This document shows positions 1 to 64,000 of a DNA stretch of 64,000 nt, in pieces; the stretch's first letter is position 1, and each line of letters starts with the position of its first letter. This stretch comes from an uncultured Lachnospiraceae bacterium (GTDB lineage Bacteria > Bacillota > Clostridia > Lachnospirales > Lachnospiraceae), in contig CANQSB010000010.1 of the NCBI GenBank assembly GCA_947626435.1, positions 1-64,000 on the forward strand, in the 5' to 3' direction. A program made the position numbers and the translations under genes. The notes beneath the pieces were generated by a model that made no database searches, was not told where the DNA came from, and saw nothing but the letters and a program-made list of their open reading frames with translations.

Positions 1-39
1 TTTGGTACTCTGCTCACCGCCTCCGGCATCTGTTAGTCT

Positions 40-56
40 CCCCAGCTCCGCTGGGG
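40..56 (-). terminator. GC-rich hairpin after rpoA
   Basis: A 7-bp perfect stem (CCCCAGC / GCTGGGG) with a 3-nt loop lies 17 nt beyond the rpoA stop. There is no T-run after it on the minus strand, so it may be a weak terminator, a processing site or part of an rplQ leader. rplQ (L17), the usual next gene, is not recognisable in the remaining 39 nt and would lie off the left edge. Confidence 0.4.
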
Positions 57-72
57 GATTTATACTGTTTCA

Positions 73-1038
73 TTAATCATCTGACGGATTAAGCTGTAGA
101 CCCAACTCCTTTAGCTTTGCCAATACTTCATCTAAAGACTTACGCCCCAGATTACGAACCTTCATCATATCTTCAGGCGTCCGGTTAGTAAGCTCCTCAA
201 CAGTATTAATGCCAGCCCGCTTGAGACAGTTGTACGAACGAACTGACAGCTCAAGCTCGTCAATGCTCATCTCAAGCACTTTTTCCTTTTCATCATCCTC
301 TTTTTCAATCATAACCTCTGCGTTTTTCGCATTTTCAGAAAGGTTGATGAAAAGCTTCAAATGCTCGCTCAGCACCTTAGCCGCAAGACTTACGGCCTCG
401 TCCGGCGCAAGCGTAGCATTAGTATATACGTCCAATGTCAGCTTATCATAATCTGTAATCTGACCTACACGGGTATTTTCTACTGTAACATTTACTCTCT
501 CTACTGGAGTAAATATAGAATCCACTGCGATGACACCTATTGGCATATCCTCTCCCTTGTTTTTTTCCGCGCTCTTGTATCCTCTGCCTTTGGAAATAAG
601 CATTTCCATATAAAGCTTGCTTTCCTTGCCGCCCGTAAGAGTAGCAATTACCTGCTCAGGATTCATAATCTCAATATCCGGATCAACCTGAATATCCGCT
701 GCCGTAACAACGCCCTCACCTTCAAAGTCAATGACTGCCTTTTTGAGATCAGAATTGTCGGAGTTGTCTTTTATAGCCAGGCTTTTAAGATTCATGACGA
801 TTTCCGTCACATCCTCTTTCACTCCGGGAATCGAGCTAAATTCGTGAAGCACACCATCAATCTTTACTTGGCAAACAGCCGCGCCCGGGAGAGAAGCAAG
901 CATAATTCTTCTAAGAGAATTGCCCAGTGTAATTCCATAACCTCTCTCTAAAGGCTCAACAATAAATTTACCATATTTTTTGTCTTCAGAGATTTCTGCC
1001 ACTTCAATATTAGGACTGTCAAAATCAAATGCCAACAC
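73..1038 (-). CDS. rpoA: DNA-directed RNA polymerase subunit alpha
   Basis: This is the alpha subunit, which dimerises to nucleate polymerase assembly and contacts UP elements and activators through its C-terminal domain. At 321 aa it is the normal length. The N-terminal domain carries the typical block [20 protein letters not shown]. After an acidic linker near residue 250 comes the C-terminal domain, with [14 protein letters not shown] and [12 protein letters not shown]. The start is a GTG placed 8 nt after AGGAGGG; a TTG follows directly and is a weaker alternative. It is the last ribosomal-operon gene in the window, 42 nt after rpsD. Confidence 0.98.
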
Positions 1039-1080
1039 TGTAAATACCCTCCTTTATGAATGTGATGATAAAACTCTAAA

Positions 1081-1674
1081 TTACTTAGAATATAACTCGA
1101 CTATAAGCATCTCATCTACAGGAACGTCAATTGCCTCTCTTGACGGAAGCTCCTTGATTGTTCCCTTAAAATTCTCTAAGTCTGCATCCATCCATTCAGG
1201 AACTAACCTGCCGCCGGTAACTTCCGCGATATCCTTATATCTCTGCATGCTCTTTGACTTTTCTTTTACCTCGATAACGTCACCCGGTTTGATTAAATAT
1301 GAAGGTATGTTTATGCATTTGCCATTTACTAAAATGTGCTTGTGGCCTACAACCTGTCTTGCCTCGCGCCTTGTCCTGGCAAATCCCATCCTGAATACGA
1401 CATTGTCAAGCCTTCTCTCAAGAAGCACCATAAGGTTTTCACCCGTCATACCCTTCATTCTGTCGGCTTTCTCATAGTAATTGCGGAAAGGCTTCTCAAG
1501 AACGCCATAAATAAACTTAGCCTTCTGCTTCTCCCTGAGCTGTAAACCATACTCACTCATCTTCTTGCCGGCTCTGGGCGATTTTCTTTTAGATTTCTTA
1601 TCATATCCCAAAAATACAGGATCCAAATCAAGCGACCTGCATCTTTTAAGTACAGGAACTCTATTAACTGCCAT
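1081..1674 (-). CDS. rpsD: 30S ribosomal protein S4
   Basis: S4 is a primary 16S rRNA binder that organises the 5' domain of the small subunit, and in many bacteria it represses its own operon. At 197 aa it is the Gram-positive length. The N-terminal part has the usual basic region, without the zinc cysteines found in some homologues. The S4 RNA-binding domain shows [20 protein letters not shown] followed by [20 protein letters not shown]. It lies 17 nt after rpsK. Confidence 0.98.
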
Positions 1675-1691
1675 GTTTTTATCCTCCTAAA

Positions 1692-2087
1692 TTAAACTCT
1701 ACGACGTTTTGGCGGGCGACAGCCGTTGTGAGGCACTGCTGTTACGTCCTTGATACTCGTTACTTCAAGACCGCAAGCCTGAAGCGCTCTGATAGCAGCT
1801 TCCCTGCCTGAGCCGGGACCCTTTACCATAACATCTACGGATTTCAAACCATGTACTAAAGCTGCCTTTGTAGCTGTCTCGGCAGCCATCTGTGCAGCGT
1901 ACGGAGTAGATTTCTTTGAACCTCTAAATCCCAGACCGCCGGCACTTGCCCATGAGAGTGCATTACCCTCTAAATCTGTCAATGTAACAATGGTATTGTT
2001 AAATGATGACTGGATATGTGCCTGTCCACGTTCAACGTTTTTCTTTACACGCTTTTTCGTTACTTTTTTCGCAACCTTTTTAGCCAT
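1692..2087 (-). CDS. rpsK: 30S ribosomal protein S11
   Basis: S11 sits on the platform of the 30S subunit next to the 3' end of 16S rRNA. The 131-aa protein has a strongly lysine-rich N-terminus (residues 1-19), then the conserved [13 protein letters not shown], the glycine-rich [13 protein letters not shown] and the C-terminal [13 protein letters not shown]. It is placed between rpsM and rpsD, as in other Firmicutes. Confidence 0.98.
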
Positions 2088-2132
2088 TTTAAACTAACCT
2101 ACTTTCTCATACAATAATTGATTACTTGTTAA

Positions 2133-2501
2133 TTATTTCTTCTTGTTTGCAACAGTGCGCTTAGGACCTTTTCTTGTCCTTGCATTCGTCTTTGTCTTCT
2201 GACCACGTACAGGAAGTCCCTTCCTGTGGCGGATGCCGCGATAACATCCAATCTCCTGCAATCTCTTGATGTTAAGCGCGATTTCACGCTTCAGATCGCC
2301 TTCAACCATATACTCCTCATCAATGATTGTGCTAATCTTCTTTACATCATCATCTGTCAAATCTCTAACACGAACATCAGGATTTACTCCTGCCTTCGCC
2401 AAAATCTTGTTAGAGCTTACCCTACCGATGCCATAGATGTAAGTTAAACCAATTTCTACACGTTTTTCCCTTGGTAAGTCAACACCAGCAATACGAGCCA
2501 T
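2133..2501 (-). CDS. rpsM: 30S ribosomal protein S13
   Basis: S13 lies in the head of the 30S subunit and contacts 50S and P-site tRNA through its basic C-terminal tail. The reading frame extends five codons upstream, but the ATG beginning [17 protein letters not shown] is preferred: GGAGG lies 7 nt before it and the sequence then matches the family. That gives 122 aa. The tail [15 protein letters not shown] is typical. An unusually long structured spacer of about 240 nt separates it from rpmJ. Confidence 0.97.
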
Positions 2502-2536
2502 GTTAAATTCCTCCATTTAATAATAGTAAACTAATT

Positions 2537-2613
2537 GATTGGGGTAATTTTACCCAATCGGGCATAACCCGATCTGTCCGATACTATCGGCACCCACTGA
2601 AATATTATGGGTG
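2537..2613 (-). promoter_or_regulatory. Tandem-hairpin leader upstream of rpsM
   Basis: The 242-nt gap between rpmJ and rpsM holds no gene but four consecutive stems: 2537-2559 (GATTGGG..CCCAATC), 2557-2573 (ATCGGG/CCCGAT), 2578-2590 (CCGAT/ATCGG) and 2591-2613 (CACCCA/TGGGTG). The first two share bases 2557-2559 and so cannot both form fully. This suggests a switching ribosomal-protein leader controlling the rpsM-rpsK-rpsD-rpoA half of the operon. The identity of the ligand is inference. Confidence 0.5.
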
Positions 2614-2743
2614 TTCTGCGAAACATTCTCGGTATCAAGAAGTAAACACACGACAGCCTAAGCCGTCATATATTTATAGCATACTGGCCTTTGACGGATT
2701 AGCCATATATGCCTCAGCCGCTTTTTTAATCCAGAGTTTTTAA

Positions 2744-2857
2744 TTAACCCTGTCTTTGTTTGTGTTTGGGATTCTCACAGATAATTCTGATTCTTCCCTT
2801 TCTCTTGATAACTTTGCACTTTTCGCAAATAGGTTTTACTGATGATCTAACCTTCAT
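2744..2857 (-). CDS. rpmJ: 50S ribosomal protein L36
   Basis: This 37-aa gene reads [16 protein letters not shown], then a basic stretch, and ends KHKQRQG. The zinc-ribbon ligands are visible as CEKC, then C27 and H32, so this is the zinc-binding (C+) form of L36. The start follows AGGAGGGTTTAA and the stop is TAA at 2744-2746. It lies between infA and rpsM, the standard position in Firmicutes. Confidence 0.97.
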
Positions 2858-2975
2858 GTTAAACCCTCCTTTCAAAAAGACCGTTTTTCATTATATCACG
2901 ACCGCTGCATAAATGCAAGCGCTATAAGAATAAATTCTGAATAAATTCTGGATAAATTTTACTTTCACATTTATC

Positions 2976-3194
2976 TTATTTGTCGCGCCAGATAATTCTT
3001 CCTTTACTCAGGTCGTATGGCGAAAGCTCCAGAGTTACTTTATCACCGGGAAGTATGCGGATAAAATTCTGCCTTAGCTTTCCGCTTATATGCGCAAGTA
3101 CTCTGTGACCGTTTTCAAGCTCCACCTGAAACATTGTATTTGGAAGCTTCTCAACTACTGTTCCTTCGATTTCAATTACATCGGATTTTGACAT
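2976..3194 (-). CDS. infA: Translation initiation factor IF-1
   Basis: IF-1 binds the ribosomal A site during initiation. The 72-aa protein is a single OB fold with the hallmark blocks [19 protein letters not shown] and [20 protein letters not shown] and ends in RDK. It lies between the KOW-domain protein gene and rpmJ. Confidence 0.98.
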
Positions 3195-3222
3195 TGTTCT
3201 TCATTCTCCTCATTTTGACTTA

Positions 3223-3480
3223 TTACATGCTACCATTCACTTCATTACCATATAGCTTCTTAATAACATACTTTATTTTTTCATCCGTTATTACATCGAC
3301 GTCCGTTTCCTGACCATATTTTTTTATAATCTGAATATGCTTTTTATTTTTTCGCTTAGGGTTGGAAAGCTTCCTTGTCTCACCGTCGACAAGCCACACA
3401 TAATCCGTTTCCTCTTTTATGATAAGATATACCTTTCCCTTGTCGTGCCCCGCCATAGAATATACAAAATATCCTGTCAT
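3223..3480 (-). CDS. KOW-domain RNA-binding protein (L14e-like)
   Basis: This is an 85-aa protein with an N-terminal KOW motif (VYSMAGHDKGKVYLIIKEE) followed by a basic segment (NPKRKNKKHIQIIKK). Proteins of this type, annotated as L14e/L6e/L27e-like or KOW RNA-binding proteins, are commonly encoded between map and infA in Clostridia; their role in translation is not established. It begins 12 nt after the map stop codon. Confidence 0.85.
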   Translation of the reverse strand: MTGYFVYSMAGHDKGKVYLIIKEETDYVWLVDGETRKLSNPKRKNKKHIQIIKKYGQETDVDVITDEKIKYVIKKLYGNEVNGSM

Positions 3481-3492
3481 CTCTAACCTTTC

Positions 3493-4245
3493 CTATATAA
3501 GAGTAAGTATCTCCGGCTCACCTTCAGTAATCAGTATAGTGTTTTCATAATGTGCGGAAAGCGAACCGTCCTCCGTAACCACTGTCCAATCATCATCAAG
3601 CCATTCAACGTCACCGCGCCCGATATTTATCATTGGCTCTATGGCAAGCGTCATACCTGCCTGAAGCTTCATGCCCCTGCGCTTTTGCCTGAAATTCGGC
3701 ACCTGCGGATCCTCATGGAGCGAGGTGCCTATGCCATGCCCTACCAAATCCTCCACTATGCCATATCCAAACTGCGATATGTAGTCGTCAATGGCATTTG
3801 ATATATCAAACAGATGATTGCCTACTTTCGCCTTGCTTATCCCGGCAAAAAACGAATTGCGCGTTTCCTCTATGAGCTTGCTTGCATCCTCACTAAGCTT
3901 TCCCACACCAAAGGTCCTTGCCATATCAGAGTGGTACCCTTTGTATATCAGTCCCGCATCCAGGCTAACTATATCTCCCTCCTGAAGTATTCTGTCAGCC
4001 CTCGGAATGCCATGAACTACCTCGTCATTGACTGATACGCATATCGACGCCGGATAACCCTCATAATGCAGGAAATTCGGAACACATCCATGACGCCTTA
4101 TCAGCTTATCCCCCAGTCTGTCGATTGCCAATGTGGAAACGCCCGGCTTGATTGCCGTTTCAAGCTGGGCAAATACATCCGCCAGCCTTCGGCAGGACTC
4201 GCGCATCAGCTCAATTTCGCGATTAGACTTAATTGTAACAGCCAT
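3493..4245 (-). CDS. map: Type I methionine aminopeptidase
   Basis: This enzyme removes the initiator methionine from nascent proteins using a dinuclear metal centre. The 250-aa protein shows the metal ligands in order: SLDAG and SDMARTF (two Asp), the catalytic GHGIGTSLHEDP (His), AIEPMI (Glu) and ENTILITE (Glu). Ten more codons are open upstream, but the ATG beginning MAVTIKSNREIE is preferred because GGAGG lies 7-8 nt before it. It is co-transcribed after adk, as is usual in the spc operon of Firmicutes. Confidence 0.97.
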   Translation of the reverse strand: MAVTIKSNREIELMRESCRRLADVFAQLETAIKPGVSTLAIDRLGDKLIRRHGCVPNFLHYEGYPASICVSVNDEVVHGIPRADRILQEGDIVSLDAGLIYKGYHSDMARTFGVGKLSEDASKLIEETRNSFFAGISKAKVGNHLFDISNAIDDYISQFGYGIVEDLVGHGIGTSLHEDPQVPNFRQKRRGMKLQAGMTLAIEPMINIGRGDVEWLDDDWTVVTEDGSLSAHYENTILITEGEPEILTLI

Positions 4246-4302
4246 TTCTAAACCTCCCATGCAATGACCGCTCAAAATTATATCTTTATCATATCATGCA
4301 AA

Positions 4303-4944
4303 TTATTTCAAAATGTTCACTATAGCCGCAAATACGTCATTCATATCCTGCGTACCGTCAACTGTTTTGAGTACGCCCTTATTGGAATAAAAGTCAATAA
4401 GCGGCTGTGTCTGCTCATGATATACATTAAGCCTGTTCTTTACTGTCTCAGGCTTGTCGTCATCCCTCAAAATAAGCTGTGCTCCGCACTTATCGCAGAT
4501 ACCCTCAGTCTTAGGCGGAATATGCACTATATGATAGGTAGCGCCGCAAGTCACGCACGCGCGCCTGCCTGACATTCTGTTTATGATGTTTTCATCGGGC
4601 ACATCTACATTTATGGCATAATCAATCTTGTCGCCAAGCTCTATGAGAGCCTTGTCAAGCACCTCCGCCTGCGGTATCGTCCTTGGAAAGCCGTCAAGCA
4701 CATAGCCGTTTTTGCAGTCATCCTGAGCCACTCTGTCCAAAAGGATTTTTACCGTCAGTTCATCAGGAACTAAAAGTCCCTGATCCATATATTTCTTAGC
4801 CTCCATACCAAGCTCCGTACCGTTTTTGATATTGGCTCTGAATATATCCCCTGTAGAGATGTGGGGAATTGAAAACTTGTCGGCAATCAGCTTTGCCTGT
4901 GTGCCTTTCCCCGCTCCCGGCGCGCCTAACATAATAATCTTCAT
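4303..4944 (-). CDS. adk: Adenylate kinase, zinc-type
   Basis: Adenylate kinase catalyses AMP + ATP to 2 ADP. The 213-aa protein begins [16 protein letters not shown] (P-loop), placed after an AGGAGG; forty further open codons upstream are rejected as spacer. The LID domain carries CVTC and, about 16 residues on, CDKC, the four-cysteine zinc site typical of Gram-positive enzymes. DGFPRT and the long-type LID are present. A perfect 14-bp palindrome lies in the 170-bp spacer to secY, so adk-map may have partly separate expression. Confidence 0.97.
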
Positions 4945-5061
4945 TTCTTTTCCTCCTTGTTTGATTTGATTTTTATATTTCGTTCTTTTTATATATTCAA
5001 TTAAAGATATTATCCGCCCATAATTCGATGTCTTTAATTCAATATATAAATAATGAAATTG

Positions 5062-5093
5062 CATAGAAGCAAAGCGCCTGCTTTGCTTCTATG
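5062..5093. repeat. Perfect 14-bp palindrome between secY and adk
   Basis: CATAGAAGCAAAGC and its exact complement flank a 4-nt loop, 21 nt downstream of the secY stop. No T-run follows on either strand, so it is not a standard terminator. It could act as an RNA processing or stability element or an attenuator between secY and adk. Confidence 0.6.
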
Positions 5094-5114
5094 TCTAAAC
5101 CTAAGTCCATCAGA

Positions 5115-6428
5115 CTAATCATTCAAAAAACCCTTGTAGTTGCGTACCAGCATTTTTGACTCTATCTGCTTCATGGTTTCAAGTACAACGCTTACTATAA
5201 TGATTAAGCTCGTGCCGCCAAATGAAACCGACGCATTAAATACGCCATTAAAGAAGAAAGGAACAACCGCTATAACTACCAGACCGACTGCGCCTATAAA
5301 AATTATTGCGTTTAATACCTTGGTAAGATAATCGTTCGTCGGTTTGCCGGGACGTATACCCGGTATAAACCCGCCCTGCTTCTTCATGTTATTCGATATC
5401 TCCAACGGATTAAAGGTAAGCGACGTATAGAAATAAGCAAAAAATATAGTAAGTATAACGTACACTACCAGACCTATCGAATAGCTAAGCTGCTGAGGGT
5501 TACACCAATTGTCTTGATTAAGTCCGTTTAAAATCTGACGCCATACGCCGTTCCCTTGATAACCTACTAGGCTTGATATAACTATAGGGAACTGCATAAG
5601 CGATGACGCAAAGATAATAGGAATAACGCCCGCCGTATTGACTTTGAGCGGCAGGTAGGTCATTTGACCGCCTACCATTTTATTCCCTTGTATTTTCTTT
5701 GCATACTGTACGGGTACTTTGCGCACTCCGCTGTTGAGGATGACGACAAACACTATCATAGCCACCACGATAGCTATGATAATAAGCGAAGCTACCACAG
5801 CAAGCGGAATTGATTTTCCCATAACAAACTGCTCAAACAAATTTTTAAAATCGTTCGGCAGACGAGATATGATGTTGATAACGAGCACTATGGAAATACC
5901 GTTGCCCACACCCTTCTCCGTAATACGCTCGCCAATCCACATAAGGAAGGCGCTTCCTGCCGTCAGTGACGCGACTACCGTAATAACTTCCAACGGTCCG
6001 AACTTCTCAAGAAGTCCCTGATTGCCAAATCCGATTGCCATAGCGGTACTCTCTACCAGAGCAAGCCCTACTGTGACATATCGCGTTATGGAAGCAATCT
6101 TTTTGCGCCCGTCCTCGCCGTCCTTCTGCATCTCCTCAAGCTTAGGAATCGCTATGGTAAGAAGCTGCATGATAATTGACGACGTAATGTATGGCGTGAT
6201 ATTAAGCGCAAACACTGACATATTAAGGAACGAACCGCCTGTAAACGCATCAAAGAAATTAAATGCACCGCCCGTCTGAGACTCGAACCATGACGCAAAA
6301 TAACTTCTGTTTACGCCCGGCACAGGCAGCTGAGAACCAAATCGGATTACTACCAGCATAAGGAAAGTGAATATCAAGCCCTTTCTGATTTCCTTAACCT
6401 TCAAAGCGTCCTTTAATGTCTTGAACAT
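5115..6428 (-). CDS. secY: Preprotein translocase subunit SecY
   Basis: SecY forms the membrane channel of the general secretion pathway. The 437-aa protein has about ten hydrophobic segments, the plug and first-helix region (LPVPGVNRSYF), the family signature NITPYITSSIIMQLL near residue 77, and the C-terminal YIPGIRPGKPT-like loop (FIPGIRPGKPTNDYL). Its start codon overlaps the rplO stop by one base (TAATG), which indicates translational coupling. Confidence 0.98.
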   Translation of the reverse strand: MFKTLKDALKVKEIRKGLIFTFLMLVVIRFGSQLPVPGVNRSYFASWFESQTGGAFNFFDAFTGGSFLNMSVFALNITPYITSSIIMQLLTIAIPKLEEMQKDGEDGRKKIASITRYVTVGLALVESTAMAIGFGNQGLLEKFGPLEVITVVASLTAGSAFLMWIGERITEKGVGNGISIVLVINIISRLPNDFKNLFEQFVMGKSIPLAVVASLIIIAIVVAMIVFVVILNSGVRKVPVQYAKKIQGNKMVGGQMTYLPLKVNTAGVIPIIFASSLMQFPIVISSLVGYQGNGVWRQILNGLNQDNWCNPQQLSYSIGLVVYVILTIFFAYFYTSLTFNPLEISNNMKKQGGFIPGIRPGKPTNDYLTKVLNAIIFIGAVGLVVIAVVPFFFNGVFNASVSFGGTSLIIIVSVVLETMKQIESKMLVRNYKGFLND

Positions 6429-6865
6429 TAAACCACCTCTGCTGTTCCACCAAGTGCCTCAATTTTTTCCTTTGCTGACGCGCTGAACGCATTTGCCTGT
6501 ACATTAAGCTTCTTGGTTAATTCACCTCTGCCTAAAATCTTTACTCCGTCTTTTGGATTCTTAACGATTCCGGCCTCTATTAAAGTATCAACCGAAACAG
6601 TAGAGCCTGCCTCAAATCTTTCAAGCGCCTCAATATTTATGCCGATAATCTCCTTTGAGTTCCTGTTAGTGAAGCCTCTCTTGGGAATACGTCTGTATAA
6701 AGGCATCTGTCCGCCTTCAAATCCCGGTCTCTTTGCACCTGAACGAGCCTTCTGTCCCTTGTGACCCTTGCCGGCAGTCTTGCCATTGCCTGAGCCATGT
6801 CCGCGACCCTTTCTGAAATCATTGTGCGTAGAGCCTTTGGCCGGTCTTAAATTATATAGCTCCAT
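6428..6865 (-). CDS. rplO: 50S ribosomal protein L15
   Basis: L15 is a late-assembling 50S protein with an extended glycine/arginine/lysine-rich N-terminal arm. The 145-aa protein shows [20 protein letters not shown] and the [18 protein letters not shown] motif that defines the family. Its stop codon overlaps the secY start. Confidence 0.98.
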
Positions 6866-6877
6866 TATGACACCTCC

Positions 6878-7063
6878 TTACTCCACTTCTTCAACCTTTA
6901 CTAAGTGCCTTACCCTCTGAATCATGCCTCTTGTGCAGGGATTATCCGGAAGCTCGACCGTCTTGTTGAGCTTTCTAAGTCCCATAGCCTCAGCCGTAGC
7001 CTTATTCTTGGGAACAGCGCCTATTGTTGATTTTACCAAAGTAACTTTCAATGTTTTTGCCAT
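6878..7063 (-). CDS. rpmD: 50S ribosomal protein L30
   Basis: This 61-aa L30 contains TLVKSTIGAVPKNKATAEAMGL and LVKVEE at its C-terminus. Two ATGs lie six bases apart. The inner one (MAKTLKVT) is chosen because AAGGAGG is 9 nt before it and only 3 nt before the outer one. Confidence 0.96.
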   Translation of the reverse strand: MAKTLKVTLVKSTIGAVPKNKATAEAMGLRKLNKTVELPDNPCTRGMIQRVRHLVKVEEVE

Positions 7064-7077
7064 TTTCATCTACCTCC

Positions 7078-7587
7078 TTAAGCTAAAATCTCGTCGATAG
7101 ATTTTCCACGATTAGCAGCTACCTGCTCAGGAGTCTTTAACTGTGACAATCCTGAAATGGTTGCATATACGACGTTCTGCTTATTTGTAGATCCAAGCGC
7201 CTTTGTACGGATATTCTTAATGCCCGCAAGCTCGCATACAATACGCGCGGGACCGCCTGCGATAATACCTGTACCTTCAGGAGCCTTCTTTAACAAAATA
7301 GTTGAAGAACCATATTTACCCATAAAATCGTGTGGAATAGAGTTATTTTCATCAAGTGCAATCTTAACAAGATTTTTCATTGCGTCCTCTTTACCCTTAC
7401 GGATAGCCTCGGGAATTTCTATGGCTTTGCCAAGACCTGCGCCTACATGGCCATTGCCATCGCCTACAACCACCAAAGCGGTAAAACGCATGTTACGTCC
7501 ACCCTTAACAGTCTTGGTTACTCGCTTAATCGTAACAACCTTATCTGTTAATTCAAGCTGACTAGCATCAATAATTGTACGTTTCAT
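7078..7587 (-). CDS. rpsE: 30S ribosomal protein S5
   Basis: S5 contributes to decoding fidelity at the mRNA entry site. The 169-aa protein has the N-terminal dsRBD-like domain ([34 protein letters not shown]) and the C-terminal domain ([20 protein letters not shown]). The spectinomycin-loop region (TVKGGRN) is intact. Confidence 0.98.
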
Positions 7588-7603
7588 GTGATTTTCTCCC
7601 TTC

Positions 7604-7972
7604 CTAGAATACCAAGCCAGCTTCTCTTGCTGCCTCAGCTAAAGCTTTAATTTTTCCATGGTATAAAAAGCCGCCTCTGTCAAAAACCACTTCTGTAATA
7701 CCCTTATCCAATGCCCTCTTTGCGATAACCTTTCCTAAGTATGCCGCCGCCTCAACATTATCGGTATATTTAAGCTCAGCCCTTACCTCTTTTTCTACGG
7801 TTGAAGCTGCCGCCAATGTATTTCCAACTGTGTCGTCAATAATTTGAGCATACATATGATTATTGCTTCTGAATACTGCCAAGCGCGGTCTCTGCGCCGT
7901 GCCGCTGAAACGGTTGCGTATTCTCATGTGCTTCTTTTTACGAACTTCTGCTCTTGATTTCTTACTAACCAT
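7604..7972 (-). CDS. rplR: 50S ribosomal protein L18
   Basis: L18 binds 5S rRNA with L5 and helps dock it on the central protuberance. The 122-aa protein has a basic N-terminus, [20 protein letters not shown], and the C-terminal [24 protein letters not shown]. The order rplF-rplR-rpsE is conserved. Confidence 0.98.
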
Positions 7973-7990
7973 TTTTTACGCCCTCCTTAT

Positions 7991-8533
7991 TTACTTCTTA
8001 CCAGTCTTACCGACTTTGCGTCTGATTGTTTCATCAGCATACTTGATGCCCTTGCCCTTATAAGGCTCAGGTCTTCTCTTGTCTCTGATTTCAGCAGCAA
8101 ATTGACCAACCTTTTCTTTATCAATACCCTTGACGATAATGATGTTGGCGCCGTCAAGCACCGTCTCAATACCTTCAGGGTCTATCATCTCAACCGGATG
8201 CGAATATCCAAGAGATAACGTCAGCTTCTTGCCTGACTTAGCCGCCCTGTAACCAACGCCGTTTACCTCAAGCTTCTTCTCATACCCTTGCGTAACGCCC
8301 ACCACCATATTGTTGATAAGCGTCCTTGTAAGACCATGCAAAGACTTCATTTTCTTCAAGTCATTGGGTCTTGAAACAGTTATTTCAGAGCCTTCAAGCT
8401 TAATTTCCATCTCTGACGGGAGCACTCTCTCAAGTGTGCCCTTGGGACCTTTTACAGTCACTTTGTTATTTTCTGCAATTTCCACAGTTACGCCTGCGGG
8501 AACCGCGATTGGCATTCTTCCTATACGTGACAT
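7991..8533 (-). CDS. rplF: 50S ribosomal protein L6
   Basis: L6 lies near the factor-binding site of the 50S subunit. The 180-aa protein begins [15 protein letters not shown], shows the duplicated alpha/beta domains, and ends with the signature [20 protein letters not shown] followed by GKTGKK. Confidence 0.98.
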
Positions 8534-8561
8534 GCCCGTACCTCCTATAAAAATATAATAA

Positions 8562-8963
8562 TTACCAGATAAACGCTAATACCTCGCCGCCAACCTGAAG
8601 CTGTCTTGCCTTCTTATCCGTGATAACACCCTGGTTCGTAGAAATAATGGCGATGCCAAGTCCGCCGAGAACCTTCGGCAGTTCATCCTTGCCTGCATAG
8701 ATACGAAGACCCGGCTTTGAAATTCTCTTCAAGCCCGTGATGATTCTCTCGTTCTTGTCTGCGCCATATTTCAATGTGATGTGAATGGTCTTGAATGCGC
8801 CATCATCAACAACATCAAACTTCTTAATATATCCCTCGTCAAGAAGAATCTGTGCTATAGCAAGCTTCATCTTAGACGCCGGAACATCTACTGTATCATG
8901 CTTTGCAGTGTTCGCATTACGGATTCTTGTAAGCATATCTGCAATAGGATCACTCATTGTCAT
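8562..8963 (-). CDS. rpsH: 30S ribosomal protein S8
   Basis: S8 binds helix 21 of 16S rRNA and in model bacteria represses the spc operon. The 133-aa form starts [17 protein letters not shown], 7 nt after GGAGG; twelve additional open codons upstream overlap the end of rpsN and are rejected. The C-terminal signature [20 protein letters not shown] is present. Confidence 0.97.
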
Positions 8964-8992
8964 TTCAGTTTCCTCCTCTTGGATTTCATTTA

Positions 8993-9178
8993 TTACCAAC
9001 TAGCCTTCTTCACGCCCGGTATCTGCCCCTTATATGCCAGCTCGCGGAAGCATATTCTGCAAATACCATATTTCCTCAAGTAAGCATGCGGACGGCCGCA
9101 GATTCTGCAGCGGCTGTATGCTCGTGTAGAAAACTTAGGATTACGCTGCTGTTTAACCTTCATTGATGTTTTTGCCAT
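8993..9178 (-). CDS. rpsN: 30S ribosomal protein S14, type Z
   Basis: This 61-aa S14 carries an intact zinc knuckle, CRIC followed 12 residues later by CRIC, within a short basic protein ([20 protein letters not shown]). This is the zinc-dependent form usual in Gram-positive bacteria. Zinc-free paralogues elsewhere in such genomes may replace it under zinc starvation. Confidence 0.97.
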
Positions 9179-9192
9179 ACGAATTTACCTCC

Positions 9193-9735
9193 TTAATTTT
9201 TGGCGAATGGCATATTGAACTGTGTCAACAGTTCACGTGCTTCTTCATCAGTCTTAGCAGTAGTTACGATAATAACATCCATACCTCTTACCTTGTCAAT
9301 CTTGTCATACTCGATCTCCGGGAAGATAATCTGCTCTTTTATACCAAGAGCATAATTGCCTCTTCCGTCAAAGGAGTTGGCGCTCACACCTCTAAAGTCA
9401 CGAACTCTGGGAAGCGCAAGGTTTACAAGGCGGTCAAGGAACTCATACATTTTCTCTCCGCGGAGAGTTACCTTACAGCCTATAGGCATGCCCTCACGAA
9501 TCTTAAAATTAGCAACAGCCTTTTTCGCTTTTGTCACAACGGCTTTCTGACCGGCAATCGTTTCCATATCCTTAACGGCTGACTCAAGCGCCTTGGCATT
9601 GTCCTTTGCCTCGCCTACACCCATATTTATAACGATTTTGTCAAGCTTAGGAACCTGCATAACGTTCTTATAGCCAAACTTTTTCATCATAGCGTCAACT
9701 ATTTCGTTTTTATATAAATCTTTAAGTCTGCTCAC
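9193..9735 (-). CDS. rplE: 50S ribosomal protein L5
   Basis: L5 binds 5S rRNA and contacts P-site tRNA. The 180-aa protein shows [19 protein letters not shown] near the N-terminus, [18 protein letters not shown] in the middle, and [20 protein letters not shown] at the C-terminus. Confidence 0.98.
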
Positions 9736-9759
9736 CAGTTTAAACCTCCTTCCTTAGAA

Positions 9760-10065
9760 TTAATCAACAACTTCGCCTGTTGTCTTTGCAAAACGCACCT
9801 TTTTGTCTCCCTCAAACTTAAAGCCTATCCTTGTAGCCTTGCCATTGTGGAGATACATTACGTTTGAAATGTCAATAGGAGCTTCCTTCTGGATAATGCC
9901 GCCATTCTGATTAGCGGCAGAAGGCTTCATATGCTTTGTAACCATGTTTACGCCCTCAACCAATACCTTGGACTTCTTTGCGTAAACTGCCAAAACCTTG
10001 CCTTCCTTGTCTTTATCTTTGCCGGCAATAACTTTGACGGTATCGCCCTTCTTAATCTTTAACAT
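9760..10065 (-). CDS. rplX: 50S ribosomal protein L24
   Basis: L24 is an assembly initiator of the 50S subunit. The 101-aa protein opens with a KOW motif ([19 protein letters not shown]), followed by [16 protein letters not shown]. It lies 24 nt upstream of rplE. Confidence 0.98.
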
Positions 10066-10077
10066 TACGGCACCTCC

Positions 10078-10446
10078 TTATAATACTTCGGGAGCTAATG
10101 AAGCAATCTTCATAAACTGCTTATCACGAAGCTCTCTTGCCACCGGTCCAAAAATACGTGTGCCTCTCGGTGTCTTGTCATCCTTTATAATAACGGCAGC
10201 GTTCTCATCAAACCTGATGTATGAGCCATCCTTGCGGCGGGCGCCTTTTACCGTACGCACAACCACAGCCTTAACCACATCGCCCTTCTTTACAACGCCG
10301 CCTGGTGTTGCATCTTTAACGCTGGCAACGATTATATCGCCGATTCCTGCATATCTTCTCGTAGAACCGCCCATAACTCTAATGCAAAGTAACTCTTTAG
10401 CGCCCGTATTATCGGCAACCTTGAGTCTGCTTTCCTGTTGTATCAT
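10078..10446 (-). CDS. rplN: 50S ribosomal protein L14
   Basis: L14 is a beta-barrel protein at the subunit interface. The 122-aa form beginning [20 protein letters not shown] is chosen over eight extra open codons because GGAG lies close before this ATG and the sequence then matches the family exactly. [15 protein letters not shown] and the C-terminal [12 protein letters not shown] are typical. Confidence 0.97.
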
Positions 10447-10486
10447 GCTAATTCTCCTTCCAAACCGCAAAACCGCGATTTTAAAT

Positions 10487-10741
10487 TTATTTTACTCTCT
10501 CGATTATCTCTACAAGACGCCATCTCTTGTCCTTTGACAAGGGTCTTGTCTCCATAACCTTAACTGTGTCGCCGATATTGCAGTCATTATTCTCATCATG
10601 CGCCTTGAGCTTGTAAGTTCTCTTAACGATTTTGCCGTAAAGAGGGTGCTTAACATGGTCTTCTACGGCAACTACGATGGTCTTCTGCATTTTATTGCTG
10701 ACAACCTTGCCGACACGTGTTTTTCTCAAATTTCTTTCCAC
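10487..10741 (-). CDS. rpsQ: 30S ribosomal protein S17
   Basis: S17 is an OB-fold primary 16S rRNA binder. The 84-aa protein has [39 protein letters not shown] and [18 protein letters not shown], all family hallmarks. Confidence 0.98.
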
Positions 10742-10755
10742 GACGATTTTCCTCC

Positions 10756-10965
10756 CTACTCTGCGTTCTTAAGATTTTCAGTTATTACGGTCTGAATTCT
10801 GGCGATATTTCTTCTTACCTCTTTAATTCTTGCCGTATTGTCCAACTGGTTAGTTGCGTTCTGAAATCTCAAATTGAAAAGTTCCTTTTTTGCAGCTACT
10901 AATTCCTGTGATAATTCTGCAGCTGATTTGCTTCTTAAATCTTCTACATACTTACTGGTTTTCAT
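10756..10965 (-). CDS. rpmC: 50S ribosomal protein L29
   Basis: L29 sits beside the peptide tunnel exit and helps form the docking site for SRP and trigger factor. The 69-aa, two-helix protein shows [20 protein letters not shown] and [13 protein letters not shown]. It overlaps the end of rplP by 14 nt. Confidence 0.98.
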
Positions 10966-11392
10966 TTACTGCACCGCCTTCCAAATCCGCTTTTGAAACG
11001 ACTTTACACTTGCAGGGAAGCTTATATGTCGCAAGACGCAATGCTTCTTTCGCCACGTCCTCGGTTACTCCGCCGATTTCAAACATTACGCGCCCGGGCT
11101 TAACAACCGCTACCCAATATTCAAGCGTTCCCTTACCTGAACCCATTCGAGTTTCAGCAGGCTTTGCTGTAACAGGCTTATCAGGGAAAATCTTAATCCA
11201 TACCTTACCGCCACGCTTAACATAACGTGTGATTGCGATACGGGCTGCCTCTATCTGATTTGACTTAATCCAGCAAGGCTCTAATGCCACAATACCATAA
11301 TCGCCGTAAGTAATTGTATTGCCTCTTGTTGCCTTGCCTCTCATCGAACCACGAAACTGTTTACGATGCTTCACTCTTTTTGGCATTAACAT
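10952..11392 (-). CDS. rplP: 50S ribosomal protein L16
   Basis: L16 helps position tRNA at the peptidyl-transferase centre. The 146-aa protein starts [19 protein letters not shown] and has [20 protein letters not shown] and [20 protein letters not shown]. Its ATG overlaps the rpsC stop by one base (TAATG), with GGGAG about 9 nt upstream. Confidence 0.98.
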
Positions 11393-12048
11393 TATTTATC
11401 GCTCCCTTCCTTGGTTCCCTTTGTAGGAAGTACCTCGCCCTTGTAAATCCAAACCTTAACGCCTATCTTACCATAGGTCGTGTCTGCCTCCGCGAAACCA
11501 TAATCAATATCTGCTCTAAGCGTCTGAAGGGGAATGGTTCCCTCGCTGTAGAATTCCGTACGCGCCATATCCGCTCCGCCAAGACGTCCTGAAACTGCCG
11601 TCTTTATTCCAAGCGCGCCTGACTTCATCGTCCTGCCCATGCATGACTTCATCGCGCGTCTGAAAGAAACACGATTTTCAAGCTGCTGTGCAATGTTTTC
11701 TGCAACAAGCTGTGCATCCTTGTCGGGCTTTTTTATCTCCTTGATATCAACAAGTACATTCTTGCCCGTAAGCTTCTGAAGCTCTTTTTTTGTCTTCTCT
11801 ATCTCAGCGCCGCCCTTACCGATAACAACGCCCGGCTTTGCTGTGAAAACAATAACCTTTACTCTGTCTGCCGCTCTTTCAATCTCGATCTTTGAAATAC
11901 CGGCATCAAACAACTTTTTCTTTAAAAATTTTCTTATATTGTAGTCTTCTATAAGATAATCAGCAAAATCAGCTTCAGCATACCACTTAGAGTCCCAATC
12001 CTTAATAACGCCAACTCTCAGTCCATGAGGATTAACTTTCTGTCCCAT
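11392..12048 (-). CDS. rpsC: 30S ribosomal protein S3
   Basis: S3 forms part of the mRNA entry tunnel. The 218-aa form begins [20 protein letters not shown] after AGGAGGAAGAAA; ten upstream codons overlapping rplV are rejected. A KH domain ([20 protein letters not shown]) and the C-terminal domain with [20 protein letters not shown] are clear. Confidence 0.98.
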
Positions 12049-12058
12049 TTTCTTCCTC

Positions 12059-12463
12059 CTATCTCTCATCAAGCACAATAGTAATGTGGCTCGTTCTCTT
12101 CTCGATTCTATAAGCCCTGCCTTGTGCCCTTGGTCTTATTCTCTTCATTGTAGGTCCTTTATTTGCATAGCATTCTGCTATATAAAGGCTATCAGCGCTC
12201 ATACCGTTGTTGTTCTCAGCATTTGCTATAGCTGACTCCAGAAGCTTCTTGATAATGCTTGAAGCATATCTGGGATTGTACTCAAGAATGGCAAGCGCAG
12301 TCTCTACGTCCTTGCCTCTGATAGCGTCAAGTACAAAGCAAGCTTTCTGAACAGATACTCTTGCGTAAGAGAGCTTTGCTGATGGTCTGGTTTCTCTGTT
12401 TTCCGCGTTTCTTTTTCTCTTATAGCTTGATCTGCTATATTTTTTCTTTTCCAATGCTTCCAT
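12059..12463 (-). CDS. rplV: 50S ribosomal protein L22
   Basis: L22 lines the peptide exit tunnel, and its hairpin is a site of macrolide resistance. The 134-aa protein starts [18 protein letters not shown], about 20 residues longer at the N-terminus than many homologues and very basic. It then shows [20 protein letters not shown] and the C-terminal [20 protein letters not shown]. The ATG has GGAGG 6-7 nt upstream. Confidence 0.97.
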
Positions 12464-12485
12464 GGTTGAACCTCCTTTCAACTAA

Positions 12486-12767
12486 TTACTTAACCTTTGA
12501 TTTCTTTTCGTCTTTGCCATGTCCTCTATAGGTTCTGGTTGCAACGAATTCACCAAGCTTATGTCCAACCATATCCTCTGTCACATATACGGGTACATGC
12601 TTTCTGCCGTCGTGAACTGCAAACGTATGCCCTACAAATGAGGGAAATATTGTAGACCGACGAGACCATGTCTTTATTACTGATTTATTGCCTGACGCAT
12701 TCATCGCATCAACCTTCTTCAAAAGGCTTGCGTCCGCGAAAGGTCCCTTTTTTAATGATCTGGCCAT
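12486..12767 (-). CDS. rpsS: 30S ribosomal protein S19
   Basis: S19 forms a complex with S13 in the 30S head. The 93-aa form begins [20 protein letters not shown] with GGAGG 8 nt before the ATG. It contains [20 protein letters not shown] and [19 protein letters not shown]. Confidence 0.98.
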
Positions 12768-12801
12768 TAGGTTTTCCTCCTTATTCAATCGTTGGTTTTA
12801 A

Positions 12802-13644
12802 CTACTTTATAGCTCTGCCGTCACGTCTTCTTACGATAAGCTTATCAGAAGACTTCTTGCTCTTTCTTGTCTTTAAGCCAAGTGCGGGCTTACCCCAAGG
12901 CGTACAAGGACCGGGACGTCCGATGCCCGTCTTGCCTTCACCACCGCCGTGAGGATGGTCATTGGGGTTCATGACTGAACCGCGAACCGTAGGTCTGATG
13001 CCCATGTGACGCTTACGTCCCGCTTTGCCGATTTTAATAAGGTTGTGATCCCCATTGCCTACGACACCGATTGATGCACGGCATACCGCAAGCACCATTC
13101 TCATCTCGCCTGACGGAAGTCTGAGCGTCACATACTTGCCTTCCTTAGCCATAAGCTGCGCGCTGTTGCCCGCAGAACGCACAAGCTGTCCGCCCTTTCC
13201 GGGATAAAGCTCAATGTTGTGTACCAGAGTACCTACCGGAATTTCTGAAAGCGGGAGGCAATTGCCTACTCTGACTTCAGCCTCCGGACCGTTCATAACC
13301 TTCATGCCGTCCGTAAGTCCTTCCGGCGCAAGAATATATGATTTTTCACCGTCCGCGTAACAAATCAACGCGATATTCGCCGACCTGTTGGGATCGTATT
13401 CAATACCTATAACCTTCGCAGGAACTCCTTCTTTATTTCTCTTAAAATCTACAAGCCTGTATTTCTGTCTGCAGCCGCCGCCCTGATGTCTGACCGTTAT
13501 CTTACCCTGATTGTTACGTCCGGAATGTTTTTTCTTTGAAACGCAAAGTGACTTCTCGGGAGTCTTCTTCGTAATCTCAGAAAAATCTGAACCGGTCATA
13601 TTTCTTCGTGAGGGTGTATATGGGTTGTATGTCTTAATTCCCAT
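12802..13644 (-). CDS. rplB: 50S ribosomal protein L2
   Basis: L2 is needed for subunit association and for peptidyl-transferase assembly. The 280-aa protein begins [20 protein letters not shown], has [20 protein letters not shown], and the C-terminal signature [20 protein letters not shown] surrounding the conserved His loop ([10 protein letters not shown]). Confidence 0.98.
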
Positions 13645-13708
13645 GACTATTTCTCCTTTTCTATTTTATTATCACACTTGATTGTGTATAGTTGTGTCAC
13701 TTACCTGA

Positions 13709-14008
13709 TTATAGCCCTGTAAAGATTTCAATATCCTTGCTGTCCTTCGTAAGCTTCACCATCGCCTTCTTAGTCTTGGCTGTCTTTCCTACTACTGCTC
13801 CGCGCCTTTTCTTCTTGCCCGGGATGTTCATTGTATTCACTCTCTCAACCTTTGCGCCCTCAAACATCTTCTCGACAGCTTCCTTTATCTGAGTCTTATT
13901 AGCCTCGGGATGTACCAAAAATGTATAATTCTTGTCACCCATACCTGCCATACTCTTTTCTGTAATAACAGGCTTGAGGATTACATCATAATATTTAATG
14001 TCTGCCAT
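13709..14008 (-). CDS. rplW: 50S ribosomal protein L23
   Basis: L23 is the main chaperone and SRP docking protein at the tunnel exit. The 99-aa protein begins MADIKYYDVILKPVITEKSM and has VHPEANKTQIKEAVEKMFEG and VNTMNIPGKKKRRG. It overlaps the rplD stop by one base. Confidence 0.98.
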   Translation of the reverse strand: MADIKYYDVILKPVITEKSMAGMGDKNYTFLVHPEANKTQIKEAVEKMFEGAKVERVNTMNIPGKKKRRGAVVGKTAKTKKAMVKLTKDSKDIEIFTGL

Positions 14009-14628
14009 TATGCGTACACCTCCTCTATTGTCTTTACGGCATCCTTTGTAAGAATTACTGTACCGCCGTTCATAATATCGTATGTGTTAATCATATTTGC
14101 CAATGCAGTATCAACATTCGGAAGGTTTCTCGCCGACATAATGACATTGTCATCCTTGTCGTTGATAACCACATATGCCTTAGACACATTTAAGTTGTCC
14201 ATAACCTTCTTGAAGTTCTTTGTCTTTATTTCGTCAAACTTGAGCTCGTCGATAACGATAAGCTTGTTCTCCTGAACCCTGCTTGTAAGAGCCGACTTTA
14301 ATGCCGCCCTCTTCTCTTTTTTATTGAGCTTGAACGAATAATCTCTTGGAACGGGCGCAAATACAACTCCGCCGCCCTTCCACTGCGGCGCCCTGATGGA
14401 ACCCTGCCTTGCGTGGCCTGTTTCTTTCTGCCTCCAGGGTTTTCTTCCGCCGCCTGATACTTCAGAACGCGTCTTTGCCTTCTGAGTACCCTGACGCTTA
14501 TTTGCAAGGTGCTGAACTACTGCCATGTGTACTAAGTGCTCGTTTACTTCTACACCAAAGACAGCGTCGTTTAAGTCCATGCTTTCAACTTCCTTGCCTT
14601 CCATATTATAAACAGATACCTTTGCCAT
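14008..14628 (-). CDS. rplD: 50S ribosomal protein L4
   Basis: L4 reaches into the exit tunnel and in enterobacteria represses the S10 operon. The 206-aa protein shows GTQKAKTRSEVSGGGRKPWR and QKETGHARQGSIRAPQWKGG, the tunnel-loop signature. It lies between rplC and rplW. Confidence 0.98.
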   Translation of the reverse strand: MAKVSVYNMEGKEVESMDLNDAVFGVEVNEHLVHMAVVQHLANKRQGTQKAKTRSEVSGGGRKPWRQKETGHARQGSIRAPQWKGGGVVFAPVPRDYSFKLNKKEKRAALKSALTSRVQENKLIVIDELKFDEIKTKNFKKVMDNLNVSKAYVVINDKDDNVIMSARNLPNVDTALANMINTYDIMNGGTVILTKDAVKTIEEVYA

Positions 14629-14672
14629 CTGTATGGTCCTCCTTTCGTCCGCACACTATGCGAAACACATTT

Positions 14673-15356
14673 TTACGCTTCTACTCTGGTAGTTTCTTTG
14701 AGTGTAACTAATCCTTTCTTCGGTCCCGGTACTGAACCCTTGATTAAGAGCACATTCTTGTCGGCGTCTACTCTGACGACCTCTAAATTCTGTACCGTTA
14801 CCCTTACGCAGCCCATATGTCCGGGCATCCCTTTGCCCTTGAATACGCGGCCGGGTGTCGTAGCGGGTCCATTCGAACCCTGATGACGATGGAACTTCGA
14901 GCCATGCGCCATAGGTCCTCTGTGCTGACCATGTCTCTTGATTGCTCCCTGAAAGCCTTTTCCTTTTGAAATAGCAGTAGCGTCAATCCTGTCGCCAACC
15001 GTAAATATATCTGCCTTTATCTCACTGCCAAGCGTGTATTCATCAGCGTTTTCAAATTTAAACTCTCTTATATATCTCTTTGAAGAAACGCCTGCCTTCT
15101 CAAAGTGACCCTTGAGCGCTTTGTTTACGCCATGCCTATGGATTATCTCTCTTTTGCCGCCTTTATCCTTGTTGATAATTCTATCCTTCTTGTCCACGAA
15201 ACCGACCTGCACTGCCTTATAGCCGTCGTTTTCTTCTGTCTTTACCTGCGTTACTACGCAAGGTCCTGCCTGAAGTACGGTAACCGGTATCAGTGAACCG
15301 TCTTCAGTGAAGATTTGAGTCATTCCGACTTTTGTAGCTAAGATAGCTTTCTTCAT
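14673..15356 (-). CDS. rplC: 50S ribosomal protein L3
   Basis: L3 is an early assembly protein beside the peptidyl-transferase centre. The 227-aa protein begins [20 protein letters not shown] and contains [20 protein letters not shown] and [25 protein letters not shown] is placed 7 nt before the ATG. Confidence 0.98.
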
Positions 15357-15417
15357 TTCCTTACCTCCATTTGTTCTACAGCGGAACGGACTGTATGCCG
15401 TTCATACTAGTAGGGGC

Positions 15418-15735
15418 TTATTTATTCTTCATTTTGATATCAATGTGAACACCAGCAGGCATCTCCAGTCTCTGCAGAGCATCTACAGTCTTGGGTGTCG
15501 GCGTGATGATATCAATCAGCCTCTTGTGGGTTCTCTGCTCGAACTGCTCTCTCGAGTCCTTGTCTTTGTGAACCGCCCTCAAAATTGTTACAACCTCTTT
15601 CTTTGTAGGAAGAGGCACCGGTCCGCTTACCTGTGAACCGTTCTTCTTTACTGTTTCGATGATTTTTTTGGCAGAAGCATCAACCAGCTGATGGTCGTAT
15701 GCCTTTAATGTAATTCTCATTATCTGGTTTGCCAT
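15418..15735 (-). CDS. rpsJ: 30S ribosomal protein S10
   Basis: S10 is a 30S head protein that also acts as NusE in transcription antitermination. The 105-aa protein begins [20 protein letters not shown] and has [20 protein letters not shown] and [20 protein letters not shown]. It is the first gene of the operon and follows a long leader. Confidence 0.98.
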
Positions 15736-15976
15736 AAAAAAAGTCGCCTCCTTTTCGCACTTTTCATAAATAAGTACGACAAGCGGTGACTGTACACTCT
15801 CCCGTGTGTGTCATACAGTCTACATCAAAATTTGAATGTTCCTGTATGATTTCACATCAGCTTTAATACTTTGTACAGTGACTTGTCGCCAGTTTCATAA
15901 CTTGACATTCGCTCCGCGGAAAACCCGCCATTCTCAGGCGGCAACCTCACGCTTCAACGCTATCAATGTCACAGCA
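15736..15976 (-). promoter_or_regulatory. S10 operon leader RNA
   Basis: About 240 nt lie between the predicted transcription start and rpsJ and contain no gene. A clear hairpin at 15789-15819 pairs ACTGT with ACAGT and ACAC with GTGT around a GGGAGA-containing loop. A leader of this size upstream of rpsJ is a known site for autogenous ribosomal-protein control in several bacteria. The binding protein here is not determined. Confidence 0.45.
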
Positions 15977-15982
15977 ATTAAT

Positions 15983-16011
15983 ACTATATCGTAGACATTT
16001 ATTTTTTGCAA
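15983..16011 (-). promoter_or_regulatory. Sigma-A promoter of the S10 operon
   Basis: Reading the minus strand, TTGCAA (16011-16006) and TATAGT (15988-15983) are separated by exactly 17 bp in an A/T-rich stretch. Start of transcription is expected near 15976. No other good match is seen between rpsJ and the divergent methyltransferase gene. Confidence 0.75.
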
Positions 16012-16160
16012 GCATTTTTTGGTATTTTTATTGTATTTTTTTAAGTACAATTTTAAGGCTGCCTGGCATTGTAAATATCACTACATATATAGTATACTTT
16101 ATATGGAATGTATCTTATCGGAGGCGGCTTCTTGTTTCCGATAAAGAGCAGTAGGTTGTT

Positions 16161-16261
16161 GTGAAATGTGTTCTAAACCGTCCGAATTTAGTCAAAATAT
16201 ATAAAAACGCGGCTAGGCGCTCCGCGAGACGCCGCTTATTTTATATATTTTACCTAAATTC
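16161..16261. repeat. Dispersed palindromic repeat, copy 1
   Basis: The sequence around TTCTAAACCGTCCGAATTTAG recurs, imperfectly, at 34381-34470. In this copy GAATTTAG (16184-16191) through GCGGC (16209-16213) pairs with GCCGC (16231-16235) through CTAAATTC (16254-16261), making one long, nearly continuous hairpin of about 30 bp per arm. It has the look of a small non-coding repeat or MITE-like element; it may also terminate transcription. Confidence 0.6.
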
Positions 16262-16371
16262 TAGTGTACTGCACCGTTGATATTTAGCATAATTCGAATA
16301 CTTATAATAATGATAAGGTAAAGCTTTGTTCGTTTTTATATCATGATAAGTATGAACGGTACAGTACACTA
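16262..16371. repeat. 110-bp element with 17-bp terminal inverted repeats
   Basis: TAGTGTACTGCACCGTT at 16262-16278 is matched, inverted, at 16355-16371 with 16 of 17 bases identical. An inner pair (ACTTATAATA.. / ..TGATAAGT) extends the symmetry. It directly abuts the preceding palindromic repeat and lies 105 bp before the methyltransferase gene. No coding capacity and no target duplication are seen. Confidence 0.6.
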
Positions 16372-16475
16372 AGTTGTCGAATAGAGTTTCGCAAATGCCT
16401 AATAAATAGTAGTATACATGATTGACTTCCATAAGGCAAGTCTAATCAGTCAAAACGGTAGAAAGGAACAGATAT

Positions 16476-17357
16476 ATGTGGATTGCTGACAATTGGACCG
16501 ATTATGAGGTGATTGACACTTCTGCGGGTGAAAAGCTTGAAAGGTGGGGCAAATATATATTGATACGCCCGGACCCACAAGTTATATGGAACACGCCTAG
16601 GGCAGAAGCACGCTGGCAAAGGCCAAACGCCCATTACCACAGGAGTTCAAAAGGCGGCGGTGAGTGGGAATTTTTCAAGCTGCCTGATGAATGGCGTATA
16701 AGCTATAAAAATCTGACATTTAATTTAAAACCCTTTAGCTTTAAGCACACAGGGCTTTTCCCCGAACAGGCGGTAAACTGGGATTGGTTTTCTTCTATTA
16801 TAAAGGAAGCGCGTGAGAAAAATCCGGACAAGCCGATTAAAGTGCTTAATCTATTTGCCTATACGGGCGGGGCCACACTGAGCGCTGCGGCCGCCGGCGC
16901 AAATGTCACTCATGTGGACGCGTCAAAGGGCATGGTCGGCTGGGCAAAGGAAAATGCCGCGTCTTCAGGGCTTGCTGACGCGCCTGTACGGTGGCTTGTA
17001 GATGACTGCGCGAAATTTGTGGAGCGCGAGATACGGCGCGGAAATACCTATGACGCGATTATCATGGATCCGCCGTCTTATGGCAGAGGACCTAAGGGAG
17101 AAATCTGGAAAATGGAGGAAAATATCTTCACCTTTATCGAGCTTACCACAAAACTCCTGTCGCCTAAGCCGCTGTTTTATCTGATTAATTCGTATACTAC
17201 AGGACTTCAGCCCGCTGTGCTTAAATATATGCTTGAAACGGTTGTGGTATCACGCTTTGGAGGTCATGCCGAGGCAGGAGAAATCGGGCTGCCTGTATCG
17301 GCAAATGGGCTTGTCCTGCCTTGCGGCGCGAGCGGACGATGCGTATTTACGCAATAG
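16476..17357 (+). CDS. Class I SAM-dependent methyltransferase (RlmI/RlmK-like)
   Basis: This 293-aa protein has the Rossmann-fold SAM site LNLFAYTGGATLSAAAAGA near residue 125, an acidic ribose-binding VDASKGM, a DDCAKFV motif, and the catalytic DPPSYGRG near residue 200. These features match the family of 23S rRNA cytosine-5 or guanine methyltransferases typified by the RlmK domain; the exact RNA target is not deducible. A short N-terminal region (WIADNWTDYEVIDT) replaces the PUA domain found in RlmI. It stands alone and ends at a strong terminator. Confidence 0.85.
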   Translation: MWIADNWTDYEVIDTSAGEKLERWGKYILIRPDPQVIWNTPRAEARWQRPNAHYHRSSKGGGEWEFFKLPDEWRISYKNLTFNLKPFSFKHTGLFPEQAVNWDWFSSIIKEAREKNPDKPIKVLNLFAYTGGATLSAAAAGANVTHVDASKGMVGWAKENAASSGLADAPVRWLVDDCAKFVEREIRRGNTYDAIIMDPPSYGRGPKGEIWKMEENIFTFIELTTKLLSPKPLFYLINSYTTGLQPAVLKYMLETVVVSRFGGHAEAGEIGLPVSANGLVLPCGASGRCVFTQ

Positions 17358-17362
17358 TGGCA

Positions 17363-17406
17363 AAAAAGAGGCGAAATCCAATCGAAAACGGATTCCGCCT
17401 CTTTTT
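17363..17406. terminator. Bidirectional terminator after the methyltransferase gene
   Basis: A 17-bp stem with a single mismatch (AAAAAGAGGCG.. / ..CGCCTCTTTTT) has a 10-nt loop, with A-runs on one side and T-runs on the other. It can stop transcription of both converging genes. Confidence 0.9.
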
Positions 17407-17446
17407 AATATGCCGCCAATACTTGACAAGTGATAGGCAGCGCCCT

Positions 17447-17863
17447 TTAAAACGCCATAAAAAGCGAGGCGCCTGTGGTCGCTACAATTATCGATACTAT
17501 AAGTGATAATACTATCATTATCGCCACCATTATCAAGCTTGCCTTGAAATAGTTTGACTTGCTTTTCTTAGTGCTTGAGCTGAACGCCCATACGAAAATC
17601 ATTACAATGTTTACGCATGGTATCATGAGCACCAATATGGTAATTATCCATTCGCCAATGCTTACAGGCTCCTCATAGCCGTTGTCATACGGCTGCTGAT
17701 AAAAATTCTGCTGAACAGGCTGCGCATAGGGCTGCTGATACGGCTGCTGGTAATACCCCTGCTGCTGATAGGGCTGTTGGAACTGTGGCTGCTCCGGCTG
17801 CGGTTGCTGCTGTGACTGTTCCGCTCCCGCCTTATCCTGATTATACATATCGTTATTATCCAT
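17447..17863 (-). CDS. Small membrane protein with Gln/Pro/Tyr-rich N-terminus
   Basis: The 138-aa protein has a low-complexity cytoplasmic-type N-terminal half (residues 1-65) built of QPYQQ/PYAQP repeats. Two membrane segments follow (about 71-90 and 105-130), separated by a short loop with lysines (SSSTKKSKSNYFK). This arrangement is common in small Firmicute membrane proteins of unknown function. It has its own promoter and no partner gene. Function unknown. Confidence 0.7.
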   Translation of the reverse strand: MDNNDMYNQDKAGAEQSQQQPQPEQPQFQQPYQQQGYYQQPYQQPYAQPVQQNFYQQPYDNGYEEPVSIGEWIITILVLMIPCVNIVMIFVWAFSSSTKKSKSNYFKASLIMVAIMIVLSLIVSIIVATTGASLFMAF

Positions 17864-17946
17864 TTTTACCTCGTTTCCGCGCTTATGTCTTGGTTTATTG
17901 TTGACTAACGCAATATAAATTATCTGTAAATTCAGTTACGCTAGTT

Positions 17947-17976
17947 ATAATACCACATATCTGCACAGTGTTGCAA
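17947..17976 (-). promoter_or_regulatory. Sigma-A promoter of the Gln-rich membrane protein gene
   Basis: On the minus strand TTGCAA (17976-17971) is followed after 18 bp by TATTAT (17952-17947), about 85 nt before the start codon. Confidence 0.6.
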
Positions 17977-18058
17977 CAAAAAATCAGGATATTGTCGCAA
18001 AATTTGTCATTTTTCGTGATTTTTATGCCTGCGTGGAAGGTTGGATTTGTAACCCTGT

Positions 18059-18517
18059 TTAATTTTTCTGCAGAAGCCTTACAAGTCTGAGCATGAGGTT
18101 TCTCCTGTTGTATACAAGCGGCGGATATGACGGAAAATAATTTATCATTCGGTATATGTATACCGCAAGCGTCGCCGCGCAGACAATGCCAAGCCACATC
18201 ATAGTGCGTTTGGGCGTCTTTCCCTTTACATAGCGCATATAGAAAAACCAGATAATGAAGACCAGCCACAGCGGCGCGGCGGGATTGAGATTCATTGCCC
18301 TTGAAAACCTGCCTGTGAGCAGATAAAGCACAGCGCGTGTCATTCCGCAGCCTGCGCATGGAAAGCCTGTTATTATCCAAAACGGGCAGAAGGCGTGGAA
18401 TATTTTCCGCACTATTATGTTGTATGCGGCGAAGAGTATAATCGCTATGTAATAGTCTTTTATATCCTTTGCCGCCCTGCCGCAGATTTTTCCAAGCTGT
18501 TCTTTTACTGCCGTCAT
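18059..18517 (-). CDS. DUF2752 family membrane protein
   Basis: This 152-aa protein contains the DUF2752 signature CP-x(4)-TGFPCAGCGMTRA around residues 45-62, followed by two hydrophobic segments. The family is widespread, membrane-bound and of unknown function; the paired cysteines are its conserved feature. Its ATG overlaps the TGA of the threonine aldolase gene (ATGA), so the two are translated as a coupled pair. A longer open frame at 17895-18380 in another phase is a shadow. Confidence 0.8.
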   Translation of the reverse strand: MTAVKEQLGKICGRAAKDIKDYYIAIILFAAYNIIVRKIFHAFCPFWIITGFPCAGCGMTRAVLYLLTGRFSRAMNLNPAAPLWLVFIIWFFYMRYVKGKTPKRTMMWLGIVCAATLAVYIYRMINYFPSYPPLVYNRRNLMLRLVRLLQKN

Positions 18518-19563
18518 AAGGCTTTTATGTCCTCTATGAGCTTATTTACATTTTCCTCCGTCGTCGCCCAGCTCGTGCAGAAGCGCGTCATTGACGGCGC
18601 TTTTTTTAGCTCGCTTTCGTTCATCGTGAAGGAATATTTGCATGCAAGCTTTATCGCCTGCTCGTGGTTTAAAATCGGGAACTGTTGATTTGTGTACGAG
18701 TCGTACGCCATTTTAATTCCCTTTTCTTCAAAAGCTTTCCTTATCATAAGCGCTAAGCGGTCGGCGGTCTTTGATATTTCAAAATAGAGATTATCCCTGA
18801 AAAGCTCCTCAAACTGTATGCCCAGCAGCCTGCCCTTTGCGAGCATCGCGCCGTTCTGTTTTATGTAATATCTAAAATCTTTTTTCAGCTTTTCGTTTAC
18901 GATTACAACCGCCTCGCCAAAAAGCGCGCCGACTTTTGTGCCGCCTATGTAAAATACATCACAAAGTTCCGCTATATCACCAAGCGTAAGGTCATTCGCC
19001 TCGGACATAAGCCCATAGCCAAGCCGCGCTCCGTCCATGAAAAGCGTAAGGTCGCATCTTCTGCATACGCTGTTTAGCGCAGCCAGTTCGTCTTTGGTGT
19101 AAAGGGTGCCGTTTTCTGTGGGGTTTGAGATGTAAACCATCGCGGGCTGCACCATATGCTCGCTGCTGTCGTCGTTTATGTGAGCTGTGTACAGGTCAAA
19201 GACCTGCCTTGCCGTTATCTTTCCGTCACCGCTCGGGAGGGCAAGCACTTTGTGACCCGTCGCCTCGACTGCACCTGTCTCGTGAACATTGATATGGCCG
19301 CTTTCCACGCTGATTACGCCTTGATAGGGTCTTAGCGCAGAGGCTATCACTGTCATATTTGCCTGTGTACCGCCCACAAGAAAATGTATGTCAATATCGC
19401 TTCTGCCGCAATGGCGCTTTATGTATTCGCGCGCCTGCTCGCAATGCGCGTCAACGCCGTAGCCTATTGTCTGTTCCATGTTGGTTTTCGTAAGCGCCTC
19501 TATAATCCTTGGATGCGCTCCTTCTGTATAGTCACATTCAAATCTGATTTTGTTGTCTTCCAT
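18514..19563 (-). CDS. ltaE: Low-specificity L-threonine aldolase
   Basis: This is a PLP enzyme of the aspartate aminotransferase fold that splits threonine or allo-threonine to glycine and acetaldehyde. The 349-aa protein shows VGGTQANMTVIASAL, HINVHETGAVEATGHKV, the PLP-contacting FMDGARLGYGL, and the Schiff-base lysine in FYIGGTKVGALFGE. The start chosen is the ATG of MEDNKIRFECDY, preceded by AGGAGAG; ten upstream codons lack a ribosome site. Gram-positive members of this family are sometimes annotated only as beta-eliminating lyases. It is first in a two-gene operon. Confidence 0.88.
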   Translation of the reverse strand: MEDNKIRFECDYTEGAHPRIIEALTKTNMEQTIGYGVDAHCEQAREYIKRHCGRSDIDIHFLVGGTQANMTVIASALRPYQGVISVESGHINVHETGAVEATGHKVLALPSGDGKITARQVFDLYTAHINDDSSEHMVQPAMVYISNPTENGTLYTKDELAALNSVCRRCDLTLFMDGARLGYGLMSEANDLTLGDIAELCDVFYIGGTKVGALFGEAVVIVNEKLKKDFRYYIKQNGAMLAKGRLLGIQFEELFRDNLYFEISKTADRLALMIRKAFEEKGIKMAYDSYTNQQFPILNHEQAIKLACKYSFTMNESELKKAPSMTRFCTSWATTEENVNKLIEDIKAL

Positions 19564-19632
19564 AATTTTCACACTCTCTCCTTGCTGCACCATATAGTTT
19601 TATAGATAATTGCGTTTTGACAAAGCATATAT

Positions 19633-19661
19633 ATAATATCCCAATTATATGCGGCTGTCAA
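19633..19661 (-). promoter_or_regulatory. Sigma-A promoter of the threonine aldolase operon
   Basis: On the minus strand a consensus TTGACA (19661-19656) is followed after exactly 17 bp by TATTAT (19638-19633). The predicted start lies about 63 nt before the gene. Confidence 0.8.
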
Positions 19662-19743
19662 TTATCCTGTTTACATGCTCATTTCTGCTTTTATATTCTA
19701 TTGCCTTGCTTTTATTTTAAGGAGAGAGTGCCATTTAATTGTC

Positions 19744-21393
19744 TTAATTGGACTCATATCTCATGCTATTTGCTTTATACAGTGCATATTCTTTTGAAAA
19801 ATTAAATTTTCTGACTGCGTCTATGCCTTTTTTGGTATATGCGTATTCGTCAACACGCCGCATTATTCTCATTTCATTGAGATTATCAATATTTTCCGCG
19901 GCGGAAAAAGCGTCAAGCGACATACCACTGTAATGGTAAAACAGCGTGTAATCCGCTTTTGCGACATTGTAACGCATAATCCAGTAATCAGGATGCAGCG
20001 CGGAAAACGCAAGCCAGCCTATGGTGAGCGTCATTGTAATGTATTTGAAAAGCCTGAGCTTTGACCTGTAAACATATGTTATCACCTCCGCCATTACAAC
20101 GGCTGTCATCAAAAGCCCCCAAAGCACCAACAGGCGCAGGAATGTGAGATTATATTCCTTGATATACATAAACATTCGGAAAGCGCTTGATGCCGCCATT
20201 ATATAAGTGCACAGGCATATAACTGTGAGAATTGACCGCAACATTTTATTTGTCTTAAAATACGCCGTTGTACACAGCACAAGCACTATATTGAATACAC
20301 ATAAAATCACAAGGTCAAAAAAGCCCTTCCGCGCATAGCTTGAATAGGTAAAGCCCTCCGGCAGCGCCATCTTGCCAAGAAAGAGCCCGAATATCTGCGT
20401 AAAGGAGAAAATCAAGTATATCACTGCCACTATGGCTGTGAAGGTGATTGCGATATATTCGTCAAATTGTGGCTTTTGTCTTGCCGCTTTTTCATCTATT
20501 GCCTTTATGCGCCTGCTGTCCGTACAGAATGAAAGCAAACCGTATGAAATGGCAAAGGTTATCACTATTCTGGCTATAAGCTTTGCCGCCGTCTTGTTTA
20601 TTTCAAAGCCATGCTCGAATGCCCAACTGGCGGTATCCGACAAAAGCTTCCAGAAAATGGCGTCTGCGTCACCCAAAAGCAACAGGACAAAAAACGATAT
20701 TGGAATGCTTATGGCGATTCCTATTATAATGGAAATAATTATGCGCCTGCGCTCCTTGTCGTGCGTCCTGTCCTTGGTATGGGAGAGCGATATTGCCGCG
20801 CATGCGTCGCTTACCGCGTCAAAGCATTTTCCTATTGCGCCGAAAATTACGGCAAATATAGCCCTTATATTAGCCGTTATGCTCCAATCGCGCGTGTCGT
20901 GCGACAGTTCCAGAAGGCTGATTATGAGCAGGGCGTACATCAGCGTTTTGTTGAAAAACAGCAGCACGCCTGAATCGGTACAGCAGTTTAATGCGCCTGT
21001 CGCAAGGATTGACGCGGCAAGGAAGTGTTTGTTAAATGTGGCATTGACAGCGGCGGCGGAGCTGCTCTTTGACTCTCTGATACAGCGCGAGAAAAACCAG
21101 AGGGTTCCGCCTGCGAAAAAAGGGTAGGTTATTCCTGATGCATTGTGGTACAGGCAGAAGGTGTAAAACAGGGCATACAGCGCGGTTGGGAGCGCATAAG
21201 ACTTGAAACGGGCGGCTTTTGCGAGTTTTGCGGCTTCTTCGGATTGGGCGGCTTCTTCCGGCTGCCGCGCCGTGCATGAAAGCTGCGGTGGATGCGGCTG
21301 AGTATCCTGCGGGTTTTGCTGTGGCTGTTGTTGTGGCTGAATGTCCTGCGATTGTTGAAAGCTTTGCAATTCTATTGTTTTTGAATTGTCCAT
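19744..21393 (-). CDS. Polytopic membrane protein (DUF4153/DUF4173-like)
   Basis: The 549-aa protein starts MDNSKTIELQSFQQ after a GGAG site; 77 open codons further upstream lie in the promoter region and are rejected. A Gln/Pro-rich cytoplasmic N-terminus (to about residue 55) is followed by about a dozen hydrophobic segments. A soluble C-terminal tail carries several basic and aromatic residues (IMRRVDEYAYTKKGID). The arrangement, with the block YIKEYNLTFLRLLVLWG, resembles DUF4153/DUF4173 proteins, whose function is unknown. The family assignment is from memory and moderate. Confidence 0.6.
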   Translation of the reverse strand: MDNSKTIELQSFQQSQDIQPQQQPQQNPQDTQPHPPQLSCTARQPEEAAQSEEAAKLAKAARFKSYALPTALYALFYTFCLYHNASGITYPFFAGGTLWFFSRCIRESKSSSAAAVNATFNKHFLAASILATGALNCCTDSGVLLFFNKTLMYALLIISLLELSHDTRDWSITANIRAIFAVIFGAIGKCFDAVSDACAAISLSHTKDRTHDKERRRIIISIIIGIAISIPISFFVLLLLGDADAIFWKLLSDTASWAFEHGFEINKTAAKLIARIVITFAISYGLLSFCTDSRRIKAIDEKAARQKPQFDEYIAITFTAIVAVIYLIFSFTQIFGLFLGKMALPEGFTYSSYARKGFFDLVILCVFNIVLVLCTTAYFKTNKMLRSILTVICLCTYIMAASSAFRMFMYIKEYNLTFLRLLVLWGLLMTAVVMAEVITYVYRSKLRLFKYITMTLTIGWLAFSALHPDYWIMRYNVAKADYTLFYHYSGMSLDAFSAAENIDNLNEMRIMRRVDEYAYTKKGIDAVRKFNFSKEYALYKANSMRYESN

Positions 21394-21485
21394 TGTACTT
21401 ATCTCCATTCTTTTCAATTTAATCCGAGTTACGAGTTCATTGAATATACTTAAAGTATTGGAACCAATATTTTTAGGTTGAATAA

Positions 21486-21514
21486 AGAATAGCACAATTT
21501 TGTTTGAATTGCAA
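21486..21514 (-). promoter_or_regulatory. Sigma-A promoter of the polytopic membrane protein gene
   Basis: On the minus strand TTGCAA (21514-21509), a 17-bp spacer and TATTCT (21491-21486) lie about 93 nt before the chosen start. Between here and 21735 the sequence is A/T-rich and holds no gene that can be supported. Confidence 0.65.
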
Positions 21515-21735
21515 TATATTTTTATTGAAAAACGATAAATTTTTATTGTATTTTTGTATGTATAATCATCGGAAGCGCTGACTATATTCATGTTCGTTAC
21601 AGATTGGGCGACAGGATTCCACAAACGCTAATGAAATACAACTACTCTATGCCGTGATACATTTCAAGCCATGCGTTATGCCTTTGAAAAAGCAAAAGCG
21701 CAAACACCTAATAAACTGAAAGAACATTAATCTTG

Positions 21736-22257
21736 TTATACGATTTTTATCTGGCACATTTTCATTGCTTCGAGCGCATTCCTGTGGCTTTCGGGCGTCA
21801 CTCCCGCGCAGCAGCTTTCAATTACGGACACCTCTGTTTCGGGGAGATACGCCTTTATCAAAAGCGCGTTGGAAATGACACATATGTCAGTGCAAAGTCC
21901 TATGAGCGTGACCCTTTCGATGTCGCCGCCGCGTTTCAAATATTCTGCAAGCTCCACCGAGCCGAAAGTCGGCTTGTCAAAAATCTTTATGCTGCTGTCA
22001 GCATCTATTATCGCCGCAAGCTTTTTGTCTATCTGCCAACCGTCGGTGCCCTTTATGCAGTGTGGCACGGGAAGATTTCTTCCCTCCTGAGTGTCCATAT
22101 AGTTGTCATAATGCGTATCACGCGTGAATACTATTTCTCCGTCAAAGCCTTTTACAGTCCGCGCTACATTGTCAACTATCGCCTCTGCCTCTTTAGTGCC
22201 GAGCGCCCCGTCAATGAAGTCCTTTTGCATGTCTACTACTACGAGTATGTTTTTCAT
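21736..22257 (-). CDS. Isochorismatase-family hydrolase, nicotinamidase-like
   Basis: The 173-aa cysteine hydrolase has the full catalytic triad of the family: D9 (VVVDMQKDF), K95 (FDKPTFGS) and C126 (LCTDICVISNALL). Metal-ligand residues of nicotinamidases are visible in TRDTHYDNY (D47, H49, D51 region) and VPHCIKG (H66). This favours a nicotinamidase, which would convert nicotinamide to nicotinate for NAD salvage, over an isochorismatase. It is monocistronic with a good promoter. Confidence 0.82.
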   Translation of the reverse strand: MKNILVVVDMQKDFIDGALGTKEAEAIVDNVARTVKGFDGEIVFTRDTHYDNYMDTQEGRNLPVPHCIKGTDGWQIDKKLAAIIDADSSIKIFDKPTFGSVELAEYLKRGGDIERVTLIGLCTDICVISNALLIKAYLPETEVSVIESCCAGVTPESHRNALEAMKMCQIKIV

Positions 22258-22358
22258 AATCTTTCCTCATTTCTGCACTGCTCCCTGCGCAAATCCATAA
22301 ACAGATTAACAGCCTGCGCTGAAAGCACATGCGCAATTATTTTGATTTATCTGAATTT

Positions 22359-22387
22359 ACTATAGCATTATGCCATATGTTTGACAA
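22359..22387 (-). promoter_or_regulatory. Sigma-A promoter of the isochorismatase-family gene
   Basis: On the minus strand TTGTCA (22387-22382), a 17-bp spacer and TATAGT (22364-22359) lie about 100 nt before the ATG. Confidence 0.65.
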
Positions 22388-22497
22388 GCTTTTGAGGTAA
22401 AATAGCGTATGACTAACCGACTTTACGCAAAAATAATGACAATAAACAGTGAAGTGTGTTAGACTAAGTATATAAACGATATTTAGGAGGTATCCGT

Positions 22498-24189
22498 ATG
22501 GCTCGGACTGTCGGAATCGGTATTCAGGATTTTGAAACGATTATCAAAGGAAATTGCTTCTATATTGATAAAACTGCATTTATAAAGGAATGGTGGGAAG
22601 GCTGCGACAGCGTCACGCTTATCACGCGTCCGAGGCGTTTTGGCAAGACGCTTACCATAAATATGCTTGAAAAATTTTTTTCCATAAAATACGCGGGACG
22701 AGGCGATTTGTTTGAAGGGCTTTCCATATGGAATGAACAGAAATACCGCGAACTGCAAGGCACTTATCCTGTCATCAGCTTGAGCTTTGCCAATGTCAAG
22801 GAGCCGAATTATGAGCGGACTCTCGAAAAAATCTGTTTGCTTTTGACTAATCTCTATTCACAGTATTATTTTCTGCGGGAAAGTGATGTCCTCAATGAAA
22901 ATGACAAAAAATTTTTTGACAAGGTTTCAATGGACATGAGCGAAGGGGTTGCTACGCTGGCGCTTTATCAGTTGTGCGATTTTCTTCATAAATATTATGG
23001 AAAAAATGTGATAATCCTGCTTGACGAGTACGATACGCCTATGCAGGAGGCATATGTCGGCGGGTTTTGGAACGAGCTTGTAGCTTTTACGAGGAGTATG
23101 TTCAACTCGACTTTTAAAACCAATCCTTGGCTTGAGCGCGGCATTATGACCGGTATTACCAGAGTCAGTAAGGAGTCTATATTTTCGGATTTGAATAATG
23201 TTGAAGTAGTAACCACTACATCCGATAAATACGCAACTGCCTTTGGCTTTACGCAGAATGAAGTCTTTGCGGCAATGGATGAATACGGAATTGATAAAAA
23301 GGAAAATGTCAAATTTTGGTATGACGGTTTTACCTTTGGGAACACGCACGATATATATAATCCTTGGTCAATAATAAATTATCTGGATACCCAAAAATTT
23401 GACACCTACTGGGCAAACACCAGCTCAAACAGCCTTGTTTCAAAGCTGATACAGAGTGCCGATACTGAAATCAAAGAAGAATTTAAGGGGTTGCTGCTAG
23501 GACAGTCCGTTGTTAGCGAAATTGATGAACAGATTGTGTATAATCAGCTTGACAGTACAAGAGACAGCATTTGGAGCTTCCTGCTTGCAAGCGGGTATCT
23601 GAAAATATTGAATGTGGAGGGCTTTGAGGAAATCGGCTTTGAGGAATGGAAGCAGCCGCGCTATGAGCTGGCGCTTACAAATTTTGAAGTGCGCTGTATG
23701 TTTGAAAACATGATTAAAAACTGGTTCGCTCCTGCGGCGTCCTCATACAGCCGTTTTATAAAGGCAATGTTTGTCGGAGACATTGAAGCCATGAATGAAT
23801 ACATGGGCAGAGTGACGCGGGCGGTGTTCAGCTTTTTTGATGTGCCGAAAAGTGATTCGCCTGAACCCGAGCGTTTTTATCATGGCTTTGTGCTTGGTCT
23901 TCTGGTGGAGTTGCGGGAAAAATATAAGGTCACATCAAACCGCGAAAGCGGCTTTGGGCGGTATGATATCATGCTTGAGCCCAAAAATCCATCTGATACC
24001 GCCGTAATCATTGAGTTTAAGACATATAATTCAAGGCGTGATGCCTCGCTTGAAGACACTGTCAGGTCGGCATTGCAGCAGATAGAGGATAAGAAATATG
24101 AGCAAACGCTCCTTGAAAGCGGCATTCCTGCTGAAAATATCCGCAAGTATGGGTTTGTGTTCAGCGGTAAGGAAGTGCTGATTGGATAA
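22498..24189 (+). CDS. AAA-ATPase-like / PD-(D/E)XK nuclease-like protein
   Basis: This 563-aa protein joins an N-terminal AAA-ATPase-like domain to a C-terminal PD-(D/E)XK domain, the architecture of PF09820 plus PF08011. Visible motifs are the P-loop RPRRFGKT near residue 42, Walker B VIILLDEYDTP near residue 175, and the nuclease core GFGRYDIML (Asp) with VIIEFKTY (E-x-K) near residue 500. Such proteins occur in many copies in gut Bacteroidetes and Clostridia and are suspected of roles in mobile-DNA or defence, without proof. GGAGG lies before the ATG. Confidence 0.85.
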   Translation: MARTVGIGIQDFETIIKGNCFYIDKTAFIKEWWEGCDSVTLITRPRRFGKTLTINMLEKFFSIKYAGRGDLFEGLSIWNEQKYRELQGTYPVISLSFANVKEPNYERTLEKICLLLTNLYSQYYFLRESDVLNENDKKFFDKVSMDMSEGVATLALYQLCDFLHKYYGKNVIILLDEYDTPMQEAYVGGFWNELVAFTRSMFNSTFKTNPWLERGIMTGITRVSKESIFSDLNNVEVVTTTSDKYATAFGFTQNEVFAAMDEYGIDKKENVKFWYDGFTFGNTHDIYNPWSIINYLDTQKFDTYWANTSSNSLVSKLIQSADTEIKEEFKGLLLGQSVVSEIDEQIVYNQLDSTRDSIWSFLLASGYLKILNVEGFEEIGFEEWKQPRYELALTNFEVRCMFENMIKNWFAPAASSYSRFIKAMFVGDIEAMNEYMGRVTRAVFSFFDVPKSDSPEPERFYHGFVLGLLVELREKYKVTSNRESGFGRYDIMLEPKNPSDTAVIIEFKTYNSRRDASLEDTVRSALQQIEDKKYEQTLLESGIPAENIRKYGFVFSGKEVLIG

Positions 24190-24203
24190 TAATCTAAAAC
24201 AAT

Positions 24204-24235
24204 GAAAAGGCTGTCGCACATTGCGGCAGCTTTTT
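24204..24235 (+). terminator. Terminator of the AAA/PD-(D/E)XK gene
   Basis: GCTGTCGC and GCGGCAGC form an 8-bp stem with one non-Watson-Crick pair and a 5-nt loop, followed by five T, 15 nt after the stop codon. Confidence 0.8.
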
Positions 24236-24282
24236 GTCAGTTAAGACATGCCAATATTTATTCGTATAAATCTCTTATATAT

Positions 24283-24311
24283 AAGGGGCTGCCCATTATG
24301 AACAGCCCCTT
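24283..24311 (-). terminator. Hairpin after flagellin gene
   Basis: A 9-bp perfect stem (AAGGGGCTG / CAGCCCCTT) with an 11-nt loop lies about 40 nt beyond the flagellin stop. The T-run on the minus strand is interrupted (TTATATATAA), so termination may be inefficient; stabilisation of an abundant mRNA is also likely. Confidence 0.65.
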
Positions 24312-24348
24312 TATGATTGTGCCAAACGCTATGTCAAGATATTGGTTA

Positions 24349-25854
24349 TTAGCCAAGGAGTGAGAGTACGCCCTGGTTAGACTGGTTAGCCTGTGCAAGC
24401 ATTGACTGACCTGCCTGTGAAAGGATATTGTTGTTAGAGTATTTAACCATCTCATCAGCCATATCTGTATCGCGGATTGCTGACTCTGCTGATGTCGTGT
24501 TCTCAACAATGTTATCCAGGTTGTTGATTGTATGCTCTAAGCGGTTCTGAACTGCACCGAGTGCTGAACGCTGTGTAGACACAATCTTGATTGCCTCGCT
24601 GATTACGGAGATAGCATTTGTAGCCCTGGTATCGTCATCGCCGTCAACCCTTAAACCGTTGATGCCAAGCCCCTTAGCCGTCAGCGCCTGAATGTTGATA
24701 GAAATCTTGTTGTTGTCCGTACCGTCAGCGCCTACATGGAATCTCATTGCCAATGCGCCGGTCTGATCCTTTGCAGCCTTAACCTTTGTCTGGTCAAGTG
24801 CAATCTCGTTGCCAAGAGCGTCATATACTTTCTTAGAATCAGCCCTGCCTGATGTTGAAATAGTTGCTGAAGCGCCTTGACCTACATCCATTGAAGTAAA
24901 ATAATCTTTCAAACCATTAGCCGCTATCTTGTTGCCATCCTTATCATAGAATGAAAATGCCTCAAGGCTGCTGCCTGCAGCGGTTACAGTAGTAGCTGTA
25001 ATGTTGCTGGTAAGTCCTGCCTTAATATCAGCTAACTTTACATTGATATTGCCGACAACCTTGCCATATGAGTTAATTACAGTGAATGATACTACACCGC
25101 TGGCGCTTACTGTACCGGAGCCAACTATTGAGAAGTTAGACTTTGCATCGCTGCCGTTGAACTGTACAGATGCCTTTACTACATCCTTTGTGACAGTAGT
25201 ACCAGTAGTAGTATCAATAACCTTAATGGTTGATGTCGTAATCGTAAGACCTTGGTTCTTGAGCGCTTTTGCCAAAGCATCCTGATCCGCTACTGAAGGA
25301 GATTTCGCTGTACCCATCGCAGAGAAGCTTACTGATACAGTAACACCGTTTGCGTCTGCTGTCTTTGAAAAGCTGGCTGTCGCGCTAAGGTCTGAACCCA
25401 TCTTATAAGCATAGCTGTATGTCTTCTCAACTGAATTGTCGCCCTTCAAAAGATATGTCTCATTGAACTTGGTTGTCTCTGCTACACGGTCAATTTCCTG
25501 TGAAAGCTGGTCAATCTCAGCCTGAATATATGAGCGGTCATCTTCTGAGTTCGGGCTGTTCGCTGACTGTACTGCAAGCTCATTCATTCTCTGAAGCATG
25601 TCATGAACTTCTGTTAATGCGCCTTCTGCTGTCTGTACTGCGCTGATGCCGTCCTCAGCGTTCGCAGATGCTTGTGTAAGTCCTCTGATCTGCTTTCTCA
25701 TCTTCTCAGATATAGCAAGACCTGCTGCGTTATCTGCCGCACGGTTAATCTTATAGCCTGAAGAAAGCTTCTCTGTTGACTTTGATAAAGAGCCCTGTGT
25801 AATACCGAGCATACGATTTGAGTTCATTGCCTGTAAATTGTGCTGTACTACCAT
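24349..25854 (-). CDS. hag: Flagellin
   Basis: This is the major filament protein of the flagellum, exported by the flagellar type III apparatus and so lacking a signal peptide. At 501 aa it is longer than Bacillus Hag. The N-terminal D0/D1 region (1 to about 150) has LSSGYKINRAADNAAGLAIS and GISAVQTAEGALTEVHDMLQ. The C-terminal D1/D0 region (from about 395) has SAESAIRDTDMADEMVKYS and ends QSNQGVLSLLG. The middle about 245 residues are Thr/Ser/Val-rich and variable. GGAGGT precedes the ATG. A CsrA-type hairpin lies in its leader and csrA is directly upstream. No flagellar genes beyond csrA are in the window. Confidence 0.97.
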   Translation of the reverse strand: MVVQHNLQAMNSNRMLGITQGSLSKSTEKLSSGYKINRAADNAAGLAISEKMRKQIRGLTQASANAEDGISAVQTAEGALTEVHDMLQRMNELAVQSANSPNSEDDRSYIQAEIDQLSQEIDRVAETTKFNETYLLKGDNSVEKTYSYAYKMGSDLSATASFSKTADANGVTVSVSFSAMGTAKSPSVADQDALAKALKNQGLTITTSTIKVIDTTTGTTVTKDVVKASVQFNGSDAKSNFSIVGSGTVSASGVVSFTVINSYGKVVGNINVKLADIKAGLTSNITATTVTAAGSSLEAFSFYDKDGNKIAANGLKDYFTSMDVGQGASATISTSGRADSKKVYDALGNEIALDQTKVKAAKDQTGALAMRFHVGADGTDNNKISINIQALTAKGLGINGLRVDGDDDTRATNAISVISEAIKIVSTQRSALGAVQNRLEHTINNLDNIVENTTSAESAIRDTDMADEMVKYSNNNILSQAGQSMLAQANQSNQGVLSLLG

Positions 25855-25958
25855 AATCTTACCTCCTTGTTTTGCCTGCCGCGCTTATTTGTCTTTGCGT
25901 CTGTAAATTTCACTTTCGTAAATCTTACATCCACAAATCCGCGCTTTGGCTTTGCCGT

Positions 25959-25975
25959 GGAAAATTCCGTTTTCC
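25959..25975 (-). promoter_or_regulatory. Predicted CsrA-binding hairpin in the flagellin leader
   Basis: On the mRNA strand GGAAAA and TTTTCC form a 6-bp stem that presents CGGAA as the loop, so an ACGGA motif lies in a hairpin loop, the preferred CsrA target shape. A second GGA lies in the flagellin Shine-Dalgarno (AAGGAGGT, about 95 nt downstream), which would allow two-site bridging as described for Bacillus hag. Prediction from sequence only. Confidence 0.6.
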
Positions 25976-26022
25976 ATCGCTTATTTTTGTTCCTTATTCA
26001 GTTTTAATTTATAATATCCGAA

Positions 26023-26061
26023 GCTGTCCGCATATCGGCGCGCCTGCTTTTGGCGGACAGC
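26023..26061 (-). promoter_or_regulatory. Hairpin between csrA and flagellin with a sigma-28 -10-like loop
   Basis: GCTGTCCGC (26023-26031) pairs perfectly with GCGGACAGC (26053-26061). The loop holds GCCGATAT (minus strand, 26039-26032), identical to the sigma-28/sigma-D -10 consensus. No TAAA lies 15 bp upstream of it; that position reads GTCC. It may be a weak hag promoter or simply an intercistronic hairpin that separates csrA from hag mRNA. Confidence 0.45.
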
Positions 26062-26076
26062 CTCAGTTATTAACCT

Positions 26077-26298
26077 TTATATTTCCTGTGCTTCTGTCTT
26101 TTTTGCTACCGCTTCTGCTGCCTCTTTAGCTGCTCTTTTTACCGCGCGTTTTTTAATGGCTCTGCCCCTTGCGACATTTATATCCTTCGGAGCGTCTATC
26201 ATCACGCGAATCTGGTTGTTGTTACCCCCGAGAAAGGTTATCTTAATGTCATTTCCTATCATCAGATATTCTTCCTTGGGCACTGTGAGCATCAGCAT
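26077..26298 (-). CDS. csrA: Carbon storage regulator CsrA
   Basis: CsrA is a dimeric RNA-binding protein that represses translation by covering GGA-containing leaders; in Firmicutes its main target is flagellin mRNA. The 73-aa protein shows MLMLTVPKEEYLMIGNDIKI, IDAPKDINVARG and the RNA-contacting R44. Position 6 is Val where most CsrA proteins have the RNA-contacting Arg. The C-terminal 28 residues form an unusual Lys/Arg/Ala-rich tail ending AKKTEAQEI. AAGGAGG lies 8 nt before the ATG. The usual partner fliW is not next to it; a recombinase segment is. Confidence 0.93.
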   Translation of the reverse strand: MLMLTVPKEEYLMIGNDIKITFLGGNNNQIRVMIDAPKDINVARGRAIKKRAVKRAAKEAAEAVAKKTEAQEI

Positions 26299-26378
26299 AT
26301 AAAAACCTCCTTGTTTTCGTTCGCTGTCTTAATACATTTTAACTGAGGATTCATCCTCTTCTGATTATGTTCCGCACT

Positions 26379-26406
26379 ATGCAACATTTTGGATAAAATG
26401 TTGCAT
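26379..26406. repeat. Left 28-bp recombination site (IRL)
   Basis: Perfect 12-bp palindromic arms surround a 4-bp centre, GGAT on the plus strand. Viewed as 11 + 6 + 11 it has the size and layout of a tyrosine-recombinase core site (arm ATGCAACATTT, spacer TGGATA, arm AAATGTTGCAT). The copy at 27327-27354 has the same arms and the inverted spacer. It lies 80 bp upstream of csrA and 80 bp upstream of the divergent recombinase. Confidence 0.8.
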
Positions 26407-26486
26407 TTGATATTTAAAGCAAAACAAATTATTATTAATAATGAAAGGAAATCTAACGAAAGGAAACGTTTAGAGAGGATATAATT

Positions 26487-27077
26487 ATGAGTACAATGTC
26501 GCCTATCAAAGACAAAAAAGAGCTGGAAGCTATGAAAAAATATTTTTTGGGGAAAAACGAGATACGAAACTATGCGCTGCTCTGCGTAGGAATTAATACC
26601 GCTTTGCGTATCAGCGATATCTTAAAGCTGCGTTGGAAAGATGTGTATGATTTTGGCAGCCGTTCATTTAAAAAGCATTTGCAGCTAAAAGAGCAGAAAA
26701 CAAAGAAAAGGGCTGAAATACTTTTAAATAAGGGGGTAATAAACGCGTTAAAAAAGCTTCTTGCATATTTTAACAGAAATCATATAATGATAGACGAAGA
26801 CTCCTATATATTTACGGGCAGAAAAAACAGGGAAAAGCCGTTGAGCCGCTCTCAGGCGTACCGCATTATAAACGGCGCTGCCAAAGCGCTTAAAATAGCG
26901 GGAAATATCGGCTGCCACTCGCTTCGCAAAACTTTTGGCTATTTTGCGGCGCGCAGCGGCATCTCTTCCGTATTGCTTATGCATATCTACAATCATTCGT
27001 CTTTTCCGATAACAAGGCGTTATCTGGGGATAGAACAGGACGAGCGCGACGAGGTGTTTATGAAGATAGCGCTTTAG
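26487..27077 (+). CDS. Tyrosine recombinase, FimB/FimE-sized
   Basis: The 196-aa enzyme consists of a catalytic domain only, without the N-terminal SAM-like DNA-binding domain of XerC/D; FimB and FimE have the same size. The catalytic set is complete: R41 (NTALRISDIL), a lysine-rich beta-hairpin (KEQKTKKR), H144 and R147 (CHSLRKTFGY), H170 (IYNHSS) and the nucleophile Y179 (TRRYLGI). AGAGAGG precedes the ATG. It lies inside inverted 28-bp sites, which are its likely substrates. It probably catalyses site-specific inversion of the segment. Confidence 0.9.
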   Translation: MSTMSPIKDKKELEAMKKYFLGKNEIRNYALLCVGINTALRISDILKLRWKDVYDFGSRSFKKHLQLKEQKTKKRAEILLNKGVINALKKLLAYFNRNHIMIDEDSYIFTGRKNREKPLSRSQAYRIINGAAKALKIAGNIGCHSLRKTFGYFAARSGISSVLLMHIYNHSSFPITRRYLGIEQDERDEVFMKIAL

Positions 27078-27268
27078 CCGCTGCCTTATCAGTATAATCT
27101 TAAATATAATTCTATTTTGACAGTTTTTTGCAAATTAGGTTATCTGTTTTTGAAAATTTTCAACTGTCTTACGGTATAACTATGCTCTTTTTCAGTTAAT
27201 CTTTGGTTATTCATCATATCGTGTAAAGAACATTTTCCTAAAATAAAAAAATTTTTTCAAATAAAGGG

Positions 27269-27295
27269 TAAAGTATTTTAAACAATAACCGATAT
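27269..27295 (+). promoter_or_regulatory. Sigma-28 (flagellar) promoter at the right end of the invertible segment
   Basis: TAAA (27269-27272), a spacer of exactly 15 bp and ACCGATAT (27288-27295) differ from the Bacillus sigma-D consensus TAAA-N15-GCCGATAT by one base. It points right, out of the segment, and downstream there is only the tail of a convergent glucosidase gene, so in this orientation it has no evident target. After inversion it would read through the left site into csrA-hag. The rest of 27078-27326 is A/T-rich and holds no gene I can support. Confidence 0.75.
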
Positions 27296-27326
27296 ATAGG
27301 ATGTAAGAACAAAAACAGCGTTAAAA

Positions 27327-27354
27327 ATGCAACATTTTATCCAAAATGTTGCAT
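27327..27354. repeat. Right 28-bp recombination site (IRR)
   Basis: This copy is the exact inverse of the left site: same palindromic arms, centre ATCC instead of GGAT on the plus strand. It is followed by TTTTTATTATAA, so in the present orientation it also looks like an intrinsic terminator for the recombinase transcript and for the sigma-28 promoter. Between here and 27486 no further gene is seen. Confidence 0.8.
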
Positions 27355-27486
27355 TTTTATTATAAGCGTTTATTAATCAACTTATACAGATTTATTTATC
27401 ATATTCCATGACCGTACATGCCGCCTTATCTTGGCAACCGGATATCCTGCCACCAAAATACTTTTTCCAAGACACTTAAAGATACC

Positions 27487-29502
27487 TCACCACTCAACCA
27501 GCTCATACTCCGCGCTCTCATACCCAAGCCATGTAAGCGTAGACATGTCTATCTCCTCTACGGACTGAGCGGCGTCAACAAGCGGTATGCGTTTGCCTTT
27601 CTTTATAAAAAGTCCTACCTCATTCAGCGCAATTTCCACATAATGGTGCCCTTTATCTAAAACCTGCGTATATATGCTGCCGTCAGGACAGAATTTTGCA
27701 AACATCATCTCCTCGGGAAGGTATACGCATCTGCCCGAAGCGTTCTGCGTGTAAACGGGCGCAAGCATTATCTCATTTCCAAGCATAAGCTGGTCTTCTG
27801 TCTGCACCGCAATTTTGTCATCGGGATAAACGAAACCGAGCGGCTTGAAGTATAAGTCATCGTTCTGCGCCGCCTTCATATATTCGCTGTAAAGGTATGG
27901 AATAAGCCTGTACCTCACACTTATGATATGGCGGAAATCCTTCACATTTTCAAACCTGTAGCACTCCTGATTGCGCGTGCCGAGCGCGGCGTGGTTCCGC
28001 ATAAGCGGAGTGAATACGCCGAGTGCAAGCCACCTGAGCAGCAGATCGCGCGTCGTGTTGCAGCCGAAGCCGCCCAAGTCGGCGCCCGTATACAGAAAGC
28101 CGCACATATTGAGCGACGGCAGCATTTTGAGATTGAGGAGTATATGCGACCACCACGACTTATTGTCGCCTGTCCATACGCCGCCGTATCGGTGCATTCC
28201 TATATATGACGAGCGTGAAAAGAGCAGAATACGCTTATTGGGCGCGATTTTTTCAAACGCCTCCGCCGCCGCCCTTGTCATATTGAAGCCGTACAGATTG
28301 TGGACTAAATCGTGCCTTACTTTTTTTCCGTTTACATTGTGGTAAAACCGCCTGTAATCATCCGGGCTGTTCTGCAGATTTTCAAACGCGCCTTTTACCT
28401 TGCTTGGGAGCGCCCTTGCGTTGTCCATAAGCTCGTCAAATAAGCCGTCTGTTGGCGTGTCTAATGTGTTTTCTTCGCTTTTTTCCTTTTTCTTTAAATA
28501 ATCGGCGTATTCCTTTATTGCTTCGTTAAGCGTGTCTATGCCCTCTTTTGAATAAAATATCGCGGGCTCGTTCATGTCGTTCCAGAAGCCTTCTATGCCT
28601 TGGCTGATAAGGCGCTCATACTTTGCGCCAAACCATGCGCGCGCGTCAGGATTGAGCACATCGGGGAAATGTGTCCACCCCGGCCATACGGCCGCGGCAA
28701 AGTCAGTGCCGTCCTCGCGCTTGCAGAAGTACCCTTTTTCCACGCCTTCCTCGTATATGTCGTAGCCCTCCTCGATTTTTACCCCTGCGTCTATAATCGG
28801 AATGAGCCTTATATTTTCGCCGCGCATTTTTTTGACAAACTCCGGGAAATTCGGGAAACGCTCGCTGTTTACGGTAAAATCCTTGTAATCCTGCATATAG
28901 TCGATGTCCATGTAAACCATATCCAGCGGGATTTTGTTTTCGCGGTAGCCCTTTGCGACATTTTCAATGTCCTCAGCAGTCTTATAACCCCAGCGGCTCT
29001 GACCGAAACCAAAGGCGTATTTTGGCGGGATGTAGCTTTTTCCGATGATTTTTCTAAACTGCCTTGCCACATCATACGCGCTGTCCCCCGTAATCAGATA
29101 CAAATATAAATCCGCGCGCCCGCAGGTTACTTCAAGCACTGACTGTTTTGTATAGCCTATGTCAAAGGTGATGGCGGCGGGATAATCGAAAAACAGCCCG
29201 ATGTTACGCTCGCCTGATATTATAATGAAATTGTGTGCGCCGTAAAGCGATGTTTTGTCTTCGGAGTGGTCGGGGTCATCGCTGCAGTCGCTCACATAAA
29301 TATAGCCTCTTTTGTTTATGCCGCGGTTTGCCTCGCCAAGTCCATAAATGACATCTGTGTCATTTAATTCATAGCGGAAACAAAATCCGTTTTCCGTCGT
29401 GATTATGCCGTTTTGCGCATCATATTCCCCGCTGCATTCTTTAGGTCCACAGATTACCGCGTCTGTCTCAAACGGCTCACCGAAAATGTATTTTTTTACC
29501 AT
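27487..29502 (-). CDS. Glycoside hydrolase family 31 alpha-glucosidase
   Basis: GH31 enzymes are retaining alpha-glucosidases or xylosidases. The 671-aa protein has an N-terminal beta-sandwich (residues 1 to about 150) and a TIM barrel with the nucleophile D309 in GFWNDMNEPA and the acid/base Asp in VWTGDNKSW (about 425). MVYMDIDYM and GFGQSRWGY mark the substrate pocket. It has no signal peptide, so it should act on imported oligosaccharides in the cytoplasm. No sugar transporter is adjacent. It is convergent with the recombinase segment and follows the peptidase gene by 72 bp on the same strand. Confidence 0.92.
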   Translation of the reverse strand: MVKKYIFGEPFETDAVICGPKECSGEYDAQNGIITTENGFCFRYELNDTDVIYGLGEANRGINKRGYIYVSDCSDDPDHSEDKTSLYGAHNFIIISGERNIGLFFDYPAAITFDIGYTKQSVLEVTCGRADLYLYLITGDSAYDVARQFRKIIGKSYIPPKYAFGFGQSRWGYKTAEDIENVAKGYRENKIPLDMVYMDIDYMQDYKDFTVNSERFPNFPEFVKKMRGENIRLIPIIDAGVKIEEGYDIYEEGVEKGYFCKREDGTDFAAAVWPGWTHFPDVLNPDARAWFGAKYERLISQGIEGFWNDMNEPAIFYSKEGIDTLNEAIKEYADYLKKKEKSEENTLDTPTDGLFDELMDNARALPSKVKGAFENLQNSPDDYRRFYHNVNGKKVRHDLVHNLYGFNMTRAAAEAFEKIAPNKRILLFSRSSYIGMHRYGGVWTGDNKSWWSHILLNLKMLPSLNMCGFLYTGADLGGFGCNTTRDLLLRWLALGVFTPLMRNHAALGTRNQECYRFENVKDFRHIISVRYRLIPYLYSEYMKAAQNDDLYFKPLGFVYPDDKIAVQTEDQLMLGNEIMLAPVYTQNASGRCVYLPEEMMFAKFCPDGSIYTQVLDKGHHYVEIALNEVGLFIKKGKRIPLVDAAQSVEEIDMSTLTWLGYESAEYELVEW

Positions 29503-29574
29503 ATTAACCCTCCATACCGCTTTAGCGAATTAATTTTCAACTCAATTAATCACAGAAAAATGCCTTAGATTTCC

Positions 29575-30612
29575 TTAATTTTTTTCAAAATGCTGATAAT
29601 CCTTTACGCTTTTCCAGTCCCCTCCCCATGTAAAGCCATGTTCCTTAAACAGCTTACAGCATAGGTCGTCCCGGTCTATTTTATGCGGGAAGTCCTTATC
29701 CCTGTCAGCGTATTCAGCTCCGTTTTCGGGAGATATAAGAAGCTCGCCGCTGCCGCTTTTTCTTATATATGGATTATACAGTGGATTGATGTCAATGGCA
29801 AGCCCGTAGCTGTGATTTGACAGGCTGCTTTTGCCCGGCACTGTCCTGTAATTGAACGCGGATGTGTTGTTTGCCGCCATTGATTTATCGTCGTCCGCGC
29901 CGTATTCGTCTACCAATACCATGCTTTCAATCGGATATCGGGCAGAATACAGTTCCTTCATTATATCAAGAATATCGTCGCTGATTGCTCTATTTACTAT
30001 CAGTTCTCCGATGTATGTTTTTTCGTCGAATCCGATGTGGAGGAGCTTGATGTATCGAAGCTCGTCTGCGGTTATGTTATCGTTTGGAGTGTATGAGATG
30101 TTGTTTATCCTTGAAAATATTTCGTCCGTTATTTCCGTAGAATAAAAAAGAGTTTCGATTTCTTCATCCGTAAAAAGTGTGGTATCCACCATTGAATGAG
30201 CGGGAAGCTGCTTTATTTCTTCAATCGTCGGCTTAAAGTCCTCTACGGATGGATTGGAGTCCTCTGCTGTTAGCTGTGGTGAATCCTCTGCGGACGGATT
30301 GGAATCCTCCACAGTCGGCTGTAGTAAGTCCTTTACAGATGATTTTGAAGCCTTTGCAGTCGGATATGGTTCTTTTACAGTTTCGTCTGTATTATCCTTC
30401 TGCCAGTTTAGAGTTTCCAATTGCTCTGAATTGTCCGGCAGTTCCAATTCCTCTGCTTTCTCCTGCTTTTTGTCTGATGTCGCGATGTCTGACATTAATT
30501 TTACGCCGTCTTTGGCATTATCGCTGCCTGCGTGCGGTGTATGCAGAGTATATAAATAATATCCGACTGTTATAAATGCCGCTAATATCGTTACCAGCAA
30601 AAGTTTTTTCAT
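29575..30612 (-). CDS. Membrane-anchored M15-type D-Ala-D-Ala carboxypeptidase/endopeptidase
   Basis: The 345-aa protein starts MKKLLLVTILAAFITV, a signal anchor, and is followed by an extracytoplasmic linker (about 25-140) with imperfect repeats of the type AEDSNPS / VEDSNPS. The C-terminal zinc peptidase domain has SNHSYGLAIDINPLYNP (HxxGxAxD) and, near the end, WGGDW with DYQHFEK supplying the last His. These are the marks of the peptidase M15_4 group that trims peptidoglycan stem peptides. Start chosen at the ATG before the signal sequence; 46 more open codons upstream are rejected. Confidence 0.85.
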   Translation of the reverse strand: MKKLLLVTILAAFITVGYYLYTLHTPHAGSDNAKDGVKLMSDIATSDKKQEKAEELELPDNSEQLETLNWQKDNTDETVKEPYPTAKASKSSVKDLLQPTVEDSNPSAEDSPQLTAEDSNPSVEDFKPTIEEIKQLPAHSMVDTTLFTDEEIETLFYSTEITDEIFSRINNISYTPNDNITADELRYIKLLHIGFDEKTYIGELIVNRAISDDILDIMKELYSARYPIESMVLVDEYGADDDKSMAANNTSAFNYRTVPGKSSLSNHSYGLAIDINPLYNPYIRKSGSGELLISPENGAEYADRDKDFPHKIDRDDLCCKLFKEHGFTWGGDWKSVKDYQHFEKN

Positions 30613-30753
30613 TTTTTCACCACTTCCGCGCTTTTTCTGACATTTTTGACATTTGCGAAATCCGTAAATTATAAATATAATAATACCACACACCCTAAAT
30701 TTCAATACAAAACCAATTAGTGCAGCCGGAAAAATCCCCAAAATAAGCATCTC

Positions 30754-32001
30754 CTACTGCACTTCACTATTTCTGTATACAAAATAAACCGTCGGCACAA
30801 GAATCAGTGAAATTACTATATAAAGCGGAAACAACACCTCAACCGCGCCTGTCATCTTTGAACCGATTTTATAGAGGTTAAACTGTGACAGCACCTGCGA
30901 TATTATAAAGAGCTGGTCGGGGAGAAGCCCTAAAATTTTGTTCCCGTACTCAAGGCGGTCGGCTAAACCGCTTATAAATGTCGGCAGAAATATCAGGACA
31001 AACGGCACCGCCGCGGAGACCATCGCCGATTTTGTCTTTGTGGCGACAAGCATTTCAAGGAGCGCTATTGAAAGGCAGCCGATATATCCGCCAAATACCA
31101 TAAGCAGGAACTGCTCAAAAAATGTGATATTATAAAAGCTTTTCCAAACATCTATCTGCACCATAAGCCCCGCGCCGTCAGCACCCAGAAATCCCAGCAC
31201 CACCGCCGAATATACTATAACCGCCGCCCAGTAAGCAGCCGTCACAAACGCTATGCCCGCCATAAGCTTCGCAAGCACCGCCCTGCCCCTTCCATAATAA
31301 GATGAAAAAAATACCGCGTCAGCCTTTAGCTGCTTTTCGCCCGAAAAAATCCCCGCGATGGGAAAGCTGATAAGGAGCATGAGAAGCATAGTGACAGTAG
31401 GCATATATTCCGCATGCATTTCCCAGCCTGTCATATAATCGTATTCGATAGGCGCTTCAAGCTCCATATAGCGCTTTGTCAGAAATGCCTTTTCATCATC
31501 GGAAAGTATCTGCGCCTCATTGCTGTCAAGCCATTCCGTCAGGCTTATGACACGCCTGTCATAAAATTGAGCAGCGTCATCCGGGGAAAGGCTGTCTATC
31601 TTGTAATAATCGTATTCCCTGAATTTGCAAAACGCCTTATTTATCATTGCGCTTATATCGTCAAAGGCGCGCTTTTTTCCCCATACGGCATCACCTGAAG
31701 CTCCGCTCTTTGCCGCCTCCTCGTTTATGCGGGCGTTTTCCTCAATAACCCTTGCAATCGCGTCTGTCGTGAGCTTTCCCGCCCATTCATGGCGCTGCGC
31801 CCTAAGCTTTCGCGCCGCCGCGTAACCCTGCTGCGTCTGTCCGTTTTCATCGACATACACAGTGATTGGATTGTACACCGCAAAATAGCAGACAAGCGCA
31901 AGCATGGCGCATATCAAAAATATAACCATTCTGCCGCTTTTTCGCGACAGTATTTTCTTCAGCTCATAATAAAACACTGCCCTCACCACCCTTTTCACCA
32001 A
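30754..32001 (-). CDS. ABC-2 type transporter permease
   Basis: This is a membrane protein of about 415 aa with a first helix near the N-terminus (MVIFLICAMLALVCYFAVY), a long soluble loop (about 55-200), and about five further membrane segments in the C-terminal half, as in ABC-2 exporter permeases. It overlaps the ATPase gene by about 38 nt. The outermost start is TTG; internal GTG codons at residues 2, 5 and 6 are alternatives and one of the latter, after AAAAGGGTG, may be the real start. The substrate is unknown. Confidence 0.82.
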   Translation of the reverse strand: MVKRVVRAVFYYELKKILSRKSGRMVIFLICAMLALVCYFAVYNPITVYVDENGQTQQGYAAARKLRAQRHEWAGKLTTDAIARVIEENARINEEAAKSGASGDAVWGKKRAFDDISAMINKAFCKFREYDYYKIDSLSPDDAAQFYDRRVISLTEWLDSNEAQILSDDEKAFLTKRYMELEAPIEYDYMTGWEMHAEYMPTVTMLLMLLISFPIAGIFSGEKQLKADAVFFSSYYGRGRAVLAKLMAGIAFVTAAYWAAVIVYSAVVLGFLGADGAGLMVQIDVWKSFYNITFFEQFLLMVFGGYIGCLSIALLEMLVATKTKSAMVSAAVPFVLIFLPTFISGLADRLEYGNKILGLLPDQLFIISQVLSQFNLYKIGSKMTGAVEVLFPLYIVISLILVPTVYFVYRNSEVQ

Positions 32002-32851
32002 AATAATATAAAAAAATGTCCTCTAGCGTCAGCTCATCAGGTACAGCCTCCGCATAGGGCTTTTCCTTTGACAGTATCCTAAGCTCCGCCCTCCCTGAAA
32101 ATTGTCTTACGTTGGACACCATATAATTTTCCAAAAAGCGCTGCGCCTCATTTTTTGATACTGTGACGCTCCACGCCTTCTCGGGAACTGACGCGCTAAT
32201 CTGCGCCAGGCTCCCTGTCTGTATAAATCTCCCGTCTTTCATCAGCATAATTTCATTTGCGATATACTCGACATCTGACACTATGTGCGTGGACAAAAGC
32301 ACCAGCCTATTTTCGGCAAGAGAGCTTATAAGGTTGCGGAAGCGAACCCTTTCGTTTGGATCAAGCCCTGCCGTCGGCTCGTCAAGTATGAGTATTTTTG
32401 GATTGTTGAGCATTGCCTGCGCTATGCCGACGCGCCGTTTCATTCCTCCTGAAAGCTTTTTCATTTTTTTCTTCTGCGCGCCGTCAAGCCCCACCTGCGC
32501 AAGCAGCCTGTCCGCCCTTTTTGATGCCGCAAAGCGGTCAAGACCTTTGATTGACGCGATATACATAAGGTAATCACGCACTGAAAATTCAGGGTAGTAG
32601 CCAAACTCCTGCGGAAGATAGCCGATAATCCGGCGGTACTTTGCCCCCATTTCAAAGATTTCGCTGCCGTTAAAATAAATATGCCCATCTGTCGGCTTTA
32701 ACAGCGTGCACAACATTCTCATGAGCGTGGTCTTGCCCGCTCCGTTTATGCCCAGCAGCCCATATACGCCGTTTCCCATAGTATAGCTTATATTGTCTAC
32801 TGCGGTGAATTTCTGAAACTGCCTGCTTACATTTTCCAAAACAAGTTCCAT
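31964..32851 (-). CDS. ABC transporter ATP-binding protein
   Basis: The 295-aa ATPase shows Walker A GINGAGKTTLMRML, Q-loop GYLPQEFGYYPEF, signature LSGGMKRRVGIAQAML, Walker B ILILDEPTAGLDP and H-loop LSTHIVSD. Its closest look is to the CcmA/NatA type that pairs with ABC-2 permeases. It is translationally coupled to the permease and lies downstream of an ECF sigma factor and a membrane protein, suggesting a stress-induced export operon. Confidence 0.93.
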   Translation of the reverse strand: MELVLENVSRQFQKFTAVDNISYTMGNGVYGLLGINGAGKTTLMRMLCTLLKPTDGHIYFNGSEIFEMGAKYRRIIGYLPQEFGYYPEFSVRDYLMYIASIKGLDRFAASKRADRLLAQVGLDGAQKKKMKKLSGGMKRRVGIAQAMLNNPKILILDEPTAGLDPNERVRFRNLISSLAENRLVLLSTHIVSDVEYIANEIMLMKDGRFIQTGSLAQISASVPEKAWSVTVSKNEAQRFLENYMVSNVRQFSGRAELRILSKEKPYAEAVPDELTLEDIFLYYFGEKGGEGSVLL

Positions 32852-32881
32852 AATGTAATTTCCTCCTTGTCTATCCTACAA

Positions 32882-33694
32882 TTAAATAATAATAGCCTCC
32901 ACTCCGTCATCACATCCACGCACCACACGCCACACTACATATATCAGATACACAAAAACAAAAGCAAACACTCCCACCCATATTTGCGGAGCAACCCTAC
33001 CATAAATATCATTATTCGAAATCACCAAACACCACACAGCACTCCAAAGCATCGCCAGGCACACAGCAGCATACTCTGATGTAATAACGCGACTGCACAA
33101 AGTACGCATACAAATACACGCCGTCACCGCCATCGGCAGGAAAAACTCTACAACAAGCCTTCCAAGCGGGACAACCGCAGCCAATAACATCCCTCCTGCA
33201 AACATTCCCAAAAGCAAACCATCAACTACAGCAAACACAATAAGACGCGCCACATATATCTGTTTTAACGAATAATATGCGCATAACTCTATCTCAATCG
33301 ACTTGCTGCTGCGGTTTTTCCACAATTCGGGAAACGCCGTCACGACAAACAACGCAGCAAATACTCCCATACATCTGATTATGACACTCGTGTCATTTAT
33401 CAGACAAGCTGACTGCCATGCCATATATAATATGAGCAGTTGGATAAGCCACCAACTTTTTTTAATATACCGCATTTGGCTGATGACAAATTCAAACCCC
33501 GAAGCCACCCTGCCTTCTGCGCTCTCACAGTACGCAAGCTTTGATTTCTCTATCACCGCCGCAATTTTGCTCCCATCCGGCTTTATGTCTGCTGACGCGT
33601 TGAAGTCTTTAAGGCTTTTTTTTACCCGCTCCATGTCTGCGATTTTACTTTTGCTCATTTTTTCCACTTTGTTCATTTTAATTGATTTACTCAC
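32882..33694 (-). CDS. Membrane protein of the ECF sigma/ABC operon
   Basis: The 270-aa protein has a basic cytoplasmic N-terminus of about 85 residues and about six hydrophobic segments. It begins with GTG (MSKSIKMNKVEK) after AGGAGG. It is encoded directly after an ECF sigma factor and before the ABC genes, the place where anti-sigma factors usually lie, but it shows no zinc-finger HxxxCxxC motif. It could be an atypical membrane anti-sigma factor or an accessory permease; neither is proven. Confidence 0.6.
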   Translation of the reverse strand: MSKSIKMNKVEKMSKSKIADMERVKKSLKDFNASADIKPDGSKIAAVIEKSKLAYCESAEGRVASGFEFVISQMRYIKKSWWLIQLLILYMAWQSACLINDTSVIIRCMGVFAALFVVTAFPELWKNRSSKSIEIELCAYYSLKQIYVARLIVFAVVDGLLLGMFAGGMLLAAVVPLGRLVVEFFLPMAVTACICMRTLCSRVITSEYAAVCLAMLWSAVWCLVISNNDIYGRVAPQIWVGVFAFVFVYLIYVVWRVVRGCDDGVEAIII

Positions 33695-33767
33695 ACTTTA
33701 ACCTCCTTAATTCTGTTTTGCATAACCTCAAAATCCTTGCTTTGCCTTATGCTGTACCTTGATTATG

Positions 33768-34316
33768 TCAAATATCACAAATATATTGCCGCAGTATTTC
33801 CCGAGCGCGTTTCAGTCGGTACTTTACAAGCGGAACGCTGATATTGAGAAGCTGCGCGATTTCCCTTACTTTTAGCTCCTGAAAATAATACAGGACAACA
33901 GGCTCATAGAGCTCACAGCTTAACTTTTTTAAGGCGTTTGCCACATCAAGCCTTGTTTCCGCTGCCCATTCATAGTCATTATTTGTATTTGACGCAAGCG
34001 CTTCTAACTGATACATGTCATCCGATTTTGGCAGCTCTGTCATTGCATATCTTTTCTCCTGCTTAACCGCGTCAATACACAGATTTTTTGCAATCGTATA
34101 CAGGTAGTTCAAAGTTTTTCCCCTATAGCCATAGCTTGGCAGCGCCCCAAAAAACTTTAGAAAAACCTCCTGCGTCACATCCTCCGCCTGATCCATTTTC
34201 GCAACATGATATCGACAGTACCTTAAAATGCAAGGGTAATACTTGCGCACAAAAATATCAAAAGCGCCTTCGTCACCATTTTTCATTCTCCATATCAGGA
34301 GAAAATCCTGAGCCAC
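33768..34316 (-). CDS. ECF-type RNA polymerase sigma factor
   Basis: The 182-aa sigma-70 family protein has region 2 (ILRYCRYHVAKMDQAEDVTQ, EVFLKF) and region 4 with a helix-turn-helix (VREIAQLLNISVPLVKYRLK). The GTG at 34316 is chosen because GGAGGAGG lies about 6 nt upstream; the open frame continues 64 codons further but crosses a dispersed repeat. It heads a four-gene operon with a membrane protein and an ABC exporter, and probably activates that operon in response to an envelope signal. Confidence 0.88.
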   Translation of the reverse strand: MAQDFLLIWRMKNGDEGAFDIFVRKYYPCILRYCRYHVAKMDQAEDVTQEVFLKFFGALPSYGYRGKTLNYLYTIAKNLCIDAVKQEKRYAMTELPKSDDMYQLEALASNTNNDYEWAAETRLDVANALKKLSCELYEPVVLYYFQELKVREIAQLLNISVPLVKYRLKRAREILRQYICDI

Positions 34317-34380
34317 TAATACACCTCCTCCTGCCAATTTTACGCCTTCTCCTCTTATGAATAATTTTTCATAAATAATT

Positions 34381-34470
34381 GCGAAACGCGTTCTAATCCG
34401 TCCGAATTTAGCCAAAATATGCAAAACGCGGTATGGTTCTTCGCAAACACCGCTTATCCTATATATAATA
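34381..34470. repeat. Dispersed palindromic repeat, copy 2
   Basis: This copy shares the core TTCTAATCCGTCCGAATTTAG and overall about three quarters of its bases with 16161-16252. Its hairpin uses GCGGT (34428-34432) with ACCGC (34449-34453), where copy 1 has GCGGC with GCCGC: the C-G pair has become T-A, so pairing is kept. It lies in the divergent gap between the ECF sigma factor and the ketopantoate-reductase-like gene. Confidence 0.6.
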
Positions 34471-34502
34471 TAACTGTCCGCACACCTAATTGGATAGTAA
34501 TA

Positions 34503-34531
34503 TTGCAAAATTTCTCCCCAAAGAATATAAT
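34503..34531 (+). promoter_or_regulatory. Sigma-A promoter of the ketopantoate-reductase-like gene
   Basis: TTGCAA (34503-34508), a 17-bp spacer and a perfect TATAAT (34526-34531) lie 45 bp before the ATG. Confidence 0.85.
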
Positions 34532-34576
34532 GAATAAAAAAACAGCAATCAGAGCGAAACGGAGGATTATCATATC

Positions 34577-35503
34577 ATGAAAATAAACACAGCGGCAATC
34601 ATCGGCGCAGGCGCGATTGGCACATATCTATGGTGGGGAATTAACGAAAGCCTTGGCGATAATGTCTGTTTTGTCGCGACAGGCGATAGAAAAGAGCGCC
34701 TTGAAAAAGACGGCATCATACTCAACAAAAAAGCATATATGCCCGTCGTAAAAACCCCATCACAGGCAAAAGGCGCAGATTTGCTGATTATAGCCACAAA
34801 ATATGGAGCGCTGAAAGGAATACTTCCCGATATTAAAGAAATCGCCACAGAAAACACGATTGTAATGAGCGTATTAAACGGCGTGGACAGCGAAGAAATA
34901 ATCGCGGAAGCGGTCAATCCGTCGCAGATAATATATTCCCTAATCCGCATAGCCTCACAGCGCGTCGGTAATGTGATAGACTATGACGAGGGCGATATCG
35001 GCGGTCTGTTTTTCGGAGAGCCTGATTCAAAAAACGCCCACAGTGAGCGCATTAATGCCTTGGACGAGCTATTCAGCCACACGCCACTCGTGTATCACAT
35101 ATCAGACGACATATTAAATGAGCAGTGGAGCAAATATGCATGGAACCTGTCCTACAACCTGCCGCAGGCTATTTTAAATGTAGGCATCGGCGCATACACA
35201 GACAGCAGCCATGTCAAATTCATTTCCGAAAAAATATGGGACGAAACCGCCGCAGTCGCCGCCGCCAAGGGCATAGATATCGGCGGATATCTACTCCCGC
35301 GCAGTACCCTCAAAAATACCGCCCGCTTTTCAACGCTTCAAGATTTAGATGCCAAGCGACCCACAGAAGTTGACATGTTTGCAGGCACCATGATACGCCT
35401 CGGCAGGGAGCTTAATATCCCCGTACCATATTGCGAGTTTGCCTACCACGCTATCAAAGCGCTTGAAGAACGCGGCGCGGGGAAGTTTGATTATGATGCC
35501 TGA
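34577..35503 (+). CDS. Ketopantoate reductase family protein
   Basis: The 308-aa protein has the NADPH-binding GAGAIGTYLWW at the N-terminus and LIIATKYG further on. The C-terminal domain carries the catalytic Lys in EQWSKYAWNLSYN and the substrate-binding Glu in KRPTEVDMFAGTMI. This is the ApbA/PanE fold that reduces 2-dehydropantoate to pantoate for CoA synthesis. PanE paralogues acting on other 2-keto acids are common, and no other pantothenate gene is nearby, so no symbol is given. Single gene with a strong promoter. Confidence 0.85.
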   Translation: MKINTAAIIGAGAIGTYLWWGINESLGDNVCFVATGDRKERLEKDGIILNKKAYMPVVKTPSQAKGADLLIIATKYGALKGILPDIKEIATENTIVMSVLNGVDSEEIIAEAVNPSQIIYSLIRIASQRVGNVIDYDEGDIGGLFFGEPDSKNAHSERINALDELFSHTPLVYHISDDILNEQWSKYAWNLSYNLPQAILNVGIGAYTDSSHVKFISEKIWDETAAVAAAKGIDIGGYLLPRSTLKNTARFSTLQDLDAKRPTEVDMFAGTMIRLGRELNIPVPYCEFAYHAIKALEERGAGKFDYDA

Positions 35504-35532
35504 TTACCGAATTTCATGTATTTTTGTATTAT

Positions 35533-35564
35533 TTTTTACATTTCGTGTTAATTTTTACATTTCG
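35533..35564 (+). repeat. Direct repeats beside the Rpn gene promoter
   Basis: TTTTTACATTTCG occurs twice, at 35533-35545 and 35552-35564, with a 19-bp period. The second copy ends 2 bp before the -35 box. Two direct half-sites at this position suit an activator or repressor binding site; no protein can be named. Confidence 0.5.
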
Positions 35565-35566
35565 AT

Positions 35567-35595
35567 TTGACAAATAAATCCGCCTTTGCTATAGT
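35567..35595 (+). promoter_or_regulatory. Sigma-A promoter of the Rpn-type nuclease gene
   Basis: Consensus TTGACA (35567-35572), 17 bp, then TATAGT (35590-35595), 42 bp before the start codon. Confidence 0.85.
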
Positions 35596-35637
35596 GCTGG
35601 TATTGCTTTGCAAAATTTTACTTTACGGGAGAAATTT

Positions 35638-36567
35638 ATGGGACAGGCTGATTTATCGTCAAACAGTTTGATTTCACATTCGGATGTGTTTGCGGACATT
35701 ATCAACGCAATAGTATATGAAGGCAGGCAGGTGCTTGACGCACAAAATTTAAAGCCTTATTATCTGAACAAAAGCGTACACAAAAACAGCAATATGCTTA
35801 AAGGGCTGTACCGCGACAACTGCATGGAGGACATGCGCAGCGGCATCAGATACGCATTGTGGGGCATCGAAAACCAAAACGGCATTGACCGCGCTATTCC
35901 GTTTAGGATAATGGGGTATGACTTTTCGACATACGACAGGCAGATTGGCGAATTTACCGCCAAAAACAAAACAGGCAATAAGGCAATTACCCAAACTCTC
36001 CTTCCCGAGCAGAAGCTGACGCCTGTTATAACCCTGGTGCTTTATTGGGGCGATGACGAAATGCCGAAATCTATTTTTGATATGCTAAATATGCCGGACG
36101 AAAAAAATATAAGGAAGTACATACAAAACTATAAGCTGAACGTAATCAGCTTAAAAAAGCTGACAAAAAAGCAAACCGACAGATTCAAATCCGACTTTAA
36201 GTATATTGCAAAATTCCTTTGCAGGGAATATAATAAAGACGAGCGGATGGATATGCTTAAAAGCAGCGGCAGGATGCTTATACACCCAAAAGATACACTG
36301 TATACGCTTACTGCTATCACAGGCGACAGCAAATATTTACAGATTGGCGATGATTGTAAGGAGGAATTTAAAGTGTGTGAAGTGGCTGATGCATTTGTAC
36401 AAATAGGTGTGGAACAGGGACGTGAACAGGAGCGCGAGCATGGCATCATGGCTATGGTGACGTCTGCCCGCAAGCTCGGAGCTGATGACAATTTTATTCT
36501 GGCTCAATTGGCGGAAAGCTATAAACTTAATAATGAACAGGCAATGGCATATATGGAAAAATATTAA
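35638..36567 (+). CDS. Rpn/YhgA-like PD-(D/E)XK nuclease family protein
   Basis: The 309-aa protein begins MGQADLSSNSLISHSDV after GGGAG. Residues 75-105 carry the family core GIENQNGIDRAIPFRIMGYD (the E-x-Q form of the PD-(D/E)XK motif), followed by PVITLVLYWGDDE. The C-terminus has charged coiled-coil-like repeats (EQGREQEREHG). Related proteins are annotated as recombination-promoting nucleases or YhgA-like putative transposases; they occur in multiple copies in Lachnospiraceae. Its role here is unknown. Confidence 0.8.
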   Translation: MGQADLSSNSLISHSDVFADIINAIVYEGRQVLDAQNLKPYYLNKSVHKNSNMLKGLYRDNCMEDMRSGIRYALWGIENQNGIDRAIPFRIMGYDFSTYDRQIGEFTAKNKTGNKAITQTLLPEQKLTPVITLVLYWGDDEMPKSIFDMLNMPDEKNIRKYIQNYKLNVISLKKLTKKQTDRFKSDFKYIAKFLCREYNKDERMDMLKSSGRMLIHPKDTLYTLTAITGDSKYLQIGDDCKEEFKVCEVADAFVQIGVEQGREQEREHGIMAMVTSARKLGADDNFILAQLAESYKLNNEQAMAYMEKY

Positions 36568-36578
36568 GTCCACATGAC

Positions 36579-36624
36579 AAAAGGCGCGCCCGAAAACATA
36601 TTAATGTTTCGGATGCGCCTTTTT
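36579..36624. terminator. Bidirectional terminator between Rpn and GH3 genes
   Basis: AAAAGGCGC and CGAAAACAT pair with ATGTTTTCG-like and GCGCCTTTT segments in a long interrupted stem, with T-runs on both strands between the two convergent genes. Confidence 0.8.
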
Positions 36625-36659
36625 ATTCATGACAATATAAAGCTCTTAAGACAGGTTTT

Positions 36660-38327
36660 CTATTCGATATTTATTACCCTGCCAAAAAAGAAATCAACTC
36701 TTTCCTGAGTGTCAAGCAGGCGAATAGGCTTAAACTGTCCTGTCTCAATGCCCTTTGCCTGTAAAGACTCCTTATAAGCTTCAAAGGTCCCCTCCTCCAG
36801 AAAATACACTTTTGCTTTACCTATCTCGCCCAGCTTTCGGCAGTCGTCATAATCCATATCTTGCCTGCAAAGCTGCTCATCCATTATATCATTCGCCTCT
36901 GTCTGCGAGATGTTTACCTCTCCCTCCTGCACCTCCAACAGCACATCATACCTGCCCGGCAAATCCGATATATCGGGATAAACGCAAAACTCGTGACGCT
37001 GAATATTATAGCGCTCCGCAAACACGTCTACCGCTTGAGCGATACTTTCGATATCCATTTTTTCCCCAGCCACGTTCATGCACTGCTTTCTTCGGTAGAG
37101 AATACGGAGCAGCGGCATATTCTTATAAAATCCTGCGATTTCCACTATATCGCCCATTCGATAGCGGTAGAGTCCCACATACCCCGTAAATACTAGCTCA
37201 TATTTTTCACCCTGCTTTACCTGTGAGGCATCAAACACATTTTTTACGTCTCCGTCTGCTTCCGCCAACGGGATATACTCAAAAAATCCTCCTATGGGCA
37301 CTGGCATATACATATCCGTTTCCACGCCGAACGCCGCTCCCAAAAATCCCTCTGATGATCCATAGATAAAATAGTGATACGGCATATCCCCGATATATCT
37401 GCGCAGTCTTTTCATATATGAATTAAACGCCCTTCCGCTGATTGCCACGACCACCCGCAGTTTCTTCCATATGCGCTGCACTATCGGAGTGTCAAAACCA
37501 GTTTCAAATTCTTTTCGCAGCTCGGACGCCCTCTCAGGCATCGGGACAAGTAGCTTTTCAAGCCGCTCGCGAACATCAGCGGGAAGTATAATTCCGTCAT
37601 TTATTGTACCGGCCTCTATATCGTCCGTAAGCTGCCTCCAGTTGTTTTCCAGATACGCCATAACGTTAGTTATCTGATGGATAAACACGCTCTCAATAGA
37701 TGTCACATCCTCGCAGATAAGCCCGAAACGCAGCTTTAGATAACTCATGTCCATATCATATTTTGGAAACTGTACATCCTCCGGCGACGTAAATCTGCCA
37801 AAATCAAAATCGCCGCGCTCTCTCCTGCGCTCAAATATCGCCCCCGACGAGAGCAGCTTATCCGTACCATCGATAAACGGTGTCCTGCGCACCTCATTCA
37901 AGAGAAAAATCTTACTGTTCCAGTCCTCCGGCAGAACCTCCGTATCGGCATAATATTTGGCTGTCAGCTCATTTACGCAGTAATACGCGTAATGCTCGAA
38001 AGAATCCATCCACTTTTCTGTCAGCGGAATTTTCTTTATCTCGCCTGTCGTACCTGACGACAATGTATAATAGCGTATCGGATATGCCGTAATCAAGCCT
38101 TCCTCACCCTTATCCACCATCCGCTCAATATATTCCTTATAATCCTCATATTCCGTAAGCGGCACCTTAGCCTGATAATCAGAAACCGACTGTATCTGAT
38201 TAAAGCCATACTTTTTCCCATACTCTGTATCGCTGTTGTCATGCAGTATCTGCAGCATCAATTTCTCCTGTACATTTACATAATCTTCGGCATCCCTTTC
38301 CAGTTCCGTCATTATATTTTTATTCAT
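36660..38327 (-). CDS. GH3-family acyl-adenylating amidosynthetase-like protein
   Basis: The 555-aa protein belongs to the ANL-type GH3 family, which adenylates a carboxylate and couples it to an amino acid. Its motifs are YTLSSGTTGEIKKIPLT (ATP phosphate loop, about residue 88), YGSSEGFLG (about 330), and YRYRMGDIVEI (about 395), with a C-terminal cap domain. GH3 proteins are best known from plant hormone conjugation; bacterial substrates are mostly unknown. It is the last of three genes with an MFS protein and a binding protein, 1 nt after the MFS stop. It could load or modify a small acid moved by that transporter. Confidence 0.85.
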   Translation of the reverse strand: MNKNIMTELERDAEDYVNVQEKLMLQILHDNSDTEYGKKYGFNQIQSVSDYQAKVPLTEYEDYKEYIERMVDKGEEGLITAYPIRYYTLSSGTTGEIKKIPLTEKWMDSFEHYAYYCVNELTAKYYADTEVLPEDWNSKIFLLNEVRRTPFIDGTDKLLSSGAIFERRRERGDFDFGRFTSPEDVQFPKYDMDMSYLKLRFGLICEDVTSIESVFIHQITNVMAYLENNWRQLTDDIEAGTINDGIILPADVRERLEKLLVPMPERASELRKEFETGFDTPIVQRIWKKLRVVVAISGRAFNSYMKRLRRYIGDMPYHYFIYGSSEGFLGAAFGVETDMYMPVPIGGFFEYIPLAEADGDVKNVFDASQVKQGEKYELVFTGYVGLYRYRMGDIVEIAGFYKNMPLLRILYRRKQCMNVAGEKMDIESIAQAVDVFAERYNIQRHEFCVYPDISDLPGRYDVLLEVQEGEVNISQTEANDIMDEQLCRQDMDYDDCRKLGEIGKAKVYFLEEGTFEAYKESLQAKGIETGQFKPIRLLDTQERVDFFFGRVINIE

Positions 38328-38328
38328 T

Positions 38329-40638
38329 TTAAGATATTCCTCCCTTTTTAGGTTTATTTACCATCAGAAACAGTATCGCGACAAAAACATACGCAATGCC
38401 GAAAATAGTAATATACGTCATTTTTCCGTCAGGCTGTATCAGCAGATTGTACAGCATCGGGCAAAGTATCTGAACGGCGCTTCCCGCCATATGAAACACG
38501 GTAAGCATTCCCGCCGTATGCGACGGATCGGCTGACAGCTCTGTAAAATAGCTCGTAATCAAGGGCGTACCAAAGCCGTCAAACACTCCTAAAATCGCCG
38601 CCGAAATCATGGCTATGACGAGGCTCCTGCTCACAGGCAAAATCAAAATTCCAACTGCTGCCATAAACAGCGCCGCCACGCATGACAGATATAAAGGTTT
38701 CTTCTTCATAAAGTTTAAGATGAACACGCCAAGATACATACCCGCAATGCCATTCACAAGATATACATAGCTTGTAGCGACGGCGTTCTGTCCGATACTG
38801 CTCATATACGACGGCACGAAAGCCACGACGTACATAAGCCCTATATTCAGAGGTATGCAGCCAAGCAGGATTGTGAGCAGCGCTTTCTTATTTTTAAGTA
38901 TATTAGATCCTGCCTTACCATCATCGGAAACTTCTTCGCTTTCCGCTTTTTGCTTACTTCTGTTCTGCTCCAGAAGTTTCCACGGCATCGTAAAGATTGC
39001 CCATATGCACAGAATAAGCAGAATCACAGCAGTAACCAAATAGTTTGCCGAATACCCAAGCGCCTCGGCAAATATCGCGCCAAGCGATGCGCCCGCCGTA
39101 ATGCCGCCAAGAAGTCCTGCGTTCATCCTGCCGCAATTGTCACGGAAGTTTTTATCACCCGATGAGCCAAGCGCCACAATATTGTTAAGCCAATACTTTA
39201 GAAAAGCAAAACCGATTCCGCAAAACGCGCGTAGCGCCACCAAAAGATACGGAGAAGTCACTGTCATACAAGCCATATTTCCTAAAATCATGAAAGGGAA
39301 CACGAAACACATCAGCCTATCGGGACGCGTATCCTTGTACACTCTTTGTATGACCGCCGATGCCGCAAGCACGCATATAAGCTCCACAGTAAGCGGCAGT
39401 GACGCGCTGACCGCCTTAGACAATCCAAACACTGAGGCATCCCACGAGCGCATAATAACCGCCGCATACGGCGTACTCGTGTAAATGGCGGTAAAGCCCA
39501 GAAAGGCGAGCAGCCTAATCTGCAGTGAAATTCCCTTTTCCTGTTTCTCTGATGGCTGGTTAAAATCACCAGAAAACCTCGCTGCCAAGATTTCCGTCAG
39601 GCTCGTAAGCTCAATGGCAATCATCAGGCACACCGCGAATACCGCGCCGAATGTGAGCGTCATCAGGCTGATTTTTTCTCTGATGTAGCTCTGATTAATT
39701 TCTACCTCAAGCTCAATCTGCGCGCTACCGTCGCCAATCGGCAGGACAATGGTGTTATCATCCGCGTTTTCATTCATATCACCAAAATGTATGCGCAGAT
39801 TTTTAATCGACTGGCTCGTCTCTTCCTTTTCTTTAAGCCAATCATTTATCCTGTAAAGCTCGCTTTCTTCCAGTCCTTTTTCTATCAGCCCATCCGCCAC
39901 TTTCTGAACTGATACAGCCGTCTGCTCGGCTTTTTCCTCGACAAGCGCCTGATAGCTTGCCCTATATGTAAAGAACAGGTAAATAATATAACAGAACAAA
40001 CCCGACATCATAAATATGGCTCTCTTGCCGCTCCCAAATTTGTCAAAAATCGCCGTAAACAGGATAATCAAGGCGGCAACAACCGCAAGTATAATAAATA
40101 ACACTATCTGCGTCATTGCCGTACGCGTATCACCGGCAAACGCGCCCTTTTCATAATATACGGACATATATCCCGTAAGCTGTGTTTCTTCCTTATATAT
40201 CGGGAATATGAGGCTTTCCTTATTTCCAAACGATATATGTTCTCCCTCGGACGCCGTCTTTAAAAGCTGATTTCTGTATTCATCGCCATAAATATACGCA
40301 AGCTCCTGCTCCGCCTCATCTGACGCCTCAAATGAGGCATAGAGCGGATTGCCTTCCGCGTCAAGTATGACCACCTTAAGCTCCTGCTCCGCAAGTCCGC
40401 GCACGCGGTCAAACACTTCCTCAATGCCGTAATAATTGTCAAGCTCCTTTCCAAAGTCTATGGAGCTTTCCATATTTTTTACTACTTCCTGAATTTCTGT
40501 CGTAAGGTACTGCTCCTCCAGCTCTGTACAGGTATTGTCAAAAGCCATACGGCATATCCAGTTTACAAACTGCAGGCTCAAAAATGTCAGCAGTATGACG
40601 ATGACCGCCGTAACTGTCCGCTGCTTTTTTTGTTGCAT
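38329..40638 (-). CDS. MFS transporter fused to an N-terminal sensor-like region
   Basis: The 769-aa protein starts MQQKKQRTVTAVIVILL, a signal anchor. It is followed by an extracytoplasmic domain of about 150 residues, two membrane helices, a second extracytoplasmic domain (about 245-325) and another helix. From about residue 370 it has ten or so helices of a major facilitator domain. The first part resembles the Cache-type sensing modules of bacterial receptors. Such a fusion suggests transport controlled by, or reporting on, an external ligand. AGGAGG precedes the ATG. The operon partners are an ABC-type binding protein and a GH3 enzyme. Confidence 0.75.
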   Translation of the reverse strand: MQQKKQRTVTAVIVILLTFLSLQFVNWICRMAFDNTCTELEEQYLTTEIQEVVKNMESSIDFGKELDNYYGIEEVFDRVRGLAEQELKVVILDAEGNPLYASFEASDEAEQELAYIYGDEYRNQLLKTASEGEHISFGNKESLIFPIYKEETQLTGYMSVYYEKGAFAGDTRTAMTQIVLFIILAVVAALIILFTAIFDKFGSGKRAIFMMSGLFCYIIYLFFTYRASYQALVEEKAEQTAVSVQKVADGLIEKGLEESELYRINDWLKEKEETSQSIKNLRIHFGDMNENADDNTIVLPIGDGSAQIELEVEINQSYIREKISLMTLTFGAVFAVCLMIAIELTSLTEILAARFSGDFNQPSEKQEKGISLQIRLLAFLGFTAIYTSTPYAAVIMRSWDASVFGLSKAVSASLPLTVELICVLAASAVIQRVYKDTRPDRLMCFVFPFMILGNMACMTVTSPYLLVALRAFCGIGFAFLKYWLNNIVALGSSGDKNFRDNCGRMNAGLLGGITAGASLGAIFAEALGYSANYLVTAVILLILCIWAIFTMPWKLLEQNRSKQKAESEEVSDDGKAGSNILKNKKALLTILLGCIPLNIGLMYVVAFVPSYMSSIGQNAVATSYVYLVNGIAGMYLGVFILNFMKKKPLYLSCVAALFMAAVGILILPVSRSLVIAMISAAILGVFDGFGTPLITSYFTELSADPSHTAGMLTVFHMAGSAVQILCPMLYNLLIQPDGKMTYITIFGIAYVFVAILFLMVNKPKKGGIS

Positions 40639-40657
40639 AAAAATCCTCCTCCCCTGT

Positions 40658-41860
40658 TTAATTTCTTTCAGTATGCATATACAGTTTCTCCGCCGATAAG
40701 AGCATATCCGCATCCGCCTCAAAGCCGACGCGGTCAGCCGCCTCCAGATTGAGGCTCAAAAACGGCGGCTCCACAAACTTCTGGTTGAGGTTTCCCGGCT
40801 CCTCGCCATGCAAAACCTTTGAAACCACATCCACCAGAAACGGCGCCTGCATCTTCGCGTCGCTTGCGGTCACTACCATCGTCGCCCCGTATCTGACGTA
40901 ATATTCATTGTTTTGCACAAATACCGGTATATTGTTCTCATAAAAAACATCAAGCAGCGGCGCAATCATTTTCTCATCCTGAATAATGTCGGAATTTAAC
41001 AAAAACGCGTCTATGCCCTCGTTCACCAGCTCCTTATATGTCTGCGCAAGCTTTTCGTAATAATCGTCCGTCATCTCGCGCTCAATCTTTTTCGCTGTGA
41101 TTTTAAAGCCGATGTTTTCCGCCGCCTCACTGTAGGGCTGCAATGAGGCTATGACTTCGTCATAGTAAACCATGCCGATATTGGTAAACGGATGGCTGTT
41201 ATAATAGTATTTCATCTGATTTTTGTATACGTCCGTATTCGTATGGCACCATACATTCGCCTTGCCTGAATATTCATCCGTATCCGAAAGCCCCGCGCCG
41301 ACCGGATCAGTAGAGCCTGACACGATAATCGGGATTTCTGTAATGCCCATCTCATTGATTACCATGTCCGCGGGCTGGGTGCCAAGGCAGAACAGCATAT
41401 CTATCTCCTTTGCGTCAATCCGTTTTCGCAAATCCTTTTTTACAAAATCCACGCCGTCATAAACTTCCGACGTATAATAATTCGCCTCATCGGAAAAGCA
41501 CATGTATGGTCCTAAATCCTGCTGCGCAAGGAAATGGATAAGCTCCTTTGCGTCGGTATTTGCCGCATCAAATGGGAGCTCGCCCTCATATGTAATCCAT
41601 CCGCTTTCCCTAAGCTGGTCAATAAAATAATAAAGTATCTCTCCCGTCGCGGGATACGGATCAATGTCAATATATCCTATGACAAATTTGCTCCCGTCCT
41701 CTTTTGTACATGGTTTGGTCATATTTTCGCTGACGCTTAGGAAGTCCTGCGCCCGCTCAATATCTTCCGCTCCAACTTTGTCGCCTCTCGACAGCACAAA
41801 TACACTGATTGGAAATGCCAACATACATATAAGGCATATACTTACAATTTTTTTCAGCAT
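40658..41860 (-). CDS. ABC-type substrate-binding protein (PF04392-like)
   Basis: The 400-aa exported protein has a signal peptide (MLKKIVSICLICMLAFPISV) with no lipobox Cys at the cleavage region. It is followed by a two-lobed periplasmic-binding fold with FVIGYIDIDPYPATGEI, IPIIVSGSTDPVGAGL, NIGMVYYDEVIASLQPYSEA and GIDAFLLNSDI, typical of the ABC_sub_bind family. No permease or ATPase of that type is adjacent. The binding protein may instead deliver its ligand to the sensor-MFS protein encoded 20 bp downstream. Confidence 0.8.
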   Translation of the reverse strand: MLKKIVSICLICMLAFPISVFVLSRGDKVGAEDIERAQDFLSVSENMTKPCTKEDGSKFVIGYIDIDPYPATGEILYYFIDQLRESGWITYEGELPFDAANTDAKELIHFLAQQDLGPYMCFSDEANYYTSEVYDGVDFVKKDLRKRIDAKEIDMLFCLGTQPADMVINEMGITEIPIIVSGSTDPVGAGLSDTDEYSGKANVWCHTNTDVYKNQMKYYYNSHPFTNIGMVYYDEVIASLQPYSEAAENIGFKITAKKIEREMTDDYYEKLAQTYKELVNEGIDAFLLNSDIIQDEKMIAPLLDVFYENNIPVFVQNNEYYVRYGATMVVTASDAKMQAPFLVDVVSKVLHGEEPGNLNQKFVEPPFLSLNLEAADRVGFEADADMLLSAEKLYMHTERN

Positions 41861-41943
41861 ACTGTTTCTCCTTTCCTTTTTACATTTATTTTCAGGCTTT
41901 TGTTAAGCCTCATTTAACAATGAATAATTTAGTCCAAGTGCGC

Positions 41944-41959
41944 TTGTCCTAAAGAACAA
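41944..41959. promoter_or_regulatory. Imperfect palindrome in the divergent promoter region
   Basis: TTGTCCTAAAGAACAA is close to its own reverse complement and lies between the divergent binding-protein and SpoIIE-like genes. It is a candidate operator shared by both; two TATAAT-like boxes (41970-41975, 42008-42013) lie downstream on the plus strand but lack good -35 partners. Confidence 0.4.
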
Positions 41960-42062
41960 TTGCACACTGTATAATATATGTTTATAATTTTGTTTAGACA
42001 TTTTATATATAATACAGAATTAAAGGATTTTCTTTTAACCATAAATTATTAGGAGGTTACAT

Positions 42063-43691
42063 ATGAAAAATCAAAAAGGTTTTTTACGTTTTTTTCATTC
42101 ACTCAGCCGTAAATTCATGCTGGGCTTTTTTGTGCTTGCGCTGACGATTTTGACGACGACCTGTACCGTCGGCTATTATGTGTATCGAACGAATATACAA
42201 AAAATCTACAACGCCCAGGCCTACTCGGCAGCGTATGAGGCGCGCTCGCTGCTCGACGGTGATTTACTAAGGAAGTATTCGCAAACCCTTGAAAAAGATG
42301 ATGGATACGAGCAGTTAAAGGCCTCGATTGAAACCTTGCGCCAAAATACTGGCAGCATCGGAATTTTCATAGTGCAGCTTGATATTCCGCAACGCGGAGA
42401 CTATTTATACCTTATTGATACTTATGCAAACCATGCCCTTGAATACTCGCTCGGCGATAATGCAAAATATCCCGAAATATTTAAGGAGCAGCTCCAATCA
42501 GTCTATTATGACGGCGCAGATTTAAGCAGCTCCTATATGCGCGCCGACAGTGCGGACTACGGTGAAAACTTTTTTGCCACGGTGCCGCTCTATGACAGCA
42601 ATGGTGAAATCGTAGCGAATATAGCGGTACAATGCAGCCTTGAAGAAATGCACAATACTCTGCGGCAGTACCTGATTTATGCTTTCAGCCTTACAATCGT
42701 GATTGTAATAATAATACTTGTCATATACTTGGTATATATAAATCACAACGTAACCGCTCCTATCAAAAAAATCACTCGCCACGCCGCAGGCTTTATCAAG
42801 GGCTCGGACATCTCAATCGCAATGGACAAAATTCATACGGGCGATGAAATTGAAAGTCTCGCCGATTCCATTATCCAAATGGAACACGACATACACGAAT
42901 ACACGCAGAACCTTGCGGCGGCAACCGCCACGCGTGAACACATGGAGGCTGAATCAAACGTGGCAAAGCAGATTCAGCAGAACCTTTTCCCTTACCATTA
43001 TCCCGCGTTTCCGGAGCGTAAGGACTTTGATATATACGCCCGTCTCCAGTCCTGTCGCGCTATAGGCGGCAACTTTTACAACTACTTCCTGCTTGACGAC
43101 ACGCACTTGTGCCTGTTTGCGGGTGACGTGAACGGCAGCGGCATACCTACGCTTATGTTTTCAGCCATCGCCGCCACGCTTATCAGGAACTACGCCACGA
43201 TGAAATTCTCGCCCGACAGAATACTTGCCAACGTCAATGATGAGCTAAGCAAAAACAATCAGGCGGAAAGGACTGTCGATGTATTCCTTGCAATCATAGA
43301 TTTGCACGACGGTCAGATGACATATGTCACCGCCGGCAAAAACGTATTCGCGATGCTCAAAAGTCCCGGCTCGTCATTCACTCCGCTGCCCTACAAGAGC
43401 TGCTTCTCGCTTGCCACAATCGGGCAGGTCGCGTATCCCGTATCGTCAGCGTCGCTGTCGCAGGGCGATATACTCTTTGTATTTACAAAAGGCATAGCCG
43501 CCACGGTAAACCAAAAAGGTCTTATCTTTGGCAGCGACTACGCAAAGGACACGCTGCAGGAAATCATACAGAGAGAATATTCTCTGAAAACCATGACTGA
43601 CAACCTGTTTGACAACATAAACGCATTCGCGGAGGAAACTCCCCAAGAGAACGACAGCACAGTGCTTTTGTTCCGTTATGTGGGAATTTAA
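42063..43691 (+). CDS. Membrane SpoIIE-like phosphatase with sensor and HAMP, altered metal ligands
   Basis: The 542-aa protein has a helix (about 18-40), an extracytoplasmic domain (about 40-195), a second helix (about 200-222), a HAMP linker (about 223-280), a short coiled coil, and a C-terminal SpoIIE/RsbU-type PP2C domain (about 300-542). The usual metal motif GGDFYD reads GGNFYN, so an Asp ligand is replaced by Asn. The second Asp is kept in GDVNGSGIP and the C-terminal one in ENDSTVLLF. It may be a weak or non-catalytic sensor. It is divergent from the binding-protein operon and ends 3 bp from the injection-system operon. Confidence 0.82.
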   Translation: MKNQKGFLRFFHSLSRKFMLGFFVLALTILTTTCTVGYYVYRTNIQKIYNAQAYSAAYEARSLLDGDLLRKYSQTLEKDDGYEQLKASIETLRQNTGSIGIFIVQLDIPQRGDYLYLIDTYANHALEYSLGDNAKYPEIFKEQLQSVYYDGADLSSSYMRADSADYGENFFATVPLYDSNGEIVANIAVQCSLEEMHNTLRQYLIYAFSLTIVIVIIILVIYLVYINHNVTAPIKKITRHAAGFIKGSDISIAMDKIHTGDEIESLADSIIQMEHDIHEYTQNLAAATATREHMEAESNVAKQIQQNLFPYHYPAFPERKDFDIYARLQSCRAIGGNFYNYFLLDDTHLCLFAGDVNGSGIPTLMFSAIAATLIRNYATMKFSPDRILANVNDELSKNNQAERTVDVFLAIIDLHDGQMTYVTAGKNVFAMLKSPGSSFTPLPYKSCFSLATIGQVAYPVSSASLSQGDILFVFTKGIAATVNQKGLIFGSDYAKDTLQEIIQREYSLKTMTDNLFDNINAFAEETPQENDSTVLLFRYVGI

Positions 43692-43694
43692 CCG

Positions 43695-44756
43695 TCAGCC
43701 GTAGCGCTCCAGAAAGAGCGTCTGCTCCTCCTCAGGATTATTGTTGTACAGCTCGCAGCGAAAGACATACTCTTTCGCTGCCCTGTCAAACCTGTCAGTT
43801 TTCAGCACCTCTATAAAATATTGCCTTGCCTGCATAAACTCGCGCTCCATAAACAGCGCCACTCCCTTTTCAAAAAGCATCTTTGTCTGGCGTTTGCGGT
43901 TTTTAACTTCAGTCTCGTCCCCGTCAAATACGTCATAAATCTTCTTTACAGTATCTGTATCGCTCACATATACATAGCCCAAAAGCCGCACGTTAAACCG
44001 TTTCTGAAACTTCTCGACTAATGACGCATACATCTCCGTCACGACAATCCTCGCGTAATATTTCACAGCAAGTCCTTGCAGCCACGCCGACAGGCCTGAC
44101 GAATCCTCTGACATCAGCAGTATTCCCTTGCGCTGGGGTGCGCCCACGACGCCTATGATGGCATTTTCGTATGTGATTCCTATGGAAAACTCCGTATACT
44201 TTGGATAGCGCGCGCCAAGCTCGTTTAGCTGCTCGCACAAGGTCACGGCTGTTTCAAGCGCTTTTTCGGGGTTTTTCAGGAAAAGCGCCGTCATTCCCGC
44301 CTCCTTAAAGCCTTCCACGACTCCGCCCGCCTCGTATATGGCAGGCACGGATTTTTCCAGGAATCTGTTTATAAACGAGAAAACCGCCTCGGGATTCATG
44401 GAATGTACAATGTCCGAAAAATCATTGCTGTTTACGGAAAGGTTCGCCGTCTTGACGCGCCGCTGCCGCTCAAGCGATAAATCCTCCTCGGTTTTCACGC
44501 CAAGCAGGTCAAACAGCTCGACAGGCAGGATATGTCTTGCCATGGCGGAATAGCTTGTTTCCTGTAGCTGCGTTTCTGCCTGCCTTTTCTCGTTTTCCTC
44601 CCTGACCTTTCTGCGGTATCTGTTTATGACATTTCTAAGGCTGTAATTTTTCCAAATATACACGCCTGACACAATCAGGCACACCAGCGCAATCACGCCA
44701 AGCCATATGTTAATACCGCCAAACAGCCAGCTTCGCTCTATATTTAGAAACACCAA
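43695..44756 (-). CDS. Membrane-anchored degenerate class III cyclase-domain protein
   Basis: The 353-aa protein has one helix near the N-terminus (about 13-34) followed by basic residues, placing the rest in the cytoplasm. Residues about 95-255 follow the class III nucleotide cyclase pattern (MNPEAVFSFINRFLEKSVPA, EAGGVVEGFKEAGMTALF). The two metal-binding Asp positions, normally in FADI and GDA, read SVNS and KEAG. The C-terminal part (270-353) is helical and TPR-like. It is therefore probably a non-catalytic scaffold or sensor. It is the last gene of the injection-system operon. Confidence 0.65.
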   Translation of the reverse strand: MVFLNIERSWLFGGINIWLGVIALVCLIVSGVYIWKNYSLRNVINRYRRKVREENEKRQAETQLQETSYSAMARHILPVELFDLLGVKTEEDLSLERQRRVKTANLSVNSNDFSDIVHSMNPEAVFSFINRFLEKSVPAIYEAGGVVEGFKEAGMTALFLKNPEKALETAVTLCEQLNELGARYPKYTEFSIGITYENAIIGVVGAPQRKGILLMSEDSSGLSAWLQGLAVKYYARIVVTEMYASLVEKFQKRFNVRLLGYVYVSDTDTVKKIYDVFDGDETEVKNRKRQTKMLFEKGVALFMEREFMQARQYFIEVLKTDRFDRAAKEYVFRCELYNNNPEEEQTLFLERYG

Positions 44757-44765
44757 AATCCCTCC

Positions 44766-45155
44766 TTACGGCATTTGTATCTTTGTCGTTCCCGCGTTGT
44801 TAAACTGTATAATGCCGCCCCAGTTGCAAATAAGCTTGCAGCTGTTCGTAAGTCCCGGCATATTTTTGACAAGCACTGTAGGGCTTCCGGGCGCCCAAGG
44901 AGCTGTAGTCATGGGAATACACGGCATCGGCGTAAGCACGCCAAGCGCCGCTGCCGTAGCGGCTGCCACTGTCGGATTTGCCAATGACTGACACATTCCA
45001 AACGGCATTATGTTCACCATCGGCTTATTGTCCATAATATTCGCCATCGGCTTGTTCTCGGATAATATCATCTTGTCGGGCAGCACCATAAAGGTCGATG
45101 GCGCCATTCCAAAAGAGCATTGTAACATTCCTGTAGCACATGCGCATTGTCCCAT
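44766..45155 (-). CDS. PAAR-like spike-tip protein (DUF4280)
   Basis: The 129-aa protein begins MGQCACATGMLQCSFGMAPS, the DUF4280 signature with paired Cys, and continues with several Met/Pro-rich turns (MDNKPMVNIMPFGMC, PMTTAPWAPGSPTVLV). DUF4280 proteins are PAAR-like caps of contractile injection spikes and are often linked to effectors. Here it is a stand-alone tip with no extension. It lies downstream of DUF4255 and baseplate genes in the same operon. Confidence 0.85.
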   Translation of the reverse strand: MGQCACATGMLQCSFGMAPSTFMVLPDKMILSENKPMANIMDNKPMVNIMPFGMCQSLANPTVAAATAAALGVLTPMPCIPMTTAPWAPGSPTVLVKNMPGLTNSCKLICNWGGIIQFNNAGTTKIQMP

Positions 45156-45185
45156 TTAAAAACCCTCCATTCATCTATCACACAA

Positions 45186-45956
45186 TTAATTAAAATCTAT
45201 TCTGTTTACCCGCCCGCTTACCAGCTCTATGTCTGACTGCTGCTCGCGCCCTCCGTCTTTTGAGAGCCAGAATGTAAACATAGTCTTCTCGGAATTTAAG
45301 TTTGCTATCGGCAGATAATACTCTCCATTCTTGTCTGCCAGCGAAACATATACGGGGAAAATTTTCGTGCCTATTTTCTTGTAATCGTTTTGGGGCGGCG
45401 GGGTTATCTGATATATGGTTTTTCCCGCCTCGTCCCTTTTCACTATGCCAAATACCTCGTCCTTTGTACCTTCTTTGTTTTGTATTATGAGCGTCTTTCC
45501 CTCCAAATCCATTGTCTCGGGGTGAAAAATCTCCATAAGGGGACTTTTCTTTGCGTATGGATTTAAGAGCTTGAAAGGCTCGCCGTACTCATGGTTGTAC
45601 GCCATTACAGCACTGCCCGCGGGCGCATGACCCTCCACGCAGGTAGTGTGATACGGAATAGGATATGAGTGATTGGGCAAAAGGCGCACCTTTAAGGTCC
45701 TGTCGGGATACTTCTCTATCTCATCAGCCTCCAATTCAATGCGCTGCGGATAAAACTGCGGTCCCTCGACATGCAGCACAATATGCGGATTTCTGATGTT
45801 GATAAACACAAAGTATCCGTCCTGCTTGTCAACAGGCAGGCGCTCTCCCTCTATCCACACGCGGAGCTTGCTCTTTACAGGTCTTCCATAAAACTCATCT
45901 ACCGCCGCCACCACCAGCGAAACCTGCATTATTATATGTTCTCTGCAGCCGGTCAT
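45186..45956 (-). CDS. Injection-system operon protein, beta-rich, unknown
   Basis: The 256-aa protein (MTGCREHIIMQVSLVVAAVD) is rich in beta-strand patterns and aromatic residues, with an N-terminal immunoglobulin-like or carboxypeptidase-regulatory-like portion (LRVWIEGERLPVDKQDGYFV). It has no signal peptide, helix or catalytic motif that I recognise. Its place between the PAAR-like and DUF4255 genes suggests a spike-associated, adaptor or cargo role. GGAGGTAAG precedes the ATG. Confidence 0.6.
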   Translation of the reverse strand: MTGCREHIIMQVSLVVAAVDEFYGRPVKSKLRVWIEGERLPVDKQDGYFVFINIRNPHIVLHVEGPQFYPQRIELEADEIEKYPDRTLKVRLLPNHSYPIPYHTTCVEGHAPAGSAVMAYNHEYGEPFKLLNPYAKKSPLMEIFHPETMDLEGKTLIIQNKEGTKDEVFGIVKRDEAGKTIYQITPPPQNDYKKIGTKIFPVYVSLADKNGEYYLPIANLNSEKTMFTFWLSKDGGREQQSDIELVSGRVNRIDFN

Positions 45957-46039
45957 ATCTTACCTCCATTTCCGCGCGCCGCCGCACAATGCCATAAACG
46001 GCTTGCCGGGCGCGTATCGACAGCACAGGCTCGCGCATA

Positions 46040-46630
46040 CTAACGCTTTACCGTATACTGCCCTGTCTCCTCCACGCCAACATCCATGCGTACCACTCTC
46101 TGCACTGTCTTTATGCGCGTAGATGCCAGCTCTACGGGAAATACCTTGTAGTAAAGTGACAGCTTGTAGGGGACGTTCGGCATGTTCCACAGCTTCATCT
46201 TTTCATCATAATTAAGTCTCAACTGCTCTATCTTTATCTGATACCTGTTCTGCGTCGTATCGCCGTAAAAATCCTCCTGCAGCAGCGAATAGTCCATAAG
46301 CACCTGCATTGCGCGCCCCAAAATCCTATGCTCCTCAGCGGCGCGGAACTTTATATCGCTCATTGAATACGCCGTAACCATATAGTACAAATCCAAATAT
46401 TTTGATGAGCGCTGCTGCGTATTGGGACCTGACATTCTAAGCCCGTTCTCAAATACGCCCTCGCTCTCCCTTATGTCATATAAATTCAGGCCAAGCTGTA
46501 TGTCCCCCTTGTCCGCGGGATTGCACAGTCCAATCTCGTCGGCGTGCGGAATTACCTCGGGCACCATATGCTCGCGCAGCAAGTCCACGATTGTAGTACC
46601 CACATCAGCTATCACAGTATAACCCGCCAT
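46040..46630 (-). CDS. DUF4255 (Pvc16-like) protein
   Basis: The 196-aa protein starts MAGYTVIADVGTTIVDLLRE after GAGGGT; eleven more open codons upstream overlap the MORN gene and are rejected. The N-terminal helix and IQLGLNLYDIRES, RSSKYLDLYYMVTAYS and EEHRILGRAMQVLMD blocks fit DUF4255, the Pvc16 family thought to cap or terminate the tail of extracellular contractile injection systems. The stretch 45957-46039 is a short spacer. Confidence 0.85.
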   Translation of the reverse strand: MAGYTVIADVGTTIVDLLREHMVPEVIPHADEIGLCNPADKGDIQLGLNLYDIRESEGVFENGLRMSGPNTQQRSSKYLDLYYMVTAYSMSDIKFRAAEEHRILGRAMQVLMDYSLLQEDFYGDTTQNRYQIKIEQLRLNYDEKMKLWNMPNVPYKLSLYYKVFPVELASTRIKTVQRVVRMDVGVEETGQYTVKR

Positions 46631-46643
46631 ATTAACCCTCCTG

Positions 46644-49358
46644 TCATTTGTTGCCGCCCTCAAACTTTTTGTGCAGCATGGAATTTAGATATGCGCTGTA
46701 ATCACTGCCTCCAAGTCCCTTGGTAATCCTGCCGCCTCCTGTCGCGCTTTCCTTCTGCCATTGGGTGGCTCCGGTCTGACTTACATACCAGTTTCCCGGC
46801 TCAAATCCCAAGTGGCAGGTCTCGCTGTTTCCGGTCATATACTGTACGGCGCACCACATTGAAAACACATCCCAAGCTATGAGGCCGTCGCCTTGCCCAT
46901 TTACCTTCAAGGCCTTTGTCACTATATCTTTCTCGCCGCTGTCCTCTGTCTGGTAAAACTGTCCGCAGAATGTATCCTCTGTCAAATCCGTAGACAAATA
47001 AATTGTTTTTACAGGACAGTTCGCCGTAACCATCTGTGCCGCGTCAATAACCCTGCTGCCCGTCCAGTAGAAGTTAAACGACGGCTTTCCACTGTCGCTG
47101 CCACCCACAATATATATAGCCTCTACTTTCTCCCTTACAAGGTCCATTCCGCTAAGCTGCGAATATTCATCGGGGGAGGATTCGAGCAAATCCTGTATGT
47201 TCTGCAAAAATCCCAATGTTATGATGTTCACCTTCTCAGACGACTCAGCCAGAAGCCTTCTATACATTTTTACCGGTACTTCATAATCATCCCTGCTCTT
47301 TGGCCAATCATACATCACATCGACATACTTTGTCTCCACCTGCACACTTCTGCCGGAAGTATCCATGGCTACCGGAATATTCCCATAGCCGTCATACTTG
47401 CACAAGGCATGGATTGCCAGCGGAGAGCGCGAATATACCGTAGACAGCGCAATCCCCTTGATGTCGACCATTCCTAAATCCTGAAAGCACATTGCCAATC
47501 GCAACGCCAATATGTCATCCGCATCGGATGCAAAGTCAGTATCTATTATAATAGGCTTCGCGCCCGACGACTGTTCAGGCTGCTGCCCGTCACTCTCACC
47601 TTCACTCTCACCCTCACCTTCACCTTCGCTCTCCTGCTCTCCTTCGCCTTCCGTGGCATCAGCGTCCGCGTTCTCGCCCGCATCCTCATTACCGTCCGTA
47701 TTCCTTGTCGTAGTGCCGTCGACATTCAAATCCGTAATATTTGACTTGCTTGCCTCATACTCCCCGTCCACAAAAATTCCTTCACGCCTGATAATGCCGC
47801 CTGCGCCGTCATAGTAATAGTCTGAGCCTTCACCATTATAAAGGCCAAGCGAGAAATCACCCTCGTAAAACAAAAAACCCGCGGTGTCATAAAGCGTACC
47901 CTGTCCGTCGTAAAGTCCCTCACGCAAGCCGCCTTCATAGACCAGCTTTGAATTTTCGGGATTGTATACCTTTCCTTCTCCGTCATACAATCCATTGTAA
48001 AAGCCGCCCTCGTATATCATCACGCCCGTTTCTTCATCAAACAGCTTTCCCTCTCCGGAATACTTCCCCTCGACAAAGCCGCCGTCATAAATTAGCGTTC
48101 CTTCCTCGTTATATACCTTACCCTCGCCGGAATGTTCATTTTCGAGGAAACCGCCTGTATAGACGAGATTGCCGTTCCAGTCATATTCCTTGCCCTCGCC
48201 GGAATATTCGCCCGCCACAAAATCGCCCTCGTAAATCACTTCTCCTTCACAGTACAGCTTACCTTTTCCCTCATACTCACCCGCCGCAAACGTACCCTCA
48301 TAGAGAATACGCCCTTCTTTGTCATATAGCTTGCCCGCGCCCTCATACAGCCCATTGGCAAAGCTTCCGTCATAGAGCAGCAAATCGTCATTGTAAAGCT
48401 TTCCCATACCGCTGTATTCGCCGTCTTCAAGCTGTCCGTCATAAAACTTTTTGCCGTCCGAATCGTAAAGGCACGCATAGCCTGTCATAAACTCATCGTC
48501 CCTGAACGTGCCGTCATACACAAGCTCGCCGTCCCTGTAGCCCTTGCCGGCGCCGTTTTTCATTCCACGCGAGAACTCGCCCTCATAAACTGCCTCGCCG
48601 TTTCTGTCATAGAGGACGCCCTCACCCTCGTACTTACCGTCGGCAAAGCTGCCCCTGTACTCAGTCTCGCCGGTGCTGTAGTACAGCTTTCCCGTACCGT
48701 TGTATTCGCCCTGCGCAAATTCGCCCTCGTACAGCACATTTTTGTCCTCGTCATAAAAAACGCCGTCCCCGTCAAATTTATTTTTGGAGAAACTGCCTCT
48801 GTACTTTGCGTTTCCGTTCGGATAATACATTACACCCTCGCCCTCATACAGCCCGTCGGTAAAACTGCCTTTATAGACAAGATTGCCGTCGTAGTCATAC
48901 AGCGTGCCGTTGCCCTCAATCGCTCCCTCCGTAAGCTTTCCGACAAATAATACGGTCTCCCTATCCCTCTCGCTCAAAAGTCTTACCCTGCCCGAATAGT
49001 CCGCGACTTCAATATCGTTTACAATCATAGTCTTCGTGAACCATTTCTCTACAATCGCCGGATACCCCTTGTTTATCATAAAGATAATGAAAAACATAAG
49101 CAGAATGCCCACGACATAAACAAGCTTTTTGGCGACATACCGATCGCCAAACACAAAATATTCCTTCTGCGACTCGGGCTTTTTCGTGATGCTCTTTACC
49201 TCTGACCTGACATCCTCACTTATTTTATTGAATACGGTGTTGACTGCCGTCTTCTGCTTAAACCTGCGAAAAGCCATGTCAAACGGCGCCAGCACAACAC
49301 GTTTTATTTTATTTCCAAATGTGCGAAATGAACCTGAAAAATTACTGTTAAAGCCCAT
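46644..49358 (-). CDS. Membrane-anchored MORN-repeat / nucleoside hydrolase fusion
   Basis: The 904-aa protein has a basic cytoplasmic N-terminus (1-77) and one helix (about 79-96). About 16 MORN repeats of 23-25 residues follow (about 128-535, e.g. YEGEFAQGEYNGTGKLYY). Then comes an acidic Glu/Gly/Ser/Asp linker (about 545-598) and a C-terminal inosine-uridine nucleoside hydrolase domain (601-904) opening IIIDTDFASDADDILAL, the metal-binding DTD..DD motif. Later motifs are FNFYWTGSRVIDAA and AWDVFSM, where the usual catalytic His before Asp is Trp. Charge distribution predicts MORN and hydrolase outside the cell. Its start overlaps the pseudokinase stop. Possible anchor, receptor or effector of the injection system. 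Confidence 0.88.
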   Translation of the reverse strand: MGFNSNFSGSFRTFGNKIKRVVLAPFDMAFRRFKQKTAVNTVFNKISEDVRSEVKSITKKPESQKEYFVFGDRYVAKKLVYVVGILLMFFIIFMINKGYPAIVEKWFTKTMIVNDIEVADYSGRVRLLSERDRETVLFVGKLTEGAIEGNGTLYDYDGNLVYKGSFTDGLYEGEGVMYYPNGNAKYRGSFSKNKFDGDGVFYDEDKNVLYEGEFAQGEYNGTGKLYYSTGETEYRGSFADGKYEGEGVLYDRNGEAVYEGEFSRGMKNGAGKGYRDGELVYDGTFRDDEFMTGYACLYDSDGKKFYDGQLEDGEYSGMGKLYNDDLLLYDGSFANGLYEGAGKLYDKEGRILYEGTFAAGEYEGKGKLYCEGEVIYEGDFVAGEYSGEGKEYDWNGNLVYTGGFLENEHSGEGKVYNEEGTLIYDGGFVEGKYSGEGKLFDEETGVMIYEGGFYNGLYDGEGKVYNPENSKLVYEGGLREGLYDGQGTLYDTAGFLFYEGDFSLGLYNGEGSDYYYDGAGGIIRREGIFVDGEYEASKSNITDLNVDGTTTRNTDGNEDAGENADADATEGEGEQESEGEGEGESEGESDGQQPEQSSGAKPIIIDTDFASDADDILALRLAMCFQDLGMVDIKGIALSTVYSRSPLAIHALCKYDGYGNIPVAMDTSGRSVQVETKYVDVMYDWPKSRDDYEVPVKMYRRLLAESSEKVNIITLGFLQNIQDLLESSPDEYSQLSGMDLVREKVEAIYIVGGSDSGKPSFNFYWTGSRVIDAAQMVTANCPVKTIYLSTDLTEDTFCGQFYQTEDSGEKDIVTKALKVNGQGDGLIAWDVFSMWCAVQYMTGNSETCHLGFEPGNWYVSQTGATQWQKESATGGGRITKGLGGSDYSAYLNSMLHKKFEGGNK

Positions 49359-50263
49359 TAGTCCTGTTCCTTCCCATAATCCACAGACTCTTCCTCCTCT
49401 AAAGTCTGTGCCTCCTCTATCCCGACCGTGCCAATCAGGTCGAAATGATGTGCCTGCCCTTTATCCTGAAATGCCATATATATGTTATAAAGCATATATA
49501 TGAACACACCAATGAACACAGTCGGCAAAAGCACCTTTTTTAACCCGTCATGGAGTTTTTTTATGAGCTGCTTTATGCGGTACCACAAGCCCTTTGATAC
49601 CTCAAGCTCCTCCTTGGGAATCGCTCTAATCTGCTCACACAGCTCATTATACCTGCGGTACTGCTCCATGCTGTCAAAACCGTCCTGCGCCTCTAATTCC
49701 TCAAAGTACAGCGCTAACGGCGGCGTATTGTTCTTTTTAATCTCCTTCGCAAACAACAAAAGCATCAGGCTGTAGACATAGCTTACGGCATCCGCCCCCG
49801 TATAGAGACTGTACTGCTCCACGCCCTCAAGCGTATAATTAAAGCTTATGTCCAGCGCGTCCGTCACCAGAATGTTATCAGGCTCAAGGCATTGGCATAC
49901 AAAATAGTACGGCTGCCCCTGCAGTACAATACGCTCCAGAATACGCCTGCCAAGCACCATGCGCTCCTCTATCGTACAGCGCTGCGCAAGCTTATCATAC
50001 AGATTTATGCCCTGCGCATGCGCAAACACCACGTAAAAGTCACCGTCCGCCACAAAATGCCCCGCCAAATCGGAAAAGCTTCTGTTGCGCGCCTGGCTGC
50101 AGATGAAATCAAGGATTTTTTCAGTCATCTCCTTGTTCAGCACGCGTATCACAGTATAAAGTTCATTGTCTGACCTGCGCCTGCACATATATGTGTCAAA
50201 CTGCGCGTCGGTACGATAATGCTGCAGCACAGTATACACATCATCATAGGTTTCAATCAACAT
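49358..50263 (-). CDS. Membrane-anchored pseudokinase-like protein
   Basis: The 301-aa protein has an N-terminal cytoplasmic domain that follows the protein-kinase pattern: FDTYMCRRRSDNELYTVIRV (N-lobe strands), YVVFAHAQGINLYDKL (hinge), and QCLEPDNILVTD, which replaces the catalytic HRDLKPxNILV. No DFG is visible. A basic stretch (KQLIKKLHDGLKKV) leads into one helix (about 243-265), and an acidic tail of about 35 residues lies outside. I infer a catalytically dead kinase fold used as a membrane scaffold. The call is by pattern only. Confidence 0.6.
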   Translation of the reverse strand: MLIETYDDVYTVLQHYRTDAQFDTYMCRRRSDNELYTVIRVLNKEMTEKILDFICSQARNRSFSDLAGHFVADGDFYVVFAHAQGINLYDKLAQRCTIEERMVLGRRILERIVLQGQPYYFVCQCLEPDNILVTDALDISFNYTLEGVEQYSLYTGADAVSYVYSLMLLLFAKEIKKNNTPPLALYFEELEAQDGFDSMEQYRRYNELCEQIRAIPKEELEVSKGLWYRIKQLIKKLHDGLKKVLLPTVFIGVFIYMLYNIYMAFQDKGQAHHFDLIGTVGIEEAQTLEEEESVDYGKEQD

Positions 50264-50317
50264 CGGCTACTCCTCCAACGGGATTTTGCGGCTGCTTCCC
50301 GGTACATCAGCCGCGTT

Positions 50318-52054
50318 TTACGCATCGCGCACGACTACAAAGATTGACGCCTTTACATCAGGATATGCCGTACTCTTGGCTACTACCTCATATACGCCCG
50401 CCGTATTTGGCGCGGTATACATGCCGTTTTCGCTCATAGTGCCGCCCTGCTCCTGCACGCTCCACTCTACCGTCGTGTCCTCCATATTCGTACATACCGC
50501 CTCGAGATAATGGCTCTCTCTCGTGGCAAGCTCGAGCACGCCGGGACGTATAAATATCTTGCGCGTGAATTTCTTCTTGTCCTTTTCCTCAGCCTGCCTT
50601 ATCGCCGTCCAGTGTACGGACACGCCGCTCTTTATCACCTGTTCGCGCAGCCGCCCGCCAATCTGAAATGTGCCTCTCTCTGGAAATACGCGTACCGCAA
50701 GCTCAATCATCACGTCCATATCCTCAAATATCTCGCTTGACCCATAGGTCGTCACGCCCTCGTCGCCCTCTATGCCCACATGCATAGTCACTGCGCCAAG
50801 CCCCAGCCCATGCGGTATCTCCTTGCTCACAAAGCGGTCGCCCCGCTGTCCTCCGCCGTTTAAGTCAAGCCACTCGCTGCCCTCCGCAAATTTCAGGTTC
50901 TGCTCCGCGCCAATGCCCCCATGTTCCTTTTTCAGGCTTACTCTGCGCTCCCGTGTGCCTGCAGTTCCATACGAATCAAGCGTGAGCTGGTGCAGTGCAA
51001 AGCTTAAATTCTGATTTAATATATACTGTCCAAACGGCAGATTTTCCACACGGTCAATCACACAGCCGTCACCCGTATGAATGAGGTATATCTTCGCGAG
51101 ATAAAGCCGTTCCTCCTGATTCTGCTTTACCAGATTTTCCATTGCCGTCCTGTAATAATCCTTTATCACATAGCTGCGCACATCGCCTGTTATAAGCTGT
51201 ATTTCCAGCTTACTCTCCGCCTCCGGTACGGCAAAGACGCGCTGCTCCTTATCCAGAAACATCTGCGCGCTGTTCTCCTCAAGCTTGAGCGACGCAAACG
51301 CATCCGGCAAATCACCCGTTTCCAATATATACGAAATCTCATATGTCCCCGTCTTTTCATACTGCATCTCGTTAAAGTTTACGGAAATGACCTGCTTGCC
51401 CTCATAGTCCATGTATTCCGTCACGAGCCTTAGAGAAAACGAAAGATATTTTTTTGAAAGGTTTTCTACCGAAAGTTTTACCTCTCCCGAACCGCCAGCC
51501 GGCATATATCTGGGCGCAATAAGCTTTATCTTCACACCGTTTTGGGCATAGAGCACGCGCTCCTGCATATAAAGCGCGGTCTTATCCATACATTCCTGCT
51601 GCGGCTCCTCATCTGTCAAATACAGTCGGTATGTCTCCTTTATCTTGTTGTATGCCGAAAAATTGTCCGACTGAGCGACGCCTCCCGCCATACTGTGTAC
51701 GATGCCCGTAAGCTCCTCGTCATAGTCAAGCCCCAGATACACATAATCCTTATCGCTGTTTTCAACGCACGCGTCATACCCGTCAATAAGCCTGAGCTTA
51801 CGGATTACGGGCGAGTCAATCACTATCTCGCGTCCGAGCGAATCAAGCGCAAAGCCGTTTTCGACAGACAGCGTATTTTCGTCAAGCCGCACTACATAGA
51901 GCCCCGCGGCTACACCGCTCCCCTGAAGAAATCGGTTAGTCATCCTGCGCTTGTCGTTCACATAACGCTGCTCCAGTTCAAAATCATCGACCGACAGGAG
52001 CTTTCCATAAAAATATCTGTTTCTCTCAAAGGGAAAATATTTTGTGTTTTTCAT
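50318..52054 (-). CDS. Injection-system baseplate-associated protein with C-terminal Ig-like domain
   Basis: The 578-aa protein begins with the block YFYGKLLSVDDFELEQRYV followed by RRMTNRFLQGSGVAAGLYVV, which I associate with proteins of contractile injection loci in several phyla. The middle is beta-rich. The last about 85 residues form an Ig-like (Big-type) domain (EWSVQEQGGTMSENGMYTAP). Such domains often mediate adhesion or decorate the particle. It is translationally coupled (1-nt overlap) to the tail protein I gene. The exact position in the particle is unknown. Confidence 0.7.
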   Translation of the reverse strand: MKNTKYFPFERNRYFYGKLLSVDDFELEQRYVNDKRRMTNRFLQGSGVAAGLYVVRLDENTLSVENGFALDSLGREIVIDSPVIRKLRLIDGYDACVENSDKDYVYLGLDYDEELTGIVHSMAGGVAQSDNFSAYNKIKETYRLYLTDEEPQQECMDKTALYMQERVLYAQNGVKIKLIAPRYMPAGGSGEVKLSVENLSKKYLSFSLRLVTEYMDYEGKQVISVNFNEMQYEKTGTYEISYILETGDLPDAFASLKLEENSAQMFLDKEQRVFAVPEAESKLEIQLITGDVRSYVIKDYYRTAMENLVKQNQEERLYLAKIYLIHTGDGCVIDRVENLPFGQYILNQNLSFALHQLTLDSYGTAGTRERRVSLKKEHGGIGAEQNLKFAEGSEWLDLNGGGQRGDRFVSKEIPHGLGLGAVTMHVGIEGDEGVTTYGSSEIFEDMDVMIELAVRVFPERGTFQIGGRLREQVIKSGVSVHWTAIRQAEEKDKKKFTRKIFIRPGVLELATRESHYLEAVCTNMEDTTVEWSVQEQGGTMSENGMYTAPNTAGVYEVVAKSTAYPDVKASIFVVVRDA

Positions 52055-53196
52055 TATTGCTTTTCCTCCTCTCCCAGCACGAAGAACGGCAGCATAGACG
52101 CTCCGTCAAGCGACAGCCTTCTGTATTCGCCCAATATACTGTTAAGCCCCATATATGTGTGGCTGCCAAGGAAAATAAACGGCTTAAGTACAATAAGCTC
52201 CGCCTCCATGTGTGCCGGCTTTACCTCCTTAATTATTTTGGTGAGCGTCTGGTACTCACGCGCCGTAGGCACGCATTCGCCCGACACTATTACTTGAAAT
52301 CTATACGGATTGTTACCGTAAAGCTGAGTTAACAGCTCGCTGTCAGCCTCCGTCATATGCCTGCGCACCTGAAAGTTTTCAACAAGGTATGCGCGTTCGT
52401 CACCTGTATAGAGCTTTACAAATTCAAGTACGGCGGCGCGCGTCCCTCTCATTCGGTACAGCGCCACTGCATTCTTCAGCAGCCTGCGCAGCTGCTCCTT
52501 CGTCCACATATAGCTCTCGGCGATATCAAGCCATCCCGCAAGCCATTCAAGGTATTCCTTTCCCGCACAGTCTATGTCAATCATATACGGGAAATTGTAG
52601 ATAGCGTCATTCATCGTCTCATACATGGTCTGAAAAATCGCCAGAAACCGCTCAAAAAACTGATTGCCGTCGCTGCGCTCATATATCTCGGGAAGATACG
52701 AGAGCCAGCTCTCCGCCGGGAAATAAAGTTTTATTTTTTCAACCGCAATTCGCTGTCCCTCCTGCAGAGTGGCGTCCAGTATAAACCACAGATACCTCCC
52801 CTTTATGTCATGCAGCAGCACATCAGCCATATTCGCCTCCGCTTTCTGAAAGTAAGGCTGCAAAAGCTGTTTTTTCTCCGAAAGCAAAAGACTTTCATCA
52901 AATAAAATGTGCTCTATCGTCTCGTCCTTGCCCTCCATCTGCCTCGTAAGCGAATTGGCGGCATATATTGATATCGTAAACGCGGGATTGCCCTCGTTTG
53001 CCATATCACATACAATACGATGCCAGAGCATATCGATTTCCCCGCTGTCAAATACCCTGGAAATCAAGGCGCACCCGTAAACTCCCGCCTCACTGTCAGT
53101 CTGGAGGCATCCCTGCTCATAAAACATATGCTGCAGCAGGCATCTTTGAAAATCCAATGCCTTATTTAATACAAAATACTTTCTTTTCTGCCCCAT
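52054..53196 (-). CDS. Phage tail protein I-like baseplate wedge protein
   Basis: The 380-aa protein has a variable N-terminal half. From about residue 165 it shows the tail protein I pattern: WLSYLPEIYERSD, FFERFLAIFQTMYETM, EYLEWLAGWLDIAES and YRMRGTRAAVLEFVKLYTG. In phages and extracellular injection systems this protein completes the baseplate wedge with the J-type proteins. It is encoded directly after the second baseplate J gene. Confidence 0.87.
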   Translation of the reverse strand: MGQKRKYFVLNKALDFQRCLLQHMFYEQGCLQTDSEAGVYGCALISRVFDSGEIDMLWHRIVCDMANEGNPAFTISIYAANSLTRQMEGKDETIEHILFDESLLLSEKKQLLQPYFQKAEANMADVLLHDIKGRYLWFILDATLQEGQRIAVEKIKLYFPAESWLSYLPEIYERSDGNQFFERFLAIFQTMYETMNDAIYNFPYMIDIDCAGKEYLEWLAGWLDIAESYMWTKEQLRRLLKNAVALYRMRGTRAAVLEFVKLYTGDERAYLVENFQVRRHMTEADSELLTQLYGNNPYRFQVIVSGECVPTAREYQTLTKIIKEVKPAHMEAELIVLKPFIFLGSHTYMGLNSILGEYRRLSLDGASMLPFFVLGEEEKQ

Positions 53197-53223
53197 GCTT
53201 TTTCTCCTGTTTCGTGCCGCTGC

Positions 53224-55320
53224 TTAGTCTGTCGGCGACATAGGCATCACACATTGTATCTGTTTCAGCTCAATTATGCCGTTTGGCGGCAGAATGAGAT
53301 TGCCGTCGCGCGTTCTTTTCACATTGCCGTCACGCACATCAAAAGTGAGGTCGTTTACCGCCGCTACACAGTCGAGCCTGTCAATCGCCCCGTACAAGTC
53401 GCTGTACACGATTACCGCTCCGAATTGCTTTTGATACGCCGCAAAATACTCTCTCACAGCCGCGTAGATAATCTCCCTCGCCTGCAAAAAATGCGGTTTC
53501 ACCTCTACTTCAAGCGCAATATCCAAATATATGTACCGCGGCGCCAAAAGCTCTATACCGGCGCCAAGCATGCGGTACTTTTCAAGATACGCGAGAATAT
53601 TACGGCGATACGCATCCGACAGCGCTTTTCTCTCCTGAAAATATATGGGCTTTACTACTATTGTAAGCGTATTCCCCTCATCATTGTCCGCGGGTATAAC
53701 CTTACAGCCGTCAATCAAAAGCCCGGGCGTCTCCATCACATGGCGCTCATAATCAGCATTTGTGACCGCCGTCTGCGATGTCTTCAAAAGCTTCCTCGCC
53801 CTGAAAAAACATTCCTCTATGGTTTCCTCCTCCATACCGCCATAAGCATCGTGCTCACTATGTATATAGATTGCGCCTTCATCTTCCTCGTCAGGAAATA
53901 CATCAAGCGTGCCATGTGTCACATTGCCTTCCGCGCCGCGCGTCTCCACAAAGGAAATCAAAATCACACTTCCCTCGGGCGCCATGCCATGTTCACAGTC
54001 GCCAAAACAAATCATGGCGTTTTCCGTATCCACCACAAAATGTCTGTCCTCCGGCGTGGACGCGCCAAAATCCAGGACGCGTTTCCAACGCGAAAAACCG
54101 CCGCCGCTCCCTATCTCATGGACAAGTATCTCCACACTGTCATATAAAATATCCTTCGTCGGAAGTTCCATCTCCTGATACGGCATTCCGTTTCCGATTC
54201 CAAGACATCTCTGCAGACGCGGGCGCTCCATATAGCTCACTATCAGCACAATCGGATTGTTTCCCGCGTCATCCGCGTCAAAAGTCCATTCCGTCCCAAG
54301 CTCCCCGCCCTTTGCGTATTTCTCCGATACTGCAATGGGATAATATATATCGCCTTTCTTCAAATACAAGTCATTAGCGCCTTCAAGCCCCGCATATGTA
54401 TTCACGCATACGGAATATCTGCCGTCCTTTTTTGCGGCGACGGTCTCCTGCGCCTCCACCCATGTATCCTTCTGCACTACGCGCACCATATTCATCCTTA
54501 TGCGTTCAAGCATCGGCGGTATGTCGATATCGCTTTTCTCCACCCGCACTCGCACAAAGTACGCGCTATTGCCAAATACTGATTTTTCTTCCATCTCCTG
54601 CTCTATCAGGATATACAGCATACCGCTTTGGAGCATGCCATGTGTGTTGTCCTCCACAGCCTCCACGGGCTGCCATGCCCCGTTGGCATAATACTCAAAC
54701 CCAAGCTGCAAAAGCGGCATATACATCATCTCAGATATGGGGTTGCGCCTCTTTTTATTTTCAAGCTCCTCGACAAGACCGACATAAATGCCGACCATCT
54801 CTCCTATCGGGAGCGCCTTTTCAAATCCGATATACCAGTCGTCGCCGCACTCCGGAGCTAATCCGAATATCGGGAGCCTGAGCCTTCTGTTGTCCTCTAT
54901 GTTGCCGCCGACGCAGGTATTTTCAAGTTCAGTCTTGCCATGAAAGCAGTAGCGTATACTGTTGCGCCCTATATACTGCCTGCGGACGGTTTCAAACGGC
55001 ACTGTCCCCGCGCCCAGCTTCGTCCCCGCCGGCAAGGAGAGAGGCGCGTCCGAATATATATTGACAAAGGTTTCGGCAGGCGTGCGGCGGCGCGGGCTTA
55101 TTCCCAAAAGCTTTAAATATTTCTTTTTATGCTCAACTCCTATCCGGTCAAGGAAATACTGCTGTCCCTCCTTTATCCACGAAAACAGCTCAAGCATCGT
55201 AATTCCGGGGTCGTGATAATTAAAATCCGTCCACTGCGGAAACAGGCTCACAGCCATATTTCTGGCATCCTCCATTATGTCGCTAAACTGCTCCGTATCA
55301 AGCTGATAATCCGCCAGCAT
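53224..55320 (-). CDS. Baseplate J-like protein 2
   Basis: The 698-aa protein has the N-terminal motif DPGITMLELFSW, a beta-rich middle, MICFGDCEHGMAPEGSVILI (RFGDG-like block), and a C-terminal baseplate J domain with ARKLLKTSQTAVTNADYERH and FQERKALSDAYRRNILAYLE. It would form part of the wedge that links sheath to spike. It is one of two J-like paralogues in tandem, as in PVC and related systems. Confidence 0.9.
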   Translation of the reverse strand: MLADYQLDTEQFSDIMEDARNMAVSLFPQWTDFNYHDPGITMLELFSWIKEGQQYFLDRIGVEHKKKYLKLLGISPRRRTPAETFVNIYSDAPLSLPAGTKLGAGTVPFETVRRQYIGRNSIRYCFHGKTELENTCVGGNIEDNRRLRLPIFGLAPECGDDWYIGFEKALPIGEMVGIYVGLVEELENKKRRNPISEMMYMPLLQLGFEYYANGAWQPVEAVEDNTHGMLQSGMLYILIEQEMEEKSVFGNSAYFVRVRVEKSDIDIPPMLERIRMNMVRVVQKDTWVEAQETVAAKKDGRYSVCVNTYAGLEGANDLYLKKGDIYYPIAVSEKYAKGGELGTEWTFDADDAGNNPIVLIVSYMERPRLQRCLGIGNGMPYQEMELPTKDILYDSVEILVHEIGSGGGFSRWKRVLDFGASTPEDRHFVVDTENAMICFGDCEHGMAPEGSVILISFVETRGAEGNVTHGTLDVFPDEEDEGAIYIHSEHDAYGGMEEETIEECFFRARKLLKTSQTAVTNADYERHVMETPGLLIDGCKVIPADNDEGNTLTIVVKPIYFQERKALSDAYRRNILAYLEKYRMLGAGIELLAPRYIYLDIALEVEVKPHFLQAREIIYAAVREYFAAYQKQFGAVIVYSDLYGAIDRLDCVAAVNDLTFDVRDGNVKRTRDGNLILPPNGIIELKQIQCVMPMSPTD

Positions 55321-55337
55321 TCGCTCTCACCTCCCCT

Positions 55338-58319
55338 TTATTTTACATGCACTATAGTCTCATGCTTGCCGCTGATTGGCAGGACATATTTCCAGTTCCT
55401 GATTTTTTCGGCGTCTACTTCAGTCATTCCCGATTGCTCTCCCACAAATGTACTGATATATATATTTCTGATATATAAAAGTTTTGGTATATCCGTTATG
55501 GCATTGCGTATCTGAAGGCTGTTTGGCAGAGTGCCTATATCCCATCCCGAGCCGTCAAAGTTGCCGTTTATCGGGTCCAAAAATCTATCAAGCCGCGCCT
55601 GAACCTGCTTTTTTAATCTAAATACATCGTCAAAGCTCTCCGCGGCAGCCTCCACGCGTATCCTAAGCTCCACTAGCTGCGGAGCTATGACGGCAAAACG
55701 CCCCTGCTCGATAAGCCCGTTATAAAGCTTTTCTCTTATGTAGCGCTCCACCTGCTCCTTTATATCATAAAAACGCGTATGCGCCTGCTTTAAATCTTCA
55801 TGGAGGACTACAAGCGTGACGGCGCCGCTTTTTTTCTGTCCGTTTTCATCATAGCCCGAAAAACACTTCACGCGCCGTATGCTCCTCGACGCCTCCATAG
55901 CTATCTCCTCAAAGTCACGCTCTGTTATTGCCATGTTCTGGTGGCGTAGTACAGCCGCGTTTCTTTTGAGCGCCGCGTTAAGATTTTCCGCATCCTGTCC
56001 GCCCGTAAGCTGCTTTGGATTGTATACGCTGCTTATAAAGCCTACATAGCTTTCCGTCTGGCTTATGGAGCCTTCGGGCACATTCGTATGCGCGCCGCCG
56101 CCCGTCCGATAGTTGACGAGAATATTGTCCGTCCGCGCCGCGGGCGGTATTCTGCCATACCTGCCGTTTCCAAAGCGTATCGTACCCTCATTGGCATCGA
56201 GCATAAAATGGCGGTCCATGCCCCCGGACGACAAAAAATCATCCACAAGCTCCCACTCGACCCACGCGCGCAAGAGCTCGCCGTCCTCGCGGTACTCAGG
56301 CATAAGCTTTCCGGTCTTTCTAAGCTGATTAAGCTCCTCACTGCCAAGGCTCCCCGTCTCATCCACCCAGAGCCTTATGTCTATCACATGGTCGTACAGC
56401 AGTTCAAAACGCGTATCCTCCTGATACACTTCCATATGGAAAAGCTCTGTCTGTATATCGGTAAGCTGCCGTATGGGCACAGTATTCATATATATGCCGC
56501 AAAGACACGGCAGATTTTTTTGCTCCTCATCCGAAACGCTTTCGCCGATGTCGATAATCCTTATCCAATACTGCTCCCGTCCGTAAAGCCTCTTGGAGGC
56601 GAAATGGCTGCTGCCAAGCATAGTGACAAGCCCCGTACCCGACAGATTCTGCGTCTCATCTACAAGCTCGAGCTCGCGCCAGCCGCCCTTGACGCTCCAA
56701 TACTGCCAGATAAGGTTTTTCTTTTTTCTGTCAAGCTGCTGCGTAAAATCAAACAAAATCTTAATCGGCTCTCCGATAGGCGCCGTATCAAAGCCAAAGT
56801 AGAGCGCATCCTCATCGTCCGCTATGCCCCCAAACGGATAAAATTCTTTCATAAAGCCATGCCTGCCTGACATATGCGTTTCCCGTTCGAGATTGTTCTC
56901 CGTGATGAGCTGCTGGGGCACTATCGGCGCCTCCTCGTATGTATACTTAAAATGGACATTGTCCATGATTGGCGAAATATAATTGCCGCGCAGCTTGTAA
57001 AGGTTGTTTACCTTCATCACGCGCGCGCGTATATAGCACCCCTCTTTGGCGTTTATCAAAATCGGCTCCATATCCTGCGGACAGACAAAGCGCATTGTCT
57101 TGTACTGCTCCTTAGTGCCGTTCTTTGTGGTGAACACATCGCCGTATTTATTCTTTTCAAAGAGCGCCGTCCAGCCAAGCCCGTTGTAATACTCCCATAC
57201 AACCTCCTCGACAGTGACATCATAATCAGGGGCGACAAGAAAATCCTCCTTTTTCATCACCCAATCATACTCCACTGCTGCCTCGTCATTCGTGTCAAGT
57301 GGGATTTTGGCAAACGACAGCGTAAATGACATTGTCACGCTCGCACCCTTTTTCCTGAATACCTCATCAGACAAAAAGTATACCTCGCTGTAATCCGAGA
57401 GCTGCTCTCCGAACGGAAAGAAATCCTCTTTTGTGATGTCCATTCCGTTTGCGTATATGCCGCGCGGCGCCGTTCGTTCATTGCTTGACGTAATCAAAAG
57501 TCTGTTAAAACAGAAACGGTCAAGCAGTTCAGCGTCCTGCGTCTCGCACATTATCCAGAAGCTTTCTCTTTCCTCCTCTGTCCTCAGCGCAAACGGGGCA
57601 TCGTTTTTCCCGATGATAAAGACAAGCCTGTTTCCGTCCTGTCCCGCAGAGCGAAACGGCACATAGCCATCTTCCGAACTGTAATAAAATTTAAGCCCCT
57701 TTGTATATTCCAAAGGAACAGCCTCGCCCCGGAGAAGAAACTCCACTGTAATCCTGCCCGCGCCCGTAATCGAAAACGCGTCGTCATGGCAGAAATACAG
57801 CCTGTGTTTCTGCAGGTTTTCCGTCTTGTAATCAAATAAAAATACGCCGTTATCCTGTAAATTTTCTATATTGGAAATACCGATGAAATCCCTCTGTCCC
57901 GACACCTGAAGCATATTGTCAATATGCGCGGGAGTGACAAAGATATCCTCCAGCGTCTCAAACGAAACCTCTCCATCCTCAGACATGGCCGGGGCAATCA
58001 CGCGAAAGCCGGCGGGCACCTCCGCCCCCTCGACTTCGTCGCTCACCATGCCAAAAGTCACATACCCCTCCGACGGCGTCGCCGGCAAAAGCTGCGCGTC
58101 AAGCGAATTGAAAAAGGCAATCTGGTTTTTATAAGGCAGATACTGGAATTTCTTTGCCGTACCGTACAGCATATTACCATAGACAGTCGCAAGCGCCGAA
58201 CCTATGTCGGGCATATCGGTCCCAAAGCGCCACTCCGGCGTATAGCTTGCCGCTTTTTTCTGTATCTGCTCTATGATTTCTTCAAATGTCTCGAATGGCG
58301 AACCTGCCTTGGTGCCCAT
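55338..58319 (-). CDS. Baseplate J-like protein 1 (large)
   Basis: The 993-aa protein is the larger J-like wedge component. It shows ATPSEGYVTFGM near residue 80, the block GTIRFGNGRYGRIPPA near residue 735, and the C-terminal core RHQNMAITERDFEEIAMEAS and SAVTLVVLHEDLKQAH-type region. The two J proteins differ mainly in large middle insertions. Only 17 bp separate it from the second J gene. Confidence 0.9.
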   Translation of the reverse strand: MGTKAGSPFETFEEIIEQIQKKAASYTPEWRFGTDMPDIGSALATVYGNMLYGTAKKFQYLPYKNQIAFFNSLDAQLLPATPSEGYVTFGMVSDEVEGAEVPAGFRVIAPAMSEDGEVSFETLEDIFVTPAHIDNMLQVSGQRDFIGISNIENLQDNGVFLFDYKTENLQKHRLYFCHDDAFSITGAGRITVEFLLRGEAVPLEYTKGLKFYYSSEDGYVPFRSAGQDGNRLVFIIGKNDAPFALRTEEERESFWIMCETQDAELLDRFCFNRLLITSSNERTAPRGIYANGMDITKEDFFPFGEQLSDYSEVYFLSDEVFRKKGASVTMSFTLSFAKIPLDTNDEAAVEYDWVMKKEDFLVAPDYDVTVEEVVWEYYNGLGWTALFEKNKYGDVFTTKNGTKEQYKTMRFVCPQDMEPILINAKEGCYIRARVMKVNNLYKLRGNYISPIMDNVHFKYTYEEAPIVPQQLITENNLERETHMSGRHGFMKEFYPFGGIADDEDALYFGFDTAPIGEPIKILFDFTQQLDRKKKNLIWQYWSVKGGWRELELVDETQNLSGTGLVTMLGSSHFASKRLYGREQYWIRIIDIGESVSDEEQKNLPCLCGIYMNTVPIRQLTDIQTELFHMEVYQEDTRFELLYDHVIDIRLWVDETGSLGSEELNQLRKTGKLMPEYREDGELLRAWVEWELVDDFLSSGGMDRHFMLDANEGTIRFGNGRYGRIPPAARTDNILVNYRTGGGAHTNVPEGSISQTESYVGFISSVYNPKQLTGGQDAENLNAALKRNAAVLRHQNMAITERDFEEIAMEASRSIRRVKCFSGYDENGQKKSGAVTLVVLHEDLKQAHTRFYDIKEQVERYIREKLYNGLIEQGRFAVIAPQLVELRIRVEAAAESFDDVFRLKKQVQARLDRFLDPINGNFDGSGWDIGTLPNSLQIRNAITDIPKLLYIRNIYISTFVGEQSGMTEVDAEKIRNWKYVLPISGKHETIVHVK

Positions 58320-58349
58320 ATGCTCCCTCCTTTGCCTTTATGATGATAC

Positions 58350-58769
58350 TTACGCGTTCTCCCCAAAGCCCTCGTTCATGTAGAACGGGAACACAAGATT
58401 GTACGGATTGTTTGTAGAGCGCACAGTATAGCTTATATTTATGTAGACGCACCCATCTTTGTCCTCATCAACGGTAAGCACCACGTCAAGGTCCGTAATC
58501 CTTGGCTCCCACAAGGTAATCGCCTCGCGCACCTCGCGCTCCATCATGCTAAGCGTCGTATAGTCCATGGTGCCAAACGCGTAATCATGCACGCCGCATC
58601 CAAACTCAGGGTTCATGATGCGCTCGCCCTTTCTAGTCATAAGGATAATATAAATTGCCTCCTTTATATCGTCCTCATAGCTTACCATCTGCATTTTACC
58701 CGTTACCTTATCCACCTGTATCGGGAATTTAAATCCCCGCCCCAGAAACGCGTTGACGTCTTCTTTCAT
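58350..58769 (-). CDS. gp25-like baseplate wedge protein
   Basis: The 139-aa protein fits the GPW/gp25 family: MTRKGERIMNPEFGCGVHDY with the lysozyme-like but non-catalytic fold, then TLSMMEREVREAITLWEPRI. The EPR motif (WEPRI) is the conserved element that nucleates sheath assembly on the baseplate. It lies between the spike and the J-like genes, as in most contractile tails. Confidence 0.92.
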   Translation of the reverse strand: MKEDVNAFLGRGFKFPIQVDKVTGKMQMVSYEDDIKEAIYIILMTRKGERIMNPEFGCGVHDYAFGTMDYTTLSMMEREVREAITLWEPRITDLDVVLTVDEDKDGCVYINISYTVRSTNNPYNLVFPFYMNEGFGENA

Positions 58770-58815
58770 AACAATCTCCGTATAATCTCCGTTTTGCTAA
58801 GCGGCTTAATTTATT

Positions 58816-59604
58816 TTAGTTGATTTTAACCATGCTGCCCTTTACCTCGAGTATGCCGCTTGAATTGAGTTTCATTGAACCGCTTGCCTTTACCTCCACG
58901 CTCGACGAGCCCTGCGCCGAAAAGCCCGCCTTTGCCGCAAGCTTGATATTTTGCCCGTCCACGTTAAAGCCGCTCTTTGCCTGGTTTTTGATGTCCTGAT
59001 TGGCTATCGTCACTGATTTGTCGTCCAGAGTAATGACATCATTTTTGCCTATCTTCATCTCTATCTTTGACTTCGCGCACAAGGTTATGACACCTTTGTC
59101 ACAATCAAGCGTGACGGCGTTTTCGCCCTTGTCGTCCTTTAGCGATATAAGCTTTTTTTCGTCCTCGATATGTATGTTGAGCTTTGCGGGCGATATGATA
59201 TCTATCTTTTCTTTCCCTTTTTCCTCGTCAAAGATGACCTCGCATCCGCCCTTGGTCTTAAAGCGTTTTATCGTGTTTTTGTCGTTCGCCGTCTTATCGG
59301 GGAGCTTATTCTTCTTGTCCCAAATCGCGCCAAGCACTATGGGGCAGTCTTTTTGTCCCATCTCAAAGCCAATCACTACGCGCTGTCCGACCTCGGGCAG
59401 GATATAATTTCCATACCCTGTGCCCGCATAGCTTGTCATTACGGGCACCCATCCCGTCACGCACTTGCCCGCATCGCCAAGAAACATCTCAACCTTGACC
59501 ATGCCGGGGTGCTTTTCGTCCCAGTTTTCCTTTACGATGCCTGTCGTAATGCCTGACACCGTATCCTTATTCGCCTCGCCCGAAGACCCGCCAAGCAGCG
59601 TCAT
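58816..59604 (-). CDS. Spike protein, gpV/VgrG-like
   Basis: The 262-aa protein starts with an OB-fold domain (GITTGIVKENWDEKHPGMVK, GYGNYILPEVGQRVVIGFEM, GAIWDKKNKLP). It continues into a beta-helical needle with repeated short strands (about 115-262, e.g. VEVKASGSMKLNSSGILEVK). This is the puncturing spike on which the PAAR-like tip sits. Its start overlaps the hub gene stop by four bases (ATGA). Confidence 0.9.
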   Translation of the reverse strand: MTLLGGSSGEANKDTVSGITTGIVKENWDEKHPGMVKVEMFLGDAGKCVTGWVPVMTSYAGTGYGNYILPEVGQRVVIGFEMGQKDCPIVLGAIWDKKNKLPDKTANDKNTIKRFKTKGGCEVIFDEEKGKEKIDIISPAKLNIHIEDEKKLISLKDDKGENAVTLDCDKGVITLCAKSKIEMKIGKNDVITLDDKSVTIANQDIKNQAKSGFNVDGQNIKLAAKAGFSAQGSSSVEVKASGSMKLNSSGILEVKGSMVKIN

Positions 59605-60677
59605 ATGCAGCCCCCCACCTCAAACTGTGTAACAAAATCGTCTTTTGTATATGTATGAGTTACCTCTGTAATGTAATACTTCTTATCCGCTATCGCGTCA
59701 ACATTTTCCACCTCGAGGTAACGCCCCGGGACAATCTCGGGCAGCCCGATTGTGCTGCCGTAGCCCACTGTGCTTTTTTCCTGTATCTGCCTTGCTATCG
59801 CCTCGGCTTTTGTCTTTGCCTTCTCCTGCGTGTCCACTGCCGCGTCCGTGATAGTGTATATCGGCGTCTGGCTCATCGCTTTTTTCTGTGTCGCGTTTGA
59901 TTTGACCTTTGCCTTCGCCGTGATTGTCTTCTCATTTTCGTCTGTGCCGTGCACCTCCACAGTCAAATCCTTGTAGCAGTGTGATATCTGCAGACTCTTA
60001 AGCTCCCTGCCGTAGCGTACTGTCATAATAGGCGTCGTCACCTTCTGCGGCTTGCGAAAATACGCCGTCCCCGCAAATACAATAAATTCTCTGTCCGCCT
60101 TGCCGCGCCCGATAAGCTGCCGGGTGACAAACTCATAATCTGTGCCAAGCTGCGCAATCGGCGATTCCAGCTTGTCGTTTGTCGCGTCAACGCTCGTCTT
60201 GCATACAGCAGAATAATTCTTCATCACCTGTGAAAATATATCCGAATAATTTTTTGCGTCATACAAAAATTCCTTTTTCCCCGAAATCATCATCAGCCTT
60301 TTCACGTCCATAAGCGTGATTACAAAAAGCTCCACCTCTCCCATCTCCACGCCCATCATCTCCACATAGCCTTTAAATATCTTCTGCGTAGTTGACAGGT
60401 ATCCAAGCTCGACCTCCGCGACCGTACCGAGCGGAAACGTGCTCTTTACACTCGATTCAAATGAATGTTTTTCCTCATTATACTGGTTCGCGAATTTAAT
60501 CGTCACGCTTCCCGCCATATGGACAGAAAGCCTGACTTCCAGCTCATGCACTATAAGTTTCTTTGTCTTTATCACATCAACGCCGTTTACCTTTACCTTG
60601 ACGAGCGGAACGATAAAATTCGCATATGTATCGGCAAGCTTTTTATATGTCGACTTAGCCGTCATCAAATCTGCCAT
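59601..60677 (-). CDS. Tail hub protein, late control D-like
   Basis: The 358-aa protein fits the gpD/gp27 hub family that joins tube to spike: FKGYVEMMGVEMGEVELFVI, SDIFSQVMKNYSAVC, LIGRGKADREFIVFAGTAYF and a C-terminal GRYLEVENVDAIADKKYYIT. The start MADLMTAKSTYK is chosen after GGAGA; six upstream codons are rejected. It is coupled to the spike gene. Confidence 0.9.
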   Translation of the reverse strand: MADLMTAKSTYKKLADTYANFIVPLVKVKVNGVDVIKTKKLIVHELEVRLSVHMAGSVTIKFANQYNEEKHSFESSVKSTFPLGTVAEVELGYLSTTQKIFKGYVEMMGVEMGEVELFVITLMDVKRLMMISGKKEFLYDAKNYSDIFSQVMKNYSAVCKTSVDATNDKLESPIAQLGTDYEFVTRQLIGRGKADREFIVFAGTAYFRKPQKVTTPIMTVRYGRELKSLQISHCYKDLTVEVHGTDENEKTITAKAKVKSNATQKKAMSQTPIYTITDAAVDTQEKAKTKAEAIARQIQEKSTVGYGSTIGLPEIVPGRYLEVENVDAIADKKYYITEVTHTYTKDDFVTQFEVGGCI

Positions 60678-60696
60678 ATTATTTCTCCATTCCACA

Positions 60697-61383
60697 CTAT
60701 TTTAAAGCGGGCACCTTTAGCACTGTCCCTGTGGGAACGTCAAACGGGTCCATTATATTATTCGCCAGCGCTATCTCGCGCCACCTGCTTATATCGCCAT
60801 ATTCCGTGCCTGCCAGCCTCCAAATGTCCGCCCGCTCCGATACTACGCGGCTTTTCGTCCTGTCCGGAGATTCCAGCGGTATTTTTGCCTCCGACTTTTC
60901 AGGTATGCCTATGAGCTGCGCGTCAACTTTTGCCTGTATTGGCATTCCGTTTTTGTTAAACATCGTGTAGGTAGTGGAAACCGACTTCACAAAGCCCGGG
61001 AAACAAATCGACCCCCATACGAATTTCACTATGGGCGGTCTGTGCAAATCCGGTTTCAAATGAACCAGATTAGAAAAATCATTTGTAAGCACAGTTACGT
61101 CCGACTCAATGACCGAGCCGATTTTTGAAAGCTCCTTTATGCCGCTCGTGTCAAAGAAAAAGCTGATTTCAAGCTGCGGCAGCACCATTCCCGAATAAAT
61201 TATATACGGATTTTCCTTGTCCGCCGATGAACTGTACTGCGCCGTCTTTGTTATGCGGAACTGTTCGGGATTAAACTGGACATGAATCTGTTTGCCGTCT
61301 TCTGTCTGAAAATACGCTTTGCCCGAAAACATAGCCTTTATTCCCGTTACCAGTGATTTTAAAGAAGACAATAAAACCGACAT
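60697..61383 (-). CDS. Contractile injection system tube-associated protein with LysM
   Basis: The 228-aa protein has the CIS_tube pattern (HVQFNPEQFRITKTAQYSSS, IVKFVWGSICFPGFVKSVST) and a C-terminal LysM-like segment of about 45 residues (DIWRLAGTEYGDISRWREIA, VPTGTVLKVPAL). In PVC-like systems and T4 (gp53/gp54-like parts) such a protein connects tube and baseplate. The LysM need not bind peptidoglycan here. Confidence 0.88.
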   Translation of the reverse strand: MSVLLSSLKSLVTGIKAMFSGKAYFQTEDGKQIHVQFNPEQFRITKTAQYSSSADKENPYIIYSGMVLPQLEISFFFDTSGIKELSKIGSVIESDVTVLTNDFSNLVHLKPDLHRPPIVKFVWGSICFPGFVKSVSTTYTMFNKNGMPIQAKVDAQLIGIPEKSEAKIPLESPDRTKSRVVSERADIWRLAGTEYGDISRWREIALANNIMDPFDVPTGTVLKVPALK

Positions 61384-61420
61384 TCCAAATCCCTCCTATC
61401 ATTTATTCTGTAAATCTTAC

Positions 61421-64000
61421 TTAGTCCATACCGCTGCGCATGCGCTCCAAGAGCAGCTCGTCTTTAATCTTAGCCATCATTCTGCCGCTGTCCTGCGCTG
61501 TCCTTAGTTTTCCCTCCACACTGTAGCTTTTCTCGCGAAACCGCTCCAGCTCCTTCTGCTGCCCTGAAAGCTTCTTCTCCACCTCGTCAAGCTGGTTCGT
61601 GCGGTTTCGCAGCTCGTTTTGGTAATCGAGCAAATCGCTTTCCAGCCTTCTGATAATTATTTCCTGTTCGCGTATCTCTCTGCCGCTCTCCCGGTTTTGT
61701 GCCTCGTCGTCATTCTTCTGCGTCGTGTTTTTGGCAAGCGCGTAGACTATCTCCTGCGGCTGTAATCCCGCTCCCGTCCCCGCGACAGATATCGGTATCA
61801 CGGCTCCCGCCTCCTCGCGGAGTACAAGCCTGTTGCGCACCCTGCCTGTGGGCGGTCTTGTAAAGTCACTGTTGTATTGGGTAAGCAGTTCCATAGATAT
61901 ATCCTGCGGCGGCAGCTGTGTACTGCCCGGATTTATCAGCGCCGAATCTGCCTGCGCCGCCGCGCCGCCATTTTCGCCTGTCTGTACCGCATCTGCTGTC
62001 CGCACTGTGGCATTTGCCTGTGGAATATTTGACACTATATATACCAGAGTACGCGCAAGCGCTGACGCCTCCGCCGCGTCTTTGACCCCCGCATATCTGT
62101 GCTCATGGATTATATCATAAAATAATGTCTCATATTCCTCCGTATTTTCCGCAGCCAGCATTTTTGTGATGTCATCACTTCTATTTAAAATATTCTGAAT
62201 TTCCGTCCGTGTCGTGTCATACTGACTGAAAAGCTCCTGCTCTGCCTGCCTTTGAGGCGTTGTCTGCGTCTCATGGCTGTGTGGCGCAAATGAAACGCTC
62301 TCCAAAAGCTCTGTAATCTGCTCTAAGCGCTCTCTCTGCATAATCGGGCTCTGCTCCTCGATAAAATGCCTCGCCGCCTCGCGCATTGCCACCAAATCAA
62401 GCTTTTCCGTCGCTGTCTTATATACAAGGGAGCTTTCCTTCTCTATGCGCCCGCTCTGTGCAGTCTCCCTCTGCTCAGGCTCTGACTGCCTCTCTCTCAA
62501 AACTGTCTCCTGAACCGACTGCCCCTGCCTTAGTATTGTCTCCTGCTGCGTGCTGTTGTTTTCTGTAGTCCTCAATAGCAGCTCTATCTCCGCATCTGAA
62601 AAAATCTCAGGATTTTCCTCATTATGCGTGCCGCTGACTGTCGCCTCTACTCTGTGCTCGCGGATTAAATCATAAAAGAGCGTCTTGTACTCCTCCGTTT
62701 TCTCCTCGAGCAGCATTTTTGTGACATCGTCGCTTGTATTTAAAATATTCCTTATTTCCGTCTGTGTTTTCTCGTATTGTCTGAAAAGCTCCTGACCCTT
62801 TTGTCCGTCCGTCTCCTGCTGTGTATCATAATCCATTGGAGCAAATGAAACGCTCTCCAAAAGCTCTGTAATCTGCTCTAAGCGCTCTCTCTGCACTATC
62901 GGGCTCTGCTCCTCGATAAAATGCCGCGCAACCTCGCGTATCGCTATCAAATCAAGCTTTTTAAGCGCTGTCTTATATACCAAGGAGCTTTCATTTTCCA
63001 TATGTCCGCTTTGTGCAGCCGCCCTCTGTTCAAGCTCAGGCTGCCTCTCTCTCAAAACAGTCTCCTGAACCGACTGCTCCTGCCTTAGTATTGTCTCCTG
63101 CCACGTGCTGTTGTTTTCTGTGGTTCTCAATAATAGCTCTATCTCCGCATCTGAAAAAATCTCCGGATTTTCCTCATTATGCGTACCGCTGTCTGTCGCT
63201 TCAATTCTGTGCTCACGGATTAAATCGAAAAAGAGCGTCTTGTACTCCTCCGTTTTTTCCTCCAGCAGCATTTTGGTAACATCGTCGCCTGCATTTAAAA
63301 TATTCCTTATTTCCGTCTGTGTTTTCTCGTACTGTCTGAAAACTTCTTGAAAGTTTTTTCTGTCCGTTTCCTGCCGCATGTCATAATCACTCGGCTCAAA
63401 TGATACGCCGCCCAAAAGCTCTACAATCTGCTCCAGACGCTCTCTCTGTACCGCCGTACTGCGCTCATCAATGAAGTGCTGCGCAATCTCGCGCATAGCT
63501 ATCAAATCAAGCTTTTTCAGTACTGTCTCATATATCAGTGAGCTTTCCTTTTCTGAATGTTCCCACTGCATAGTATCAGCGCGCTCAGTCATGCTCTGAC
63601 GCAGGATGGTTTCATCGTGCGTCTGCTCCTGTTTTAATATTGTTTCCTGTTGTGTGCTGTTGCTTTCCGCTGATTTCAGCACAAGCTCCGTTTCCTTCTC
63701 TGAAAAAACTTTGGCTCTTTCTCCGCTGACCGAAGCATTATCTGTTTCGTCTGATTTCTCCTGTCCCGCAATCGGCTCATGCCTTACTATTGTTTCCTGC
63801 CGTACTATGCCGTCGTCCGCTGTCCTTAGCAGCAGCTCTATTTCCTCATTTGAAAAAATCCGCAGGCTTTCCTCGCTGTCAGCCCTGCCTTCCTTAATAA
63901 GCTCTAAAAAGCGGCTCTTGTATTCCTCCGTCCTCTCCTCAAAAAGCTTTCGGGTAGTCTCGTCACTTTTGTTCAGCGTCTGCGTGATTTTCTCCTGTAT
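61421..64000 (-). CDS. Repetitive Glu/Gln-rich coiled-coil protein, 5'-truncated by window edge
   Basis: The frame is open to the last base (859 codons visible) and the true start lies beyond it; the first usable internal start, a GTG at 63682, falls in the middle of a repeat. The visible part has about four tandem repeats of about 185 aa (555 bp), each with EIFSDAEIELLLRTTENNS, QETILRQ, FIEEQSPIVQRERLEQITEL and TKMLLEEKTEEYKTLFYDLI. A Pro/Thr-rich region and a C-terminal coiled coil (about 90 residues, IIRRLESDLLDYQNELRNRT) follow. It has no family I recognise. It is upstream of the tube protein gene in the injection operon; length control or cargo loading are guesses. Confidence 0.7.
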   Translation of the reverse strand: MQEKITQTLNKSDETTRKLFEERTEEYKSRFLELIKEGRADSEESLRIFSNEEIELLLRTADDGIVRQETIVRHEPIAGQEKSDETDNASVSGERAKVFSEKETELVLKSAESNSTQQETILKQEQTHDETILRQSMTERADTMQWEHSEKESSLIYETVLKKLDLIAMREIAQHFIDERSTAVQRERLEQIVELLGGVSFEPSDYDMRQETDRKNFQEVFRQYEKTQTEIRNILNAGDDVTKMLLEEKTEEYKTLFFDLIREHRIEATDSGTHNEENPEIFSDAEIELLLRTTENNSTWQETILRQEQSVQETVLRERQPELEQRAAAQSGHMENESSLVYKTALKKLDLIAIREVARHFIEEQSPIVQRERLEQITELLESVSFAPMDYDTQQETDGQKGQELFRQYEKTQTEIRNILNTSDDVTKMLLEEKTEEYKTLFYDLIREHRVEATVSGTHNEENPEIFSDAEIELLLRTTENNSTQQETILRQGQSVQETVLRERQSEPEQRETAQSGRIEKESSLVYKTATEKLDLVAMREAARHFIEEQSPIMQRERLEQITELLESVSFAPHSHETQTTPQRQAEQELFSQYDTTRTEIQNILNRSDDITKMLAAENTEEYETLFYDIIHEHRYAGVKDAAEASALARTLVYIVSNIPQANATVRTADAVQTGENGGAAAQADSALINPGSTQLPPQDISMELLTQYNSDFTRPPTGRVRNRLVLREEAGAVIPISVAGTGAGLQPQEIVYALAKNTTQKNDDEAQNRESGREIREQEIIIRRLESDLLDYQNELRNRTNQLDEVEKKLSGQQKELERFREKSYSVEGKLRTAQDSGRMMAKIKDELLLERMRSGMD

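What the first reader, a model, noticed from the sequence alone, without database searches (positions are those of the whole stretch)
24349..27354. Self-encoded flagellar phase switch: invertible segment with a tyrosine recombinase and an outward sigma-28 promoter beside csrA-hag
A 976-bp segment upstream of csrA-flagellin is bounded by identical 28-bp sites in inverted orientation. It encodes a FimB-sized tyrosine recombinase with all catalytic residues and carries a TAAA-N15-ACCGATAT promoter that now points away from csrA-hag. Inversion would put this flagellar promoter directly upstream of csrA-hag. The plan is that of the Salmonella Hin/fljBA switch (about 1 kb, recombinase inside, promoter at one end), but with an unrelated recombinase class. 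In the orientation given, flagellin would be OFF or low. I know of flagellar switches in Clostridioides difficile, but not of this self-contained csrA-hag arrangement.
Basis: partly seen in the sequence, partly recalled or inferred. Interest (0 to 1): 0.95.

Follow-up and report, generated by a model that had tools for sequence, protein, structure and literature searches.

The report
Self-flipping flagellin switches with private addresses
In an uncultured gut bacterium, six flagellin genes each have in front of them a DNA cassette that carries its own recombinase gene and a flagellar-type promoter facing away, and because a sister species holds one such cassette the other way round, the cassettes are predicted to flip and so likely turn single flagellins on or off, which would let a harmless gut microbe keep changing its flagellar coat.

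Summary
The window's 976-bp segment (26379-27354) has perfect 30-bp inverted ends, a tyrosine recombinase gene and a sigma-28-type promoter pointing away from csrA-hag (OFF). The same genome holds six such cassettes, each beside its own csrA-hag; a seventh csrA-hag starts at a contig end exactly where the two orientations would part. Another fliW-csrA-hag locus has a fixed promoter of the same type. In a sister genome the counterpart locus has the cassette inverted precisely between the repeats (ON), and a near-identical locus of that same genome has it OFF. In 33 complete site pairs of the genus the central 8 bp match within 33 of 33 pairs although 26 cores occur: private crossover addresses. 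On the far side each palindromic site continues into complementary flank and T-rich sequence (predicted terminator, OFF only); on the csrA side it does not. Central flagellin domains differ strongly between loci (25-71% identity). Of 34 csrA-adjacent cassettes 33 are OFF, one ON. Flipping, transcription and one-at-a-time expression are inferred. I found no description in the papers searched. Likely mechanism: autonomous multi-locus flagellin phase (antigenic) variation.

The parts
24349..25854 (-). hag: flagellin, 501 aa; the gene that would be switched
   Evidence: ORF; PF00669 E 2.3e-44 and PF00700 E 1.6e-26
25855..26076 (-). csrA-hag intergenic leader with conserved hairpins (AGCAGGCGCGCC); function unknown
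   Evidence: alignment of 17 chosen leaders; 15 predicted pairs, 6 with changes on both sides; no believable Rfam match
26077..26298 (-). csrA paralogue, 73 aa, between the switch and hag
   Evidence: PF02599 E 1.1e-17; one of 8 csrA in the genome
26379..26406 (.). csrA-side recombination site; core 26390-26397 (TGGATAAA)
26407..26435 (+). predicted sigma-A-type promoter of the recombinase, TTGATA-17-TATTAT, just inside the cassette
   Evidence: best consensus match of the region, 10 of 12; 7 matches found against 5.4 expected, so weak on its own
26487..27077 (+). tyrosine recombinase, 196 aa, predicted invertase of this cassette
   Evidence: PF00589 E 3.2e-24; conserved catalytic positions; model pLDDT 90.2, best PDB matches Cre and XerA; dN/dS 0.05-0.11 in 7 pairs of relatives, 3 of them with this gene
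27269..27295 (+). sigma-28-type promoter TAAAGTATTTTAAACAATAACCGATAT, pointing away from csrA-hag (OFF)
   Evidence: same type as the fixed promoter before the hag at G000:C16
27327..27354 (.). far recombination site; core 27336-27343, the exact inverse of the csrA-side core
27322..27359 (+). predicted terminator formed in the OFF orientation by the far site, the A-rich cassette end and the T-rich outside flank
   Evidence: stretch 27316-27375 folds at -20 kcal/mol, z -6.6; 33-locus comparison. The consensus scan called this stem a terminator on the - strand only

Best explanation
The 976-bp segment at 26379-27354 is one of six related cassettes in this genome and is predicted to be inverted by the tyrosine recombinase it encodes, so that its sigma-28-type promoter would point either into a predicted terminator (OFF, the orientation seen here) or into csrA-hag (ON, the orientation seen at the counterpart locus of a sister species). 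Steps: (1) shown: the cassette holds recombinase gene, promoter-type sequence and matched inverted sites, and closely related loci hold it in opposite orientations. (2) inferred: the enzyme binds the shared ATGCAAC palindrome arms and exchanges strands across the 8-bp core; because the core differs between most cassettes of a genome, a cassette would recombine mainly with its own partner site although all the recombinases are relatives. (3) inferred: with the promoter facing out, transcripts end at the far site, whose hairpin is extended there by complementary flank and followed by T-rich sequence; facing in, the csrA-side flank does not complete the terminator and csrA-hag is transcribed with sigma-28. 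(4) inferred: with six or seven such loci with different central flagellin domains plus at least one fixed flagellin, the population presents a changing set of filaments. Whether only one is on per cell, and whether the co-transcribed CsrA silences other flagellin messages, is not known.
For: Six cassettes in one genome, each with two sites and a csrA-hag next to it, the other five recombinases 69-89% identical to the window's. Opposite orientations: window 22163-24182 and 24282-26408 align to L076 (G034) reversed (88%, 86%), the cassette forward (84%); L080 and L076 of the same genome G034 differ by a precise inversion. Private cores: 33 of 33 site pairs match over the 8-bp core, 26 distinct cores; shuffled partners match 1.5 on average, at most 6 in 5000 shuffles. 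Contig G000:C5 begins with AA + site + csrA-hag; in 17 of 18 complete loci of the four closest genomes the OFF and ON inner ends share exactly these two bases (four in L086), so the assembly stops at the base where the orientations part. OFF-only terminator: stem extension longer on the far side in 32 of 33, never shorter; more T in the 12 flank bases in 33 of 33 and lower folding energy in 31 of 33. Fixed hag at C16 carries the same type of promoter without a cassette. Purifying selection on the recombinase, dN/dS 0.05-0.11 in 7 of 7 pairs. Flagellin ends 77-99% identical, central parts 25-71%, among 7 intact flagellins of G000.
Against: Of 34 csrA-adjacent cassettes in the genus 33 are OFF and only 1 ON (scored by the recombinase's direction, the promoter being found in 33 of the 34). 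Of 16 in the wider family (28 loci examined) none has a detected promoter facing csrA (9 with a promoter found). So ON is rare, or some switches are locked. No reads or transcripts were available. Beyond the far repeat the window and L076 align for only about 21 bp, so their orthology rests on the hag side. The sigma-28 pattern with up to one mismatch is not enriched over its reversed control in this genome (68/59 against 63/66), so promoter identity rests on conservation and on likeness to the fixed hag promoter. Two cassettes of G000 (C22, C38) share the core AGAT; within-genome repeats of a core (2 of 53 pairs) are not significantly fewer than in shuffles. Two of 33 loci fold slightly better on the ON side. 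The simple consensus scan marks the far stem as terminator-like on the - strand, not in the + direction proposed here.
Confidence: 0.88

Rival explanations
1. The cassette is a decaying or locked insertion: once invertible, now fixed OFF, so that these csrA-hag loci are silent archives that feed the expressed flagellin by gene conversion.
For: 33 of 34 csrA-adjacent cassettes are OFF; the C20 flagellin is nearly identical to the window's over the variable part while its cassette is much less alike, which suggests gene conversion between loci, and its N-terminal frame is interrupted; L084 has lost its far site and L092 looks like a remnant.
Against: Recombinase frames open and under strong purifying selection in the 7 pairs tested; cores matched in 33 of 33 pairs; an ON locus exists beside a near-identical OFF locus in one genome; the C5 contig stops where the orientations part.
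Confidence: 0.07
2. The main switched product is CsrA, not flagellin: flipping alters the dose of an RNA-binding regulator that acts on the fixed flagellin or globally.
For: csrA is the first gene after the switch in 34 of 38 genus loci and 16 of 28 family loci; CsrA of Bacillus subtilis inhibits flagellin gene expression (passage in PMC3720852).
Against: A flagellin follows csrA on the same strand in 32 of the 34 (the other two, L087 and L095, are cut by contig ends), and its central domain varies between loci; L128 has recombinase and hag with no csrA found.
Confidence: 0.1
3. The cassette is mainly a selfish mobile element that inserts before flagellin genes and uses their promoter.
For: Relatives are numerous (2404 proteins at E <= 1e-20); 12 of 28 family loci lack a detected csrA (one of these shows the csrA start at its contig end, and one has hag alone); L069, L070 and L093, 46-48% identical, show no csrA or hag within reach.
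Against: Cassettes group by locus across genomes for C19 and C20 (tree); place and direction relative to csrA are conserved; no relative found in the viral collection (close relatives only).
Confidence: 0.05

Closest known systems
Salmonella Hin / fljBA flagellar phase switch
   Different: Tyrosine, not serine, recombinase; many autonomous copies per genome, not one; csrA precedes the flagellin; an OFF-only terminator appears to be built from the recombination site.
Clostridioides difficile flagellar switch (RecV) and cwpV switch
   Same: Inversions in Clostridia that control flagella or a surface protein; a terminator formed only in the OFF orientation is proposed for cwpV (passages, PMC2784873); termination acts on flg OFF transcripts through Rho (passages, PMC7446863).
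   Different: There the 154- and 195-bp segments are too short to encode a recombinase, RecV acts on several switches, the cwpV promoter lies outside the segment, and the flagellar switch controls the flgB operon, not one flagellin of several.
Bacteroides fragilis capsule loci with invertible promoters (Mpi)
   Same: Seven of eight surface-polysaccharide loci have invertible promoter regions; UpxY/UpxZ add cross-locus repression (passages, PMC12632263).
   Different: One global invertase serves them; here each cassette encodes its own and most have their own core.
FimB/FimE fimbrial switch of Escherichia coli
   Same: Short tyrosine invertases (NCBIfam profiles of 200 and 198 positions) and an invertible promoter (passage in PMC2784873).
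   Different: Fim recombinase genes lie near the switch, not within it (same passage); the window protein is far below the NCBIfam cut-offs (49.1 of 221 and 39.5 of 222 bits; that these two profiles are the Fim invertases is recalled).

Membership tests
Tyrosine recombinases (Phage_integrase, PF00589) | Match to the Pfam model above its cut-off | tested here: met
   86.1 bits against 27.1
Tyrosine recombinases (Phage_integrase, PF00589) | Catalytic Arg, Lys, His-x-x-Arg, His/Trp, Tyr (recalled list) | tested here: met
   R41, K71/K74, H144, R147, H170, Y179 invariant in 25 aligned sequences, aligned to XerA
Tyrosine recombinases (Phage_integrase, PF00589) | Fold like Cre/Xer catalytic domain | tested here: met
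   model pLDDT 90.2; best Foldseek matches Cre and XerA, E about 1e-6, TM-score by query 0.62-0.68 in the top five
FimB/FimE subfamily (NCBIfam PRK09870/PRK09871) | NCBIfam subfamily score cut-off | tested here: not met
   49.1 of 221 and 39.5 of 222 bits
Salmonella Hin-type flagellar switch | Serine recombinase | tested here: not met
   only tyrosine-recombinase families matched
Salmonella Hin-type flagellar switch | Recombinase gene inside the invertible segment, promoter at its end, flagellin outside | tested here: met
Salmonella Hin-type flagellar switch | Co-transcribed product silences the other flagellin | not testable with these tools
   csrA sits beside the flagellin; no expression data
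Invertible promoter (phase-variation inverton) | Both orientations exist | tested here: met
   OFF in the window and in L080, ON in L076; for one and the same locus within one strain only indirect (C5 contig end)
Invertible promoter (phase-variation inverton) | Inversion by the named recombinase | not testable with these tools
   no experiment
CsrA | Pfam CsrA above cut-off; NCBIfam equivalog cut-off | tested here: inconclusive
   Pfam 64.1 against 27, met; NCBIfam 49.3 of 73 and 37.9 of 70.1, not met

The most novel reading that the evidence does not exclude
A commensal's flagellar antigenic-variation machine: up to seven independent, self-encoded switches, each with its own crossover code and its own OFF terminator, choose among flagellins with different surfaces, while the CsrA made with the chosen flagellin silences the messages of the others and of the fixed flagellin, so that one filament type prevails per cell.
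Probability: 0.3. Interest if true: 0.93.

Novelty: new variant of a known kind. Interest (0 to 1): 0.84.

Why it matters
Flagellins of Lachnospiraceae are major gut antigens (recalled). A genome with six or seven separately switched flagellins would mean that motile commensals vary their flagellar surface much as Bacteroides vary capsules, but with a different logic: a recombinase gene in every cassette, and in most a private crossover code, instead of one master invertase. The related cassettes are natural material for testing how a tyrosine recombinase keeps closely related switches from crossing, and the csrA copy at each locus makes cross-silencing between flagellins directly testable.

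Tried and rejected
Rejected: chance repeat (12 places for the site pattern, 0 for the reversed control). Phage origin: no relative found in the viral collection (close relatives only; the phage and plasmid record collections were not searched). Known structured RNA: no believable Rfam match (the two listed are far below their gathering scores). Little gained: the genome-wide sigma-28 pattern is too loose to prove promoters; avoidance of shared cores within genomes is not significant (2 of 53 pairs, shuffles average 3.0; for the four closest genomes 2 of 51 against 3.9).

Left out of the counts: weaker genus relatives (30-42% identity by tblastn: L048-L053, L088, L107, L108), in which or 25 found no csrA or hag; three further matches of that strength (one in G020, two in G001) were not fetched. 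Of the four stronger genus loci without csrA in place, L079 is cut by a contig end, L092 has one site and a flagellin C-terminal piece, and L091 and L093 show no csrA or hag by tblastn. Named loci L068 (54%, contig end near the recombinase) and L069, L070 (46%, no csrA or hag found) were looked at and are not counted. In the family search 28 matches received loci and only those were examined; eight further matches outside the genus were not.

Checked at the end: whether L076 is the full counterpart of the window; only the hag side supports it, but L080 against L076 shows the inversion with both flanks.
Full report
What is in the window. At 26379-27354 lies a 976-bp segment with perfect inverted ends (30 nt). 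Each end is itself a palindrome, ATGCAACATTTT-GGAT-AAAATGTTGCAT. Inside are a 196-aa tyrosine recombinase gene (26487-27077), a weak sigma-A-type promoter match before it (TTGATA-17-TATTAT at 26407-26435) and a sigma-28-type promoter at 27269-27295 that points to the right. To the left, reading leftwards, are csrA (26077-26298) and flagellin (24349-25854).

It is one of several. The site pattern with up to 3 mismatches is found at 12 places in the 3.7-Mb genome and never for the reversed control; one further site with 4 mismatches was found in a fetched stretch. The recombinase has five close relatives (69-89% identity) and one distant protein (25%). Six complete cassettes stand beside six csrA-hag pairs: contigs C10 (the window), C19 (two), C20, C22 and C38. 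A seventh csrA-hag begins at the end of contig C5 with the site alone. The genome has 8 csrA genes: these seven and one next to fliW on C16. The flagellin of that C16 locus has no cassette; its promoter, TAAAGTATT...GCCGATATATA, lies fixed before the gene and resembles the cassette promoters, including the A/T-rich stretch before it. Four more stretches with a flagellin N-terminal match (C6, C8, C9 and C16:41232) were not compared; in the stretches taken around those on C6, C8 and C9 no site or csrA was found.

Both orientations exist. In all six G000 cassettes the promoter points away from csrA. In sister genome G034 the locus L076 has the window's hag-side neighbourhood (the AAA-ATPase/PDDEXK region, hag, csrA; 86-88% identity, reversed in the alignment), while the cassette aligns in the forward sense (84%); the promoter faces csrA. 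Beyond the far repeat the two align for only about 21 bp. Within G034 itself, L080 (OFF) and L076 (ON) differ by exactly this inversion: hag side 89% reversed, cassette 94% forward, far site plus 32 bp of flank reversed again. G034 has seven cassettes: one ON, five OFF, one cut by a contig end. In G000 the C5 contig starts with AA followed by the site. In 17 of 18 complete loci of the four closest genomes the OFF and ON inner ends share exactly two bases next to the site, AA, and then differ (four bases in L086), so the assembly stopped where the two orientations part. This fits a mixed population; it is indirect, and the C5 cassette itself is not in the assembly.

Private cores. In the genus search 37 of 38 genomes had some match at E <= 1e-3, most of the matches being distant recombinases. 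All 38 matches with E <= 2e-43 (at least 44% identity) are in the stretches that were fetched (and the window). Of these, 34 have csrA beside them, in 17 genomes, and 33 of the 34 have both sites (L084 lacks the far site). Positions 12-19 of the 28-bp site are identical within 33 of 33 pairs, although positions 13-16 vary so much between loci that random pairs would agree in 0.36, 0.29, 0.33 and 0.50 of cases; 26 different 8-bp cores occur, and shuffled partners match 1.5 times on average and never more than 6 times in 5000 shuffles. Outside the core the outer arms tolerate differences (position 9: 19 of 33 alike). This is what strand exchange that requires core identity would leave (inference). 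Two loci of G034 (C8 and C14) whose recombinases differ at 22 of 588 bases have different cores, GGGT and GGAT. Against: C22 and C38 of G000 share AGAT, two loci of G034 share AAAT, and within-genome repeats of a core are not significantly rarer than in shuffles.

A terminator that exists only in OFF. The far site is followed by bases complementary to the cassette end before it, then by T-rich sequence. The window's version folds at -20 kcal/mol, z -6.6. Over 33 loci the stem extension is longer on the far side than on the csrA side in 32 and never shorter. The partners change together: AAAA/TTTT, AAGGG/CCCTT, AAGAG/CTCTT, AAGGA/TCCTT. The far flank has more T in 33 of 33, and the folding energy is lower in 31 of 33 (mean -19.8 against -12.5). 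So an outward promoter would run into a terminator, and the inward promoter would not. The simple consensus scan did not call the far stem a terminator in this direction, only in the opposite one. The idea has a precedent: a terminator formed only in the OFF orientation was proposed for cwpV of Clostridioides difficile (passages read, PMC2784873).

Spread. In 397 genomes drawn from the family, 34 have a match at E <= 1e-30, the window's own and one more of its genus included. Of 28 loci examined, 16 have csrA beside the recombinase, one more shows the csrA start at its contig end (L118), and one has hag with no csrA found (L128). Two layouts occur: promoter behind the recombinase (as in the window), and promoter before it and divergent (L125, L130, L135). 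In both, every promoter found (9 of the 16) points away from csrA. OFF is therefore the usual state in assemblies whichever way the recombinase faces. In the genus the score OFF/ON (33 to 1) was taken from the recombinase's direction; a promoter match lies behind the recombinase in 33 of the 34, and a stricter two-strand scan found it in 30 of the 34, each on the recombinase's strand.

Why it would vary a surface. Among seven intact flagellins of G000 that were compared (six beside sites, one fixed), the first 150 residues are 79-97% identical and the last 95 residues 77-99%, but the central parts 25-71%. The flagellin on C20 has an interrupted N-terminal frame and is nearly identical to the window's gene over the variable part while its cassette and csrA are more diverged, which suggests gene conversion between loci as a second source of change; in a draft assembly this could also be an artefact.

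Recombinase. It has the conserved catalytic positions and the Cre/Xer catalytic fold, is far below the FimB/FimE cut-offs, and is under strong purifying selection (dN/dS 0.05-0.11 in seven pairs). The tree groups cassettes by locus across genomes for C19 and C20, which suggests that these were in place before the species parted.

What is known. The full-text searches listed between 0 and 11 papers each; none of the titles or abstract starts describes invertible csrA-flagellin switches in Lachnospiraceae. Not all listed papers were opened, and the library lacks most subscription papers and all preprints. Passages seen: PMC3720852 (flagellin promoters of Eubacterium and Roseburia; its one use of 'invert' concerns plot orientation), PMC5622956, PMC11868660 (review), PMC7446863, PMC2784873, PMC11892184 (gut inverton survey with no word beginning 'flagell' in its main text; it links an inverton group found mainly in Clostridia to a tyrosine recombinase group, which may or may not be related), PMC12632263 and PMC8306008.

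Organism. The nearest named records are uncultured Lachnospiraceae assemblies whose isolate names begin with Lapin, which suggests rabbit samples.

Verdict. Shown: the anatomy, the copies, the matched cores, the two orientations at closely related loci, the one-sided terminator signal. Inferred: that the enzyme flips its own cassette, that the promoter is used by sigma-28, that OFF means silent, and that the set works as antigenic variation. Not known: switching rates and exclusivity.

Noticed in passing
window 25855-26076: Structured leader between csrA and hag; AGCAGGCGCGCC is shared by 16 of 17 chosen leaders, the fixed flagellin's included; 6 of 15 predicted pairs have changes on both sides; no Rfam family fits.
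   Followed up: partly
L009 7267-8782 (G000:C20): Flagellin nearly identical to the window's over the variable part but beside a diverged cassette and csrA, with an interrupted N-terminal frame: likely gene conversion, or an assembly artefact.
   Followed up: partly
L084 5597-5671 (G033:C20): The far site of this cassette is replaced by an unrelated stretch that contains an inverted repeat; the switch would be locked OFF.
   Followed up: no
L092 4365-5362 (G032): Apparent remnant: recombinase, one site and only the C-terminal part of a flagellin.
   Followed up: no
L085 87-4132, L096 5840-8067, L104 163-4068: Two or three flagellin genes in tandem behind one switch.
   Followed up: no
L078 (G034:C9): Three switch-csrA-hag units in tandem, each with a different core.
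   Followed up: no
window 22498-24189; L007 804-2498; L005 2223-3923: Predicted AAA-ATPase/PDDEXK_9 gene (Pfam checked on the window copy) with similar genes next to two more flagellin loci of this genome.
   Followed up: no
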